64,000 nt of DNA from an uncultured Aliivibrio sp. (GTDB lineage Bacteria > Pseudomonadota > Gammaproteobacteria > Enterobacterales > Vibrionaceae): assembly GCF_946479765.1 (NCBI RefSeq), contig NZ_CAMLHO010000007.1:1-64000 (forward strand), read 5' to 3'. How positions within the stretch are numbered: position 1 is the first letter of the stretch; each line of letters starts with the position of its first letter. The notes below the pieces were generated by a model. It searched no databases, was not told where the DNA came from, and worked only from the letters and a program-made list of their open reading frames with translations. Below, piece by piece: positions 1-64,000 of the stretch. The translations under genes were made by a program, and so were the position numbers.

Positions 1-52
1 CGCAACCTTGCCAAGGTTGAGGTCACGAGTTCGAGCCTCGTGTGTCGCTCCA
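1..52 (+). tRNA. glyV: tRNA-Gly (anticodon GCC), 3' part only
   Basis: This is the 3' two thirds of a glycine tRNA cut by the window edge. The anticodon stem pairs 3-7 with 15-19 around a 7-nt loop, with anticodon GCC at 10-12. The T arm pairs 25-29 with 37-41 around TTCGAGC, and the 3' acceptor strand is 42-48. The discriminator base is T49 and CCA is encoded at 50-52. The D arm and 5' acceptor strand lie before the window. In Escherichia coli a glyVXY tRNA array sits at the same place beside queG, so further copies may lie to the left. Confidence 0.93.
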
Positions 53-60
53 AATAAAAT

Positions 61-95
61 AAAAGCGCTGAATTATATTCAGCGCTTTTATTTTA
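61..95 (+). terminator. Rho-independent terminator of the tRNA-Gly unit
   Basis: A 13-bp perfect hairpin (61-73 pairs with 77-89, loop TAT) contains an AGCGCTGAA core and is followed by TATTTTATTT. It begins 8 nt after the tRNA CCA end. Confidence 0.9.
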
Positions 96-267
96 TTTAA
101 AATTAATGCTGTGAAGCATTAACCTCATAAAAAATTCTGCTCTTTTAGAACATTCTGATTCAAATATCAAACAAGAATCAAGCCGTCTATATTATCTATC
201 TGTATTTACCGTATTTCTCAATGATTTATGGCAACAGAGGAATAGTTATATGTGTTCATTACCATAT

Positions 268-317
268 AACTAACAGACTTATCCACACGTTAAATTTTGT
301 GGATAAGTCTGTTAGTT
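268..317. repeat. Perfect inverted repeat carrying two head-to-head consensus DnaA boxes
   Basis: Arms 268-287 and 298-317 are exact 20-bp reverse complements separated by a 10-nt AT-rich centre. Each arm contains the consensus DnaA box TTATCCACA: forward at 279-287 and reverse at 298-306. No T tract follows, so it does not look like an intrinsic terminator. It lies between tRNA-Gly and queG. Binding by DnaA and a datA-like role are inference; the repeat itself is seen directly. Confidence 0.85.
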
Positions 318-623
318 GTTTTGAAATGGCCTTATAAAAAAGAGATGGAATAAAGATCTTCTTTCTATTTAATGATCGTAGGTATTGTTGTTTTTATTTA
401 TCTACTTGATATTTAAGGATTTAATATTTTATATGCATTATTTTGAACGATTTGAAAGATCTTTTTGCTTGACTTCTTTGATCCTAATCATATTCCTGTC
501 TTGTGTTTAACTTTTATATTAATCATATTGTTTGCCTCACATAAAAATGTTTTCCACATTTATTACGATCAGCCTCTAATTTTATTTATAAGTAAAAAGC
601 GTAGCGTTATATGCTGTTGGGTA

Positions 624-1742
624 TTAGGCGTCTCTTGGTAAGCCTTTTTCTATAATGCGAATAAGGCGTTGCTCTTTTCTATTTTGATTTACTTGATGAG
701 ATTGCTGCTGCTCTATTGCCCAAAGAAGGTGAATATCTAAATTATCATCTAGGTTAAGTCGTTCATTAAGTGCAGAGATAATCTCACTAGAGTGAGGTGC
801 GTTTCCCATCGCAATAGATATATTACGTAACCATTGCAGGTGACCAATACGGCGAATGGCAGACCCTTCCATATTTTTTAAAAAGGTCGCTTCATCCCAA
901 GCAAAAAGAGAAAGTAAGTCTGAATTATCTAGTGACTCTCTACGATAAAAGTCACTTTGTTGTGTAATGTCTGCTTCGCGGTTCCAAGGGCAGACCAATT
1001 GGCAGTCATCACAGCCATAAATTCGATTTCCCATTAATGAACGGAATTCTTCGGGAATGACGTCACTGCTTTCAATAGTGAGATAGGAAATGCAGCGACG
1101 AGCATCAATAACGCCATTATCTAATATCGCATTAGTAGGGCAAGAAGTGATACAAGCTGTACATTTACCACATTGATTCTCAATTGGCTTATCAATAGGT
1201 AATGGGATATCAACTAATAACTCACCTAAGAAAAACCAAGAACCAGCATTTTTATCAAGTAATAGTGAGTGCTTCCCTGTCCAGCCGAGCCCTGCTTTTT
1301 CAGCTAAAGGTCTTTCTAGAATAGGAGCAGAATCCACAAACGGTCGATAACCGAGTAGTTCGACTTCCGCTTCAATTTTTTGACCTAGTTTCTTGAGTTG
1401 GTTTCGGATCAGCTTATGATAGTCACGACCTAGGGCATATCGACTAATATAAGCTTGAGTTGGATCGCTTAAATTACTAGCGAAACCTGCTTGGGGTGGA
1501 AGATAATCCATACGAGCACTAATGACTCGAATAGTGCCAGGGTGAAGTTCATCTGGTCTTGCTCTCATTACTCCATGGCGGGCCATCCAGTCCATAGAAC
1601 CGTGATAGCCAGCTTCAAGCCATTGCTCTAAAGCTGCTTCATGTTGAGACAGGTCAACGTCACAGATCCCAACTTTTTGAAAGCCAAGTTCCTGTGCCCA
1701 TACCTTGATGTTATTTGCGAGTGCTTGATAGTTAATTTTCAC
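624..1742 (-). CDS. queG: Epoxyqueuosine reductase QueG
   Basis: QueG carries out the last step of queuosine synthesis, reducing epoxyqueuosine to queuosine in tRNA with a cobalamin cofactor and two 4Fe-4S clusters. The 372-residue length fits the family. Two ferredoxin-type cysteine groups are visible: CGKCTACITSCPTNAI near residues 190-205, and CDDCQLVCPWN near 243-253. The C-terminal third looks like the HEAT-like repeat region of the family. The start ATG at 1742 gives the usual MKINYQ-type N terminus. It is transcribed toward the tRNA-Gly gene and diverges from tsaE. It is cytoplasmic and stands alone as a transcription unit. Confidence 0.96.
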   Translation of the reverse strand: MKINYQALANNIKVWAQELGFQKVGICDVDLSQHEAALEQWLEAGYHGSMDWMARHGVMRARPDELHPGTIRVISARMDYLPPQAGFASNLSDPTQAYISRYALGRDYHKLIRNQLKKLGQKIEAEVELLGYRPFVDSAPILERPLAEKAGLGWTGKHSLLLDKNAGSWFFLGELLVDIPLPIDKPIENQCGKCTACITSCPTNAILDNGVIDARRCISYLTIESSDVIPEEFRSLMGNRIYGCDDCQLVCPWNREADITQQSDFYRRESLDNSDLLSLFAWDEATFLKNMEGSAIRRIGHLQWLRNISIAMGNAPHSSEIISALNERLNLDDNLDIHLLWAIEQQQSHQVNQNRKEQRLIRIIEKGLPRDA

Positions 1743-1942
1743 AGAGAGATTACATTTTTTTATTACAGTATTATAAGTAAAAGTTTATCATATAGGATTG
1801 ATAAGACGTACTTCAATACGATTAAAAGGCATTGAATTAACGCAGACTATACAGACTTGTGTGTAAATGTTCAGAATATAAATTGTGAATCTAATACCAA
1901 GTCCATCATTTTAGACAATTAAAATAGTGAAATTAGTGAATA

Positions 1943-2407
1943 ATGGAACGCTTTGAATTTAATTTAGCTACTGAAGACGACACTGTTGAATTCGGTAGAC
2001 AGCTCTCTCAAGCTTGTACCCAACAAACCACCATTTTTCTACATGGTGATCTTGGTGCAGGGAAAACTACATTTAGCCGAGGCTTTATTCGCTCTTTGGG
2101 TCACGTAGGTAATGTGAAAAGTCCTACCTATACTTTAGTTGAGCCTTATGAATTGGATAAGTGGCAAGTGTATCATTTTGATCTCTACCGTTTAGCTGAT
2201 CCTGAAGAGTTAGAATTTATGGGGATCCGTGATTACTTTACTGATGATGCAATTTGTTTAGTTGAGTGGCCAGAGAGAGGCGAAGGGTTATTACCAAGTC
2301 CTGATATTGATATTGAACTTCGTTATGATGGTGAAGCTCGTCATGTTGTGATTACGGGTAATAATGAATATGGATGTAGTTTAGTGCAGCGGTTAGATTT
2401 GTGTTAA
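1943..2407 (+). CDS. tsaE: tRNA threonylcarbamoyladenosine biosynthesis ATPase TsaE
   Basis: TsaE is the P-loop ATPase that works with TsaB and TsaD to make t6A at position 37 of ANN-decoding tRNAs. The Walker A motif [13 protein letters not shown] is at about residues 35-47, followed by the family signatures [10 protein letters not shown] and HFDLYRL. The length of 154 residues is normal. It is the first gene of the amiB-mutL-miaA-hfq operon and overlaps amiB by 7 bp, so the two are probably translationally coupled. In E. coli, nnr (yjeF) lies between queG and tsaE; it is absent here. Confidence 0.96.
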
Positions 2408-4140
2408 TCGGTAAATATTTTCGAGTTTTATGGTATATGCTATTTGTTGTTTTATCGACAGGTAGCTTTTCTGTATTTGCTAATACGTTAGAGGGAGTAC
2501 GGGTTTGGCCTTCGCCAGATGAAACTCGTATTGTTATCGATCTGAATTCAGAAGCGAATTATAGCTACTTTACGTTGAGTAGCCCTTCTCGTTTGGTTGT
2601 CGATCTTAAAGATACTAATGTAAAAGCCAAGCTACCATTAAATGTAAAAGACAGTAATGTCTTAAGTAAAATCCGTAAGAGCTCTCCTCCTTCAAAGGGG
2701 ACGACTCGATTGGTTTTTGAGCTTAAGCATTCTGTGGTAGCTAAGTTATTTAAATTAGCACCTACGCCTGGGGGCCAATACGGTCACCGTTTAGTGATGG
2801 ACTTGCCTCATACATCAACATCAGGATCTAAGCCAACGCCAAGCAAACCAACGAAACCTTCAAAACCTATAATCAACTCTACTATGAACCACATTGTAGG
2901 TAATGGAGAGATTGTTATTGCCATTGATGCAGGACATGGTGGTGAAGATCCAGGTTCTATTGGTCCAACAAGAAAATACGAAAAGCACGCCACGCTCGCT
3001 ATTTCAAAAAAAGTGGTTGCTCAAATAAATGCTCAGCCAGGTATGCGAGCAGTCATGACTCGTGGCGGCGATTATTTTGTTAATTTGAATAAGCGTACTG
3101 AGATTGCTCGAAAGAATAAATCTCACTTACTGGTTTCTATTCATGCTGATAGCTTTCGTTCTCCACAACCAAGAGGGGGATCTGTTTTTGTACTTAATAC
3201 TCGCAGAGCGAATACCGAAATTGGTCGTTGGGTAGAAAAACATGAGAAGCAATCGGAATTACTCGGTGGGGCAGGTGATGTACTTGCTAAAAACAGTAAT
3301 GATAAAAACGTAAGCCAGACGCTACTAGATCTACAGTTTAGCCATTCTCAAAAGGAAGGTTATAAGCTAGCTACGGATGTTCTTGCTGACATGGGGAAAG
3401 TGATTAAGCTTCATAAGAAAGCCCCAGTTAATGCAAGTTTGGCAGTATTAAAGTCACCGGATATCCCTTCTATTCTGATTGAAACGGGTTTTATATCTAA
3501 TCCAACAGAAGAGAAACAGCTTTTCCAACGTGGACATCAAGATAAAATTGCTCGTGCGATTTCAAAAGCGATCATTCGTTATCTTCATGAGAACCCACCA
3601 CAAGGAACCTTGCTTGCTGCACAAGATCAGCAGAGTAAGCATAAAGTGAGTTCTGGTGAATCATTGTCTTTAATTGCTAAAAAATATGGTACGACAACAG
3701 CGAAACTGAAGAGTGCAAATAAACTAAAGAGTGCAAGCTTAGCAGTTGGACAAGTATTAATAATCCCAAGCAATAAACCAGTTTATGTTGCACCTAAAGT
3801 GTCGACACCAAAAGCGAAATCGTCAGTGACACAATCACGTAAAACGATTACTCACACGGTTCGCTCTGGTGAATATTTAGGAAAAATAGCATCGAGATAT
3901 AAAGTATCTACCAGCAATATTCGTTCATTGAATAGACTTAAATCAGATACTTTGTTTGTCGGCCAAAGACTAAAAGTAAGCATTGTTGCTCCAATTCAAA
4001 AGCATACGGTGAAACGTGGTGAATTCTTAGGTAAAATTGCGACTAAATATGGAGTGTCTGTATCTAGCCTTAGAAAAACCAATAAATTGCGTTCAGATGA
4101 ATTGGCTGTAGGACAGGTGCTCGTTATACCAACCAGTTAA
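2401..4140 (+). CDS. amiB: N-acetylmuramoyl-L-alanine amidase AmiB with three LysM repeats
   Basis: This periplasmic zinc amidase splits septal peptidoglycan during daughter-cell separation. The start is GTG at 2401, inside the end of tsaE. The N-terminal hydrophobic segment (about residues 7-27) looks like a signal peptide. An AMIN domain covers about residues 29-125. The Amidase_3 catalytic domain covers about 170-400 and shows [18 protein letters not shown] and the catalytic-Glu motif IETGFISNP. Three LysM peptidoglycan-binding repeats begin near residues 412, 483 and 533. It is followed 13 bp later by mutL. Confidence 0.96.
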
Positions 4141-4153
4141 AAAGGACAGGGTT

Positions 4154-6145
4154 ATGCCAATTCAAATCTTACCAGCTCGATTAGCCAACCAAATAGCGGC
4201 TGGTGAGGTTGTGGAACGCCCTGCGTCTGTTGTTAAAGAGTTGGTCGAAAACAGTATCGATGCGGGAGCAACTCGCATCGATATTGATATTGAAAAAGGT
4301 GGAAGTAAGTTAATTCGTATTCGAGATAACGGCTCTGGTATCGCTAAAGAGGAGTTGACTCTAGCCTTGAGTCGTCATGCGACCTCTAAAATTACAACTC
4401 TTGATGACTTAGAAGCGATTGTTAGTTTAGGCTTTCGTGGTGAAGCGCTTGCTTCGATAAGTTCTGTATCCCGCCTCACATTAACCTCTCGTACGATAAC
4501 TCAAGAAGAAGCGTGGTCAGCGCACGCTGAAGGTCGAGATATGGAGGTAAAATTAAAACCAGCTGCTCACCCAATTGGCACCACGATAGATGTAGTTGAT
4601 CTTTTCTTTAATACGCCTGCTCGCCGAAAATTCCTTAAAGCCGATAAAACAGAATTTACTCATATTGATGAATTACTCAAACGTATTGCGCTTAGTCGAT
4701 TGGATATTACGATCACTCTACGTCATAACGGTAAACAAATACGTCAATATCGAGCTGCTCAAACTAAAACGCAAGTTGAAAAGCGCCTTGCAGCAGTCTG
4801 TGGTTCTAACTTTTTACAGCATGCATTAGAAGTAGAATTAAAGCATGGAGAGTTAATATTTCATGGTTGGATTTCTTCACCTGAAGGGGCGCGTGTGCAG
4901 GGCGATATTCAATATTGTTACGTGAATGGTCGTATGATGAAAGATAAATTGATCAATCATGCAATTCGACAAGGTTATGAATCTTCGTTACTGGCGAACC
5001 AATATGCAGCATATATTTTATTTATTGAGATAGATCCACATGATGTTGATGTGAATGTGCATCCAGCAAAACACGAAGTACGTTTTCATCAAGCACGCTT
5101 AGTTCATGATTTTATCTATCAAGCTATTTATGGCGCACTACAGCAAAGTGCCACGTTATCTTTACCTCAAGACGGTGAAAGTATCATTGAGGATAAGGAA
5201 GCGTATTTCCCACCAATGAAAGAGTATGTTCGTCAGCCTCAACAAGATTACTTTCAAAAAGAGAGTAGCGCGAAGGCTGAACAACTAAAAAATGCGGTGG
5301 ATTCAGCACCAAGTTATCCAAATAAAGCACCATCAGATTCTTGGGTATCTAGAGCGACAACACCTGTAACGTCATTTTCTTCAGCTAACATTAACAGTAG
5401 CCCTCGATCTTTTCAAAATGACAAGCCATCACAAAAAGAGCTGAATCAATATAAGGCGTTATTAACAACGAAGGACAGAGATGCGAAGTCATCATTTCAT
5501 CAAGTTAATGAAACGACGTTAAATACGGCTGAAAAAATGCCAACAATAGAAAAACATGTACCAACAATGAGTGCTGTTTCTGATGATAACGTATCATTAG
5601 GAAAGGTATTAAGTGTGGTAGAAAGAGTCTTTGCTTTGTTACAGCAGGGAGCTCAATTGCAATTGGTTGATTTACGTTATGCTGAATTCTTAAAAAGTTA
5701 CGGGCAACTTAATAGCATATATATTGAGCCATTAAGAGCTCAGCCTTTATTAATCCCACTTTCTGTCGGAGTTGAAGAGGGGATATGTAATAAAGTATTA
5801 GATTACGTTTCTTTCTTGAAACCTCTCGGTATTGATCTTAAAGTTAAAAATAGTACTAACGTGATCGTTATGGCGGTTTGTCAGCCGATCAGGCAGCAGA
5901 ATTTACAACAATTGATCCCGAATCTGTTAAGGTATCTAAACGACATCAATCCGTCACTTGAACAGGTAATAACTTGGCTTGCTCATCAGGTTCAACATGA
6001 AGAAGCAAATTATAGTACCGCTCAAGCGATACAATTAGTGATGGAATTAGAGCAGTTATGGGGAAGTAAGCTCCCTCAGTTTTATCAAAAACTGCTTAAA
6101 AACATCGATATTACTCAGGCGATACAAGCATTTAGTCATGAATAA
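4154..6145 (+). CDS. mutL: DNA mismatch repair protein MutL
   Basis: MutL is the ATPase that links MutS mismatch recognition to MutH nicking and UvrD unwinding; dam, also in this window, supplies the strand signal. The GHKL ATPase N terminus shows [18 protein letters not shown] and [14 protein letters not shown] low-complexity Ser/Gln-rich linker spans about residues 345-470, and a C-terminal dimerisation domain follows. The length of 663 residues is typical of Vibrionaceae. The start ATG follows AAAGGACAGG. The end overlaps miaA by 8 bp. Confidence 0.97.
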
Positions 6146-7070
6146 AGCATTACCACAAGCCATCTTCTTAATGGGACCGACTGCGTCAGGTAAAACAAAT
6201 TTAGCAATTGAATTGCGAAAACGTTTTCCTGTAGAGTTGATAAGCGTAGACTCAGCCCTTATTTATAAGGGTATGGATATTGGTACAGCAAAACCAAATG
6301 AAGCGGAACTTTTACAGGCTCCTCATCGTCTTATTGATATTCTAGAACCGACGGAAAGCTATTCAGTAGCAGAATTTCGTCGTGATGCGCTAAAAGAGAT
6401 GGAAGACATTGTTGCTCAAGGAAAGATACCTTTATTAGTCGGTGGTACAATGTTGTACTACAAAGCACTACTTGAAGGTCTTTCGCCATTACCAGCAGCG
6501 GATGCTGACATTAGAGCTCAAATTGAGCAAGAAGCGGAGAATCTTGGATGGGAGGCTATGCATGATCAATTAAAACAAATTGATCCTGTATCAGCAGAGA
6601 GAATTCATCCAAATGATCCACAACGACTTTCCCGAGCGTTGGAAGTATTTCGAATTTCGGGTAAAACATTAACCGAATTAACCCAGATTAAAGGGGAAGC
6701 TTTGCCTTATCAGGTGCATCAATTTGCGATAGCACCAAAAGAAAGGGCAGAAATTCACCGTCGTATTGAACTGCGATTTGAGAATATGATGGAAGCTGGT
6801 TTTGAAGAAGAGGCTCGTGCGTTATACGAACGAGAAGAGCTTCATACAGACTTACCTTCTATTCGATGCGTAGGCTATCGACAAATGTGGGACTATTTTG
6901 ACGGGGAATGCACATTAGATGACGCAATTTTTCGCGGAGTTTGTGCGACTCGTCAATTGGCCAAGCGACAAATTACCTGGCTACGTAGCTGGAAAGAATT
7001 AACTTGGCTGGATAGTGATGACATTGATGGTGCCCTACAGACGATCTCTGATCGTTTAGAGAAAAAATAA
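6138..7070 (+). CDS. miaA: tRNA dimethylallyltransferase MiaA
   Basis: MiaA transfers a dimethylallyl group to A37 of tRNAs that read UNN codons, the first step of ms2i6A synthesis. The P-loop [14 protein letters not shown] is near residues 12-25, followed by [18 protein letters not shown] and the tRNA-binding [14 protein letters not shown]. The length of 310 residues is normal. Its start lies within the end of mutL, which suggests translational coupling. It precedes hfq as in other gammaproteobacteria. Confidence 0.97.
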
Positions 7071-7173
7071 GCACAAAAACGTATCAATGTTGTTTAACTT
7101 CAGAGCATTTAGTCATAAGCTAAAGACTAATAGCTAAATAAAATTACAATTACAAACCAAAAAGGAAAAAAAA

Positions 7174-7440
7174 ATGGCTAAAGGACAATCTTTGCAAGAC
7201 CCATTTTTGAATGCACTGCGTCGTGAAAGGATTCCAGTGTCTATCTATTTAGTAAATGGGATTAAATTACAGGGACAAATCGAATCATTCGATCAATTTG
7301 TTATCCTATTGAAGAACACAGTAAATCAGATGGTATATAAGCATGCGATCTCTACTGTAGTTCCAGCTCGTGCTGTAAGCCATCACACTGCAAGTGATCG
7401 CCCACAAGACGAGCGTCCACAAGAAACAACAGAAGAATAG
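7174..7440 (+). CDS. hfq: RNA chaperone Hfq
   Basis: Hfq is a hexameric Sm-like protein that pairs small RNAs with mRNA targets. The Sm1 motif (about residues 8-50, including [20 protein letters not shown] and [11 protein letters not shown]) and the Sm2 motif [12 protein letters not shown] are intact. The C-terminal tail is short and acidic, as in vibrios; the total is 88 residues. The SD is AAAAGGAAA just upstream. The 103-bp gap from miaA may hold its own promoter, since hfq commonly has several. Confidence 0.97.
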
Positions 7441-7484
7441 TCCTATTCTATTATTGAATAGATGGCCTATTAAGGAGTTAATGC

Positions 7485-8324
7485 TTGTTTGACCGTTATG
7501 AATCCGGTGAACAGGCTATTCTTGTGCATATTAACTTCACTTATAAAGGGGAGTTGGAAGATCTCGACGAATGCAAAATGTTGGTATCTTCTGCGGAGAT
7601 AAACACATTAGCTGTTGTGAAGGGAACCCGTCAATCTCCACTCCCTAAATATTATGTAGGTGAGGGTAAGGCTCTCGAAATTGCTGAGCCAGGATCAGAG
7701 CTGAAATCCCAACTGTTTGCTACGCTCGATCCTACGCTACGTAAGATTGAAGTTGCAGATGTGGGTACTTCAATACTTGTTGATACCGTCGGTTTTATCC
7801 ATCATTTACCCCATGATCTTGTTGCTGCCTTTAAAGGCAACACAGCAAGAAACGCAAGAAGCTAATATCTTGTTACATGTTGTCGATGCCAGTGATGAGC
7901 GTTTTCGTGAGAATATTGAAGCAGTAGATATGTTCTTGAAGAGATAGATGCCCATGAGGTGCCTTATCTTCTCGTAATGAATAAGATTGATAACTTAGAA
8001 GATCAACAACCACGAATTGAACGTGATGAGGAAGGGGTTCCTCAATGTGTTTGGGTTTCAGCAATGGACGGTCAGGGCATTGATTTACTTTTTCAAGCAT
8101 TAACGGAACGATTAGCAGGACAAATGGTAGAGCATACATTGTTATTACCACCTGAGTTGGTTGGGTGTTTTCGAAGTAAGTTCTTTCAAATGCATAGCAT
8201 TATAAAAGAAGAATATCAGGATGATGGCAGCTTGCTTATTGATATACGTATGCAGCAAGTTGATTGGTCTAAATTAGAAAAACGTGAAGAGACTCCGTTA
8301 AGTCATTTTTTAATGATGCAATGA
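7485..8324 (+). pseudogene. hflX: Ribosome-associated GTPase HflX, degraded (internal deletion and two frameshifts)
   Basis: Intact HflX is a GTPase of about 430 residues that splits stalled ribosomes. Here the N-terminal part (7485 to about 7690, MFDRYESGEQ to YYVGEGKALEIAE) is joined directly to QLFATLDPTLRK at about 7710. About 160 residues are missing, including the Walker A/G1 and G2 motifs. An extra G at 7837/7838 then shifts the frame (the sequence continues KATQQETQEANILLHVVDASDE in the next frame). A base missing near 7932 returns it to the first frame (LEEIDAHEVP, NKID), which runs to a stop at 8324. A stop codon lies at 7863-7865. The three lesions and the lost P-loop make a functional product very unlikely. 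The SD (TAAGGAG) and TTG/ATG start region remain. Confidence 0.93.
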
Positions 8325-8370
8325 GAGTACACAGAATTCTTTATCTTCATAATTACTTTGGAGTTTTCTA

Positions 8371-9597
8371 ATGGCGTGGAATGAGCCTGGAAATAATAAC
8401 AATAACGACAACAGCAAGAGTGGCGGTGGCGATAATAAAGACCCTTGGGGTAATAAAAATCGTGGCGGTCGTGATCAAGGTCCACCAGATCTTGATGAAG
8501 TATTTAACAAGCTAAGTCAAAAACTGAGCGGTAAGTTCGGTGGTGGCAATAAGGGCGGAAACAATAAAGGTGGCAGTGGCTTACCTTCATTTGGTAATGG
8601 TGGTGCAATTGGCCTAGGCCTTATCGCCGTTGTTGCCATTGGTATTTGGGTTTTCTCTGGTTTCTATACGATTGGTGAAAGTGATCGTGGTGTGGTTCTG
8701 CGTTTAGGGAAATACGATCGCATGGTTGATCCAGGTCTAAACTGGAAACCAACGTTTATTGACCAAGTAACACCAGTAAATATTCAAGCTATTCGTTCAT
8801 TAAACTCAAAAGGTTTAATGCTAACGAAAGATGAGAATGTAGTTACGGTTGAAATGGGTGTTCAATATCGTGTTGCGGATGCAAGAAAGTATCTGTACAC
8901 CGTAGTCAATGCTGATGATAGTTTACGTCAAGCGACTGATTCTGCGCTTCGTGCGGTAATTGGTGATGCGAAAATGGATGACATTTTGACCAGTGGTCGT
9001 CAAGTGATCCGTCAACGTACTCAAGAGACTCTGAATCGTATTGTTGATAAATATGATATGGGGTTAATAGTCGTTGATGTCAACTTCCAACTTGCTCGTC
9101 CACCAGAACAAGTGAAAGCGTCATTTGATGATGCTATCGCAGCTCGAGAAGATGAAGAGCGTTTCATTCGTGAAGCAGAAGCATACAGTAATGATATTCT
9201 TCCTAAAGCGACAGGTCGTGCTGAACGTCTGAAGAAAGAAGCTCAAGGTTACACAGAACGTACAGTTAACGGAGCGATTGGTCAAATTGCTCAGTTTGAA
9301 AAGCTATTACCTGAATATAATAAAGCACCTGAAGTCACACGTACTCGTTTGTATCTTGATACGATGGAGCGTGTATACAGCAACACAAGTAAGGTTCTTA
9401 TTGATTCTGAATCTAATGGTAACTTGTTATATCTTCCATTAGATAAAATGATGGGTAGCCAAGGTTCTGTTAAGTCAGCTCCTCAAACATCAACGTCATC
9501 ATCTAAAAATTATGATTTTGAGTTAGAGAAGAACGGACAACCTGAACCAAAAACAAATACTACAGGTCGAACTACAACTCGTGAAGGGAGATATTAA
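8371..9597 (+). CDS. hflK: FtsH protease modulator HflK
   Basis: HflK forms, with HflC, a large inner-membrane SPFH assembly that surrounds and restrains the FtsH protease. The N terminus is rich in Gly, Asn and Asp (residues 1-70). One membrane segment follows at about 78-95, then the SPFH/band-7 domain facing the periplasm, and a Ser/Thr-rich tail. The length of 408 residues is typical. The SD TTGGAG precedes the ATG. It lies 46 bp after the hflX pseudogene and 2 bp before hflC, so hflK and hflC are certainly co-transcribed. Confidence 0.97.
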   Translation: MAWNEPGNNNNNDNSKSGGGDNKDPWGNKNRGGRDQGPPDLDEVFNKLSQKLSGKFGGGNKGGNNKGGSGLPSFGNGGAIGLGLIAVVAIGIWVFSGFYTIGESDRGVVLRLGKYDRMVDPGLNWKPTFIDQVTPVNIQAIRSLNSKGLMLTKDENVVTVEMGVQYRVADARKYLYTVVNADDSLRQATDSALRAVIGDAKMDDILTSGRQVIRQRTQETLNRIVDKYDMGLIVVDVNFQLARPPEQVKASFDDAIAAREDEERFIREAEAYSNDILPKATGRAERLKKEAQGYTERTVNGAIGQIAQFEKLLPEYNKAPEVTRTRLYLDTMERVYSNTSKVLIDSESNGNLLYLPLDKMMGSQGSVKSAPQTSTSSSKNYDFELEKNGQPEPKTNTTGRTTTREGRY

Positions 9598-9599
9598 TC

Positions 9600-10484
9600 A
9601 TGCGTAAGTTAATGATCCCAACGCTTATCGTTGTTATCGCTATTTTCTTAATGTCACTGTTTGTGATCCCAGAAGGTGAACGCGGTATCGTTACTCGATT
9701 TGGTCGTTTGATTAAAGACGATAACGAAATTACACGTATCTACGAACCTGGTTTGCATTTCAAAATGCCAATGTTCGATCGTGTTAATACGTTAGATGCT
9801 CGTATTCAAACAATGGATGATCAATCAGACCGTTTCGTAACATCAGAGAAAAAAGACGTTATTATCGATTCATACGTTAAATGGAAGATCAAAGATTTTG
9901 GTCAATTCTATCTAGCGACTGGCGGTGGTAACATCTTAACGGCAGAGTCACTATTACAACGTCGTGTATCTGATGGCCTACGAGCTGAGATTGGTAGTAA
10001 AACCGTGAAAGAGATCGTTTCTGAGAAGCGTGAACAAGTAATGGCGACAGTACTTTTAGATTCTCAAGAAGGTACGGGTGATTTAGGTATTGAAGTGATT
10101 GATTTACGAATCAAGAAAATCAATTTACCTGAAGAGATCTCTGAATCGATTTACCGTCGTATGCGTGCAGAGCGTGAAGCTGTAGCTCGTAAATTACGTT
10201 CTCAAGGTCGTGAGAAAGCCGAGGTTATTCGTGCTCAATCAGAACTTGAAGTAGCGACTATTATTGCAGAAGCAGATAAGACCGCACAAATTACTCGTGG
10301 TGATGCGGATGCGAAAGTTGCAAAACTGTATGCAGATACGTTTAACAAAGAGCCTGAATTCTTTAGTTTTATTCGTTCATTACGTGCATATGAAAAATCA
10401 TTCAACAGTAAGAATGACATCTTAGTACTTGATCCTAAGACTGACTTCTTCAAATACATGAATGATCCAATGGGTGGAAAATAA
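9600..10484 (+). CDS. hflC: FtsH protease modulator HflC
   Basis: HflC is the partner of HflK in the membrane complex that controls FtsH. An uncleaved N-terminal membrane anchor (about residues 4-22) is followed by VIPEGERGIVTRFGR, the start of the SPFH domain, and a long charged helix near residues 185-240. The length of 294 residues is close to other vibrios. It ends before a terminator with a TTCG loop at 10517-10546. Confidence 0.97.
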   Translation: MRKLMIPTLIVVIAIFLMSLFVIPEGERGIVTRFGRLIKDDNEITRIYEPGLHFKMPMFDRVNTLDARIQTMDDQSDRFVTSEKKDVIIDSYVKWKIKDFGQFYLATGGGNILTAESLLQRRVSDGLRAEIGSKTVKEIVSEKREQVMATVLLDSQEGTGDLGIEVIDLRIKKINLPEEISESIYRRMRAEREAVARKLRSQGREKAEVIRAQSELEVATIIAEADKTAQITRGDADAKVAKLYADTFNKEPEFFSFIRSLRAYEKSFNSKNDILVLDPKTDFFKYMNDPMGGK

Positions 10485-10516
10485 ATCTAGTCCTAGATTT
10501 TAATTCATACTAATTA

Positions 10517-10546
10517 AACAAGGTCCTTCGGGGCCTTGTTTTGTTT
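10517..10546 (+). terminator. Rho-independent terminator after hflC
   Basis: A 10-bp stem (10517-10526 with 10531-10540, one G-U pair) closed by a TTCG tetraloop is followed by TTTTGTTT. It ends the tsaE-to-hflC operon, though some read-through into the small yjeT gene is possible. Confidence 0.88.
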
Positions 10547-10575
10547 CTGCTAGGTAGATATTGAAAGGGTAAGTG

Positions 10576-10761
10576 ATGAGTAATGCAGTATGGTTAGCGA
10601 TTGGTGGTGTACTTATTGTTGAAGGTTTAGGTCCATTAATTGCCCCTAATGGCTGGCGTAATATGGTCGCTCAATTGAGTGAACAGCCCGATAATACATT
10701 GCGTCGGATTGGTGGGTGTTTGGTGGTTTCTGGGATAGTTATTTGCAGTGTGATGTTTTGA
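10576..10761 (+). CDS. yjeT: DUF2065 family small membrane protein (YjeT-like)
   Basis: This 61-residue protein resembles E. coli YjeT in length, position (hflC-yjeT-purA) and sequence: an N-terminal hydrophobic helix, EGLGPLIAPNGWR, a short loop with RRIGGCLVVSG, and a second hydrophobic helix. Its function is unknown; two membrane spans are predicted from hydrophobicity. ATG at 10576 was preferred over GTG at 10573 because it follows AAGGGTAAGTG and matches the family N terminus. Confidence 0.9.
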   Translation: MSNAVWLAIGGVLIVEGLGPLIAPNGWRNMVAQLSEQPDNTLRRIGGCLVVSGIVICSVMF

Positions 10762-10879
10762 TCTTTTATCTATATGTGAGGTTGTAAACTTGTTTTTTAT
10801 TTTATTGAGAATAATAAATGATAAATTTGTTTATATTGACAGCGCTTTATTGTGAAAGTGAGATTTCGCTTAAAAATAA

Positions 10880-10908
10880 CTGAAACATTTTTCTATCAAT
10901 GCTAGAAT
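10880..10908 (+). promoter_or_regulatory. Putative sigma-70 promoter of purA with extended -10
   Basis: The -10 TAGAAT at 10903-10908 is preceded by TG one base away (extended -10). A 4/6 -35 (CTGAAA, 10880-10885) lies 17 bp upstream. Predicted transcription begins about 25 nt before the purA ATG. No PUR-box was confidently seen. Confidence 0.4.
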
Positions 10909-10922
10909 CCATTTTTAACTAA

Positions 10923-12257
<1,335 letters not shown>

Positions 12258-12274
12258 TCGCTTAGAGAATGAAG

Positions 12275-12303
12275 AAAAACCAGCTCATGTAGCTGGTTTT
12301 TTT
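12275..12303 (+). terminator. Rho-independent terminator after purA
   Basis: The stem ACCAGCT/AGCTGGT (12279-12285 with 12291-12297) with loop CATGT is followed by a run of seven T. Confidence 0.88.
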
Positions 12304-12420
12304 ATGTCTAAATTTTGAGGGTAAAGTATTTCATTCATATTTATATCAACATCTGATCAACTATTAATCAATAACTTATAAGGTATGGGCAAAAAATTGC
12401 CACTTAGGGCAAATTTTGTC

Positions 12421-12447
12421 TAAAGAACTTGCCGCTTACGTCGATAC
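12421..12447 (+). promoter_or_regulatory. Sigma-28 (FliA) type promoter of motX
   Basis: TAAAGAAC, 11 bp, then GTCGATAC closely matches the flagellar sigma-28 consensus (TAAA-N15-GCCGATAA). It begins 58 bp before the motX ATG, which fits motX being a late flagellar gene in vibrios. Confidence 0.75.
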
Positions 12448-12478
12448 AATAAATACAGTTATAAAGAGTTGATGAATT

Positions 12479-13111
12479 ATGAAACTACGACATCTCGTAG
12501 CAGCCTGTATGGTAGCACTTGTGCCTATGCATGCTTCTAGCGAAGAGATTGGGGCACCGATCCCAATTTATACCGAAAACCAACTATTTCGACTGTTTGA
12601 TACCAATTCGCAGCTAAGTCGTGTGAAGACGGTGGATAATTGTCAGTTAGTTGAAGATATCGTTGCACGTGCAACCCAAATTGATTCTCCTGCTTATGAA
12701 TTCCTTTATGGAGACATGTTGGCGTGGGGTGTGTGTGTAGACCGTGATGTAGAGCTAGGGCTTTACTACATGGAAAATGCAGCAAGGCAGGGTTTGCCTG
12801 CCGCATTAGAGCAAATAGGCCGATATTACGCCAAAGGCACATTGGTACAACAAGACCGAGAACGAGCTATCCCATATTTACGTGAAGCGGCAGGTATGGG
12901 GAATATAAATGCTCGTATTCATTTAGCTGAGTTGCTTCTTAGTGATTATGGTAGCCCGCTAGATTATGAAGATGCATATCGATGGCTGTATAACTCAGTG
13001 ACTTCTGATGGCGGTCAGCATAGACGAATTGCAAACTTAAGAAATGGATTGGAAATGCGTATGCCTGGTAATGTGATTGCCAGAGCAAAAAGGCGAGATA
13101 CGTTCTGGTAG
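12479..13111 (+). CDS. motX: Sodium-driven polar flagellar motor protein MotX
   Basis: MotX, with MotY, forms the periplasmic T ring that holds the PomAB stator around the sodium-driven polar flagellar motor. The first 21 residues resemble a cleavable signal peptide (MKLRHLVAACMVALVPMHASS). The mature part holds Sel1-like repeats around residues 75-170 (AYEFLYGDMLAWG, AARQGLPAALEQIGRYYAKG, AAGMGNINARIHLAELL). The 210-residue length and the C-terminal ARAKRRDTFW match Vibrio MotX. It is transcribed alone between purA and a terminator shared with hmp. Confidence 0.93.
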   Translation: MKLRHLVAACMVALVPMHASSEEIGAPIPIYTENQLFRLFDTNSQLSRVKTVDNCQLVEDIVARATQIDSPAYEFLYGDMLAWGVCVDRDVELGLYYMENAARQGLPAALEQIGRYYAKGTLVQQDRERAIPYLREAAGMGNINARIHLAELLLSDYGSPLDYEDAYRWLYNSVTSDGGQHRRIANLRNGLEMRMPGNVIARAKRRDTFW

Positions 13112-13166
13112 AACGTAATCGTTAATATCTGGCTATGTTAGTTAGATAGGTAATTTCATCAGCTCT

Positions 13167-13206
13167 AAAAAACGCCCAGTGATTAGTAATCACTGGGCGT
13201 TTTTGC
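13167..13206. terminator. Bidirectional terminator between motX and hmp
   Basis: A long near-perfect hairpin (AAAACGCCCAGTGATTA paired with its complement ending at 13204) has A and T tracts on either side, so it can end both converging genes. Confidence 0.92.
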
Positions 13207-13224
13207 ATTTTTTAATTTAGCGAT

Positions 13225-14409
13225 TTACAGAACTTTATGAGGGCCAAAGCATTCGTAGTGGATACGATTTTCAGTAACACCAAGTTCAATTAACTGTTTC
13301 GCGACATGTTGCATAAAGCCAATAGGACCACAGAAGTAATAATGACCAGCATCAGAGATAATCTCTTCTTTAACTTCAGATAGATTAATCAAACCACTGA
13401 ATTGGAAATCACAGCCAAGCTTATCAGTGTCTTGTGCTTGGTTATACCAAGTGTAAGCTGAAATATGATCATGCTTTTTAGCTAAAGCAGAAATGTGCTG
13501 TTTGAACGCATGCTGAGAGCCATTTTCAGTTGCGTGCAACCAAGTGACTTTTTCTTCATGCTTAGTGAGCGTTTCTAGCATCGAAAGAGTAGGAGTTAAG
13601 CCCACTCCTGCTGAAATAAGCGTAACTGGTGTCGATGCCTCAACATCTAAGAAAAAGTCTCCAGCGGGTGCGGTAAGATTTACTTTATCGCCAATATTGA
13701 GTGACGCATGTAGGTAATTTGATGCTTTACCGCCTTCTTCTCGTTTTACGGAGATGCGATATGTTTTATCTTGAGGTCCTGAAGATAAGCTGTATTGGCG
13801 CACTTCTTGGTTTTCGAATTCTTCAGGGTTTAAATAAATACCGATGTATTGACCTGGCTTAAATGAAGAGACCGCTAAGTCATCTGTTGGCATAAACGTA
13901 AAGCTAGTGATGAATTCACTTTCTTTTTCTTTTGTGATTAATTCAAACTCACGCAGTTCACGCCAGCCACCATCAAGATCGTTATTGTCTTGGTAGATTT
14001 GCTCTTCGCGTTGAATAAATACGTTAGCAAGAATACCGTAAGCTTCAGCCCACGCATCTAGTACTTCTTGGCCTGGAGAAAACATTTCATCAAGCGTTGC
14101 AATTAAGTGACCGCCAACAATATTGTATTGCTCAGCGGTGATCATGAAGCTGGTGTGTTTGTGTGCTATTTTTTCAACAGCAGGCAGTAAGACTGCTAGG
14201 TTTTCAATATTACCCGCATACGCGCAGATTGCATTGAATAACGCTTCACGTTGATCGCCATTACGTTGGTTACTCATGTTAAAAATATCTTTTAACTCTG
14301 GGTTATGAGCAAACATGCGATCGTAAAAATGAGCGGTTAATGCAGGACCGGTTTGTGCCAGTAATGGAATTGTTGATTTGATGATATCGATAGTGTTTTT
14401 GCTGAGCAT
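13225..14409 (-). CDS. hmp: Nitric oxide dioxygenase (flavohemoglobin) Hmp
   Basis: Hmp oxidises nitric oxide to nitrate with O2 and NAD(P)H. Domains in order are a globin heme domain (about residues 1-138, with proximal His in KIAHKHTSF), an FAD-binding domain (about 150-260, with RQYSLSSG), and an NAD-binding domain ([25 protein letters not shown]). The length of 394 residues is typical. It diverges from nsrR across two NsrR-like operators, so it is most likely derepressed by nitric oxide. Confidence 0.97.
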
Positions 14410-14423
14410 GATTATTACCTTTA

Positions 14424-14446
14424 AAGGTGTATTTATAATGTATGTT
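14424..14446. promoter_or_regulatory. NsrR-like operator 1 (hmp side)
   Basis: This 23-bp imperfect palindrome, AAGGTGTATTT-A-TAATGTATGTT, matches 18 of 23 positions of the known NsrR consensus (AAGATGCATTT, then its mirror). It lies 15 bp before the hmp start codon. Confidence 0.65.
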
Positions 14447-14448
14447 AT

Positions 14449-14471
14449 AAGTTGTATCTAAAATATATCTT
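14449..14471. promoter_or_regulatory. NsrR-like operator 2 (nsrR side)
   Basis: AAGTTGTATCT-A-AAATATATCTT matches 18 of 23 positions of the NsrR consensus and follows operator 1 at a 25-bp centre-to-centre step. It lies within the shared hmp/nsrR promoter region. Confidence 0.65.
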
Positions 14472-14517
14472 TTAGTCAAGAGAAGAATTACAATGAAAAA
14501 GAGACTAAGGAGAGGAT

Positions 14518-14943
14518 ATGCAGCTTACAAATTTTACTGACTTTGGCTTGAGAGCCTTGATATACCTAGCTTCGTTGCCTAAAGACGAATTAACCAGTAT
14601 AACTATTGTGACCGAAACGTTTGATGTTTCGCGTAATCACATGGTGAAAATAATAAACAAATTGGGGCAAGAAGGTTACGTAAAAACCGTTCGAGGAAAG
14701 AATGGTGGTATCAGTCTAGGTCAGCCAGCGGATCAGATTATTATCGGTGATGTCATTCGTTCTATTGAGCCATTACAAGTCGTTAATTGTGCTCCTGATT
14801 TTTGCCATATCACGTCAGCTTGTCGATTGAAGAGTGCACTTGCTAACGCGAAGCAAGCCTTCTTGAATGAACTGGATAATTACACCATTCAGGATATGTT
14901 AACTGATAACAATGAATTGCTGATTTTGTTGCAACGAGTTTAG
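14518..14943 (+). CDS. nsrR: Nitric oxide-sensing repressor NsrR (Rrf2 family)
   Basis: NsrR is an iron-sulfur repressor that releases its targets, notably hmp, when nitric oxide attacks the cluster. The winged helix is at about residues 1-75, with [18 protein letters not shown] and the recognition region [17 protein letters not shown]. The three cluster cysteines C91, C96 and C102 ([12 protein letters not shown]) are all present. The length of 141 residues is normal. Divergence from hmp and the two operators between them support the assignment over IscR or other Rrf2 proteins. Confidence 0.96.
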
Positions 14944-15030
14944 CTTGTAATTCCAGATCCTTTCCTATCTGTTGTTTCTATACTCAGGTACAATTACCTT
15001 ATTATCTCCTCTGACTAAGCAGGTCCGCCT

Positions 15031-17541
15031 ATGTCTAAGATTATTCAAAACGATCCTTTCAAAGATCGAGAAGCAGAAAAGTACGAGAATCCAATTCCAA
15101 GTCGTGAGTTCATTCTTGAATTTTTCCAAAAAGCAGAAGCGCCTTTAAATCGTAATGACTTATTCGAAGCCCTAGGTTTATCTGGCGAAGATAACTATGA
15201 AGGTTTACGTCGTCGTTTAAGAGCGATGGAGCGTGATGGACAATTAGTCTTTACACGTCGTCAGTGTTACGCATTACCAGAACGCATTGAAGTGTTAAAA
15301 GGTGTGGTACTTGGACACCGTGATGGCTTTGGCTGGGTTCGTCCTGAAGGGAGCGTTGGTAAAGACAACGATGTGCTTTTACCTTTCCACCAAATGAAAA
15401 AAGTCATTCATGGTGATGTGGTATTAGTTCAGCCTACAGGTACCGATAAACGAGGTCGCAAAGAAGGTCGTGTTATACGTGTAGTAGAGCCGCATAATGA
15501 TGGCATTGTAGGTCGATTCTTTATTGAAGATGGTCTAAGTTTTGTTGTGCCTGATGATTCACGCATCAATCAAGATATATTTATTCCTAATGAGCACAAA
15601 ATGAGTGCTCGTATGGGAAATGTCGTTGTGATTAATATCACTGATCGTGGTGGTCGTGCTCGCGGCATGTCAGGTCACGTTATTGAAGTTCTTGGTGAGA
15701 ATATGGCTCCAGGAATGGAGATCGATATTGCGCTACGTACTCACAATATTCCTCATGTATGGCCAACAGCGGTTGAAAAACAAGTTGAAGGCTTAGCAGA
15801 AGAAGTACCAGAAGAAGCGAAAGAAGGTCGTGTTGATCTTCGTGAATTACCGTTAGTAACTATTGATGGTGAAGATGCACGAGATTTCGATGATGCAGTA
15901 TTCTGTCAAGCGAAAGCTTCTGGTGGCTGGCGTTTATGGGTAGCGATTGCTGATGTGAGCTACTACGTTCGTCCTGATAATGCATTAGACAAAGAAGCAA
16001 TTCAGCGTGGTAACTCGGTTTACTTCCCTGCGCAAGTAGTTCCAATGTTGCCAGAAGTATTATCGAATGGTCTGTGTTCATTGAACCCACAAGTTGATCG
16101 TTTATGTATGGTGTGTGAGATGACTATCTCTGCATCAGGTAAATTGTCAGGCTTTAAACATTATGAAGCGGTGATGAACTCACACGCTCGTCTTACTTAT
16201 AACAAAGTAAGCGATATTCTTGATGGTAATGAAGAGCTAAGCCAGCGTTACGAACCATTGGTTCCGCACCTTAAAGAACTGCATAACATGTATCAGGTGC
16301 TGAAAACTACACGTGAAGCGCGTGGTGCGATTGAATTTGAAACCATTGAAACCAAATTTATCTTTAATGCTGATCGTAAGATTGATCGTATTGAACCTGT
16401 GATCCGCAACGATGCTCATAAAATCATCGAAGAATGTATGATTTTAGCCAACATTGCTTCTGCTTCTTTTGTTGAAAAAGCAAAAGAGCCAGCCTTGTAC
16501 CGTGTGCATGAATCTCCAGGTGAAGAGCGCTTAATGGGTTTCCGTGATTTCCTAGGAGAGCTTGGTTTAAGCCTATCTGGTGGGTTAACACCATCGCCAA
16601 CAGATTATGGACAATTGGTGCATTTGATTGCCGATCGTCCAGATAAAGAATTGATCCAAACAATGCTACTGCGCTCAATGAAGCAAGCAGTATATAACGC
16701 AGACAACCAAGGTCACTTTGGTCTAGCATTGAAGCGTTATGCTCACTTTACGTCGCCAATTCGTCGTTACCCAGATCTATTGTTACATCGTGCAATTAAG
16801 TACCTTGTAGCGAAAGAGAAAGGCCACAATACCGATCGTTGGACACCAACGGGTGGTTATCATTATTCATTTGATGATATGGATGTTTTCGGTGAACAAT
16901 GTTCAATGACAGAGCGCCGTGCAGACGATGCAACACGTGATGTGTCTGATTGGTTGAAATGTGAATACATGCAAGATCACATTGGCGAAGAGTTAGAAGG
17001 TGTGATTGCTAATGTCACCGGTTTTGGTTTTTTTGTTCGCTTGAATGAAATACACATCGATGGTTTGGTTCATATTTCTTCTTTGGCAAATGATTATTAC
17101 CAATTTGATGCCGCAGGTCAGCGTTTAACGGGTGAAAGCTCAGGTCAGATCTTCCGTTTGGGTGATCAAGTGACGGTGAAAGTTCTTGCCGTTAACTTAG
17201 ATAGTCGCAACATTGACTTCGAATGCACGACCTCAATGCGTAAAGCGCGTGGTCAAGGTAAAACAGCCAAAGATAATGCGAAGACGCGTGATGATAAAAA
17301 AGCACCTCGTCGTGATCCAAGTTTTAAGCCAAAGGCAAAAGATGATAAATCTGAGCCAAAAGGTCGTGGTCAATTAGCTGATCGTAAATCCAAAGGTAAG
17401 GGCAAAGTTAATTCAAAAGCTCAAGCTATGGTTGAACCAACGAAACGTCCTGACGGTTCTGCTGAAGGCGTTCCGGCGAAGAAAAAGCCAAGGCATAAGA
17501 AGAAAGTACGCGCAAGAAAACCTAAGCCAAAAGCTGAATAG
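15031..17541 (+). CDS. rnr: Ribonuclease R
   Basis: RNase R is a processive 3'-5' exoribonuclease that degrades structured RNA and helps in trans-translation and cold adaptation. Domains in order are an N-terminal HTH (about 25-90), cold-shock domains (about 90-240), the RNB catalytic core (about 265-595, with [13 protein letters not shown] holding the metal-binding Asp residues), an S1 domain (about 650-735), and a Lys-rich tail (about 735-836). The length of 836 residues is typical. It is followed 69 bp later by rlmB, as in E. coli. Confidence 0.98.
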
Positions 17542-17610
17542 AACACATTCGATGATGAGGCGTTAATGCCTCATCAGAACTACTAATTTGTAATAGAAAG
17601 AAGCGATAAC

Positions 17611-18354
17611 ATGAGTAATGAATTTCTTTTTGGTATCCACGCTACCAAAGCTGTATTAGAGCGTGATCCTGCCCGTTTTATTGAAATATTTGTATTAAAA
17701 GGTCGTGAAGATGATCGTTTATTGCCAATTATCAAAGAGCTAGGTGATCTTGGGTTTAAGATCCAAGAGCTTCCACGTAAAACGTTAGACGACAAAGCTA
17801 AAGGTGCGAATCACCAAGGTATTATTGCTCGTGTTACGCCTGCTAAGCAGTTGAATGAACGTGATTTAGACGACATCATGGATAACACAGCGAATCCATT
17901 ATTCTTGGTTCTTGATGGCGTAACTGATCCTCATAACTTAGGTGCTTGTCTGCGTAATGCTGACGGTGCTGGTGTGGCAGCTGTGATTGTTCCTAAAGAT
18001 AAATCAGCATCAATGACAGCAACGGTAAGTAAAGTTGCTTGTGGTGCCGCTGAAATGGTTCCTTTAGTTCGTGTGACTAACTTGGCTCGTACTATGCGTG
18101 CGCTACAAGAAAAAGGTGTGTGGTTCGTCGGTACCGCAGGTGAAGCAACACATGATGTATATCAAGCTAAACTAACAGGCCCGTTAGCGATTGTTATGGG
18201 TGCGGAAGGTGACGGTATGCGTCGCTTAACTCGCGAGACCTGTGATGACCTGATTAAAATTCCTATGGCAGGTTCTGTAACCAGTTTAAATGTTTCTGTA
18301 GCTTCAGGTGTTTGTTTATTTGAAGCGGTACGTCAGCGTTCGCTACAAGGCTAA
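17611..18354 (+). CDS. rlmB: 23S rRNA (guanosine-2'-O)-methyltransferase RlmB
   Basis: RlmB methylates the 2'-O of G2251 in the peptidyl-transferase P loop. It is a SpoU-class SPOUT enzyme. The N-terminal substrate-binding domain starts [16 protein letters not shown]. The knotted catalytic domain shows [33 protein letters not shown] and [15 protein letters not shown]. The length of 247 residues is normal. It probably shares the rnr transcript and ends at a strong terminator. Confidence 0.97.
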
Positions 18355-18382
18355 ATAGTCTATAAAACAATTGGCTAAGACG

Positions 18383-18418
18383 GAAGATGATGACGGTTTC
18401 ATCGTCTTCTTTTTTTTA
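18383..18418 (+). terminator. Rho-independent terminator after rlmB
   Basis: An 11-bp stem (GAAGATGATGA at 18383-18393 with 18399-18409, one G-U pair) is followed by a run of T. Confidence 0.88.
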
Positions 18419-18461
18419 ATTAGATCCGCGAAAATATTTTTGTGATTTAGGTATCTTTTTC

Positions 18462-18488
18462 TTGCCAATAACGCTGTTTTTCTATACT
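18462..18488 (+). promoter_or_regulatory. Putative promoter of the rpsF-priB-rpsR-rplI operon
   Basis: TTGCCA at 18462-18467 and TATACT at 18483-18488 give good -35 and -10 elements at a short 15-bp spacing. GC-rich bases follow the -10 (CCGCC), a pattern often seen at stringently controlled ribosomal promoters. Confidence 0.5.
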
Positions 18489-18529
18489 ATCCGCCGTTCT
18501 TAATTCTCAGTCTTTTTTTTAGTTCCTTG

Positions 18530-18561
18530 CTTCCCTTGGATGACTGAGCCAATCGTGGAAG
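18530..18561 (+). promoter_or_regulatory. Leader hairpin before rpsF, candidate S6:S18 autoregulatory site
   Basis: In the 5' leader, CTTCC (18530-18534) can pair with GGAAG (18557-18561), and TTGG (18536-18539) with CCAA (18549-18552), forming a hairpin with an asymmetric internal loop. Many bacteria regulate rpsF through a leader bound by S6:S18. The match here rests on position and fold only. Confidence 0.35.
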
Positions 18562-18586
18562 CTGAATAATCCGTAAGGAGCAACCA

Positions 18587-18964
18587 ATGCGTCATTATGA
18601 AATCGTATTCATGGTGCATCCTGATCAAAGCGAGCAAGTTGCTGGCATGATCGAGCGTTACACAGGTTCAATCACAGAAGCTGGTGGTACTATCCACCGT
18701 CTAGAAGATTGGGGTCGTCGTCAAATGGCTTACCCAATCAACAAACTGCACAAAGCACACTACGTTCTTATGAATGTTGAGTCTGAGCAAGCTGCAATTG
18801 ATGAACTAGAAACTGCATTCCGTTACAACGATGCTGTTCTACGTAACATGATCATGCGTACTAAAGCTGCGATCACTGAGCCATCAGTAATGATGAAAGC
18901 TAAAGAAGAGCGTTCTGCTAAGCGTGAAGACGCTGCACCACGCGCTGAAGAAGCTGCTGAGTAA
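18587..18964 (+). CDS. rpsF: 30S ribosomal protein S6
   Basis: S6 binds the central domain of 16S rRNA together with S18. The start [18 protein letters not shown] and the core [26 protein letters not shown] are characteristic. The C terminus is a charged, Ala/Glu-rich tail. The length is 125 residues. The SD TAAGGAG is strong and codon use is highly biased. It is the first gene of the operon with priB, rpsR and rplI. Confidence 0.98.
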
Positions 18965-18972
18965 TTGATTTG

Positions 18973-19275
18973 ATGACCAATCGATTGGAGTTAAGCGGTA
19001 TTATCGCGAAGGCTCCGGTTCGAAGTCTTAGTCCTGCGGGCATACCTCATTGTCATTTTGTCATTGAGCATCGTTCGATTAAACAGGAGGCTGGCTTATC
19101 ACGTGAAGTCTATTGCAGAATGAACGTGGTAGTTAGTGGACAAGGGTCTCAAGCTTTAACCGCAAACTTGGTTCAGAGTTGTAACATTATGGTGGGTGGT
19201 TTTATCACGTATCAGACAGGCCGAAATGGTGTGTCTAAAGTAGTGTTACATGCTGAGCATATTAACTTAATTTAG
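18973..19275 (+). CDS. priB: Primosomal replication protein N (PriB)
   Basis: PriB is a small dimeric OB-fold protein that joins PriA (also encoded in this window) and DnaT at stalled forks for replication restart. MTNRLELSGIIAKAPVRSLSPAGIPHCHFVIEHRS matches the family, and the C terminus has KVVLHAEHINLI. ATG at 18973 was chosen over TTG at 18970 because it restores the conserved N terminus; it gives 100 residues. It sits between rpsF and rpsR, as usual. Confidence 0.95.
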   Translation: MTNRLELSGIIAKAPVRSLSPAGIPHCHFVIEHRSIKQEAGLSREVYCRMNVVVSGQGSQALTANLVQSCNIMVGGFITYQTGRNGVSKVVLHAEHINLI

Positions 19276-19287
19276 ATCTGGAGATAG

Positions 19288-19518
<231 letters not shown>

Positions 19519-19558
19519 GTCGATAGCGGTTTAAATAAGTTTATAGAGGACTAAGATA

Positions 19559-20005
19559 ATGCAAGTTATTCTACTTGATAAAATCGGTAACCTAGGTAGC
19601 CTTGGCGACCAAGTTAACGTTAAAGCTGGTTACGCACGTAACTTCCTTATCCCACAAGGTAAGGTTGTTATGGCAACTAAAGCTAACGTAGAGATGTTTG
19701 AAACTCGTCGTGCTGAACTAGAAGCTAACGTTGCTAAGCAACTAGCTGCTGCAGAAGCTCGCGCTGAGTCTGTTAACGCTCTAGAAGTTACTATCGCATC
19801 AAAATCTGGTGACGAAGGTAAACTATTCGGTTCAATCGGTAATCGTGATATCGCTGACGCTGCTACAGCTGCTGGCGTTGCAATCGCGAAAAGCGAAGTT
19901 CGTCTTTCTGAAGGCGCTCTACGTACAACTGGTTCTTTCGAAGTTAGCATCCAACTTCACTCTGAAGTATTTGCTACATTGAAATTAGTTGTTGTTGCTG
20001 AGTAA
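19559..20005 (+). CDS. rplI: 50S ribosomal protein L9
   Basis: L9 is a two-domain protein joined by a long helix that extends from the 50S L1 stalk and affects frame maintenance. The N domain [36 protein letters not shown]-type signature, the long charged linker and the C domain [15 protein letters not shown] are present. The length is 148 residues. It is the last gene of the operon. Confidence 0.98.
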
Positions 20006-20029
20006 TCATCAATAGCCAATTAATAATTT

Positions 20030-20060
20030 AAACGTCAGCCTTAGTGCTGGCGTTTTTTTT
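20030..20060 (+). terminator. Rho-independent terminator after rplI
   Basis: A 10-bp stem (20030-20039 with 20046-20055, one G-U pair) is followed by eight T. Confidence 0.9.
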
Positions 20061-20160
20061 ATCTATCAATTATCTTGTTTAGCCCCTACCTTTCTCGTCT
20101 TCTTTATTTCATCTTGAAAATAGCTCAATAACTACTTGAGAAAAATTCATAATCAGTCTC

Positions 20161-20187
20161 TTGACTTTGAACCCTATAGCATACATT
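20161..20187 (+). promoter_or_regulatory. Putative metF promoter
   Basis: TTGACT at 20161-20166 and TACATT at 20182-20187 (15-bp spacing) lie immediately before the MetJ-type boxes, so the repressor would cover the start point. The spacing is short, so this is tentative. Confidence 0.35.
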
Positions 20188-20191
20188 CTGT

Positions 20192-20215
20192 AGACATATA
20201 GACGTCTAAATCGAT
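20192..20215. promoter_or_regulatory. MetJ operator (tandem met boxes)
   Basis: Consecutive 8-bp boxes AGACATAT, AGACGTCT and AAATCGAT were found. The centre box is a perfect consensus match and the flanking ones are partial. MetJ with S-adenosylmethionine binds such tandem boxes and represses methionine genes. Confidence 0.8.
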
Positions 20216-20255
20216 GTCATCACGGATGATAGATTTTTTGTAGTACTCATTTTAG

Positions 20256-21170
<915 letters not shown>

Positions 21171-21204
21171 TATCAATAATAATCAAGATAAGTATTATTT
21201 AAAG

Positions 21205-21230
21205 AGCCGTTCATAGTAACGGTTTTTTTT
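21205..21230 (+). terminator. Short terminator after metF
   Basis: A 5-bp stem CCGTT/AACGG (21207-21211 with 21218-21222) precedes eight T. The stem is short but well placed. Confidence 0.6.
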
Positions 21231-21254
21231 CGTCTGTAGTCTGGGATAGGGATA

Positions 21255-21282
21255 ATAAAAAAGGCCACCGAAGTGACCTTGA
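21255..21282 (-). terminator. Rho-independent terminator of ppc
   Basis: Read on the minus strand, AAGGTCAC-TTCG-GTGGCCTT forms a hairpin with a TTCG tetraloop and is followed by TTTTTTATT. It begins about 30 nt after the ppc stop. Confidence 0.88.
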
Positions 21283-21311
21283 ATATAGGAAGGTTAATGT
21301 TAACGCTATGG

Positions 21312-23942
21312 TTAGCCTGTATTACGCATACCTGCAGAAATACCTGCAATGGTAACCATCAAGGCTTCTTCAAGCTCTGGTGATGTCTCTTCTTGTTGAC
21401 GAGTACGGAACAGCAGCTCAGCTTGTAACATGTTTAGTGGATCAACATAGATATTACGTAGTTTGATTGACTCTGAACCCCATGGGTCACTTTCCATTAA
21501 GTGATCGCTGTTCTCTACGTTCAATACCGCTTTAATATCCGCTTGTAATTGATTACGTAGACGCTCACCTAGAGGCCATAGAGATTTGTCTGTTAAACGT
21601 TGATCGTAGTACTCTGACATTTGTGGGTTACACTTGGTGTATACCATTTCAAGCATACCAAGGCGAGTAGAGAAGAATGGCCATTCACGACACATTTCTT
21701 CTAATAGCTCTTGGTGACCTTTATCAATCGAGTACTGAATTGCTTCACCCGCGCCTAACCATGCAGGAAGTACCAGACGGTTTTGGCTCCATGAGAAGAT
21801 CCAAGGAATAGCTCGTAGACTTTCTACGCCACCATTTGGATTACGCTTAGCAGGACGCGAGCCTAGAGGCAATTTACCTAGCTCTAACTCAGGAGTTGCC
21901 GCTCGGAAGTAAGGCACAAAATCTTTTTCGCCACGGACAATGCTACGGTATGCTTCACATGATACTTCAGAAAGTACTTCCATCAGATCACGCCATTCTT
22001 GCTTAGGCTCTGGTGGTGGAAGAAGGTTCGCTTCAAGAATCGCACTTGCGTATAAATTAAAACTGTTTACTGCCACTTCAGGTAGACCCAATTTAAATCG
22101 GATCATCTCACCTTGTTCTGTTACGCGTAAACCGCCTTTTAAGCTTTTTGGTGGTTGAGATAGAAGTGCAGCATGTGCAGGAGCACCACCACGACCAATG
22201 GTGCCGCCGCGACCGTGGAATAAAGTAAGTTCAATATTCTCTTTCTCACAGACTTCAACTAACGCTTCCATCGCACTGTATTGCGCCCAACCTGCAGACA
22301 TAACACCAGCATCTTTCGCTGAATCAGAGTAACCAATCATTACCATTTGGTGATTCTGGATGAATCCACGATACCAATCGATAGAGAACAGTTGTTCCAT
22401 CACTTCTTTTGAGCGGTTTAAATCGTCTAGGGTTTCAAATAATGGACAAACATCCATACGGAATGGACAGCCAGCTTCTTGAAGTAGTAAGTGAACAGCC
22501 AGTACATCAGATGCAGTACGAGCCATTGAAATAACATAAGAGCCTAATGCTTCTTTTGATTGCTCTGCAACCACTTTACACGTATCTATAACCTCTTGAA
22601 CTTCGGGAGATGGCTCCCAATTACGAGGAAGTAGCGGACGTTTAGAGCTTAATTCATTAACAAGGAAAGAGATCTTATCTTGCTCGCTCCATTGATCATA
22701 ATCGCCAATGCCTAAGTAGCGAGTCAACTCTGATAATACGTCTGAGTGACGAGTGCTTTCTTGACGGATATCGAGACGGACTAAGTGTGCACCAAACGCT
22801 TTTACACGACGAAGTGTATCAAGTAGAGAGCCTTCAGCAATAATACCCATACCGCAAGCATGCAGAGATTGGTAACAAGCAAACAGAGGATCCCAAAGCT
22901 GTGAAGCGTCGGTCAGGATCGTTTTGTTTGGTGCTAATTCGCTTTTCATTTGTGCGTCTAGGTTTTCTAACGTATCTCCTAAAAGAACGCGAAGTTGTTT
23001 TAGAATTGCACGGTAAGGTTCGTGTTGATCGCCTGCGAGTTCACGAACTTCATCAGAGCACTTCACCATAGAAAGTTCACTGATTAATTCGTTAATGTCT
23101 TTTAGATAAAGATCCGCCGCTTTCCAACGAGAAAGAAGCATCACCTCACGAGTGATTGTATGAGTCACAAATGGATTACCATCGCGATCACCACCCATCC
23201 AAGAAGACATATGGACAGGACGAGCATCAATTGGAAGGCCTTCACCTAAGTGACTTGTTAAGCGTTGATCAAACTCACGTAAGAATTCCGGAATACCTTG
23301 CCATAGTGAATTCTCAACAACCGCAAAGCCCCACTTAGCTTCATCGAGAGGCGTTGGACGTTCTTGACGAATAACATCTGAATGCCATGCTTGAGCGATT
23401 AGTTGCTCAAGACGACGCTCTGTTTTATCGCGCTCTGAAAAAGAAATATCACTAAGTTCAAGTTTTGATAAACATTCATTAATTTTAACCAACTTGTTGA
23501 TCATGGTGCGACGGGCAATTTCAGTTGGGTGCGCAGTTAAAACAAGTTCGATATTTAATTCACGAACCGCTTGTGCAGTATCCAATTTACTAACGTTATT
23601 TTGGTTTAACTTAGAGAATAGAGTACTAATGGCATCAGGTTCGCATACATGGGCTTCACAGTGACGTGAAATGGTATGGTACTGCTCTGCCATGTTAGTT
23701 AAATTTAGAAATTGACTGAATGCACGAGCAACAGGAGTCAGTTGTTCATCGGGAAGATTTTTTATTTCTTCAATAAGTGCATTACGGTCATCATCGCTTC
23801 CTGCGCGTGCTGTTTTAGACAGCTTACGAATGGTTTCAACTTTAGCTAATAGCTCTTCACCATGTGCGTCTCTAATCGTGTTACCAAGTAGATGACCCAA
23901 CATGCTTACATTGCTTTTTAAAGCAGCGTACTTTTCATTCAT
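21312..23942 (-). CDS. ppc: Phosphoenolpyruvate carboxylase
   Basis: This enzyme replenishes oxaloacetate from PEP and bicarbonate. The catalytic-His motif [14 protein letters not shown], the Arg/Gly loop [14 protein letters not shown], the [10 protein letters not shown] motif and the C-terminal GMRNTG are all intact. The length of 876 residues is normal. It is convergent with metF and separated by two terminators. It precedes argE on the same strand but after a 177-bp gap, so it probably has its own promoter. Confidence 0.98.
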
Positions 23943-24119
23943 ACATACTTCCTATACTGTAATTTTGTTACATCCTAAATTTTTTCTACATCCAATCTAT
24001 CCGAATTTACCGCGTCGCGTCAAATGTTGAAGAATAAACGATGGCTTTTTAAACAATACATTGCCGTAGATCATCGAATATCTATTTCTGGATTGACGGG
24101 TTTTGTAAATTTATTTCAG

Positions 24120-25256
24120 CTAGAAACAGTTTTTGTACATTAACTTACTCAACACATTAATGGTTGGGTCAATAAAAGAAAATGCTAAGAATTCATCAGG
24201 TTGGTGCGCTTGCTCTATAGAACCTGGGCCTAAAACTAAAGTGGGACAAAGATTTTGTAAGAAGGGTGCTTCAGTACAATAGTTAACGGTTTCTACTTCT
24301 TGACCACAAATTTCAGCCACATTGGTCACAATCGGGCTATCAGGGCTACATTCATAACCTGGAATAGGTTCGTGAAGCGGGGTGATATCAATACGTCCTG
24401 GCCATTTAGCTTCAACGTCTTTCAATGCATCACGCAGCATATTATCTAATCCATCAAGGCTAATTCCCGGTAATGGGCGTACGTCATAATGAAGTTCACA
24501 ACAGCCGCAAATACGGTTCGGACTGTCACCGCCATGGATATGACCAAGATTTAAGGTTGGATAAGGAATGGAAAACCCAGGGTTGTGGTATTCCTTAACT
24601 AACTTATTTTTTAAGTTCATTAAGGCGAACATGATTTCATTCATGATTTCTAGTGCGTTAACACCATGAGCAGGATCAGAAGAGTGACCTGACTTACCAG
24701 TAACACGCACCGCATTAGCTACATGCCCTTTATGGCCACGAATTGGTTTTAAGCTCGTAGGTTCACCAATAATGCAATAATCAGGCTGGATTTGTGTATT
24801 GGATGCGAAGTGACGAGCACCTAGCATGGTGGTTTCTTCATCACAGGTTGCCAGAATATAAAGCGGTTTGGATTGGTCTTTCCAATTGATGTTTTTCATT
24901 GCTTCTAAGATAAATGCAAAGAAGCCTTTCATGTCGGCAGTGCCTAAGCCATAGAAACGGTCATTGGCTTCGGTTAATGCGTGAGGGTCGTAGTTCCAAC
25001 GACCTTGGTCATAAGGCACGGTATCTGTGTGACCTGCCAATAATAACCCACCTTCACCTGAACCTAATTTAGCCAGTAGATTGAGTTTACCTTTCTCGAT
25101 TTCTTCAATCTCAACTTCACAGCCTAAATCTTCACACCATTGAGCGAGTTTATGAATCACTTCAGCATTGCCTTCATCCCAACTCGAGTCCGTTGAGCTG
25201 ATTGAAGAGGTTGAAATGAGTTGTTGATAATAATCTTTAAATTCTGGAAGTTTCAT
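24120..25256 (-). CDS. argE: Acetylornithine deacetylase ArgE
   Basis: ArgE removes the acetyl group from N-acetylornithine to give ornithine. It is an M20-family dinuclear zinc hydrolase. Metal-binding and catalytic motifs [26 protein letters not shown] and [14 protein letters not shown] are present, with the dimerisation domain between. The length is 378 residues. It diverges from argCBGH across ARG boxes, the usual gammaproteobacterial layout. Confidence 0.97.
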
Positions 25257-25321
25257 TTATTCATATATCCACTGTTGACACAAAAGAGAGAACCCTGTAA
25301 AACACATATTAAATCACATAA

Positions 25322-25339
25322 AGTGAATAGAAATACAGT
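25322..25339. promoter_or_regulatory. ARG box 1 (ArgR operator) between argE and argC
   Basis: AGTGAATAGAAATACAGT matches the 18-bp ArgR consensus WNTGAATWWWWATTCANW at all but two positions. It sits in the shared regulatory gap of the argE/argC divergon. Confidence 0.75.
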
Positions 25340-25342
25340 TTA

Positions 25343-25360
25343 GTTTAATTTTGATGAATA
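25343..25360. promoter_or_regulatory. Weaker ARG box 2, 3 bp after box 1
   Basis: This 18-bp segment is spaced 21 bp centre to centre from box 1, the standard ArgR tandem spacing. It matches the consensus only partly (TTAAT for TGAAT and a poor right half). The spacing is the main support. Confidence 0.45.
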
Positions 25361-25463
25361 AACTAAAATTTAAAAAGGAAAAGTAGTCTCTAATATGTGT
25401 AACTCTCAAGTTACCTTGAATGGCATTTTCCTTCAATAGATGAAGAGATAAACGGACGTATTT

Positions 25464-26468
25464 ATGTTGAAAACAACCATCATCGGAGCAAGCGGATACA
25501 CAGGTGCAGAGTTAGCACTGATGGTATTTAAACACCCACACCTTTCTTTAGCGGGTTTGTATGTGTCAGAAAACAGCTTAGATAAAGGAAAAGCGATCAG
25601 TGAACTGCACGGTTCATTAAAAGGGGTTGTGGATGATACTTTGCAGCCTTTGGTGGATGTAGTTCAAGTGGAAAAAGAGTCTGACATTATTTTATTAGCG
25701 ACCGCGCATGAAGTGAGTCACGATTTAGCGACGACGTTTTTAGATAATGATTGTGTTGTTTTTGATTTATCTGGTGCGTTTCGTGTTCAAAAAGAAGGCT
25801 TTTATTCTGAGTTTTATGGCTTTGAGCACCAACATGCAGAATGGTTAGATAAAGCGGTGTATGGTTTGGCTGAATGGAATGCTGATGCTATTGCACAAGC
25901 ACAATTAATTGCAGTTCCCGGTTGTTATCCAACGGCGTCACAATTAGCGTTAAAACCTCTCGTTGAAGCGAAATTATTAGATCAAAATCAATGGCCTGTG
26001 ATTAATGCAACAAGTGGTGTGACAGGAGCTGGACGTAAAGCGAATTTAACCAGCAGCTTTTGTGAAGTTAGCCTTCAACCTTATGGTGTATTTAATCATC
26101 GTCATCAGCCTGAAATTGCCACGCATTTAGGCTGTGATGTTATTTTTACTCCTCATCTTGGTAATTTCAAACGTGGGATTTTAGCGACGATTACGACGAA
26201 GTTAGAAAAAGGCGTCACAGAAGAGCAAATTAAAAAAGCGTTTGATGACGCCTATACAGAAACGCCAGTCGTTCGTTTACTTGAGAATGAAATTCCTAAA
26301 TTACAATCGGTTGAGAAAACACCTTTCTGCGATATAGGCTGGAAAATGCAAGGTCAGCATTTAATTGTTGTTTCAGCGATTGATAACTTATTAAAAGGGG
26401 CATCAAGCCAAGCAATGCAGTGCATTAATATTCGTTTTGGCTTTCCAATGTTAACGGCTTTAATATAA
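25464..26468 (+). CDS. argC: N-acetyl-gamma-glutamyl-phosphate reductase ArgC
   Basis: ArgC reduces N-acetylglutamyl phosphate to the semialdehyde with NADPH. The N-terminal nucleotide-binding loop [13 protein letters not shown] (about residues 5-17) and the catalytic-cysteine motif [12 protein letters not shown] (about 150-161) are clear. The length of 334 residues matches E. coli. It is the first gene of argC-argB-argG; argB starts within 20 bp. Confidence 0.97.
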
Positions 26469-26483
26469 AGTATGGTATTAAGT

Positions 26484-27263
26484 ATGAATCAGCGTCCATT
26501 AGTGATTAAGTTAGGTGGTGCAGTATTGTCATCAACCGAAACCTTAACGCAATTGTTCAAAACGATTGCAAATTATCAACAACAAGCACAACGTTCGTTA
26601 GTTATCGTGCATGGTGGTGGTTATTTAGTTGATGAGTTAATGGCTAAATTACAGCTTGAAACCGTTAAAAAGGAAGGTTTACGTGTCACGCCAAAAGATC
26701 AAATTGGTTATATCACAGGTGCGTTAGCCGGGACGGCAAATAAAATGCTGCAGGGCCAAGCGATGAAAAATGGTGTAAATGCGATGGGGTTAAGCTTGGC
26801 TGATGGTGGCCTGTGTACAATTACACAACTTAATTCTGAACTAGGTAATGTTGGCTTAGCGACACCGGGTAATGCAACGATATTAAATGCAGTGTTAGCA
26901 ACACATGTGACACCAATCATTAGCTCTATTGGCATTACTGCTGAAGGCGAGTTAATGAATGTAAATGCAGACCAAGCGGCGGTTGCGGTTGCTACCGCGT
27001 TAGATGCTGATTTGGTGTTGTTGTCTGATGTTCCCGGCGTATTGGATGCAGATAAAGTATTAATACCAAGTTTAGATGCAGAACACGCTGAGTTATTGAT
27101 TCAACAAGAAGTGATTACAGATGGCATGATCGTGAAAGTTCGTGCTGCTTTAGAGGCCGCACAAGAATTAGGCCGAGCGATAGAGGTGGCGTCATGGCGT
27201 TCACCAGAAAAATTAGCTGAGTTGTTTATTGGAAACAGCATTGGCACTCAGTTTCAGCCTTAA
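26484..27263 (+). CDS. argB: Acetylglutamate kinase ArgB
   Basis: ArgB phosphorylates N-acetylglutamate. Amino-acid kinase motifs are VIKLGGAVL at residues 6-14, [14 protein letters not shown], and [33 protein letters not shown] at 26484 was chosen because it puts the KLGG motif at the usual distance from the N terminus (259 residues). ATG at 26472 would add four residues, and neither has a strong SD. It lies between argC and argG in the operon. Confidence 0.94.
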
Positions 27264-27330
27264 TTGGCATTGAATAGAATTAACTTTATAGAATACAGTC
27301 GCCGCGAGTATGCGGATCAAGGAGAATAGA

Positions 27331-28542
27331 ATGAATAAGAAAGTCGAAGTAAACAAGGTTGTTGTTGCATACTCTGGTGGTCTAGATACGTCTGTGATTA
27401 TTCCGTGGCTAAAAGAAAACTACAATTGTGAAGTTATCGCATTTGTTGCTGATGTAGGCCAAGGTGCTGAAGAACTTGACGGTATTGAAGCAAAAGCTAT
27501 CGCATCAGGTGCGTCTGAATGTTATGTGACTGACTTAAAAGAAGAAATGGTTGCTGAGTATATTTTTCCTACGTTAAAAACCGGTGCGCTTTATGAAGGT
27601 AAATACCTACTAGGTACTTCAATGGCTCGTCCTATTATCGCTAAAGCGCAAGTAGAAGTCGCACGTCAAGTGGGTGCAGATGCCCTATGTCATGGTTGTA
27701 CAGGTAAGGGTAATGACCAAATTCGTTTTGAAGGGGCCTTTGCTGCATTGGCACCAGATCTACACGTGATTGCGCCATGGCGTGAGTGGGATTTAGTGAG
27801 TCGTGAAGAGTGTCTTGATTATCTTGCTGAGCGTAATATTCCGTGTTCAGCGTCACTAACTAAAATTTATTCTCGTGATGCAAACGTATGGCACATTTCA
27901 ACAGAAGGCGGTGTTCTTGAAGATACATGGAATGAGCCAAATGAAGATTGCTGGGCATGGACAGTCGATCCAGAGCAAGCGCCAAATGAATCAGAAACAG
28001 TATCAATAAAAGTTGAAAAAGGCGCGGTTGTTGCTGTTGATGGTAAAACGATGACTCCTTATGAAGTGGTTGTTTACCTAAACGAGAAAGGCATTAAGCA
28101 CGGTGTTGGTCGAATTGATATCGTCGAAAACCGTTTGGTCGGCATGAAATCTCGTGGCTGTTATGAAACTCCGGGCGGTACGATTATTAATGAGGCGCTG
28201 CGTGCTGTTGAGCAATTGGTTCTAGATAAAGCATCGTTTGAGTTCCGTGAAGAACTAGGTATTAAAGCGTCTCACCTTGTTTATGATGGTCGTTGGTTTA
28301 CGCCACTATGTAAATCAATCTTAGCGGCGACTGAAGAGCTAGCACAAGATGTGAATGGTGATGTTGTGATTAAGCTATATAAAGGGCAAGCGACAGTCAC
28401 TCAGAAACGTTCAGATAACAGCTTATACTCTGAAGAGTTTGCAACGTTTGGTGCTGACGAAGTTTACGACCAAAGCCATGCTGAAGGCTTTATTCGTCTT
28501 TACTCGCTATCAAGCCGCATCCGTGCCCTTAATAGCAAGTAA
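27331..28542 (+). CDS. argG: Argininosuccinate synthase ArgG
   Basis: ArgG joins citrulline and aspartate using ATP. The N-terminal ATP pyrophosphatase loop [13 protein letters not shown] and the signatures [15 protein letters not shown] and [17 protein letters not shown] are present. ATG at 27331 follows CAAGGAGAA at a good distance; an in-frame ATG at 27310 would place that SD inside the gene. The length is 403 residues. A strong terminator follows. Confidence 0.97.
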
Positions 28543-28586
28543 TTACATTTGAAGTAACAACTATTAAACAATTTTATTTACACTAG

Positions 28587-28627
28587 TCGAAGTTCATTTA
28601 ATGATTAAATGAACTTCGATTTTTTTT
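28587..28627 (+). terminator. Rho-independent terminator after argG
   Basis: A 14-bp perfect stem (28587-28600 with 28606-28619) is followed by eight or more T. It separates argCBG from argH, which therefore probably has its own promoter or depends on read-through. Confidence 0.9.
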
Positions 28628-28661
28628 GTCTAAATTATAATAATAACCACGCTTACTAACG

Positions 28662-28679
28662 CCTGAATAAATATGTAAA
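28662..28679. promoter_or_regulatory. Possible ARG box before argH
   Basis: CCTGAATAAATATGTAAA keeps the left half TGAAT and AT-rich centre of the ArgR consensus but only part of the right half. A second TGAAT half-site is at 28746-28750. Regulation by ArgR is plausible from gene function but weakly supported here. Confidence 0.35.
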
Positions 28680-28808
28680 AATAATGCATTTAATTCTTTA
28701 TTTTTATCTGAAATTGCCGTAAGTTTGAATCATCAAGAAAAATACTGAATTAAATCAGACTTAATAGTTTCAAAAAGCAGTGAGCACTGTGCATTTAGGA
28801 GAAACACC

Positions 28809-30683
28809 ATGGCATTATGGGGCGGACGTTTTAGTCAGGCAGCAGACACAAGATTTAAACAGTTTAACGATTCACTTCGTATCGATTATCGCCTTGCAGA
28901 ACAAGACATTGTAGGCTCTATTGCATGGTCTAAAGCACTGCTTTCAGTTAATGTCATTTCAGAGTTTGAGCAGCAAAGACTTGAGTTGGCGTTGAATGAA
29001 CTCAAGCTTGAAGTAATGGAAGATCCAAAGCAAATTTTATTATCTGATGCTGAAGATATTCATAGTTGGGTAGAAACACAGCTGATTGGAAAAGTTGGTG
29101 ACCTAGGTAAGAAATTACATACAGGTCGTTCTCGTAACGATCAAGTCGCGACGGATTTAAAATTGTGGTGTCGTCAACAAGGTCATCAATTACTTCGTAC
29201 TCTTGATTTACTTCTAAATCAATTGGTTAATGTAGCGTCTGAGCATCAAACAACGGTACTTCCGGGTTATACGCACTTACAACGTGCACAACCGGTAACA
29301 TTTGCTCATTGGTGTTTGGCTTATGTTGAAATGATTGAGCGTGATCACTCTCGTCTGGAAGATGCGATTAAGCGTTTAGATACGTGCCCATTAGGATCAG
29401 GAGCTTTGGCTGGAACGGCTTATCCAATGGATCGTGAGAAATTAGCTCGTAATCTTGGTTTCCAACGCGCAACACGTAACAGTTTAGATTCGGTATCGGA
29501 TCGTGATCATGTGATGGAGTTAATGTCGATTGCTTCTATCTCAATGGTTCATTTATCGCGTCTTGCTGAAGATATGATTTTTTATAACTCAGGTGAATCA
29601 AACTTCATTGAGTTGGCTGATACGGTAACGTCAGGTTCATCATTGATGCCACAGAAAAAGAACCCGGATGCCTTAGAGCTTATCCGTGGTAAATGTGGCC
29701 GTGTATATGGCGCACTGGCTGGTATGATGATGACAGTAAAAGCGCTACCGTTGGCTTATAACAAGGATATGCAAGAAGACAAAGAAGGTTTATTTGATGC
29801 GTTAGATAGCTGGTCTGATTGTATTGAAATGGCGGCACTTTGTTTTGAAGGCATTAAGATCAATAAAGAACGTACTCTAGAAGCGGCAAAGCAAGGGTAT
29901 GCAAACTCAACAGAGTTAGCGGATTACTTGGTAGCGAAAGGCATTCCCTTCCGCGAAGCTCATCATATCGTTGGTGTTGCTGTGGTTAGTGCTATAGAAA
30001 AAGGCTGTGCATTAGAAGAGTTATCTATTGCAGAATTAAAAGTATTCTCTGATGTGATTGAAGACGATGTGTATGCAATTTTAACTATCGAATCGTGTCT
30101 TGCAAAACGTAATGCACTTGGTGGTGTAGCTCCAGAGCAGGTTGCTTATGCTGTTGAGCAAGCAGGTAAGCGTTTACAAGAACGTGATTCCACGGGCGTT
30201 AAAGTTCGTCCTGCACGTTTAACAGATTTAGATGCGTTAGAAGGAATGGTGGCATACTGGGCTGGACTTGGTGAGAACTTACCGCGTAATCGTAATGAGT
30301 TAGTGCGCGATATAGGCTCGTTTGCTGTTTCAGAGCATCATGGTGAGGTAACCGGTTGTGCTTCCTTGTATGTGTATGATTCAGGTTTAGCAGAGATTCG
30401 TTCATTAGGGGTTGAAGCGGGGTGGCAGAGTCAGGGTCAAGGAAAAGCGATTGTTCAACACTTGGTAGAAAAAGCACGTGAAATGGCGATAAAGAAAGTA
30501 TTCGTATTAACTCGTGTGCCTGAGTTCTTTATGAAACAAGACTTTATTCCAACGTCTCGTTCATTGCTGCCAGAGAAAGTGCTCAAAGATTGTGACCAAT
30601 GTCCTCGTCAACATGCATGTGATGAAGTGGCTTTAGAGGTGAATCTTCAAGAGCAAATAATCATTAAAACGAACGTGGCGTAA
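28809..30683 (+). CDS. argH: ArgH(A): argininosuccinate lyase fused to N-acetylglutamate synthase domain
   Basis: The first 460 or so residues are argininosuccinate lyase ([26 protein letters not shown], the catalytic loop [22 protein letters not shown]). The last 160 or so residues, from about 465, form a GNAT acetyltransferase domain ([37 protein letters not shown]) related to the synthase part of ArgA. The protein would therefore catalyse both the first step and the last step of arginine synthesis. Total length is 624 residues against about 457 for plain ArgH. Such fusions are known in marine gammaproteobacteria including vibrios. Confidence 0.95.
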
Positions 30684-30817
30684 TCATTAGCATTGTTACA
30701 AATAGTTATGCGATTCACTTAGCTATTTAGTCGGAAATAAAAAAGAAAAAGTGGTGAACTTTTTAATTAGATACTAGTCTTATTAATACTGCTTTTTCTT
30801 AGAAAGATTCTAAGAGG

Positions 30818-30854
30818 CCCCAATATCTTGATTGATGTTGGGGTTTTATTTTTT
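30818..30854 (+). terminator. Rho-independent terminator after argH
   Basis: The stem CCCCAATATC with GATGTTGGGG (30818-30827 with 30834-30843, one G-U pair) is followed by TTTTATTTTTT. It overlaps the end of the opposing small gene and may serve both directions. Confidence 0.85.
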
Positions 30855-31109
30855 ATACGGCCCATTCTTTTTTGACGGTTTTACGCAGCGATAGTATCCC
30901 ATCATCAATAGATGCAGAGTAAGCAACCCTGTAAATGCAGCACTAATCATAAAGGTCGCAATGGCTTCTATTTGGTAAGGGCTCGCTTGAAAAAATTCCA
31001 GCCAAGTTAACCATCCTCCGATAGATAAAAAAGTGAGTTGTTTGATGCAACGTAGGCAGCGGCCTAATTTCTGCTTGAAAATATCCGTTCGACAAGATTG
31101 GCAAGCCAT
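30846..31109 (-). CDS. Small CxxC membrane protein, probable DUF3624 family
   Basis: This 87-residue protein starts MACQSCRTDIF and has two CxxC pairs, C3/C6 and C18/C21 (CLRC), resembling a small zinc-binding or redox knuckle. Two hydrophobic helices follow (about 24-42 and 48-70). The tail is basic. I recall similar Vibrio proteins as DUF3624, of unknown function. It lies downstream of the flavoprotein disulfide oxidoreductase on the same strand, but a terminator lies between them. No function is assigned. Confidence 0.75.
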   Translation of the reverse strand: MACQSCRTDIFKQKLGRCLRCIKQLTFLSIGGWLTWLEFFQASPYQIEAIATFMISAAFTGLLTLHLLMMGYYRCVKPSKKNGPYKK

Positions 31110-31172
31110 ATCGGTTCACTTAAAAATAATGGTAAGGCGGCTATTTTAGCGAGTGACTCGTGAGATAGAAAT

Positions 31173-31197
31173 AAAAAAATCGATGTTTTCACATCGA
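31173..31197 (-). terminator. Terminator after the disulfide oxidoreductase gene
   Basis: On the minus strand, TCGATG-TGAAAA-CATCGA forms a 6-bp hairpin followed by seven T. It lies 32 bp past the stop of the upstream gene. Confidence 0.75.
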
Positions 31198-31228
31198 CTT
31201 TTATTTTGCTCTTGTTATTTATTTTTGA

Positions 31229-32695
31229 TTAACAGCCGGGGCCACAATCTAGACAGTGTTTAATTGTCTCTGGACCTAGGTGTAATTTAGCATTCAAATC
31301 ACGAAGTGCAGTACGCACGCCTTCCTCAATTACTGGGTGATAAAAAGGCATATCCAGCATTTCTGAAATCGTCATTTTGTTTTGGTGAGCCCAAGCTAAC
31401 AAGTGCGCTAAATGCTCTGCATTTGGTCCCATCATTTCAGCACCAAGGAAACGACCTGTACCTTGTTCACCGTATACATGAAGAATCCCTTTATTACGTA
31501 GCATCACTCGTGAACGACCTTGGTTTTCAAAAGACACTTCACCCGTTGCAAAACAGCCACATGTCCCTAAGCGAGTGGTGATTTCTTTATACGTTTCACC
31601 AACCATTGCTATTTGTGGGTCAGAGAATACCGCTGAGATTTTTGAGCGGCGCAGGCCTGCGCGGATCTCAGGGAAGCGTCCTGCATTATCACCGGCAATA
31701 CGAGCTTGGTCAGCCGCTTCGTGTAATAACGGCAGTTGGTTACTTGCATCACCAGCAATGAAAATTGTTGGTTGTGATGTTTGTAGTGTGTAGTGATCAG
31801 CGGTTGGTACGCCACGTTCATCTAGCTCAAGAGAAGTATTTTCTAAACCTAACTTATCTGTGTTTGGACGACGTCCCGTTGCCGCTAATACATACTCAAC
31901 AAGGTTTGTGTCTAGTTCACCTTGTTTATTGATGAACTTGATCTCAACACGGTCTTCACCAGACTCAGTAGTAATGCGTTTCATGCTTTCTATCTTTACA
32001 TCTGCATCAAGATAGAATTCTTCATTGAAGGCTTTATTTGCATAGGCCATCACTTCTGGGTCAGTAACAGGACCAACTTGACCACCTAAACCAAATAATT
32101 TAGTTTCAACGCCTAAGCGATGTAGTGATTGTCCAAGTTCAAGACCAATAACTCCAGGGCCAAATACAGCCACCGATTTTGGTAAGTCGTCCCAGTTAAA
32201 TACATCGTCATTGATGATCAAGCGATCACCTAACTCATTCCAGACCGCAGGATAGGCAGGTCGAGAGCCTGTTGCGATAACAATACGTTTTGCAGTGATG
32301 ATCGTATGGTCATCAACTTGCAATGTATTATCATCTAAAAATTTAGCGTAGCCAGAGATTTTATCTTCTGCTGGTATTTCATCAACGCCTTCTAAAACAA
32401 AGCCAACAAAGCGATCACGTTCAAATTTAACTCGGTCCATGACTTCACGGCCGTTAATTACGATCTCACCTTGAGGGTGGATACCGAACTGAGGTGCTTT
32501 TTTAATTTGGTGAACGCTTTCTGCCGCTGCAATTAACAGTTTTGATGGCATGCAACCAACACGAGCACAAGTGGTGCCGTAAGGGCCGCCTTCAATCATG
32601 ACAACACTGTCAGTATGTGCTTTTGCCGCACGGTAAGATCCTAAACCTGCTGTACCACCACCGATAACAGCTACATCAACATTGACTTGTTTCAT
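31229..32695 (-). CDS. Dihydrolipoamide dehydrogenase-like pyridine nucleotide-disulfide oxidoreductase
   Basis: This class I flavoprotein disulfide reductase has 488 residues. The FAD loop VIGGGTAGLGSYRAAK is at about 9-24, and the redox-active pair C43/C48 lies in TTCARVGCMPSK. The NAD(P) loop FGPGVIGLELGQSLHRLG is near 180. The second FAD motif TIFIAGDASNQLPLLHEAA and the active-site His in FYHPVIEEGV are present. It has a cysteine-rich C-terminal tail CLDCGPGC (C481, C484, C488), unusual for lipoamide dehydrogenases. No 2-oxoacid dehydrogenase genes are nearby; instead it follows the Prx-Grx gene and OxyR. The substrate is unknown. Confidence 0.85.
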   Translation of the reverse strand: MKQVNVDVAVIGGGTAGLGSYRAAKAHTDSVVMIEGGPYGTTCARVGCMPSKLLIAAAESVHQIKKAPQFGIHPQGEIVINGREVMDRVKFERDRFVGFVLEGVDEIPAEDKISGYAKFLDDNTLQVDDHTIITAKRIVIATGSRPAYPAVWNELGDRLIINDDVFNWDDLPKSVAVFGPGVIGLELGQSLHRLGVETKLFGLGGQVGPVTDPEVMAYANKAFNEEFYLDADVKIESMKRITTESGEDRVEIKFINKQGELDTNLVEYVLAATGRRPNTDKLGLENTSLELDERGVPTADHYTLQTSQPTIFIAGDASNQLPLLHEAADQARIAGDNAGRFPEIRAGLRRSKISAVFSDPQIAMVGETYKEITTRLGTCGCFATGEVSFENQGRSRVMLRNKGILHVYGEQGTGRFLGAEMMGPNAEHLAHLLAWAHQNKMTISEMLDMPFYHPVIEEGVRTALRDLNAKLHLGPETIKHCLDCGPGC

Positions 32696-32815
32696 AATAA
32701 TTCTCTCGTAATGGTATTTTTTGAGTGCACGAATCCTGCCGACTTTTATTATTTTTTGAAAGTAAGTCAGAATGCTGGATTTGCTGTTTTGTGAGTGTAT
32801 CTAATTAAGGGGGTT

Positions 32816-32841
32816 ACTAGCCTACAATGCAGTAGGCTAGT
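32816..32841. terminator. Perfect hairpin after the Prx-Grx gene
   Basis: The stem ACTAGCCTAC with GTAGGCTAGT (32816-32825 with 32832-32841), loop AATGCA, lies 20 bp past the stop of the peroxiredoxin gene. There is no good T run on either strand, so termination is possible but uncertain. Confidence 0.45.
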
Positions 32842-32860
32842 TATGGTACGTTCTAGTAGA

Positions 32861-33589
32861 TTAAGCTAGGAAAGCTTCTAGTTCTTCGCTACCACCGATG
32901 TGTTTACCACCGATGAATACTTGAGGAACCGTAGAGCGACCAGTAATAGCTCGTAGGCTTACTGTTGTTGCATCTTTACCTAGTACTACTTCTTCGTAGT
33001 TTAGGCCTTTATCAATTAGGTTCTGTTTCGCTTTCATACAGAAAGGACAGCCAGGTTTTGTAAATACAGTAATTGACTCTTGCTCTTTGTGCTCAGGAGC
33101 AAGGTAGTTCAGCATCGTATCAGCATCAGAAACGTTGAACGGGTCACCAGCTACGTCTTCTTCGATGAACATCTTCTCAACAACGCCATTTTTTACTAGC
33201 ATGCTGTAGCGCCATGAACGCTTGCCAAAACCAATATCATTTTTCGCAACTAGCATGCCCATGCCATCAGTGAAGTCACCGTTACCATCTGGAATGAAAG
33301 TAATGTTTTCAGCTTCTTGGTCAGCTTTCCATGCGTTCATTACAAACGTATCGTTTACAGAAACACATAAGATGTCATCTACGCCATTCTCTTTAAATAC
33401 AGAATGCAGCTCGTTGTAGCGAGGTAGATGGCTTGAAGAGCACGTTGGTGTAAATGCACCTGGAAGGCTAAATACGATAACGGTTTTGTCTTTGAATAAC
33501 TCTTCAGTTGTTACGTTAACCCAAGCATCACCTTTACGTGTTGGAAAAGTAACTTGAGGAACTGATTGACCTTCTTTAGATGTAAACAT
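32861..33589 (-). CDS. Peroxiredoxin-glutaredoxin fusion (glutathione-dependent Prx5 hybrid)
   Basis: The protein reduces peroxides, with electrons from glutathione passed through its own glutaredoxin domain. The Prx5-type domain (about residues 1-165) has the peroxidatic cysteine C50 in [14 protein letters not shown]. The glutaredoxin domain (about 172-242) has CPFC at 181-184 and the glutathione-site motif [14 protein letters not shown]. The length of 242 residues matches the hybrid Prx5 of Haemophilus influenzae and vibrios. It diverges from oxyR across an OxyR-type site, so induction by peroxide is expected. Confidence 0.95.
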
Positions 33590-33676
33590 AATGATGTCCT
33601 TTAAATTTTAAATAATTTTGAATTTCTTATTCGGGGTCTGCCCGGTTGATGTAGCTATTATGCAAAAGCTAGCTTG

Positions 33677-33713
33677 ATAGTTCTAATCGTTTGGTGTTAT
33701 CGTTTCAATCGTT
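33677..33713. promoter_or_regulatory. OxyR-type operator between prx and oxyR
   Basis: ATAG-N7-CGTT, a 7-bp spacer, then ATCG-N7-CGTT has the exact 37-bp layout of the OxyR motif (four half-sites one helical turn apart). The inner T and A of each half are conserved. The outermost half-site ATAG is perfect; the others deviate. Confidence 0.65.
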
Positions 33714-33769
33714 AAAATCTATCAATATTGATTTTTATTAAAAATGCAAAGCTTGCAGGAGTGTAATAC

Positions 33770-34663
33770 ATGAACATCCGTGATTTTGAGTACTTGGTCG
33801 CACTTGCTGAGCATAAACACTTTCGTAAAGCCGCTGAATCCTGTTTTGTCAGTCAGCCGACGCTAAGTGGACAAATTAAAAAATTGGAAGAGGAGGTTGG
33901 ATTAACGCTGCTTGAGAGAACCAGCCGTAAAGTTCTATTTACCGAAGCTGGTTTACAGTTAGTTGATCAAGCAAAACGAATTCTAGCTGAAGTGAAGCTT
34001 TTTTCTGAACTTGCGAATCAGCAGGGTAAAGAAATGTCGGGTCCTTTACATTTGGGATTTATTCCAACTGTTGGCCCTTATGTTTTGCCTTGGATAGTCC
34101 CAACGCTGAAAGAGACGTTTCCTGATTTAAACTTATATCTACATGAAGCTCAAACGCATCAGCTAGTGAAAATGCTAGAAGAAGGCAAAATTGATTGTAT
34201 GATCCTGGCATCAGTGGATGAGACAAGCAGATTCATAGAGATTCCGGTTTATGATGAACCTATGGTACTTGCTGTCCCGACGGATCATAAATGGGCAGAA
34301 GAAGATTCAATTGATATGTCTCGCTTAAATGGCGAGTCAGTGTTGATGTTAGGAGATGGTCATTGCTTGCGAGATCAAGCGTTAGGCTTTTGTTTTGCCG
34401 CAGGAGCAAAAGATGACGATCACTTTAAAGCAACCAGTTTAGAAACATTACGGAATATGGTGGCAGCAGGCAGTGGAATAACATTAATGCCTTATTTATC
34501 AGTGCCAAAAGAAAAAGTACGTGACGGTGTGTGTTATTTACCTGCAAAAGCTCCCGTTCCGCATCGACAAATTGTATTAGCTTATCGTCCGGGTTCTCCA
34601 TTAAGGGCTCGTTATGAAGGATTAGCAAAAGAAATAAAGCAGAAAATGTCGACCGTTATTTAG
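33770..34663 (+). CDS. oxyR: Hydrogen peroxide-sensing LysR-type regulator OxyR
   Basis: OxyR activates peroxide defence genes after forming an internal disulfide. The N-terminal winged helix includes MNIRDFEYLVALAEHKHFRKAA and VSQPTLSGQIKKLEEEVG (residues 1-60). The sensing cysteines C199 and C208 (GHCLRDQALGFC) are in the exact positions of E. coli OxyR. The length is 297 residues. It is divergent from the Prx-Grx gene, a common regulator-target pair. Confidence 0.97.
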   Translation: MNIRDFEYLVALAEHKHFRKAAESCFVSQPTLSGQIKKLEEEVGLTLLERTSRKVLFTEAGLQLVDQAKRILAEVKLFSELANQQGKEMSGPLHLGFIPTVGPYVLPWIVPTLKETFPDLNLYLHEAQTHQLVKMLEEGKIDCMILASVDETSRFIEIPVYDEPMVLAVPTDHKWAEEDSIDMSRLNGESVLMLGDGHCLRDQALGFCFAAGAKDDDHFKATSLETLRNMVAAGSGITLMPYLSVPKEKVRDGVCYLPAKAPVPHRQIVLAYRPGSPLRARYEGLAKEIKQKMSTVI

Positions 34664-34691
34664 ATCGTTTCGTTCTTTCTATTATTGATAT

Positions 34692-34727
34692 AAAAAAGGG
34701 GCGCTATATTTATAGCACCCCTTTTAA
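34692..34727. terminator. Bidirectional terminator between oxyR and mrcA
   Basis: The stem AAAAGGGGCGCTATA (34694-34708) pairs with 34711-34725 with one mismatch on the plus strand that becomes G-U on the minus strand. A and T runs flank both sides. Confidence 0.85.
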
Positions 34728-34737
34728 GTATTATTGA

Positions 34738-37242
34738 TTAGAATAAACTTTCGTCTTCCTCTCCATCTCCATCTCCATCAACATCGCCTGATGAATAGAT
34801 CGTATCTTGGAAATCTTGCTTGACGTATTCTGTTGGTTCAGTACCACCAGCAAAATATTCCCACATACTTGTCTCATCATTTTTATTGGTTAATAAACCG
34901 GTTTCACGATCTATCTTCACTTTGATGATATTGGCTGGTAAACGTTGATCTTTTTCTGGTACCCCTTCAAGAGTTACCTTCATAAAGTTAATCCAAGCAT
35001 AGATTGCGGTTTTCCCTCCCGCTTCGCCACCAAATGGCATCTCTTCTTTGGTCATGTTGTCATTTTTAGTCGTGTAGCCTAAACGGTGTGATGGGTTATC
35101 AAAACCAACCCACGCAGCAGCAACAACATTTGGACCATAACCGTTGTACCATGCATCTACAGAGTCATTTGTTGTCCCTGTTTTTCCGCCGATATCACGA
35201 CGTTTCAGTACTTGTGCACGCCAACCAGTACCATTCCAACCAGTGCCTTTACGCCAGCTACCGCCACCCCAGATATTGCTGTACATCATCTGTTTAGTTA
35301 AGAACGCATTTTGTGCTGAAATGACTTTCTTCGCATAAGGAGATCCTTCATCGTTCTGACGTTCACAGTCACGTTGACAAATAGTTTTTGGTGTTGCTTT
35401 GTAAACTTCATCACCAAATGGGCTATTAATATGGTCAATATAGTAAGGTTCTACGTAGTAACCATTATTGGCAAATACCGCAAAGCCTTGCGCCATTTGA
35501 ACTGGCGTTAAGCTGCCAGCACCTAGTGCAATGGTTTCGGAACGAGGTAAGTCATCTTTATTAAAACCAAAACGAGTTAGGTAATCAATCGTTTCATCTA
35601 GACCTACTTCACGTAATACACGAACGGCCATTACGTTTTTAGATTGAGCTAAACCAATACGTAGACGAGCAGGACCAACATAAGTTGGTGGCGAATTTTT
35701 AGGTCGCCATGCTGTACCTTGACTCTGATCCCAAGTATTGATCGGAGCATCATTTACTAAGCTTGCTAGTGTTTTACCGTGGTAAAGAGCAGCAGAGTAG
35801 ATAAATGGCTTAATACTAGAACCAACTTGACGCACAGACTGAGTAGCACGGTTAAATTTGTTGTGAACAAAGTTGAAACCACCCACTAGAGAGGTGATAG
35901 CCCCATCAGTTGGGTTCATAGCAACAAATGCGGTATTTGCTGCTGGCACTTGGCTTAACTTCCAAACTGTCGTTGTTACATCATCTTTCGTTTCTTCGCT
36001 TAATGGACGAACATAAATTTGTTGACCAACAGCAAGAATATCAGATGCTCGACGGGGAGCAGGACCTTGACGCTTATCTGTTTTAAAGCGACGAGCCCAT
36101 TTCAAACCATCCCAAGGAATAGTAGCCATACCATTATTTTTGATATCAACGGTAACTGTTTTCCCTGAAACTTCAGTGACAACAGCAGGCATTAATTCAC
36201 CATAAGAAGGTTCGTTTCTTAGGTGTTTAGTAATCGCGTTTTCGTCAAGCGGTGTTGCTTTAGGTACCCATACTGTTTTTACTGCACCACGGAAGCCATG
36301 GCGTTCATCATAAGCAAGAAGATTGTCTAATGTTGCTTTATTTGCCGCGGCTTGCATTTTTGAATCTACGGTAGTGTAGATATTCATACCTGAGGTATAA
36401 GCGGCTTCTTCACCGTATTTATTTACCATCCATGCGCGAGCAATTTCGGCAATGTAAGGGGCTTGTAGTTCGATCTCTGCACCGTGGTACTTAGAAATCA
36501 CTTCTTCCGCTCTTGCATCATCAAACTCTTGTTTAGTGATGTAACCTTCATCAAGCATACGAGCCAATACCACGTTTCGACGAGTAGTGGCACGATCAAC
36601 AGAATAAATAGGGTTCATGGTTGATGGTGCTTTTGGTAAACCAGCAATAATGGCGACTTCACCAAGAGTCAGTTGGCTTACTTCTTTACCAAAATAAACA
36701 TGGGCAGCAGCACCTACGCCATAAGAGCGGTAACCTAAATAGATTTTATTTAAGTAAAGCTCAAGGATCTCTTGCTTGGTTAGTAGTTGCTCAATATGGA
36801 CTGCAATGAAGATCTCTTTAATCTTACGCATGATTTTCTTCTCATTGGATAAGAAGAAGTTACGCGCAAGCTGCTGAGTAATGGTACTCGCCCCTTGTTT
36901 TGCTGAGCCTGATGCTAATACAGCAAAGGCTGCGCGAGTGATACCGATTGGGTCAAAGCCATAGTGACTATAAAAACGACTGTCTTCGGTCGCGATGATA
37001 GCTTCAAGCAAGTGAGGTGGCATCTCTTCTAATTTAAGAGGGATACGACGCTTTTCGCCAAATTGTGCGATTAATTTCCCATCGCGGCTGTATACCTGCA
37101 TTGGTGTTTGTAGTTGAACATCTTTTAATGTAGCCACATCTGGTAATTCTGGTTTCACATATTGGTAAAAACCAAAAATTGTTGTGACTCCAAGAATAAT
37201 GCAAACCAATGTAGCTATAAGCAGTGCCTTTATGAACTTCAC
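34738..37242 (-). CDS. mrcA: Penicillin-binding protein 1A (bifunctional transglycosylase/transpeptidase)
   Basis: PBP1A builds and cross-links peptidoglycan during elongation. An N-terminal membrane anchor (about residues 6-28) is followed by the GT51 glycosyltransferase domain (TEDSRFYSHYGFDPIGITRA, STITQQLARNFFLSNEK). An OB-like insert follows. The transpeptidase domain has the active-site SxxK in GSSIKPFIYSAAL, the SxN motif in QSKNVMAVR and KTGTTNDSVDAW. The C-terminal tail is acidic (DGDGEEDESLF). The length of 834 residues is normal. It diverges from pilM, as in most gammaproteobacteria. Confidence 0.97.
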   Translation of the reverse strand: MKFIKALLIATLVCIILGVTTIFGFYQYVKPELPDVATLKDVQLQTPMQVYSRDGKLIAQFGEKRRIPLKLEEMPPHLLEAIIATEDSRFYSHYGFDPIGITRAAFAVLASGSAKQGASTITQQLARNFFLSNEKKIMRKIKEIFIAVHIEQLLTKQEILELYLNKIYLGYRSYGVGAAAHVYFGKEVSQLTLGEVAIIAGLPKAPSTMNPIYSVDRATTRRNVVLARMLDEGYITKQEFDDARAEEVISKYHGAEIELQAPYIAEIARAWMVNKYGEEAAYTSGMNIYTTVDSKMQAAANKATLDNLLAYDERHGFRGAVKTVWVPKATPLDENAITKHLRNEPSYGELMPAVVTEVSGKTVTVDIKNNGMATIPWDGLKWARRFKTDKRQGPAPRRASDILAVGQQIYVRPLSEETKDDVTTTVWKLSQVPAANTAFVAMNPTDGAITSLVGGFNFVHNKFNRATQSVRQVGSSIKPFIYSAALYHGKTLASLVNDAPINTWDQSQGTAWRPKNSPPTYVGPARLRIGLAQSKNVMAVRVLREVGLDETIDYLTRFGFNKDDLPRSETIALGAGSLTPVQMAQGFAVFANNGYYVEPYYIDHINSPFGDEVYKATPKTICQRDCERQNDEGSPYAKKVISAQNAFLTKQMMYSNIWGGGSWRKGTGWNGTGWRAQVLKRRDIGGKTGTTNDSVDAWYNGYGPNVVAAAWVGFDNPSHRLGYTTKNDNMTKEEMPFGGEAGGKTAIYAWINFMKVTLEGVPEKDQRLPANIIKVKIDRETGLLTNKNDETSMWEYFAGGTEPTEYVKQDFQDTIYSSGDVDGDGDGEEDESLF

Positions 37243-37380
37243 CTGATAATTCCCATTTACTTTAATCTGTATTGTCGTTTCTAACCGATAACTGAGTAGT
37301 ATAAATATAACACAATAAAAAATAACGCAAATAAACGCTTAATTTTGAGAAGTTTATTTATTACTTGGAGTTAAATCAGG

Positions 37381-38379
37381 ATGATTTATCCCATCATTAC
37401 CGGTTTGGATATAGGGCATCATAGCATTAAAGCGGTATCTGTGAGGTTAAAAAAAGGTCAATTTGAACTAATAAGCAGTGATGAGGTTTTATTGCCTGAA
37501 TCTGTGTTTTTAGATATGAATACATTACATATGGAAGAGATAATACCTTACCTATCCCGTTTGAAAACACGAATAAAACGAAACCTGAGACAAGTCGCTT
37601 TTTCAATTCCAGACAGCAGTATTATTAGTAAGATAATTAGGCTGGATGGTCAGCTTGATGAAGAAGAAACAGAGTTTGCGATAATACATGCTTTTGAGCA
37701 GCAAACCTCGTTTTTAGCTGACGATCTTAATATTGATTATATTGCGATAGATCAGCGAGGTGTCGATAGTGAAAAAATAACAAATTTCCAAGTTTTTGCA
37801 GTAAAAAAAGAGTTAATACAGGCTCGTCAGAAATGTGTAGCGTCGGTAGGGTTTATTCCCATTTTGGCTGATGCACATTCCCATGCACTATTAACGTTAT
37901 GGCAGCGAAGCGTAACGGTATATCCAGATAAAAAGAACTGGATGCTTATTGATATTGGTCACTTACACACAATTTTCTGTGTTATTTCTCCGAATCAACA
38001 GCTGTATACTAAATCTATTATTTTTGGTGCTTCTCAGCTGATGGGCAATCGTCCCATAGAATATTTAACAGCGGTTGAGGCTCAAGATAGCTCCCAGTTT
38101 ACTGCTCTGCTTTCTGAGCATATTAGTCGTCAAATTACCTTATATTCTTCTATTCATAATCACAAGATTGAAGGGCTTTGGATTACGGGAGGTGGGGCAG
38201 CACTTCCTGGCTTATCTGATGTATTGAGCTATGAATTGTCACTGCCTATTTTAGAGTTAGCTCTTTCTTCGCTGTTTCATTGTACTGATCAGCAAGTAAT
38301 GCGAGTTAATGCACCAGCAAGTCAATATGCATCAGCGATAGGGCTTGCATTAAGAGGGGTTGAGTGGCTTACCAAATAA
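37381..38379 (+). CDS. pilM: Type IV pilus assembly ATPase-like protein PilM
   Basis: PilM is an actin-like cytoplasmic protein that binds the N-terminal tail of PilN and links the pilus motor to the inner-membrane alignment complex. The FtsA/actin-like fold is indicated by ITGLDIGHHSIKAVSVRL at the N terminus and MLIDIGHLHTIFCVI and LWITGGGAALPGLSDVLS further on. The length is 332 residues. It is the first gene of pilMNOPQ; pilN starts inside its end. Confidence 0.93.
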   Translation: MIYPIITGLDIGHHSIKAVSVRLKKGQFELISSDEVLLPESVFLDMNTLHMEEIIPYLSRLKTRIKRNLRQVAFSIPDSSIISKIIRLDGQLDEEETEFAIIHAFEQQTSFLADDLNIDYIAIDQRGVDSEKITNFQVFAVKKELIQARQKCVASVGFIPILADAHSHALLTLWQRSVTVYPDKKNWMLIDIGHLHTIFCVISPNQQLYTKSIIFGASQLMGNRPIEYLTAVEAQDSSQFTALLSEHISRQITLYSSIHNHKIEGLWITGGGAALPGLSDVLSYELSLPILELALSSLFHCTDQQVMRVNAPASQYASAIGLALRGVEWLTK

Positions 38380-38930
38380 ATTTATTGCCTTGGAGAGAAA
38401 AAGAAAGATTGAGGTATAAGCGATCTTTTTTCATTTTATTATGCGTTGGCTTGCTTTTATCCGTGAGTATTCAAGGGAGTATTTTATTTTATTTAAGCCA
38501 ACAAAAAGAATTACAAGAGACTCGTAATCATTCCTTAGAAAATCATATCGAGGGGTTAAATAGTGAATTAAAAGAACTTCACGAGATTGGTAATCAGCAT
38601 GACACAATATTAACTCGTTTAAATGAAGTCGAAGAATTACAGCGTAATAGAAACACAACAACGCAGTTACTTAATTTATTACCAGAGATGATCTCTGGGG
38701 GGATTTATTTAAATAAAGTACGGATGAATAAGAGGCTCGTAGAGATTACAGGGGTTAGCGATAGTAATGTTCGTTTAGCGAGTATGCTCGATAAATTAGA
38801 GCGCTCTTCTTATATTTCGTCTGTTGACATACATTCAATTGTGTCTGAAGTTGATGTTTTTGATCATGGTATGAGTCGCTTTGAGGTGTCATTTATGCTG
38901 CTTTCTTCATACCAAGGAGAGAGAGAATGA
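38364..38930 (+). CDS. pilN: Type IV pilus assembly protein PilN
   Basis: PilN is a bitopic inner-membrane protein that pairs with PilO. The conserved N-terminal cytoplasmic INLLPWREKERL motif (residues 4-15), which binds PilM, is present. One membrane helix (about 21-43), a coiled coil (about 45-95) and a ferredoxin-like periplasmic domain follow. The start is GTG at 38364 after AAGAGGGGTT, overlapping pilM by 16 bp. The length is 188 residues. Confidence 0.94.
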   Translation: MAYQINLLPWREKERLRYKRSFFILLCVGLLLSVSIQGSILFYLSQQKELQETRNHSLENHIEGLNSELKELHEIGNQHDTILTRLNEVEELQRNRNTTTQLLNLLPEMISGGIYLNKVRMNKRLVEITGVSDSNVRLASMLDKLERSSYISSVDIHSIVSEVDVFDHGMSRFEVSFMLLSSYQGERE

Positions 38931-39508
38931 CGGATTGGAGAGAGCTTGAACTGGATGAGATTACGGAGTGGTCACGAGGTTTTCAATTACTGGTGATTTT
39001 GTTTTTATGCTTGTGTGTACAAGGTGTTGGTTATTGGTTTTGGTTACGGCCAATGGTTGAAAAAACAGAACAATTAAAACAAGACGAAATGGTGTTTAAA
39101 AATACGGTGAAATACAGGTATAACCAAGTTGCTGCGCTGCCAATAATGGAAGAACAGCTTAATGAGCTGAATTTTCGTTATGAGTTTTTAGCACAGCAAT
39201 TACCTGCACAAAAAGAACTTGCAAGTATGCTCTCTGGTATTAATCGGGTTGGAATTCAAAATAAGTTAACGTTCACTCGTATTGATTGGGGGGAGAGGCA
39301 ACAGAAGACCTTCCTCTATAAACTGCCTTTAAATATCGAACTAACAGGGCAGTATCATGATATTGGTGCATTTTCCGAGGCCATTGCCGATCTTCCTCGA
39401 ATCGTGAATTTAGAAAATATGGATATTCAGCGTGTCAATAAAGAGAGCAATCTATTGCATTTTCGAGTTATGGCGTATACCTATCAATTTATGGGACAGC
39501 ATGAATAA
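38927..39508 (+). CDS. pilO: Type IV pilus assembly protein PilO
   Basis: PilO is the partner of PilN in the inner-membrane alignment complex. A short cytoplasmic N terminus is followed by one membrane helix (about residues 20-42), a coiled coil (about 45-85) and a periplasmic domain. The length is 193 residues. It overlaps pilN by 4 bp (ATGA) and pilP by 8 bp, so the operon is tightly coupled. Confidence 0.93.
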   Translation: MTDWRELELDEITEWSRGFQLLVILFLCLCVQGVGYWFWLRPMVEKTEQLKQDEMVFKNTVKYRYNQVAALPIMEEQLNELNFRYEFLAQQLPAQKELASMLSGINRVGIQNKLTFTRIDWGERQQKTFLYKLPLNIELTGQYHDIGAFSEAIADLPRIVNLENMDIQRVNKESNLLHFRVMAYTYQFMGQHE

Positions 39509-40019
39509 GCGTTTATTTTTTGCGGTGATTGTCTGGTTTTTTCTTACTGGATGTAAAGCAAATAAAGAATCACTGGAACTGTTTTATGCTGAGGCTAAAA
39601 AACAAGGTCATATTGACGTTGAGCAACTAACAACAGTCAGTACTTTTGATGTCGATGGCTACTCTCAAGTTGCTGGTCGCTCTCCATTTGTCTTACCAAA
39701 GCCAGCTGAATTATCGATGCCGCTTATAAATAAAAAGACATGTTGGCAGCCTAAAGAGCGAAAAAAAAAGGAATTTTTAGAGCAGTATTCGTTAAATAAA
39801 CTGAGCTTTAAAGGCGTTATTGGTTCTGGTTCGGATATTACCGCGTTAGTGCAGATCCCAAAGGGAAATGTTGTAAAGGTAAACAAGGGACAATTCATGG
39901 GGAGTCATCATGGGCGGGTGCTTCAGATTAACTCACAGTATGTGCTCTTAAAGGAAACATTGCCTGATGGCGTGGGGTGTTGGCAAAAAAGACACATCAA
40001 ATTGGTATTGAAAAATTAA
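39501..40019 (+). CDS. pilP: Type IV pilus lipoprotein PilP
   Basis: PilP is an inner-membrane lipoprotein that connects PilNO with the PilQ secretin. ATG at 39501 gives MNKRLFFAVIVWFFLTGCKAN, a clear lipoprotein signal with lipobox LTGC (Cys 18); an upstream in-frame start at 39432 would disrupt this. The C-terminal beta domain holds FKGVIGSGSDITALVQIPKG and GRVLQINSQYVLLKE. The length is 172 residues. Confidence 0.93.
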   Translation: MNKRLFFAVIVWFFLTGCKANKESLELFYAEAKKQGHIDVEQLTTVSTFDVDGYSQVAGRSPFVLPKPAELSMPLINKKTCWQPKERKKKEFLEQYSLNKLSFKGVIGSGSDITALVQIPKGNVVKVNKGQFMGSHHGRVLQINSQYVLLKETLPDGVGCWQKRHIKLVLKN

Positions 40020-40040
40020 CGAAAAGAGTAGGGATAACTC

Positions 40041-41759
40041 ATGTTGCTAGGATGCAAAATAACGATTACCTCATTCGCTATTCAATGGTGGTTGCTTCTT
40101 ATATTCAGTGTTGTCAGTGTGCCGAGCTCTGCGGAAGATGGAGTGATGAATAGATTAATTAATGTGGATTTTCAGCTAAATAAGAACAAAGAAGGGGTAA
40201 TTATCGTTGAACTCGCCTCTACTGCCTCTGCCGTTGATTTAAGAACAGAGAATACTCAATTGATGATTGAACTGCATGATACGCAAGTCAGTGATGATAA
40301 GTTAATCATCTTAGATGTCGAAGACTTTGCAACGTCAGTTTCTCATATTGAGACGTTTAGGGAGCCGAATAGCACATTATTGGTTGTGGATATTAAAGGT
40401 GGTTATCAATACGACTATTTTTTAAAAGATAATTTATTACAAGTGGTGATATCGAAGCAATCGAAGCAGGCGAACAAAATACAGAGTAGCGGACAAGAAG
40501 AGAGTAAACCTATCTCAATTAACTTCCAAGACATCCCCGTGAGACATGTATTGCAATTGATCGCTGATTATAACGATTTTAACTTAGTGGTTGCTGACTC
40601 AGTAAAAGGCAATGTAACGTTACGCTTAGATGGTGTGCCGTGGCGACAAGTACTGGATATTATTTTACAGGCAAAAAACTTAGATAAACGAGTTCAAGGA
40701 AACGTGGTATTAATTGCCCCAACATCAGAGTTTGATGCGCAAGAAAAAAAGGTATTAGAACAAGCTCAAATGGCCTCTGAGTTAGCAGCACTTACCTCTG
40801 AAATACTCTCTATTAGTTACGCTAAAGCGTCAGATATTGCGGAGCTTTTGGTTGGTGAAGGCGAAATAACGATGCTTTCTAATCGTGGAAGTATTACGGT
40901 TGACGAGAGAACAAATTCTTTATTGCTACGAGATGTGCCTGAAAATATTGCGGTTATTAAAGAGATAATTGAAACACTCGATGTGCCAATTAAGCAAGTT
41001 CAAATTGAAGCAAGAATAGTAACGATTAACGAGGGTAATTTGGCGGAGCTTGGTGTTCGCTGGGGAATAAGTAATACCAATGGTAGCACGACTGTCGGAG
41101 GAACAATTGAAAGTAATCTAGCCAGTGTAGGGCTTTATGATGGCGGTAATGGTAGTCTTCCTGTTGATGACTTTTTAAATGTCAATTTGGGCTTGGTTAA
41201 CCCAGCAGCTTCTAGTATCGCCTTTCAGGTAGCAAAGCTTGGGTCTAATTTTTTATTGGACCTTGAGTTGTCTGCATTGCAGGCTGAATCTAAAGCAGAA
41301 ATCATTTCAAGTCCGAGATTAATTACGACTAATAAGAAACCTGCTTACATTGAACAAGGGACTGAAATTCCTTATTTGGAAGCGTCATCCAGTGGGGCTA
41401 CGTCGGTATCTTTTAAAAAAGCAGTATTAAGTTTGATGGTGACACCACAAATAACGCCGGATAATCGCTTAGTTCTTGATTTAACTGTTACACAAGATAG
41501 ACCGGGTCAAATAGTGAAAACAGGAACAGGTGAAGCCGTTGCAATTGATACTCAGCGAATTGGCACACAAGTACTGGTCAATAATGGAGAAACCGTTGTT
41601 TTGGGAGGAATTTATCAGCGGTCATTATCAAATACTGTGGAGAAAGTCCCATTACTTGGTGATTTACCTCTGCTTGGGGCTCTGTTTCGTCGTAGCTCAG
41701 AAAATATAGGTAAAAAAGAATTATTGATCTTTGTTACACCAAAAGTTGTTATACAGTAA
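40041..41759 (+). CDS. pilQ: Type IV pilus secretin PilQ
   Basis: PilQ forms the outer-membrane pore for the pilus, which in vibrios also serves DNA uptake. An N-terminal signal segment (to about residue 32, PSSAED) is followed by one AMIN-like domain and an N0/STN domain (ISINFQDIPVRHVLQLIADYNDFNLVV). A secretin N1-type domain and the secretin core follow (VQIEARIVTINEGNLAELGVRWG, and TQVLVNNGETVVLGGIY). The length is 572 residues. It is the last gene of pilMNOPQ, and aroK follows after 221 bp. Confidence 0.95.
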   Translation: MLLGCKITITSFAIQWWLLLIFSVVSVPSSAEDGVMNRLINVDFQLNKNKEGVIIVELASTASAVDLRTENTQLMIELHDTQVSDDKLIILDVEDFATSVSHIETFREPNSTLLVVDIKGGYQYDYFLKDNLLQVVISKQSKQANKIQSSGQEESKPISINFQDIPVRHVLQLIADYNDFNLVVADSVKGNVTLRLDGVPWRQVLDIILQAKNLDKRVQGNVVLIAPTSEFDAQEKKVLEQAQMASELAALTSEILSISYAKASDIAELLVGEGEITMLSNRGSITVDERTNSLLLRDVPENIAVIKEIIETLDVPIKQVQIEARIVTINEGNLAELGVRWGISNTNGSTTVGGTIESNLASVGLYDGGNGSLPVDDFLNVNLGLVNPAASSIAFQVAKLGSNFLLDLELSALQAESKAEIISSPRLITTNKKPAYIEQGTEIPYLEASSSGATSVSFKKAVLSLMVTPQITPDNRLVLDLTVTQDRPGQIVKTGTGEAVAIDTQRIGTQVLVNNGETVVLGGIYQRSLSNTVEKVPLLGDLPLLGALFRRSSENIGKKELLIFVTPKVVIQ

Positions 41760-41980
41760 TAACATAGCGTAACTTAAAGCATCAGATTGTTATGAAAATA
41801 GAGCATAAAATAAATTATTATGCTGAACTTTTCATCTAGCTATTGCAATCACTAGCTATAAGCTGAGATAATTTTCGGTCTGATCACGAAATATCTGTGA
41901 GGAATATGGTGCCACAGACAAGCGTCTATAGAGACAACTGTTGGCAATGTCGTTAATGAACTTTGCATAATTTCTAAAAA

Positions 41981-42499
41981 ATGGCTGAAAAACGAAATAT
42001 TTTCCTTGTTGGCCCAATGGGCGCCGGCAAAAGTACAATTGGTAGACACTTAGCACAGCAACTTCATATGGAGTTTCTTGATTCTGATACGGTAATTGAA
42101 GAACGTACAGGCGCAGATATTGCCTGGGTATTCGACGTTGAAGGTGAAGAAGGATTCCGTGTACGTGAAGAAGGTGTAATTAACGATTTAACTCAAGAGC
42201 AAGGCATTGTACTTGCGACGGGTGGTGGCTCTGTAATTAGTAAAGAGAGTCGCAATCGTTTATCTGCTCGTGGTGTTGTTGTATATCTTGAAACTACAAT
42301 TGAGAAGCAATTAGCTCGCACACAACGCGATAAAAAACGTCCGTTGCTTCAAACTGATGAGCCTCGAGAAGTGCTAGAAGCACTAGCGAAAGAGCGTAAT
42401 GCACTTTATGAAGAAGTGTCTGATTATGTTGTTCGTACCGATGATCAAAGTGCAAAAGTAGTGGCAAATCAAATCATCCAAATGCTTGAAGAGCGTTAA
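41981..42499 (+). CDS. aroK: Shikimate kinase I
   Basis: AroK phosphorylates shikimate at the 3-OH, the fifth step to chorismate. [26 protein letters not shown] holds the P-loop (residues 11-18). The shikimate-site motifs [13 protein letters not shown] and LATGGGSVI and the lid [11 protein letters not shown] follow. The length of 172 residues matches E. coli AroK. It is followed 39 bp later by aroB. Confidence 0.97.
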
Positions 42500-42538
42500 T
42501 TCAAGACATTTAAATAAGACAGAAAGTGGGAACGAATC

Positions 42539-43627
42539 ATGGAAACGATTCATGTAGATTTAGCAGAGCGTAGCTATCCCATCTCTATCGGCGCCGAGTT
42601 GCTTTGCAACCCGGCGCATTTTTCATCTGTAATACCTGCTAAAAAACGAGTTGTCGTTATCAGTAATGTAACGGTTGCGCCGTTGTATGCTCAACAAATT
42701 ATCGACACTTTACATACGTTTGAATGCCAAGTATCACTGCTTGAATTAGACGATGGCGAGCAATATAAAAATTTAGATACTTTTAATAAAATTATTACCT
42801 TCTTGCTTGAAGAAAATCATAGTCGTGATGTTACGATTGTTGCTTTAGGTGGTGGGGTCGTTGGTGATGTGGTTGGCTTTGCTTCTGCTTGTTACCAGCG
42901 TGGTGTTGATTTTATTCAAATACCTACGACTTTACTTTCTCAAGTTGATTCATCTGTTGGGGGTAAAACCGCAATAAATCATCCGCTTGGTAAAAATATG
43001 GTAGGTGCGTTTTATCAACCTAAAGCTGTTATTATTGATATTAATTGCCTGAAAACCTTATCTGAGCGTGAATTCGCCGCGGGTATGGCAGAGGTGATTA
43101 AGTACGGAATTATTATTGACCGTGACTTTTTTGATTGGCTAGATGAAAACATGGATAAGCTATATGCACTCGATCATGATGCATTGGTGTATGCCATTTC
43201 ACGTTGCTGTCAAATTAAGGCTGATGTTGTTGCTAAAGATGAAAAAGAATCAGGAATGCGCGCACTCTTGAACCTAGGTCATACATTTGGTCATGCGATT
43301 GAAGCAGAAATGGGTTACGGTAATTGGCTTCATGGTGAAGCGGTTTCTGTCGGTATCGTAATGGCCGCAGTGACAGCAGAAAAAGAAGGGCTTATTTCGC
43401 AAAATGATGTCGATCGTATTTGTGCATTATTAGAAAAAGCGAAATTGCCATTAAAAGCACCGAAAGAAATGACAATAGATGCATTTATGAAGCACATGAT
43501 GCGTGACAAGAAAGTGTTGTCAGGTATGTTACGCTTGGTACTGCCGACATCAATTGGTAGTTCTGAAGTGGTCACTGGTGTTTCTGAAAATGTGCTTACT
43601 AAAGTAATTGAGCAATGTAAGGCGTAA
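42539..43627 (+). CDS. aroB: 3-dehydroquinate synthase
   Basis: AroB converts DAHP to 3-dehydroquinate, the second step to chorismate, using NAD and a divalent metal. The NAD site [40 protein letters not shown] and the metal-site [15 protein letters not shown] are intact. The length of 362 residues is normal. damX follows 7 bp later, as in E. coli. Confidence 0.97.
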
Positions 43628-43634
43628 AATAAAT

Positions 43635-45143
43635 ATGAATATTGGTCATGATTTAACTGTATTGGAATTAGAAAGCCAAGTCGATGTGTTATCACGCATT
43701 CAATTTGTCTCTCGTTTTGGTTCTAATTTAGTGCATATAGAAGGAGTGGAAGGCTCTGGGAAATCATGGCTGGCTCAACGCTATCTTGAAAAGTGGTGTG
43801 ATGATGCGGATCAAGCCCTGCTCATGTGCCACTCAAATCAGTCAATACAGCAGCAGCGCAGTATTATCTTAAAGCAGGTTGTCCGAGATCCTCTATTTAA
43901 TGAATTTGATACGGTTATAGACAGTATTGGACGAATGTTGGCTGGAGAAAAGTGCAATCTGATTTTGGTTATTGATGATGCACATTTACTCTCACCTGAA
44001 CTATTGAGTGAACTGTGGTTATTAGTCCAAAAAGCGCAATCAACACTAAACTGGCAAATAAATGTTTTACTCTTTTCACAAGTAGATAAATTAACTCAAG
44101 CTTTATCTCGAATGTCTTATGGGCAAGAAAATAAAGCGGTTGATATTGATATTGAACCGTTAACTGGTGAAGAGGCGGTGACATTTACTGAAATGTTAGT
44201 GGTTCGTTTTATTCCAAGCAGAGAAGATAAAATCCGAATTCGTAATCTAGTAGATAAAACGAATCGTCTGCCTGCTGAATTAATCGCATTAGGTGAAAAG
44301 AAAAAAGAACGTCGAGTGATCATTCGCTCGGTGACTCATTCTCCTGTGGGTATTTTAGGGTTAGCATCGGTTTTATTATTGGGTGCTGCGGGTGCACATT
44401 GGTGGCTGAACAATCAATTGTTAGAACTTCCTGGTGTTGATGAACTTATCGAAAGCAATGAATCATTAGTGGTTATTCTTGATGATAAAGCTCTTGTTGA
44501 TAACGTTATTATTGATAAAGTTGAAGCGGAGCTACTACCGATTAAAACGGATGCATTGCAAAATATAAATCAGCCTGAAGATGATGGTCATACTCTGCCA
44601 CTAGAAGTTATTGATACTCCAATTATTGCTGATTCAACGGTTGAAGTAGGTAAACGCGTTATTGTGCCATCTGCCTTGGTGGATTCATTGATTGATGATT
44701 CAACACAAGAGCCTAATGACGTGATTGTAAAAGAAGCCCCGAAACCTGATGTAAAACCAGCACCAAAGCCTGATGTAAAGCCAGCACCAAAGCCTGATGT
44801 AAAGCCAATACAGCAGCAAGCTACAGAATCAAAAGTTACATTTACGCTAGCGGATAAAGAGTTAAAAACACTATCTGAAAAACGCTATATTTTACAATTG
44901 GCGGCACTAACTAATAAAGAAGCAGTTCAAGATTTTTTAGATGAGCATAAGATAGAACCGTCGGCTCGTATCTACCAAGCACTTCGAAATGGATCGATTT
45001 GGTATATTGTGACGCTTGGTGATTATGATTCTATTTCATCGGCGCGTGGTGCGGTGCAGAGACTTCCGAATTCAGTGCAGAGTTTAGGGCCTTGGGTTAA
45101 ATCTTTAGTACAAGTGCATCGTGAGATTGATTCTGTAAAATAA
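43635..45143 (+). CDS. damX: Cell division protein DamX (AAA ATPase and SPOR domains)
   Basis: DamX is a bitopic inner-membrane protein that collects at the septal ring through its SPOR domain. ATG at 43635 gives 502 residues. An ExeA/AAA-type ATPase region lies at about 15-225, with Walker A GVEGSGKS at 37-44 and Walker B NLILVIDDAH. A membrane segment follows at about 235-256. A Pro/Lys/Asp linker with three near-identical APKPDVKP octapeptides lies at about 369-392, and the SPOR domain (KRYILQLAALTNKEAVQDFL) ends the protein. Unlike short enterobacterial forms, the ATPase motifs are intact. Confidence 0.9.
   Translation: MNIGHDLTVLELESQVDVLSRIQFVSRFGSNLVHIEGVEGSGKSWLAQRYLEKWCDDADQALLMCHSNQSIQQQRSIILKQVVRDPLFNEFDTVIDSIGRMLAGEKCNLILVIDDAHLLSPELLSELWLLVQKAQSTLNWQINVLLFSQVDKLTQALSRMSYGQENKAVDIDIEPLTGEEAVTFTEMLVVRFIPSREDKIRIRNLVDKTNRLPAELIALGEKKKERRVIIRSVTHSPVGILGLASVLLLGAAGAHWWLNNQLLELPGVDELIESNESLVVILDDKALVDNVIIDKVEAELLPIKTDALQNINQPEDDGHTLPLEVIDTPIIADSTVEVGKRVIVPSALVDSLIDDSTQEPNDVIVKEAPKPDVKPAPKPDVKPAPKPDVKPIQQQATESKVTFTLADKELKTLSEKRYILQLAALTNKEAVQDFLDEHKIEPSARIYQALRNGSIWYIVTLGDYDSISSARGAVQRLPNSVQSLGPWVKSLVQVHREIDSVK
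44739..44810. repeat. Three tandem 24-bp repeats inside damX
   Basis: Units at 44739-44762, 44763-44786 and 44787-44810 encode PKPDVKPA-like octapeptides. The second and third are almost identical in DNA, so the number may vary between strains by slippage. Confidence 0.85.
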
Positions 45144-45225
45144 GAGATAAGATAAACAGACCCTAGTAAAAAAATAGGGTACAATCCCCCGCTTTCTGGA
45201 TTAAGGTAAAAGGCGTAAAAGAAGT

Positions 45226-46056
45226 ATGAAAAAGCATCGTGCATTTCTCAAGTGGGCTGGCGGTAAATATAGTCTAGTAGAAGAAATTCAACGCCATCTT
45301 CCCGATGCTAGAAAACTGATCGAACCTTTTGTTGGGGCGGGCTCAGTATTTTTAAATACCAACTATGATCATTACCTTCTTGCCGACATCAACCCTGATC
45401 TGATTAATCTTTATAACCACCTTAAAGATGACCCAGAGCGTTTTGTTGAAGATGTTCGTGTGTTGTTTCAACCAGAATATAATCAAAAAGAAGTGTATTT
45501 AGATCTGCGTATTGAATTTAATCAATGCACAGATACTTACCGGCGCTCACTGCTTTTCTTATATATGAATCGTCATGGTTTTAATGGCTTATGCCGTTAC
45601 AACAAAAAAGGCGGTTTTAATGTCCCTTTTGGTTCATATAAAAAGCCCTACTTCCCTGAAAAAGAGATGTATTTTTTTGCTGAAAAAGCCAAGAAAGCAA
45701 CGTTTGTGTGTGAGGGATATCTAGATAGTTTCAAACGTGCCCGTAAAGGTTGTGTGATTTATTGTGATCCCCCTTATGCGCCATTATCGTCTACCGCGAA
45801 CTTTACCTCGTATGCGGGTAATGGTTTCTCTTTAGATGATCAAGCAGCTCTTGCTGATGTTGCTGAGAAAGCCGCATTTGAGCGTGATATTCCAGTATTA
45901 ATTTCAAATCATGACACAATATTAACTCGTCGTTTGTATCTTGGTGCAACGCTGAATACGATTAAGGTAAAACGTACCATTAGTCGAAATGCTGGCAGCA
46001 GAAATAAAGTGGATGAACTTATGGCTTTATTTTATGCGCCAAAATGTACTGAGTAA
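45226..46056 (+). CDS. dam: DNA adenine methyltransferase Dam (GATC)
   Basis: Dam methylates adenine in GATC, marking the parental strand for mismatch repair (mutL is in this window) and timing replication initiation. It is an alpha-class N6-adenine methyltransferase. The SAM motif FLKWAGGKYSLVEEI is at residues 6-20, RSLLFLYMNRHGFNGLCRYN lies in the middle, and the catalytic CDPPYAPLS is near 180. The length is 276 residues. The position after damX supports Dam rather than a restriction-linked methylase. Confidence 0.97.
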   Translation: MKKHRAFLKWAGGKYSLVEEIQRHLPDARKLIEPFVGAGSVFLNTNYDHYLLADINPDLINLYNHLKDDPERFVEDVRVLFQPEYNQKEVYLDLRIEFNQCTDTYRRSLLFLYMNRHGFNGLCRYNKKGGFNVPFGSYKKPYFPEKEMYFFAEKAKKATFVCEGYLDSFKRARKGCVIYCDPPYAPLSSTANFTSYAGNGFSLDDQAALADVAEKAAFERDIPVLISNHDTILTRRLYLGATLNTIKVKRTISRNAGSRNKVDELMALFYAPKCTE

Positions 46057-46103
46057 ATTGAACGTCACCCTTCAAAAATCCGCTAGAAAGGTTAACAGAG
46101 CTT

Positions 46104-46132
46104 AAGACAGTTTTAAAATTATCAGGTAGAAT
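46104..46132 (+). promoter_or_regulatory. Putative promoter of rpe-gph
   Basis: AAGACA at 46104-46109 and TAGAAT at 46127-46132 are 17 bp apart (4/6 and 5/6 matches). They lie about 75 bp before the rpe start. Confidence 0.45.
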
Positions 46133-46207
46133 TGCGCCGTCGATTTAATCGATTGCGCTATATCGTCATAGCCGTATTATAGATAATAATTAACCCTGAG
46201 GCTCAAC

Positions 46208-46885
46208 ATGAAAGATTTTTTGATTGCACCATCTATTCTCTCTGCTGATTTTGCACGTCTTGGTGAAGACGTTGAAAAAGTCTTAGCGTCAGGTGCTGAT
46301 GTCGTTCACTTCGATGTAATGGACAACCATTACGTACCAAATTTAACGTTTGGTGCTCCAATCTGTAAAGCGCTACGCGACTACGGTATTACAGCCCCTA
46401 TTGATGTTCACTTAATGGTGAAACCGGTTGATAGTATGGTTCCTGAATTTGCTAAAGCTGGCGCAACCATGATTACTTTCCATGTGGAAGCATCTGAGCA
46501 TGTTGATCGTACTCTTCAGTTAATTAAAGAGCATGGCTGTCAGGCGGGTGTGGTTCTTAATCCAGCGACGCCATTATCTTGTCTTGATTATATTCTGGAT
46601 AAAGTAGACATGATTCTACTTATGTCGGTAAATCCAGGTTTTGGTGGTCAATCATTTATTCCACATACGTTAGATAAGTTGCGTGCAGTACGTAAATTAA
46701 TTGATGAATCAGGTCGTAATATTCGTCTTGAAATCGATGGCGGCGTGAAGGTAGATAACATTCGTGAAATCGCTGAAGCGGGTGCGGATATGTTTGTTGC
46801 AGGCTCTGCTATTTTCAATCAACCAAACTATAAAGAAGTGATTGATGAAATGCGTGCAGAATTAGCAAAAGTGAAAGGTAACTAG
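46208..46885 (+). CDS. rpe: Ribulose-phosphate 3-epimerase
   Basis: Rpe interconverts ribulose 5-phosphate and xylulose 5-phosphate in the pentose phosphate pathway. It is a TIM barrel with a metal site. [43 protein letters not shown] and [15 protein letters not shown] are all present. The length of 225 residues is normal. The SD CTGAGG precedes the ATG. gph follows 5 bp later. Confidence 0.98.
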
Positions 46886-46890
46886 AATTC

Positions 46891-47574
46891 ATGTTTGAAA
46901 ATATCAAACTGATCGCTTTTGATTTGGATGGAACGTTACTTGATAGCGTTCCAGACTTAGCTCGTGCGGTTGATCTTGCTATGCAAGACGTTGGTTATCC
47001 AAGAGTAACACTAGAACAAGCGTCTCATTGGATTGGAAACGGCGCTGACGTCTTAGTTTCTCGCGCACTAAGCCAAAGTGTGACAGTACAAGAAGGGCTA
47101 GATCCTGAATTGATTAAGCAAGCTCGTGCTCGTTTAGATCATCATTACCATGATGGTGGACATAAGTTAAGTCACTTATATCTAAAGGTCAAAGAGACAC
47201 TAGAAGCGCTTCATCAACAAGGGTATACATTAGCTCTTGTTACCAATAAACCCGCTCAATTTGTACCTGAATTATTGGAGCAGCACCAACTTGCTCATCT
47301 ATTTGTTGATGTGATTGGTGGTGATACGTTTGTTGAGAAAAAACCAAACCCATTTGCGCTGAATTGGTTGCTTGATAAATATCAATTAACACCTTCTGAG
47401 ATGCTGATGGTGGGTGACTCAAGAAATGATATTCAAGCAGCGAAAGCAGCAGGGTGTCGTAGCTTTGGTTTAACTTATGGTTATAACCATGGCGAGCCTA
47501 TCGCAGATAGTCAACCTGATGTGGTTAGTGATGAATTTAATCATTTATTAGCCGTGATGAGTGTGGCAAGATAG
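46891..47574 (+). CDS. gph: Phosphoglycolate phosphatase
   Basis: Gph dephosphorylates 2-phosphoglycolate produced by repair of 3'-phosphoglycolate DNA ends. HAD motifs are I (AFDLDGTLLDSVPDLARAV), II (LVTNKP), III (KKPNP) and IV (MVGDSRNDIQAAKAAG). The length of 227 residues is close to other vibrios. It is co-transcribed with rpe and followed by a terminator before trpS. Confidence 0.95.
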   Translation: MFENIKLIAFDLDGTLLDSVPDLARAVDLAMQDVGYPRVTLEQASHWIGNGADVLVSRALSQSVTVQEGLDPELIKQARARLDHHYHDGGHKLSHLYLKVKETLEALHQQGYTLALVTNKPAQFVPELLEQHQLAHLFVDVIGGDTFVEKKPNPFALNWLLDKYQLTPSEMLMVGDSRNDIQAAKAAGCRSFGLTYGYNHGEPIADSQPDVVSDEFNHLLAVMSVAR

Positions 47575-47638
47575 TATTCATTGGTAAGTACAGTTAATTA
47601 TGAAATATTAACCTTATCAAACCAAACAGAATAACCAT

Positions 47639-47670
47639 TAAATGATCCCATTGTGGATCATTTAATTTTT
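47639..47670 (+). terminator. Terminator between gph and trpS
   Basis: A 10-bp perfect stem TAAATGATCC/GGATCATTTA (47639-47648 with 47655-47664), loop CATTGT, is followed by ATTTTT. It ends 25 bp before the trpS ATG, so it lies in the trpS leader and could also control trpS. Confidence 0.75.
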
Positions 47671-47694
47671 ACAGTTAAACAAGGAATTATAACC

Positions 47695-48711
47695 ATGAGC
47701 AAGCCCATCGTATTAAGTGGTGTTCAACCGTCAGGTGAACTAAGTATCGGTAACTACTTGGGTGCTCTACGTCAATGGCAACAGATGCAAGACGATTACG
47801 ATTGTCAGTACTGCGTAGTAGACCTTCATGCAATTACGGTTCGCCAAGATCCTAAAGCACTTCATGAAGCGACACTGGATGCACTGGCAATTTGTCTAGC
47901 GGTTGGTGTTGATCCAAAGAAGAGCACGCTATTTGTTCAGTCGCATGTACCAGAGCATGCTCAACTTGGTTGGCTTCTTAACTGTTACACCCAAATGGGT
48001 GAATTGAATCGTATGACTCAATTCAAAGATAAATCAAAGCGTTATGCAAATGACATCAATGTTGGTTTATTTGATTACCCAGTATTAATGGCGGCGGATA
48101 TCCTACTTTATGGCGCACACCAAGTACCTGTTGGTAGCGACCAAAAGCAGCATTTAGAATTAGCGCGTGATATTGCCAATCGTTTTAACAATATCTACAG
48201 CCCTGAAGCGCCATTATTTACCGTACCGGAACCGTATATTCCTCAAGTGAATGCACGCGTAATGAGCTTGCAAGACGCGACGAAGAAGATGTCTAAATCA
48301 GACGATAACCGTAAGAACGTTATCACGCTGTTAGAAGATCCTAAGTCGATTCTTAAGAAGATAAACAAAGCGCAAACAGACGCCGAAATGCCACCACGCA
48401 TTGCTCATGATTGGGAAAATAAAGCGGGTATTTCAAACCTAATGGGTCTGTACTCTGCTGCATCAGGTAAAACGTTTGAAGAGATCGAAGCACAATACCA
48501 GGGTGTTGAAATGTACGGTCCATTCAAGAAAGACGTTGGTGAAGCTATTGTTACCATGCTTGAGCCTATCCAATCTGAATACAAGCGTATTCGTGACGAT
48601 CGTGCTTACATGGATTCAGTAATGAAAGACGGTGCTGAGAAAGCATCAGAGCGCGCTGCTGTAACGCTGAAAAAAGCGTTTGAAGCGGTTGGCTTCGTTA
48701 CTCGCCCGTAG
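47695..48711 (+). CDS. trpS: Tryptophan--tRNA ligase
   Basis: This class I synthetase charges tRNA-Trp. ATG at 47695 follows AAGGAAT and gives [25 protein letters not shown], the family N terminus with the HIGH-equivalent GNYLG; an upstream in-frame start at 47653 lies within the terminator hairpin. The KMSKS motif is exact ([11 protein letters not shown]). The length is 338 residues. Confidence 0.97.
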
Positions 48712-48732
48712 TGATGTTTCTTTATTAAATAG

Positions 48733-48767
48733 ATTGCTCGTAGGGTTACCTACGGGCAATTTTTTTC
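48733..48767 (+). terminator. Rho-independent terminator after trpS
   Basis: The 12-bp stem ATTGCTCGTAGG/CCTACGGGCAAT (one G-U) with loop GTTA is followed by seven T. Confidence 0.9.
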
Positions 48768-48794
48768 ATTTATCTTTTTTAAAAGTAGTTTTAT

Positions 48795-49373
48795 ATGCTG
48801 TTAATTATCGACAATTATGATTCTTTTACTTACAACCTATATCAGTATTTCTGCGAGTTGGGTGCCGAGGTAAAAGTAGTTCGTAATGATCAAATCGACA
48901 TTCTAGGCATTGAAGCTCTCAACCCATCTCACTTAGTGATCTCTCCCGGCCCTTGTACTCCTAATGAGGCTGGAGTTTCTTTGCAAGCAATTGAATATTT
49001 TTCAGGCAAACTTCCGATCCTTGGCGTTTGTTTAGGTCATCAATCCATCGCTCAAGTATTTGGTGGTGATGTGGTACGAGCCAAAAAAGTGATGCATGGA
49101 AAAACCTCTCCAATAATTCACACCAACCAGAGCGTATTTAAAGGATTGAATAATCCTCTTACCGTCACTCGCTATCACTCTCTTATTGTCAAAGCTGAAA
49201 CTCTACCTAGTTGCTTTGAAGTAACTGCATGGACTGAAAATGAAGCAGGAGAAATGGATGAAATTATGGGTTTTTGTCATAAAACGTTGCCCATTGAAGC
49301 GGTCCAATTCCACCCTGAATCGATAATGACTGAGCAAGGTCACGATATCTTGTCTAATTTTTTTAATAAATAA
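48795..49373 (+). CDS. pabA: Aminodeoxychorismate synthase glutamine amidotransferase PabA
   Basis: PabA supplies ammonia from glutamine to PabB for folate (p-aminobenzoate) synthesis; in some bacteria it also serves anthranilate synthase. It is a class I amidotransferase: [30 protein letters not shown], the nucleophile Cys in [11 protein letters not shown] and the His-Glu motif FHPESIMT. The length is 192 residues. The position beside argD/crp matches E. coli pabA-argD, favouring pabA over trpG. Confidence 0.93.
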
Positions 49374-49680
49374 TTAATATATCCAGAATACTCTAGAGCG
49401 ATCCAGTTCACCCTTCTTACTTTTTCTTTACTTCCTTATCTTTCCTTTTTATCTGATGATTTATGCAAAAAGGCCATATCGTCTATTCTTATAAATTCGT
49501 TTACTTATCTCATTACCTGCTATAGCTTGGATTATAACTATTCTAATAAACTGACTTATCAGTCATTTTTTAATGGGTGATGGCACTTTTTTAGTTCAAA
49601 AAAAGAATTTTGTGCTATTGAAAAGGTTAATGATTTGTAAATACTATGCTGAAAAACGGCATACGCAGAAGGAAAGTGTG
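49374..49680. other. Intergenic region before argD
   Basis: These 307 bp hold a pyrimidine-rich stretch on the plus strand (about 49410-49455). There is a possible half-site for ArgR (ATTC near 49539) but no full ARG box that I would defend. No confident coding sequence is seen; an in-frame extension upstream of argD (from 49573) has low-quality coding content and no match to the family. Confidence 0.5.
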
Positions 49681-50895
49681 ATGACGACCAATTCACAAGT
49701 CGAACGTAAAGATTTTAATGATGTAATGGTACCTTGCTATAACCCGATGGAAGTGATTCCAGTGAAAGGGGCTGGTGCTCGAGTGTGGGATCAAGCGGGT
49801 AAAGAATACGTTGATTTTGCAGGTGGTATTGCAGTGAGCTGTCTTGGCCATTGTCATCCAGTCATGGTGACGGCATTGCAAGAGCAATCTCAGAAGCTGT
49901 GGCATTTAAGTAATGTGATGACCAATGAGCCAGCGATTCGTTTAGCAAAAAAGTTAACGGAAGTCTCATTTGCTGAGAAAGTCTTTTTTGCTAACTCTGG
50001 TGCGGAAGCGAATGAAGCGGCATTGAAGCTAGCTCGTCGTTGGGCTGTAGATGTTCACGGTGTAGAAAAAAGTGAAATTATCGCTTTCAAACAAGGCTTT
50101 CATGGTCGAACGTTCTTTACCGTAACGGTTGGAGGTCAAGCCGCTTATTCAGATGGTTTTGGTCCTAAGCCCGGTGATATTTCTCATCTTGAATACAATA
50201 ATCTTGCAGAACTTGAAGCGCACATGTCAGAAAAAACCTGTGCGATCATGATGGAACCACTGCAAGGCGAGGGTGGTCTTATTTCACCAACCGCTGAATT
50301 TGTTGAAGGTGTGAGAGCACTCTGTGACAAATATCATGCCCTACTTATTTTTGATGAAGTTCAAACGGGTAATGGTCGTACTGGTGATTTTTATGCGTAT
50401 CAAGGTTTAGGGGTAACGCCTGATATTTTAAGTACAGCAAAATCATTAGGTGGTGGTTTCCCAATTGGTGCCATGCTAACAACGACAGAGCTCGCTCAGC
50501 ATTTAAAGGTGGGAACACATGGTTCAACCTATGGTGGTAATCCATTAGCTTGTGCAGTGGCTGAAGCTGTCATTGAAGAAGTATCAAAACCTGAAACTCT
50601 TGCGGGCGTAAAAGAGCGTGAGCAATGGTTCCGTGAGCATCTTAATGTGTTGAATGCTAAATATGACATGTTTTCTGAGATCCGAGGTAAAGGCTTATTG
50701 CTTGGTGCTGTCTTAAATGATGCATGGCAAGGGCGAGCGCGTGATGTTCTGGTTGCTGCTGGTGAGCAAGGATTAATGGTTCTTGTTGCTGGTGTTAATG
50801 TGGTTCGTTTTACCCCATCTCTTGTTATTACAAAAGAAGATGTAGAGTTAGGTTTTGAGCGTTTAGATAAGGCGCTTGCTTCACTCAATAGCTAG
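49681..50895 (+). CDS. argD: Acetylornithine/succinylornithine aminotransferase ArgD
   Basis: ArgD is a PLP enzyme of arginine synthesis. In vibrios the same enzyme may also act in the arginine succinyltransferase pathway (AstC role), which fits the astA and astD genes downstream. [49 protein letters not shown] and the PLP-lysine motif [15 protein letters not shown] are intact. ATG at 49681 follows GGAAAG and gives 404 residues. Confidence 0.95.
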
Positions 50896-51052
50896 AATTT
50901 CCTAGGGATTTGGGCAGCTTCAGAGTTGCCCTATTTTTGTTCGCTATATAAACCAATTTTACATTCTAAGTGTTCACTCCAATGGATAGCCTTGAAGTTA
51001 TATCTATTGGACTTAGCACAACCTATGAAACATCGCATCGGAGGGAATATTG

Positions 51053-52069
51053 ATGCTTGTTATTCGCCCTATCACTCAGGAAGATTATCCTGCGCTTCAT
51101 CAGTGTGCCGTTGAATCGGGACATGGATTTACCTCGTTACCTGTGAATGAAGAACAGTTACGAAATCGAATAGAACATTCTATTGGTAGCTTCCAAAAAG
51201 AAGTGCAAGCCCCGGGAACAGAAGGTTACTTAATGGTTGGGGAAGATTCGGTTTCTGGTGAGGTTACTGGTACCACAGGAATTGAAGCTGCCGTTGGTTT
51301 AGATTCTCCTTTCTATAATTATCACATCAGTAAAGTCGTTCATTTTTCAAGAAAACTAAACGTGAATAATGTTGTTAAAGTGCTCACGTTTGGCAGTAAT
51401 TACACCGGCAGTACTGAAATTTGCACCCTTTTCTTGCGTCCTGAATTTCGTGAAGGCCTTAATGGACGATTGATGTCTAAAGCTCGATTCTTAATGATGG
51501 CAGAGCATCCTCATCGGTTTTCTGACACCATTTTTGCAGAGATGCGTGGTGTGTCGGACAAGGAAGGAGGGTCGCCATTTTGGAAGTGGCTACAAAAGCA
51601 TTTTTTTTCTATTGATTTCACTGAAGCTGATTATTTAACAGGTATTGGTTATAAAGGTTTTATTGCCGATCTTATGCCTAAATTACCGATTTACGTTAGC
51701 TTATTAAGTAAAGAGGCACAGGAAGTCATTGGTAAGGTGCATGACAACACTAAGCCTGCGTTGAAGCTATTAGAAAATGAAGGCTTTCGTTGTCGCGGCT
51801 ACGTCGATATTTTTGATGCAGGTCCAACCGTTGAGTGTGATTTACGCAGCATTGAATCCGTTAGAAATTCATTTAAAGCCAAAGTCATTATTACGGAACA
51901 TAACAGCTCGCAACAGTATTTAATCTCAAATACATCGTTTGAGAATTTCAGAGCAACAGCAACTATCGCCGCTTACGATAAAGCGACCGATACCGTTCAT
52001 TTAACCCAAGAAGCGGCAACAGCTTTACAAGTTAATGTGGATGATTACGTACGTTTATTAGCTCAATAG
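51053..52069 (+). CDS. astA: Arginine N-succinyltransferase AstA
   Basis: AstA succinylates arginine with succinyl-CoA, the first step of the AST arginine degradation pathway. MLVIRPITQEDYPALHQCAVESGHGFTSLP is the family N terminus. FREGLNGRLMSKARFLMMAEHPHRF, FAEMRGVSDKEGGSPFWKWL and HDNTKPALKLLENEGF are conserved. ATG at 51053 follows GGAGGG, better than TTG at 51050. The length is 338 residues. astD follows 12 bp later. Confidence 0.96.
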   Translation: MLVIRPITQEDYPALHQCAVESGHGFTSLPVNEEQLRNRIEHSIGSFQKEVQAPGTEGYLMVGEDSVSGEVTGTTGIEAAVGLDSPFYNYHISKVVHFSRKLNVNNVVKVLTFGSNYTGSTEICTLFLRPEFREGLNGRLMSKARFLMMAEHPHRFSDTIFAEMRGVSDKEGGSPFWKWLQKHFFSIDFTEADYLTGIGYKGFIADLMPKLPIYVSLLSKEAQEVIGKVHDNTKPALKLLENEGFRCRGYVDIFDAGPTVECDLRSIESVRNSFKAKVIITEHNSSQQYLISNTSFENFRATATIAAYDKATDTVHLTQEAATALQVNVDDYVRLLAQ

Positions 52070-52081
52070 AGGACAACGGAT

Positions 52082-53539
52082 ATGACACATTGGATTGCAG
52101 GGGATTGGGTTTCAGGTAATGGTGAAACAATACAATCAGTAAGCCCGTACAACAGTGAAATAGTGTGGGAAGGGGGCAGCGCAACCAAAGAACAGGTTGA
52201 GTCAGCCGTTAGTGCGGCACGTCATGCCTTTATTGAGTGGAAAAAACAGCCTTTTGAAGCACGCCAAGCAATCGTTGAGCGTTTTGCAGAATTAGTGAAA
52301 GAGAATACTGATTTGATAGCAGAAGTTATCGCGAAAGAAACCGGTAAGCCATTTTGGGAAACCAAAACTGAAGCGGGCGCTATGGTTGGTAAAATTGCCA
52401 TTTCGATTCGTGCTTATCATGAAAGAACGCCTTATAAAGAGCGTGAATCTGCGGGAAATAAAATAGTACTAAGACATCGTCCATTAGGTGTTATGGCTGT
52501 CTTTGGGCCGTACAACTTCCCTGGGCACCTGCCTAATGGTCATATCGTTCCTGCATTGCTTGCGGGTAATACCGTGGTATTAAAGCCATCAGAACAAACG
52601 CCATGGACCAGTGAAGTGGTCATGAAGCTATGGCAGCAAGCAGGGTTGCCTAATGGAGTCATTAATCTAGTCCAAGGTGCTCGTGCAACAGGTGAGGCGC
52701 TAGCAGGAGCTAAGGGGATTGATGGACTGTTATTTACCGGTAGTGCGAATACTGGGCATATATTACATAGCCAATTCTCAGGGGATACAGGAAAAATGCT
52801 CGCTCTAGAAATGGGAGGTAATAATCCAATGGTTATTTCCAAGTCCTTTGGTGAGCAAGAAGCTGCCGTTTATACGATTATTCAATCGGCATTTATTAGT
52901 GCGGGTCAGCGTTGTACTTGTGCTCGTCGTTTGTATGTTCCTACAGGTAAGGCGGGAGATGAGTTATTAGTTCGTCTTGTTGAAGTGGCAAAAACCATCG
53001 TGGTTGATCAACCTTTTGCCGAGAATACGCCATTTATGGGACCACAAATCTCAGTTGCAGCAGCAGAGTTTATTCTCAACGCTCAGAAGAATTTACAAGA
53101 TTTAGGTGGGGAGTCTTTGCTTGAAGCTAAAAGCCTAGGTCACGCCTTTGTTTCTCCGGGTATTATCGATGCTACTAATGTTGCTGAATTACCTGATGAA
53201 GAATACTTTGGACCATTACTACAAGTCGTGCGTTATGAGACATTAGAAGAAGCGGTAGAGCTTGCTAATGACACTCGCTATGGTTTATCTGCGGGTCTAG
53301 TATCGACGGATGACAGTGAGTGGGAATACTTTGTAGAACACATTCGTGCTGGTATCGTTAATCGCAATCGTCAATTGACTGGTGCGAGTGGTGATGCGCC
53401 ATTTGGTGGGCCAGGTGCCTCTGGCAATATGAAACCAAGCGCGTATTACGCTGCGGATTACTGTGCATACCCAATGGCGTCAATGGAAGGGGATGCCTGT
53501 GAAATTCCTGCTCAACTTTCTCCGGGTCTAACTCTATAA
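52082..53539 (+). CDS. astD: Succinylglutamate-semialdehyde dehydrogenase AstD
   Basis: AstD oxidises N-succinylglutamate semialdehyde with NAD in arginine degradation. It belongs to the aldehyde dehydrogenase superfamily: [34 protein letters not shown], the catalytic Glu in [11 protein letters not shown] and the catalytic Cys in [15 protein letters not shown]. The length of 485 residues is normal. astB and astE of the pathway are not in this window. Confidence 0.95.
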
Positions 53540-53554
53540 GTTAAGGTGATAAGA

Positions 53555-54349
53555 ATGAATAAGGTAAATTCTTTATTTGCAGCATTGTGGCAAGATTATG
53601 TTGATCGTCTATCGCCATCGGCAGGCAAGGTACATCAGTTATTGTCTAATGGCGATGAGTTGATTAATGATCATATTGCGTTACGTACTTTTAATTTACC
53701 CAAGGTAGGTTTGCAGGCGTTAGCAGCACCATTTTTAGCGATAGGTTATAAAGCGTGTGATACTTATTATTTTGAAGCGAAGAAGTTGAAAGCACAGCAC
53801 TTTGAGCATCCAGATCCTAATGCACCACTTGTTTTTATTAGTGAATTGTTAGTTGAAGAATTGTCTGTTGAAACTCAGAAAATCATCCATTCTTTAGTTG
53901 AACAAGTTCCAGCGCATTATTTTGCCACCAGTGATTTTCTTTCTTCTGGAAGGCCTTGGGCATTACGCTTTGAAGAGTATCAAACCTTAGCAAAAGAGAG
54001 TGAATATGCTTCTTGGTTAGCGGCTCATGGTTATGGAGCTAATCACTTTACTGTCTATGTAAATCAGCTTGAAGAGTTTGCTGAAGTGGTTGATGTAAAC
54101 CAATACTTACGTGATTCTGGTTTTGCGATGAATGAAGTTGGTGGTGAAGTGAAAGGCTCTCCTGAGGTTTATTTAGAGCAATCATCAACGATGGCAGATA
54201 AAGTAACAGTAAGCTTTATTGAGGGAGAGTTTGACATTCCAGGTGGTTTCTATGAGTTTGCTAAACGTTATGAATTACCAAATGGAAAGATCTATACCGG
54301 TTTTGTCGCTGCGTCTGCTGATAAAATTTTTGAAAGTACAGATGGGTAG
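53555..54349 (+). CDS. DUF1338 family metalloprotein (2-oxoadipate dioxygenase/decarboxylase-like)
   Basis: This 264-residue protein belongs, by my recognition, to the DUF1338 family, whose studied member HglS is an iron-dependent 2-oxoadipate dioxygenase/decarboxylase of lysine catabolism. The probable metal triad is H40 (NDHIALRTF), H164 (ANHFTVYV) and E234 (GGFYEFAKRY). It is shorter than HglS. It follows astD by 15 bp and so is probably in the argD-astA-astD transcript. A role on a keto acid of arginine or ornithine catabolism is inference; the substrate is unknown. ATG at 53555 was chosen because TAAGGTG precedes it. Confidence 0.85.
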   Translation: MNKVNSLFAALWQDYVDRLSPSAGKVHQLLSNGDELINDHIALRTFNLPKVGLQALAAPFLAIGYKACDTYYFEAKKLKAQHFEHPDPNAPLVFISELLVEELSVETQKIIHSLVEQVPAHYFATSDFLSSGRPWALRFEEYQTLAKESEYASWLAAHGYGANHFTVYVNQLEEFAEVVDVNQYLRDSGFAMNEVGGEVKGSPEVYLEQSSTMADKVTVSFIEGEFDIPGGFYEFAKRYELPNGKIYTGFVAASADKIFESTDG

Positions 54350-54368
54350 ATTTTAAATATTTAGGCAT

Positions 54369-54398
54369 AAAAAACGCAGCCAATCAGCTGCGTTTTAT
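54369..54398. terminator. Bidirectional terminator between the DUF1338 gene and crp
   Basis: The 10-bp perfect stem AAAACGCAGC/GCTGCGTTTT (54371-54380 with 54387-54396) has loop CAATCA and A/T tracts on both sides. Confidence 0.88.
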
Positions 54399-54419
54399 GT
54401 ATTTATGGTAAGCGTTAAA

Positions 54420-55052
54420 TTAACGAGTACCGTAAACTACGATTGTTTTACCGTGTGCTGAAATCAAGTTTTGCTCTTCAAGCATCTTCAAGATACGACC
54501 AACAGTTTCACGTGAACAACCTACAATTTGACCAATCTCTTGACGAGTGATTTTAATTTGCATGCCATCTGGGTGAGTCATAGCATCTGGTTGCTTAGCT
54601 AGATTCAGTAGCGTCTGAGCGATACGGCCTGTTACGTCTAGGAATGCTAAATCACCGACTTTTTGGCTAGTGATTTGTAGACGAGTTGCCATTTGAGCAG
54701 AAAGGCGCATCAGAATGTCAGGGTTTACTTGAATAAGCTGACGGAATTTCTTGAATGAGATTTCAGCTACTTCACAAGGGCTTTTCGCACGAACCCATGC
54801 AGAACGCTCTTGACCTTCTTCAAATAAGCCAAGCTCACCGATGAAATCACCTTGATTAAGGTAAGAAAGGATCATTTCTTTACCTTCTTCATCTTTAATA
54901 AGTACAGCCACTGAACCTTTAACGATGTAGTAAAGCGTTTCTGCTTTTTCGCCAGCGTGGATTAGTGTGCTTTTTGAAGGGTACTTATGGATATGACAGT
55001 GAGACAAGAACCATTCTAATGTTGGATCTGTCTGAGGTTTACCTAGAACCAT
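54420..55052 (-). CDS. crp: cAMP receptor protein Crp
   Basis: Crp is the global cAMP-dependent regulator of carbon use. The N-terminal cyclic-nucleotide fold has [18 protein letters not shown] and the cAMP pocket [30 protein letters not shown]. The C-terminal helix-turn-helix [25 protein letters not shown] has the E. coli recognition helix residues. The 210-residue length equals E. coli Crp. It diverges from yhfA across a CRP-like palindrome, suggesting autoregulation. Confidence 0.98.
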
Positions 55053-55249
55053 ATTTTATACTTCCTCTGCGTTTGCCAAGTAGGCGATGTCCATTTTAAA
55101 ATAACTGAGCCAAATATCAGTTTGGCCTATACAATATGGTTATCGGAACAAGGCTGCATGTTCGTTGAGATAATTGATAAAATCATACCCTGTTTCGCAA
55201 CCAATTTCTTGACTTTGATCGTATGAATAGTGGGACCAAGGGCACAGTT

Positions 55250-55267
55250 TCGTGAAATGAATCACGA
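55250..55267. promoter_or_regulatory. CRP-like palindrome between crp and yhfA
   Basis: TCGTGA-N6-TCACGA is a perfect 6+6 palindrome with the CRP spacing and the GTGA/TCAC core of the CRP consensus; the outermost T and A of TGTGA/TCACA are C and G. It lies 30 bp before yhfA and about 200 bp from the crp start. Confidence 0.55.
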
Positions 55268-55297
55268 GTTTTCCTTTTATGTAGTAAAGAGGCTTTT

Positions 55298-55699
55298 ATG
55301 AATGCTGAAGTTAAATGGATTGATGGATTTACTTTCTTAGGTCAATCTCAATCTGGTCACTCTGTTGTTATGGATGGTAATGGTGGAGAAAAAGCCCCAA
55401 GCCCGATGGAATTAGTATTAATGGCTGCGGGTGGGTGCAGTTCTGTTGATGTGGTTGATGGTTTAAAATCAGTAAATCAAGTTGTGACAGGGTGTATCGC
55501 CAAGCTATCAAGTGAGCGAAGAGAGAGTGCGCCAAAACTGTTTACTCATGTGAATATTCATTTTGAAGTGAGTGGACATAATCTTGATCCTAAGGTGGTT
55601 GAGCAAGTTACAGCGGATTCATTACAGAAGTATTGTTCGGTGTGTTTAATGCTAGGTGAAGGCATTGAGATGACGCATTCTTGGGAAATTATAGCTTAG
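55298..55699 (+). CDS. yhfA: OsmC family protein (YhfA-like)
   Basis: This is a small OsmC-fold protein of 133 residues with the two family cysteines: one in AAGGCSSVDVVDGL (C48) and one in the QKYCSVCLML region (C115/C118). OsmC proteins reduce organic hydroperoxides, but YhfA itself has no firmly known role. E. coli yhfA also lies divergent from crp, which supports orthology. Confidence 0.88.
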   Translation: MNAEVKWIDGFTFLGQSQSGHSVVMDGNGGEKAPSPMELVLMAAGGCSSVDVVDGLKSVNQVVTGCIAKLSSERRESAPKLFTHVNIHFEVSGHNLDPKVVEQVTADSLQKYCSVCLMLGEGIEMTHSWEIIA

Positions 55700-55715
55700 G
55701 TAATTCTTCCAAATA

Positions 55716-55753
55716 AAAAGCCTCACACATGGTTATGAGTGAGGCTTATTTTT
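55716..55753. terminator. Bidirectional terminator between yhfA and hslU
   Basis: The 9-bp stem AAGCCTCAC/GTGAGGCTT (55718-55726 with 55739-55747) has a 12-nt loop, with A-rich and T-rich flanks. Confidence 0.8.
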
Positions 55754-55773
55754 AACTATTATTTAATCGTAAA

Positions 55774-57108
55774 TTATAGAATAAAACGACTTAGATCTTC
55801 ATCTGCAACCAGATCACCTAAACGAGATGTGACGTAAGCCGCATCGACTGTTAGACTCTCGCCATCTTTTTCTGAGGCGTCGTAAGAGATTTCTTCCATT
55901 AAACGCTCCATCACCGTATGTAGACGGCGAGCCCCAATGTTTTCTGTATTTTCATTTACTTGGAATGCCGATTCTGCAATTCCTGAAATACCATCTTCAG
56001 TAAATTCAAGGTTAACATTTTCTGTTGCCAATAAAGCGATGTATTGCTCAGTTAACGATGCATTTGGTTCCGTGAGAATTCGTTTAAAGTCATTCGCAGT
56101 TAATGCTTCAAGTTCAACACGGATTGGTAAACGCCCTTGCAGCTCAGGGATAAGATCCGATGGCTTCGCCATTTGGAATGCACCTGAAGTGATAAATAGC
56201 ATATGGTCTGTTTTTACCATGCCGTGTTTTGTGCTTACAGTGCTGCCTTCCACTAATGGAAGTAGGTCACGCTGCACACCTTCACGAGAAACATCACCAG
56301 ATTGTGAGTTTGAGCCTTTACAGATTTTATCAATCTCATCAATAAAAACGATACCGTTATTTTCTACGTTGAATATCGCTTGTTCTTTTAGCTCTTCAGG
56401 GTTAACTAATTTAGCGCCTTCTTCTTCAGCTAGGGCTTTAAGTGCGTCTTTGATTTTCATCTTACGCTTTTTAGTTGTCTCGCCACCAGATAGGTTCTGA
56501 AACATGCCTTGAAGTTGATTTGTCATTTCTTCCATACCTGGAGGCGCCATGATTTCTACGCCAATTTGAGGTGCGGCAACATTAATTTCTATTTCTTTAT
56601 CGTCTAATTTGCCTTCACGTAATTTTTTACGGAAAGATTGTCGAGTTCCAGAGTCATTATCGCCCTCTTCGTTTTTACCCCACGCATCACGTGCTGGTGG
56701 AAGTAAAATATCGAGAATACGATCTTCAGCTTGTTCTTCAGCGCGGAATTTTACTTTTTCTACCGCTTGTTGATGTGTCATTTTCATTGCTACATCAGTT
56801 AAGTCACGAATAATACTGTCGACTTCTTTGCCAACATAGCCCACTTCGGTGAACTTAGTCGCTTCAACTTTAATGAAAGGGGCATTCGCCAATTTTGCTA
56901 AACGACGTGCAATTTCAGTTTTACCAACACCCGTTGGGCCAATCATTAAAATATTCTTTGGTGTTACTTCTGCACGCAACTCTGGATTAAGTTGCATACG
57001 ACGCCAGCGGTTACGTAGTGCAATAGCCACGGAACGTTTTGCTTTATCTTGACCAATAATATGGTTATCTAGTTCGTGTACGATTTCACGAGGAGTCATC
57101 TCAGACAT
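55774..57108 (-). CDS. hslU: ATP-dependent protease ATPase subunit HslU
   Basis: HslU is the AAA+ unfoldase that feeds substrates to HslV. The N terminus [28 protein letters not shown], Walker [16 protein letters not shown] (about residues 56-70), an intermediate I-domain (about 110-245) and Walker [12 protein letters not shown] are present. The C-terminal DLSRFIL inserts into HslV. The length is 444 residues. It is 22 bp after hslV in the same heat-shock operon. Confidence 0.98.
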
Positions 57109-57130
57109 GGGTATTCCTTATTATTTGTCG

Positions 57131-57655
57131 TTAAACGTTCAATTCTTCAACGGTATGATTATGGTTAGTGTAGACGTCAATATCACCAGCAATAGTTAAT
57201 GCTTTAGTTGCGATTTCTCGCGCGTCTAATTCGGTATTTTCTAATAATGCAGTCGCTGCAGATCGAGCGAAATAGCCACCAGAACCAATGGTTAGAAGGT
57301 CGTTATCAGCATTAATTAAATCACCAGTACCACTGATGATTAGAGAGGTTGTCTTATCGGCAACGATCAACATGGCTTCAAGACGGCGTAAAGCTCGGTC
57401 ACTACGCCACTCTTTTGCTAGCTCAACGGCAGCTTTGGTCAGATTTCCTTGGTGCATTTCTAATTTACGTTCACACAGGTCGAACAAAATAAAGGCATCG
57501 GCTGTGCTACCAGCGAAACCTACCAGCACGGAATCATTGTATAAGCGACGTACTTTTTTTACGTTGCCTTTTGCGATCATATCACCTTGAGATGCTTGGC
57601 CATCGCCAGCCACCACAACTTTGCCTTCGCGGCGAACAGAAACAATTGTAGTCAC
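57131..57655 (-). CDS. hslV: ATP-dependent protease proteolytic subunit HslV
   Basis: HslV is the proteasome-like threonine peptidase of the HslUV complex. After Met removal, the N-terminal [10 protein letters not shown] exposes the catalytic Thr; [26 protein letters not shown] and [10 protein letters not shown] follow. The length is 174 residues. A textbook sigma-32 promoter lies about 75-100 bp upstream. Confidence 0.98.
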
Positions 57656-57728
57656 GAGTAAACCCTCTTATTCGATGATGTAATTCAATAAAGGATTACA
57701 GCTATCTTCATGATTATTATTATAGGTA

Positions 57729-57755
57729 ATGGGGGGAGGAGGAGAGGTTTTCAAG
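57729..57755 (-). promoter_or_regulatory. Sigma-32 heat-shock promoter of hslVU
   Basis: On the minus strand, CTTGAAA (57755-57749) is followed after 14 bp by CCCCAT (57734-57729), an exact match to the core heat-shock promoter elements at accepted spacing. It precedes the hslV start codon by 74 bp. Confidence 0.85.
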
Positions 57756-57766
57756 ATGACAGGATA

Positions 57767-57798
57767 GAAAAAGGAGCGCGTAATGCGCTCCTTTTAAA
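57767..57798 (-). terminator. Rho-independent terminator after ftsN
   Basis: The stem AAAAGGAGCGC/GCGCTCCTTTT (57769-57779 with 57785-57795) is flanked by A and T runs. It separates ftsN from hslVU, leaving hslVU to its own heat-shock promoter. Confidence 0.88.
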
Positions 57799-57851
57799 AA
57801 TGTGTGATGTTATTATCGATTTTTAACTTATGTTCTAAAGATCCGTTTCTT

Positions 57852-58421
57852 TTACTGATCTTTCCAGATTGCACAAGGTTCGATTTTAGCGCGTTGTAAT
57901 TTATGGCGATCTTTTTCAGCTTCACGTTTAAATTTATACGGGCCTAAAATAACCTTAAACCAACTGCTGCCTTTTGTATGTCTAACCGTTGAGTTTAATC
58001 CTTGGAACGCGATGTTCATTTTACGTTCTTCGGCTTGTGAGCTTTTTTTATAGGCACCACATTGCATTATGTAAGGGACCTCGGAAACTTTAAGCTCTTT
58101 TTGTTCTATTTCGATCTCTTTGTTTGGAAGTTCATCCATGTAACTCCATTGCTCTTCAGGCATGGGAGGGATTTCTTCGGTTGAGCTTTTTTTCTTCGCT
58201 TTAACTGGAACGACTTCTGTTACTGTTTTCTTTGACTCTGATGAGTCATTTAAAAAGTAAAGAGCATAGCCAAATACAGCAACTAATAGTCCTGCAACAG
58301 CGACAGCTTTCCATGGTGTTGTGCCATTAGATACTGGTTGTTTAGCCCCTTTTTTCTTGGCTGTTTTTTTTGTTGGTTTTTTAGGGGAGGCCCCACGTTT
58401 TACATAATCTTTATTAGCCAC
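57852..58421 (-). CDS. ftsN: Cell division protein FtsN (short form)
   Basis: FtsN is the late divisome protein that triggers septal peptidoglycan synthesis. The basic cytoplasmic tail starts MANKDYVKRGASPKKPTKK. A membrane helix lies at about residues 36-56, a Glu/Lys-rich periplasmic part contains the EEQWSYMDELPNK segment, and a SPOR domain (about 112-187, YIMQCGAYKKSSQAEERKMNIAFQG) ends the protein. At 189 residues it is much shorter than the E. coli form (319), mainly in the linker. The context hslUV-ftsN-cytR-priA matches E. coli. Confidence 0.92.
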   Translation of the reverse strand: MANKDYVKRGASPKKPTKKTAKKKGAKQPVSNGTTPWKAVAVAGLLVAVFGYALYFLNDSSESKKTVTEVVPVKAKKKSSTEEIPPMPEEQWSYMDELPNKEIEIEQKELKVSEVPYIMQCGAYKKSSQAEERKMNIAFQGLNSTVRHTKGSSWFKVILGPYKFKREAEKDRHKLQRAKIEPCAIWKDQ

Positions 58422-58599
58422 AGTATTTTTACTTTTATACAGAATTACAGAGAGAATACGTTATGGTAATCAGTTGTACGAATTCATACCAGCCTTAGTG
58501 TGAAAAAGTACGCAAAAAATCACTATTTAGACAAATAGATTGCCGTACATAATGACTTTTTGGTGCAGGCATTAGCTCTGCTTGTTTTAATTCGTTGTA

Positions 58600-59607
58600 T
58601 TAACGATTTTTTGGTGGAGCCGTACTTTCTCTAATGACTAAAGACGATTCCAACAAGCGAGAGCCCGAGCGAACATCGTGACCTTTTAATAAATCGAGGA
58701 GCATTAACATGGATTGACGTCCAATCTCATAACGAGGTTGTGAAATTGTCGTTAGTGGTGGATCGCAATATTGTGAAAACTCAATATCATCAAAGCCCAT
58801 AATTGAAATGTCTTGAGGAATTCGGAATCCCATTTGTTTTGCTTTTTGAGTTGCGCCAATTGCCATTATATCGTTATGACAAAAAATAGCGGTGGGTGGT
58901 GAAGACAGTGAAAGAAGTTGGGAAATTGCTTTTGCACCTGCATCAAAAGTAAAGTTACCGTAATGAACATAGGAGTTATTCATTGAGATACCCGCACGGC
59001 GAAGTGCTTGCTGGTAGCCTTGATGTCTAAATTGACACAATGAAGAATCTTCCGGTCCTGATAGCTCTGCAATTCGCTTATGGCCTAATTTAGTCAGATA
59101 GTTTACGGCTTCAAATGCGGCTGTCAGGTTATCAATATGAACGGTGGGCAGCTCTAATTCAGGATCGTACTCACAGGCCATAACAAGAGGTGGTAAGTTT
59201 TTTTGCTCTTGTCGGCTGGCATTAAAAGGAAGATCAGAGCCAAGCAGTACCATGCCCTCTACTTGTTTGGTGTAAATAAGGTTTACGAAAGATTGCTCAC
59301 GTTTTTTCTGTTGGTTACTGTCACCGACGAGAACGATATAGCCGTTTTCGACAGCCGTATCTTCAATACCTCGTAAGATTTCACTGAAGTAAGGATCACA
59401 GATATTAGGCACAATCGTCACTATCGTTTTAGATTCATTGCGGCGTAAGGTGCGTATTAATGTCGCTGGAGAGTACCCCGTTTCTAATATGGCATCTTCT
59501 ACACGTTTACGAGTGGTTAGTGACACTTTTTCTGGTGACATTAGTGCTCGCGATACAGTAGCGGTTGAAACGCCTGCCGATAAAGCAACGTCCATCATTG
59601 TCGCCAT
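58600..59607 (-). CDS. cytR: Nucleoside catabolism repressor CytR (LacI family)
   Basis: CytR represses nucleoside uptake and breakdown genes together with CRP; in vibrios it is also linked to competence and biofilm control. The N-terminal LacI helix-turn-helix is MATMMDVALSAGVSTATVSRALMSPEKVS. The periplasmic-binding-protein-like core includes MGFDDIEFSQYCDPPLTTISQP. ATG at 59607 was chosen because GGAGAGG just upstream is its SD; a TTG at 59622 would lie inside it. The length is 335 residues. A consensus CRP site is in its promoter region. Confidence 0.94.
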   Translation of the reverse strand: MATMMDVALSAGVSTATVSRALMSPEKVSLTTRKRVEDAILETGYSPATLIRTLRRNESKTIVTIVPNICDPYFSEILRGIEDTAVENGYIVLVGDSNQQKKREQSFVNLIYTKQVEGMVLLGSDLPFNASRQEQKNLPPLVMACEYDPELELPTVHIDNLTAAFEAVNYLTKLGHKRIAELSGPEDSSLCQFRHQGYQQALRRAGISMNNSYVHYGNFTFDAGAKAISQLLSLSSPPTAIFCHNDIMAIGATQKAKQMGFRIPQDISIMGFDDIEFSQYCDPPLTTISQPRYEIGRQSMLMLLDLLKGHDVRSGSRLLESSLVIRESTAPPKNR

Positions 59608-59727
59608 AATAATCCTCTCCAACTATATCAAATCTAAGTAAACGATTGCTTCGCTCATCTGAAGAGATATTTTATGTGTAAAATAAAGATATAAATACGG
59701 GCGAACTAACAAAAATTACATCTGTAT

Positions 59728-59743
59728 TGTGATCTCACTCACA
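59728..59743. promoter_or_regulatory. Consensus CRP site upstream of cytR
   Basis: TGTGA-TCTCAC-TCACA is an exact TGTGA-N6-TCACA palindrome, 121 bp before the cytR start. Its position fits CRP control of cytR, as in E. coli. Confidence 0.8.
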
Positions 59744-59799
59744 TGAAGGCTGATTGTTTGTTATTTGAACGCGAAGCCATTAATGAATAAATCCTTACA

Positions 59800-62001
59800 T
59801 TAACTAAGGTCTTGGGGTTCAATGTCCAATGTCCAACGTACTTTCTTAGCCAGTGGTAGTAATTCAATCGCAGTTTTCGCTCCACGTAACATGGATTGCA
59901 TGACGGTTCTATTTGGTGCTTGAAAAAGCAGTTGCCAGCGGTACTTTCCCGCGCGTCGTGCTAACGGGGCCGGGATTGGTCCAAGTACGGGGGTTGCATC
60001 ATGAAATTGTGGATGACTTTCTAATATATCGCGTACTTGTCGTAAGAACTGCTCTACATTTTCATTGCTATTTGATTCTGCTCTGAACAAAGATAGATGA
60101 GTGTAGGGTGGCAGTTGAGCAAATTTACGTTCATTTAAGGCATGCTCTGCAAAGTGGCCATAGCCTTGATGCAATAAGCTTTGTAATAATGAATGCTCAG
60201 GATGATGAGTTTGTAAGATCACTTCACCTGGTTTACTCGCTCGTCCTGCTCGTCCTGCGACTTGAATAAATAATTGAGCTAAGCGTTCTGGCGCTCGAAA
60301 ATCACTACTAAACAATGAGCTATCTACATCAATTAAACCAACGAGCGTAACATTAGGGAAGTGGTGGCCTTTTGCTAGCATTTGAGTACCAATGAGTATT
60401 TGATATTCGTTATTTTTAATTGCATCTAAATAGTTTTCTAAACTGCCCTTACGACGAGTACTATCACGGTCAATACGCACGGTTTTGTATTCGGGAAATA
60501 AGTTCAGCAATTGAGTTTCAAGTTGTTCTGTACCAACGCCAACAGAGATCAGTTGAGTTGAACCACATCCTTGGCATTGGTGGATTATTGGTTGTTGTGA
60601 ACCGCAGTGGTGACAGCGGATTTCATTACTGTGTTGATGAAAGGTATAAAAGGCATCACAACGGTTACATTCTGCCATCCAACCACATTCATGACACATA
60701 AGTGCAGGAGAAAAACCTCGACGGTTCAAAAATAACATTACCTGATTACCTTCAGATAAGTGCTTTCTCATTTGAGCGATTAATGGGGCAGATAATCCAC
60801 TGTTTAGATACAACCCTTTCACATCTAATACACCATGACGCGCAGGGATCGCCGTACCAGCACGCTTTGTTAACGTTAAATGATGGTATTTACCTACTTT
60901 CGCGTTGTGTAGGGTTTCTAATGCAGGTGTTGCAGAGCCTAAGATAATAGGGATGTTATCTAAATTTGCACGCATCACTGCCAAATCACGAGCGTGGTAT
61001 CTCATGCTGTCTTGTTGTTTATAAGAAGCATCATGCTCTTCATCTACAATGATAATACCCAGATCATGAAAAGGGGTAAAAAGTGCAGAGCGAGTACCAA
61101 TAATGATACCAGCATGATTATCTCTTGCTGCTAACCATGCATTCAATCGTTCAGTATCATTAAGTGCTGAATGAATCATATCAACAGGCACATTAAAGCG
61201 ACGTTTAAATCGGTTAATGGTTTGTGGCGTTAAACCAATTTCTGGAACCAAGATGAGCGCTTGTCGACCGGCTTTTAGGATTGGCTCTAATAGCTGTAGA
61301 TAAACTTCTGTTTTTCCTGAACCCGTCACACCATCTAATAAATAACAACCAAATTCAGGACTTGCATTGACGGTTGCAATCGCAATGGCTTGTTCTTCAT
61401 TCAACTGCGGTTTTTCTTGGGTTATCTCAACGCTGCGATGCCAATTGGTTGGCTTAGGCGCAAGTGATACCTCCTCAATCCATCCTTTATCGGCTACTGC
61501 TTTTAAAGTCGCTGCGGTAATGTCTTCTTCTAGCATCTGTTCATGACTGCATTGTTGATGACGCACTAGATTAAGCGCTTTGGCTTGTTTAGGTGCGCGA
61601 GTCAGTTTATTGAGGTCTTGATTTTTACCTAGCTCGGTGACTTGCCATGCTTTTAATGAGGCAAAGCTTGCTTCTCGACCTTTACGTAACCAAGCCGGCG
61701 TGGCATTAGCGAGAGTTTCACCTAAAGGGTATTGATAGTAAGTACTACTCCAGTTGAGAAGCTTATAAAGATGAGGAGACCATAATGATGAGTGATCAAG
61801 TACCGCATCGATACTTTTTAATTTTTCACGAGCAAATTCTGATTCATTACTGAGCTTTACCACAATCCCAATTAAACGCTGACGACCAAAAGGCACTTTT
61901 ACACGACCACCAATGGCAGGCGTTTGACCTGGTTTGATTAAATAATCAAAGGTACGATCAAGTGGAACAGGCAAGGCAATGTGGGCGATTGAATACGGCA
62001 T
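59800..62001 (-). CDS. priA: Primosomal replication restart helicase PriA
   Basis: PriA recognises abandoned forks and loads DnaB with PriB (in this window) and DnaT. The N-terminal DNA-binding domain is IAHIALPVPLDRTFDYLI. The DEAH-type motor has Walker A DGVTGSGKTEVYLQ and the DEEH motif. The zinc-binding cysteines are CHECGWMAECNRCDAFY and CHHCGSQQPIIHQCQGCG. ATG at 62001 gives 733 residues and the usual family N terminus; in-frame starts up to 62061 would add an unrelated leader. No strong SD is visible, so the start is uncertain. Confidence 0.93.
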   Translation of the reverse strand: MPYSIAHIALPVPLDRTFDYLIKPGQTPAIGGRVKVPFGRQRLIGIVVKLSNESEFAREKLKSIDAVLDHSSLWSPHLYKLLNWSSTYYQYPLGETLANATPAWLRKGREASFASLKAWQVTELGKNQDLNKLTRAPKQAKALNLVRHQQCSHEQMLEEDITAATLKAVADKGWIEEVSLAPKPTNWHRSVEITQEKPQLNEEQAIAIATVNASPEFGCYLLDGVTGSGKTEVYLQLLEPILKAGRQALILVPEIGLTPQTINRFKRRFNVPVDMIHSALNDTERLNAWLAARDNHAGIIIGTRSALFTPFHDLGIIIVDEEHDASYKQQDSMRYHARDLAVMRANLDNIPIILGSATPALETLHNAKVGKYHHLTLTKRAGTAIPARHGVLDVKGLYLNSGLSAPLIAQMRKHLSEGNQVMLFLNRRGFSPALMCHECGWMAECNRCDAFYTFHQHSNEIRCHHCGSQQPIIHQCQGCGSTQLISVGVGTEQLETQLLNLFPEYKTVRIDRDSTRRKGSLENYLDAIKNNEYQILIGTQMLAKGHHFPNVTLVGLIDVDSSLFSSDFRAPERLAQLFIQVAGRAGRASKPGEVILQTHHPEHSLLQSLLHQGYGHFAEHALNERKFAQLPPYTHLSLFRAESNSNENVEQFLRQVRDILESHPQFHDATPVLGPIPAPLARRAGKYRWQLLFQAPNRTVMQSMLRGAKTAIELLPLAKKVRWTLDIEPQDLS

Positions 62002-62143
62002 GGCTAACATCAGTAAGGAAGAATATGAGGAATAGTCTACTCTTAGATAAGAATATCGCAACGGAGTAAAATAATAGGTGAAAAAAGTAACAGATTAGTT
62101 GATTGATCGCTCCGGATTCATTATCATACGCGACCTTAAGTAG

Positions 62144-62160
62144 GTGTAATTTGTTTACAC
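62144..62160. promoter_or_regulatory. Palindrome in the priA/rpmE promoter region
   Basis: GTGTAA-N5-TTACAC is a perfect 6+6 palindrome between the divergent priA and rpmE genes. It overlaps TTTACA, a possible -35 for rpmE. I do not recognise the binding protein. Confidence 0.4.
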
Positions 62161-62239
62161 TTACTATTTTTGTTAAACTACGTGTGGTGTTCGGCTTAGA
62201 TTCGGATAGCGACACGGCCTAAATTATAAGGTTTTCCCC

Positions 62240-62458
62240 ATGAAAGTAGGTATCCACCCAGAATACAAAGCTGTTCAAGCTACTTGTTCTTGCGGCAACG
62301 AATTTGAATTTAAATCAGCGCTAGGCAAAGACACAATCCACCTAGACGTATGTGGCGAATGTCACCCGTTCTACACTGGTAAGCAACGTATCGTTGATAC
62401 TGGCGGCCGTGTTGATCGCTTCAACAAACGTTTCGGTGCAATTGGTTCTAAGAAATAA
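62240..62458 (+). CDS. rpmE: 50S ribosomal protein L31 (zinc-binding type)
   Basis: L31 bridges the ribosomal subunits. [23 protein letters not shown] and [30 protein letters not shown] are diagnostic. The four zinc ligands C16, C18, C38 and C41 are kept, so this is the C+ form that is usually replaced by the C- paralogue under zinc shortage. The length is 72 residues. It is a single-gene unit, divergent from priA. Confidence 0.97.
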
Positions 62459-62475
62459 TTACCAGTTTCCGATAA

Positions 62476-62505
62476 AAGAGGAGTCCTACGGGGCTCCTTT
62501 TTTTA
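62476..62505 (+). terminator. Rho-independent terminator after rpmE
   Basis: The stem AGGAGTCC/GGGCTCCT (62479-62486 with 62491-62498, one G-U pair) with loop TACG is followed by seven T. Confidence 0.88.
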
Positions 62506-62655
62506 TGCCTGAAATAGCTGAATGTGGTGTGTTAAAACGCATTTTGGTTGGTATGATGTGTAAGCCAACGCTATTAACTTTGAGCCAGATCAATTATTAT
62601 ATCTTCACTGTTTTGAAACAATCCTCTTATAATTATTAGCATTCAGGAAATTACT

Positions 62656-63903
62656 ATGTCAGAAGACTTTCGCGAACAAGCTCTCCATTATCACGCTTAC
62701 CCAACACCGGGTAAAATTGAAATAGCATTAACTAAGCCTGCAGATACTGCAGAAGATCTGGCACTGGCTTATAGTCCTGGTGTTGCTGAGCCTGTACGCG
62801 AAATCGCTAAAAATCCAGATGATGTTTATAAGTACACCTCTAAAGGTAATATGGTTGCCGTTATCTCTAATGGTACTGCTATTCTTGGCTTAGGTAATTT
62901 AGGTCCTCTAGCTTCAAAACCGGTTATGGAAGGTAAGTCATTACTTTTCAAACGTTTTGCAGGTCTAGATTCTATTGATATCGAAGTGAAACATCGCACT
63001 ATTGATGAGTTTGTCGATACGGTCGCAAATATTGCCGATACTTTTGGTGGCATCAATCTAGAAGATATTAAAGCCCCTGATTGTTTTGAGATTGAACGTC
63101 GTTTAATTGAACGTTGTGATATTCCGGTATTCCATGATGACCAACACGGAACCGCAATTGTAACTGCGGCGGGTATGTTGAATGCGATTGAACTGCAAGG
63201 TAAGAAGTTAGAAGAAGCCATCATTGTTTGTTTAGGTGCGGGTGCAGCAGCCGTTGCATGTATGGAAATGCTGATCAAATGTGGCGCTATGCGTGAGAAG
63301 ATCTACATGTTGGATCGCAAAGGCGTTATCCATACTCGTCGTGATGATATCAACGAATATAAGCAACGTTTTGCTAATAATACAGATAAGCGTACGCTGG
63401 AAGATGTGATTGAAGGTGCTGATTTATTCTTAGGGGTATCTGGTCCAAACCTATTACCACCTGAAGCATTAAAATTAATGGCAGATAAACCAGTCGTGTT
63501 TGCGTGTTCAAACCCTGATCCAGAAATCAAACCAGAGCTTGCTCATGAAGTTCGTGATGATTTAATTATGGGTACGGGTCGTTCTGATTACCCGAACCAA
63601 GTAAACAACGTGCTTTGTTTCCCATTCATTTTCCGTGGCGCGCTAGATGTTCGTGCAAGCGTGATTAATGATGAGATGAAGCTAGCTGCTGTTGAAGCGA
63701 TTCGTCAGTTAACAAAAGAACCAGTACCCGTTGAAGTATTAAAAGCAGCGGGTGTTGATGCATTAGAATTTGGTACAGGCTACATCATTCCTAAACCAAT
63801 GGATCCTCGCTTGCTTCCTCGTGTTGCGAAAGCGGTAGCACAAGCAGCGATTGACTCAGGCGTAGCTCGTATTGAAATGCCAGAAGGGTACATGGAAGCG
63901 TAA
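62656..63903 (+). CDS. Malic enzyme, short MaeB-type (malate dehydrogenase, oxaloacetate-decarboxylating)
   Basis: The enzyme decarboxylates malate to pyruvate with NAD(P). ALAYSPGVAEPVREI, the metal-site motif FEIERRLIER...PVFHDDQHGTAIV, the nucleotide-binding loop VCLGAGAAAVACMEMLIKCG and FACSNPDPEI are present. At 415 residues it equals the catalytic half of E. coli MaeB and lacks the C-terminal phosphotransacetylase-like domain. The cofactor preference cannot be decided by eye. It stands alone, followed by a strong terminator. Confidence 0.93.
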   Translation: MSEDFREQALHYHAYPTPGKIEIALTKPADTAEDLALAYSPGVAEPVREIAKNPDDVYKYTSKGNMVAVISNGTAILGLGNLGPLASKPVMEGKSLLFKRFAGLDSIDIEVKHRTIDEFVDTVANIADTFGGINLEDIKAPDCFEIERRLIERCDIPVFHDDQHGTAIVTAAGMLNAIELQGKKLEEAIIVCLGAGAAAVACMEMLIKCGAMREKIYMLDRKGVIHTRRDDINEYKQRFANNTDKRTLEDVIEGADLFLGVSGPNLLPPEALKLMADKPVVFACSNPDPEIKPELAHEVRDDLIMGTGRSDYPNQVNNVLCFPFIFRGALDVRASVINDEMKLAAVEAIRQLTKEPVPVEVLKAAGVDALEFGTGYIIPKPMDPRLLPRVAKAVAQAAIDSGVARIEMPEGYMEA

Positions 63904-63928
63904 TTCGCTTTTATTTTTCTTTAGATCA

Positions 63929-63970
63929 TAAAAAAGGCTTCCTACATCATTGATGAGGAAGCCTTTTTAT
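63929..63970. terminator. Terminator after the malic enzyme gene
   Basis: A long hairpin (AAAAAGGCTTCCT region at 63931-63943 pairing with 63956-63967, extended by further ATCA/TGAT pairs) is followed by TTTTTATTT. The A tract on the left makes it potentially bidirectional. Confidence 0.88.
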
Positions 63971-64000
63971 TTGGGGGTTTAGTTATAAGGTGTGATTACC

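Follow-up and report, generated by a model that had tools for sequence, protein, structure and literature searches.

What is a perfect inverted repeat made of consensus DnaA boxes doing between a tRNA gene and queG in an Aliivibrio genome? In the stretch of 64,000 nucleotides analysed here (the window), a preliminary description had singled out a 20-bp inverted repeat at 268-317, and the sequence bears this out in each particular, the arms (268-287 and 298-317) being exact reverse complements, the gap between them 10 bp, and TTATCCACA lying inside each. The feature so delimited is too small, however, as the element runs past the palindrome to about position 558. Our analysis suggests that the locus is probably the Vibrionaceae counterpart of E. 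coli datA and would carry out DDAH through opposed double boxes together with IHF.

The opposed DnaA boxes and their conservation

The repeat at 268-317 can be read as two mirrored double DnaA boxes. On the plus strand, a weak DnaA-like box, TAACTAACA (267-275), stands 3 bp before the first strong box, the consensus TTATCCACA at 279-287, and these two are the counterparts of boxes 7 and 2, respectively, of E. coli datA. On the minus strand, a second, opposed consensus box (298-306), which has no equivalent beside box 2 in E. coli datA, is accompanied 3 bp to its outside by the weak DnaA-like box CAACTAACA (310-318). The left half consequently reads TAACTAACA-gac-TTATCCACA; taken from the opposite strand, the right half is CAACTAACA-gac-TTATCCACA. 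The 20-bp arms are accounted for by these putative mirrored units, and they measure 20 bp rather than 21 because the two double boxes differ only at their first base. The weak boxes are also apparent across the family: in 63 Vibrionaceae loci the 9-mer at 3 bp matched TTATCCACA at 5.7 of 9 positions on average on the left side and the consensus at 6.6 of 9 on the right, whereas 9-mers at other spacings in the same loci matched at only 2.5 of 9.

Two perfect boxes inside one perfect palindrome had been considered unlikely to arise by chance, and this holds for the opposed pair, which is rare, but not for TTATCCACA by itself, which was seen twice in the 64 kb against 0.74 expected, a count reached in 20 of 100 shuffles. 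In a pattern search, TTATCCACA-N9/10-TGTGGATAA had a single occurrence in the genome to which the window belongs. Of 296 Vibrionaceae genomes, 208 carry this opposed pair, whereas a backward control pattern occurs in 2; each positive genome has one pair except G256, which has two. The pair arose in none of 14,600 Markov-resampled regions of 500 bp. Additionally, the idea of an ordinary dispersed repeat was rejected, since positions 150-600 of the window, used as a query against the genome, matched only themselves and their own reverse strand, that is, a single copy. Two other groupings of TTATCCACA were observed in the same genome. In one (L166, G000:C107:3076-3124), on a small contig whose repeated sequence we take to be integron-attC-like, two boxes face away from each other. 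The other (L165, G000:C1:200695-200883) contains three boxes and many GATC sites between genes that are presumably mioC-like and gidA/mnmG-like, and is probably oriC of chromosome 1.

The locus was present in 13 of 14 Aliivibrio genomes (none in G009). Free mutation of the arms in sister strains, which the preliminary description had set against a DnaA role, was observed for the outer arm bases but hardly for the boxes, both strong boxes being exact in 12 of the 13 loci. For the wider family we used 80 named queG loci, 74 from Vibrionaceae and 6 from Pseudoalteromonas; one of the former (L102) ends after 65 bp, which leaves 73 usable. An exact opposed pair was found in 63 of these 73, with a gap of 10 bp in 52 and of 9 bp in 11, and allowing one mismatch raised the count to 72 of 73, the gap being 9 or 10 bp throughout; the sole exception without a pair is L120, from Photobacterium. 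No box was detected at any of the six Pseudoalteromonas queG loci, one of which comprises only 142 bp of sequence. Furthermore, across 30 equally spaced loci the element held 1.83 bits per column within its three boxes, compared with 0.82 elsewhere.

Setting of the locus and resemblance to E. coli datA

The contig (C7) begins at window base 1 with the 3' part of a tRNA gene on the plus strand (1-51), which is tRNA-Gly in relatives. Rfam gave a tRNA match at 1-49 with the 5' end cut and 28.3 bits, slightly below the gathering score of 29, and ARAGORN found no tRNA in positions 1-10000, the gene being cut by the contig edge. At the family loci a tRNA-Gly(gcc) occupies this place, often as an array and in some mixed with tRNA-Met; at least one tRNA was found at 65 of the 74 named Vibrionaceae loci, the other nine regions spanning only 65-639 bp. 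Directly after the tRNA lies a 22-bp hairpin on the plus strand (52-98; inverted repeat I2), 100% complementary and conserved in the genus alignment, which is a probable terminator or attenuator of the tRNA operon; a consensus terminator scan did not score it as a terminator. On the far side, queG (624-1742, minus strand; a match to E. coli queG) turns its 3' end towards the site, and queG relatives were found in 35 of 41 genomes.

Between the palindrome and queG, three further parts of the element were recognised. The first is an IHF-like site, TATCAAGTAGATA, at 399-411 on the minus strand, one mismatch from WATCAANNNNTTR and at +120 from the first strong box. With up to one mismatch allowed, 44 of 63 Vibrionaceae loci have a site on this strand, matched by its letters, between +116 and +123, whereas other windows of eight offsets contained one in 0-11 of the 63; the remaining 19 have none within one mismatch at +116 to +123. 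The second is a strongly conserved block of the genus alignment (455-515), with GATC at 458 and 480, 22 bp apart, and a DnaA-box-like TTAAACACA on the minus strand at 502-510. In the family, 60 of 63 loci have a GATC between +176 and +186 and another 22 bp further along, and 56 of 63 have TGTGNTTAA between +214 and +228. Apart from the boxes, few stretches are as well conserved as this GATC/TGTGNTTAA block (about +176 to +235), which possibly reflects SeqA/Dam or a further DnaA box. The third is the DnaA box TTTTCCACA (550-558, plus strand), the counterpart by position of E. coli datA box 3, kept in 13 of 13 Aliivibrio loci; in the family, 60 of 63 loci have it between +262 and +276.

E. coli datA is reported to lie between glyV-glyX-glyY and queG, and near oriC (PMC5742627); DnaA and IHF there promote DnaA-ATP hydrolysis (DDAH), for which DnaA boxes 2, 3 and 7 plus IHF are needed (PMC5742627). 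The Vibrionaceae site likewise lies between tRNA-Gly genes and queG, and has the same order of a double box, a minus-strand IHF-like site and a third plus-strand box. It also shares the weak box followed after 3 bp by TTATCCACA; the corresponding E. coli double box, in which a weak box stands 3 bp ahead of the strong box 2, reads TTGTAAACAgagTTATCCACA in Table 1 of PMC11317965, which also reports that E. coli DnaA prefers box pairs spaced 2-3 bp. Origin proximity is a further likeness, as the locus is 167-318 kb from dnaA in nine Vibrionaceae relatives with both on one contig, the contigs being taken as circular; in the window's own genome dnaA and the site are on different contigs, so that these distances are those of the relatives. 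In addition, the genome encodes IHF alpha and a DnaA identical to that of E. coli at 382 of 467 positions, in which R281, R285, L290 and R334 are kept, the residues reported as required for DDAH (PMC5742627).

There are also differences from E. coli datA. The Vibrionaceae site has the second, opposed double box 9-10 bp from the first; its spacings are longer, the most frequent offsets being +122 for the IHF-like site and +275 for the third box, where E. coli has +65 and +162; and the conserved GATC/TGTGNTTAA block precedes the third box, whereas E. coli datA has instead an opposed near-box 3 bp past box 3 (TTATTCACA-AGC-TGTGGATGA). The essential datA boxes of E. coli are reported to share one direction (PMC5742627); the three positional counterparts in Vibrionaceae share one as well, but the added opposed strong box does not.

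Outside the family, the core AACAGASTTATCCACA was found in 107 of 295 genomes of the order. Among 30 of these loci that were inspected, queG adjoins 16, tRNA-Gly alone adjoins one, and 13 have neither queG nor tRNA-Gly within 1.5 kb. The loci in datA position, E. coli included, make 19 entries and 18 distinct places (L028 and L137 are one place); the core was the basis of selection, except for L028 and E. coli, which were picked by synteny, so that the first box is mostly there by construction, which does not apply to the other features. In all of these loci the next plus-strand box lies at +160 to +165, and in 10 an IHF-like site lies at +65. An opposed box with up to one mismatch in the next 29 bp was found in none of the 18, E. 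coli included, and because none of these others has it, the opposed double box beside box 2 is a Vibrionaceae trait in our sample. As a separate observation, a third exact AACAGASTTATCCACA lies outside the palindrome at G000:C1:123790-123805, and many Vibrionaceae entries likewise show a second copy.

The preliminary description had proposed that DnaA could bind here cooperatively, and a cooperative DnaA site remains a well supported prediction in view of conservation, fixed spacing, weak flanking boxes and the datA position. That description had seen the boxes but not that the locus lies between tRNA-Gly and queG; it also overlooked the third box, the IHF-like site and the likeness to datA. 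In the model that we infer for DnaA and IHF binding, ATP hydrolysis and timing, DnaA would bind both double boxes, which oppose each other and each consist of a strong TTATCCACA flanked on its outer side, at 3 bp, by a weak box. IHF would bend the DNA about 120 bp downstream and so recruit the DnaA that occupies TTTTCCACA, about 270 bp downstream. ATP-DnaA assembled in this way would hydrolyse its ATP (DDAH), which would curb re-initiation after replication of this origin-proximal locus. Transcription reading through from the tRNA-Gly operon could then remove IHF and reset the site, as reported for E. coli, where tRNA-Gly read-through dislodges IHF from datA; the tRNA-Gly arrangement underlying it also exists at the Vibrionaceae locus. 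Several features count against the datA reading: the mirror box departs from the one-direction rule reported for essential datA boxes, spacings exceed those of E. coli, the window's IHF-like site carries one mismatch and 19 of 63 loci have none within one mismatch at that place, the Pseudoalteromonas queG loci are boxless, and 13 of 30 core loci are away from queG and tRNA-Gly.

Alternative roles for the boxes and the palindrome

The same consensus boxes clustered near the origin could also constitute a pure DnaA titration site, without faster ATP hydrolysis and with the IHF-like site merely stabilising binding, and datA itself was originally described as a titration site. We consider this rather unlikely for the Vibrionaceae locus, as titration by itself would need no third box, no IHF-like site and no family-wide fixed spacings.

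Opposed boxes are known as well from the DARS sites of E. coli, where they drive ADP release, and a DARS-like reactivation of DnaA, with two ADP-DnaA molecules meeting head to head at the opposed boxes and dropping their ADP, would account for the mirror arrangement. In the E. coli DARS cores, boxes I and II are opposed and the AAA+ contact is head to head, and the DARS1/DARS2 cores share with our site a weak box 3 bp outside one of the opposed boxes, DARS1 reading TTATCCACT-N5-TGTGGATAA-N3-weak box. In E. coli, however, the gap is 5 bp and the neighbours are uvrB and mutH, whereas the gap is 10 bp in the window and 9 or 10 bp in 72 loci, about half a helical turn away, and the setting is that of datA. 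The genome, moreover, has a separate DARS1-like core with a 5-bp gap, TTATCCACT-N5-TGTGGATAA-N3-TGTGTTAAT (L172, G000:C75:162-184), upstream of uvrB as in E. coli, so that our site is not a displaced DARS1. A DARS identity was rejected on these two grounds, the differing gap and the separate core, and a reactivating function appears improbable. At least one further E. coli-type DnaA-regulating site seems, from its sequence, to be present in this genome, and DARS-like sites in V. cholerae are mentioned in PMC6090056.

The trigger of chromosome 2 replication in V. cholerae, crtS, is likewise a regulatory replication site on chromosome 1. Its enhancer activity is reported to be independent of DnaA, with a minimal 70 bp at 818.0 kb in V. 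cholerae; a crtS identity was set aside solely by this published position and DnaA independence. We take chrI-4 of the V. cholerae enhancer paper to be crtS.

Lastly, the repeat might be maintained as a palindrome, either as a hairpin that terminates or attenuates transcription between the tRNA-Gly operon and queG or as a structural element in the DNA. Folded as RNA, positions 260-325 of the window give -32.6 kcal/mol compared with -8.6 for shuffles, and in the six Aliivibrio loci with perfect arms the base adjacent to the boxes is C or G in both arms together; this joint C/G change and the stable fold are what favour the palindrome as such. The preliminary description had discounted a terminator for want of a T tract, which was not quite correct, since the right arm is followed by GTTTTGAAAT with a short T run (GTTTTG), although a terminator scan of positions 1-640 returned nothing, its loop range being 3-8, in which a 10-base loop could not score. 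Against a terminator, this T run is short, the tRNA already has the hairpin at 52-98, and 55 of 63 loci keep the boxes but show no pairing past these 9 bp. The terminator is weakened by this missing conservation of the outer arms, the scan being blind to the 10-base loop, and we regard it as very improbable. Rfam matches to the hairpin (microRNA-type and snoRNA) were all below gathering scores and were taken as chance.

Among the 63 loci with an exact pair, complementarity past the boxes amounts to 0 bp in those 55, 2 bp in 3 and 11 bp in 5, and the long palindrome dissolves because the letters of the weak boxes differ between clades. The conserved unit is the boxes and not a cruciform, since the 20-bp arms are perfect in only 6 of 13 Aliivibrio loci, with 2 to 5 mismatches in the other 7. 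Selection for a palindromic DNA structure, such as the cruciform whose extrusion the preliminary description suggested, has those six perfect loci in its favour but is scarcely credible, as in most of Vibrionaceae the palindrome is not conserved past the 9-bp boxes.

DnaA inactivation in Vibrionaceae

Hda is the main inactivator of DnaA in E. coli. Using the Hda model TIGR03420, for which E. coli served as positive control, we found a match above cut-off in 1 of 296 Vibrionaceae genomes in a stricter search; for the 21 genomes listed, this search scored 9 candidates each. When all candidates were scored, 2 of 21 genomes were above cut-off, G017 from Vibrionaceae and G034 from another family; in the other 19, DnaA itself scored about 126-133 bits and further matches reached at most 34 bits. 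If this absence of Hda holds, the datA-type site may matter more in Vibrionaceae than datA does in E. coli. The link between Hda and the mirror box is correlative and confounded by common descent, and both traits may follow the family tree. In its strict form, that there is no Hda and hence a mirror box, it is not supported, as the Hda-bearing G017 keeps a degenerate opposed pair. Furthermore, the DnaA of the window's genome keeps the domain IV stretch HSLPEI, which contains a Leu-Pro pair, and binding of Hda is reported to involve a Leu-Pro pair of DnaA; its retention speaks, weakly, against a long-standing loss of Hda. It is conceivable, although we think it doubtful, that RIDA is missing in most Vibrionaceae and that the enlarged datA-type site, with opposed DnaA filaments face to face, is the main off-switch for DnaA-ATP. 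If true, the division of labour would be opposite to that of E. coli, where RIDA dominates.

While datA has been dissected in E. coli, no counterpart from a two-chromosome bacterium appeared in the portions of the literature examined, and no description of a Vibrio datA was found in the literature searched, which mostly did not extend to subscription papers. We call the locus a Vibrionaceae-type datA variant, a predicted site with a mirror box. Its different architecture, together with the apparent lack of Hda, makes it testable which parts of datA are essential and also by what means a cell that may lack RIDA turns off DnaA-ATP, and it offers a defined target in a laboratory organism, the squid symbiont A. 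fischeri.
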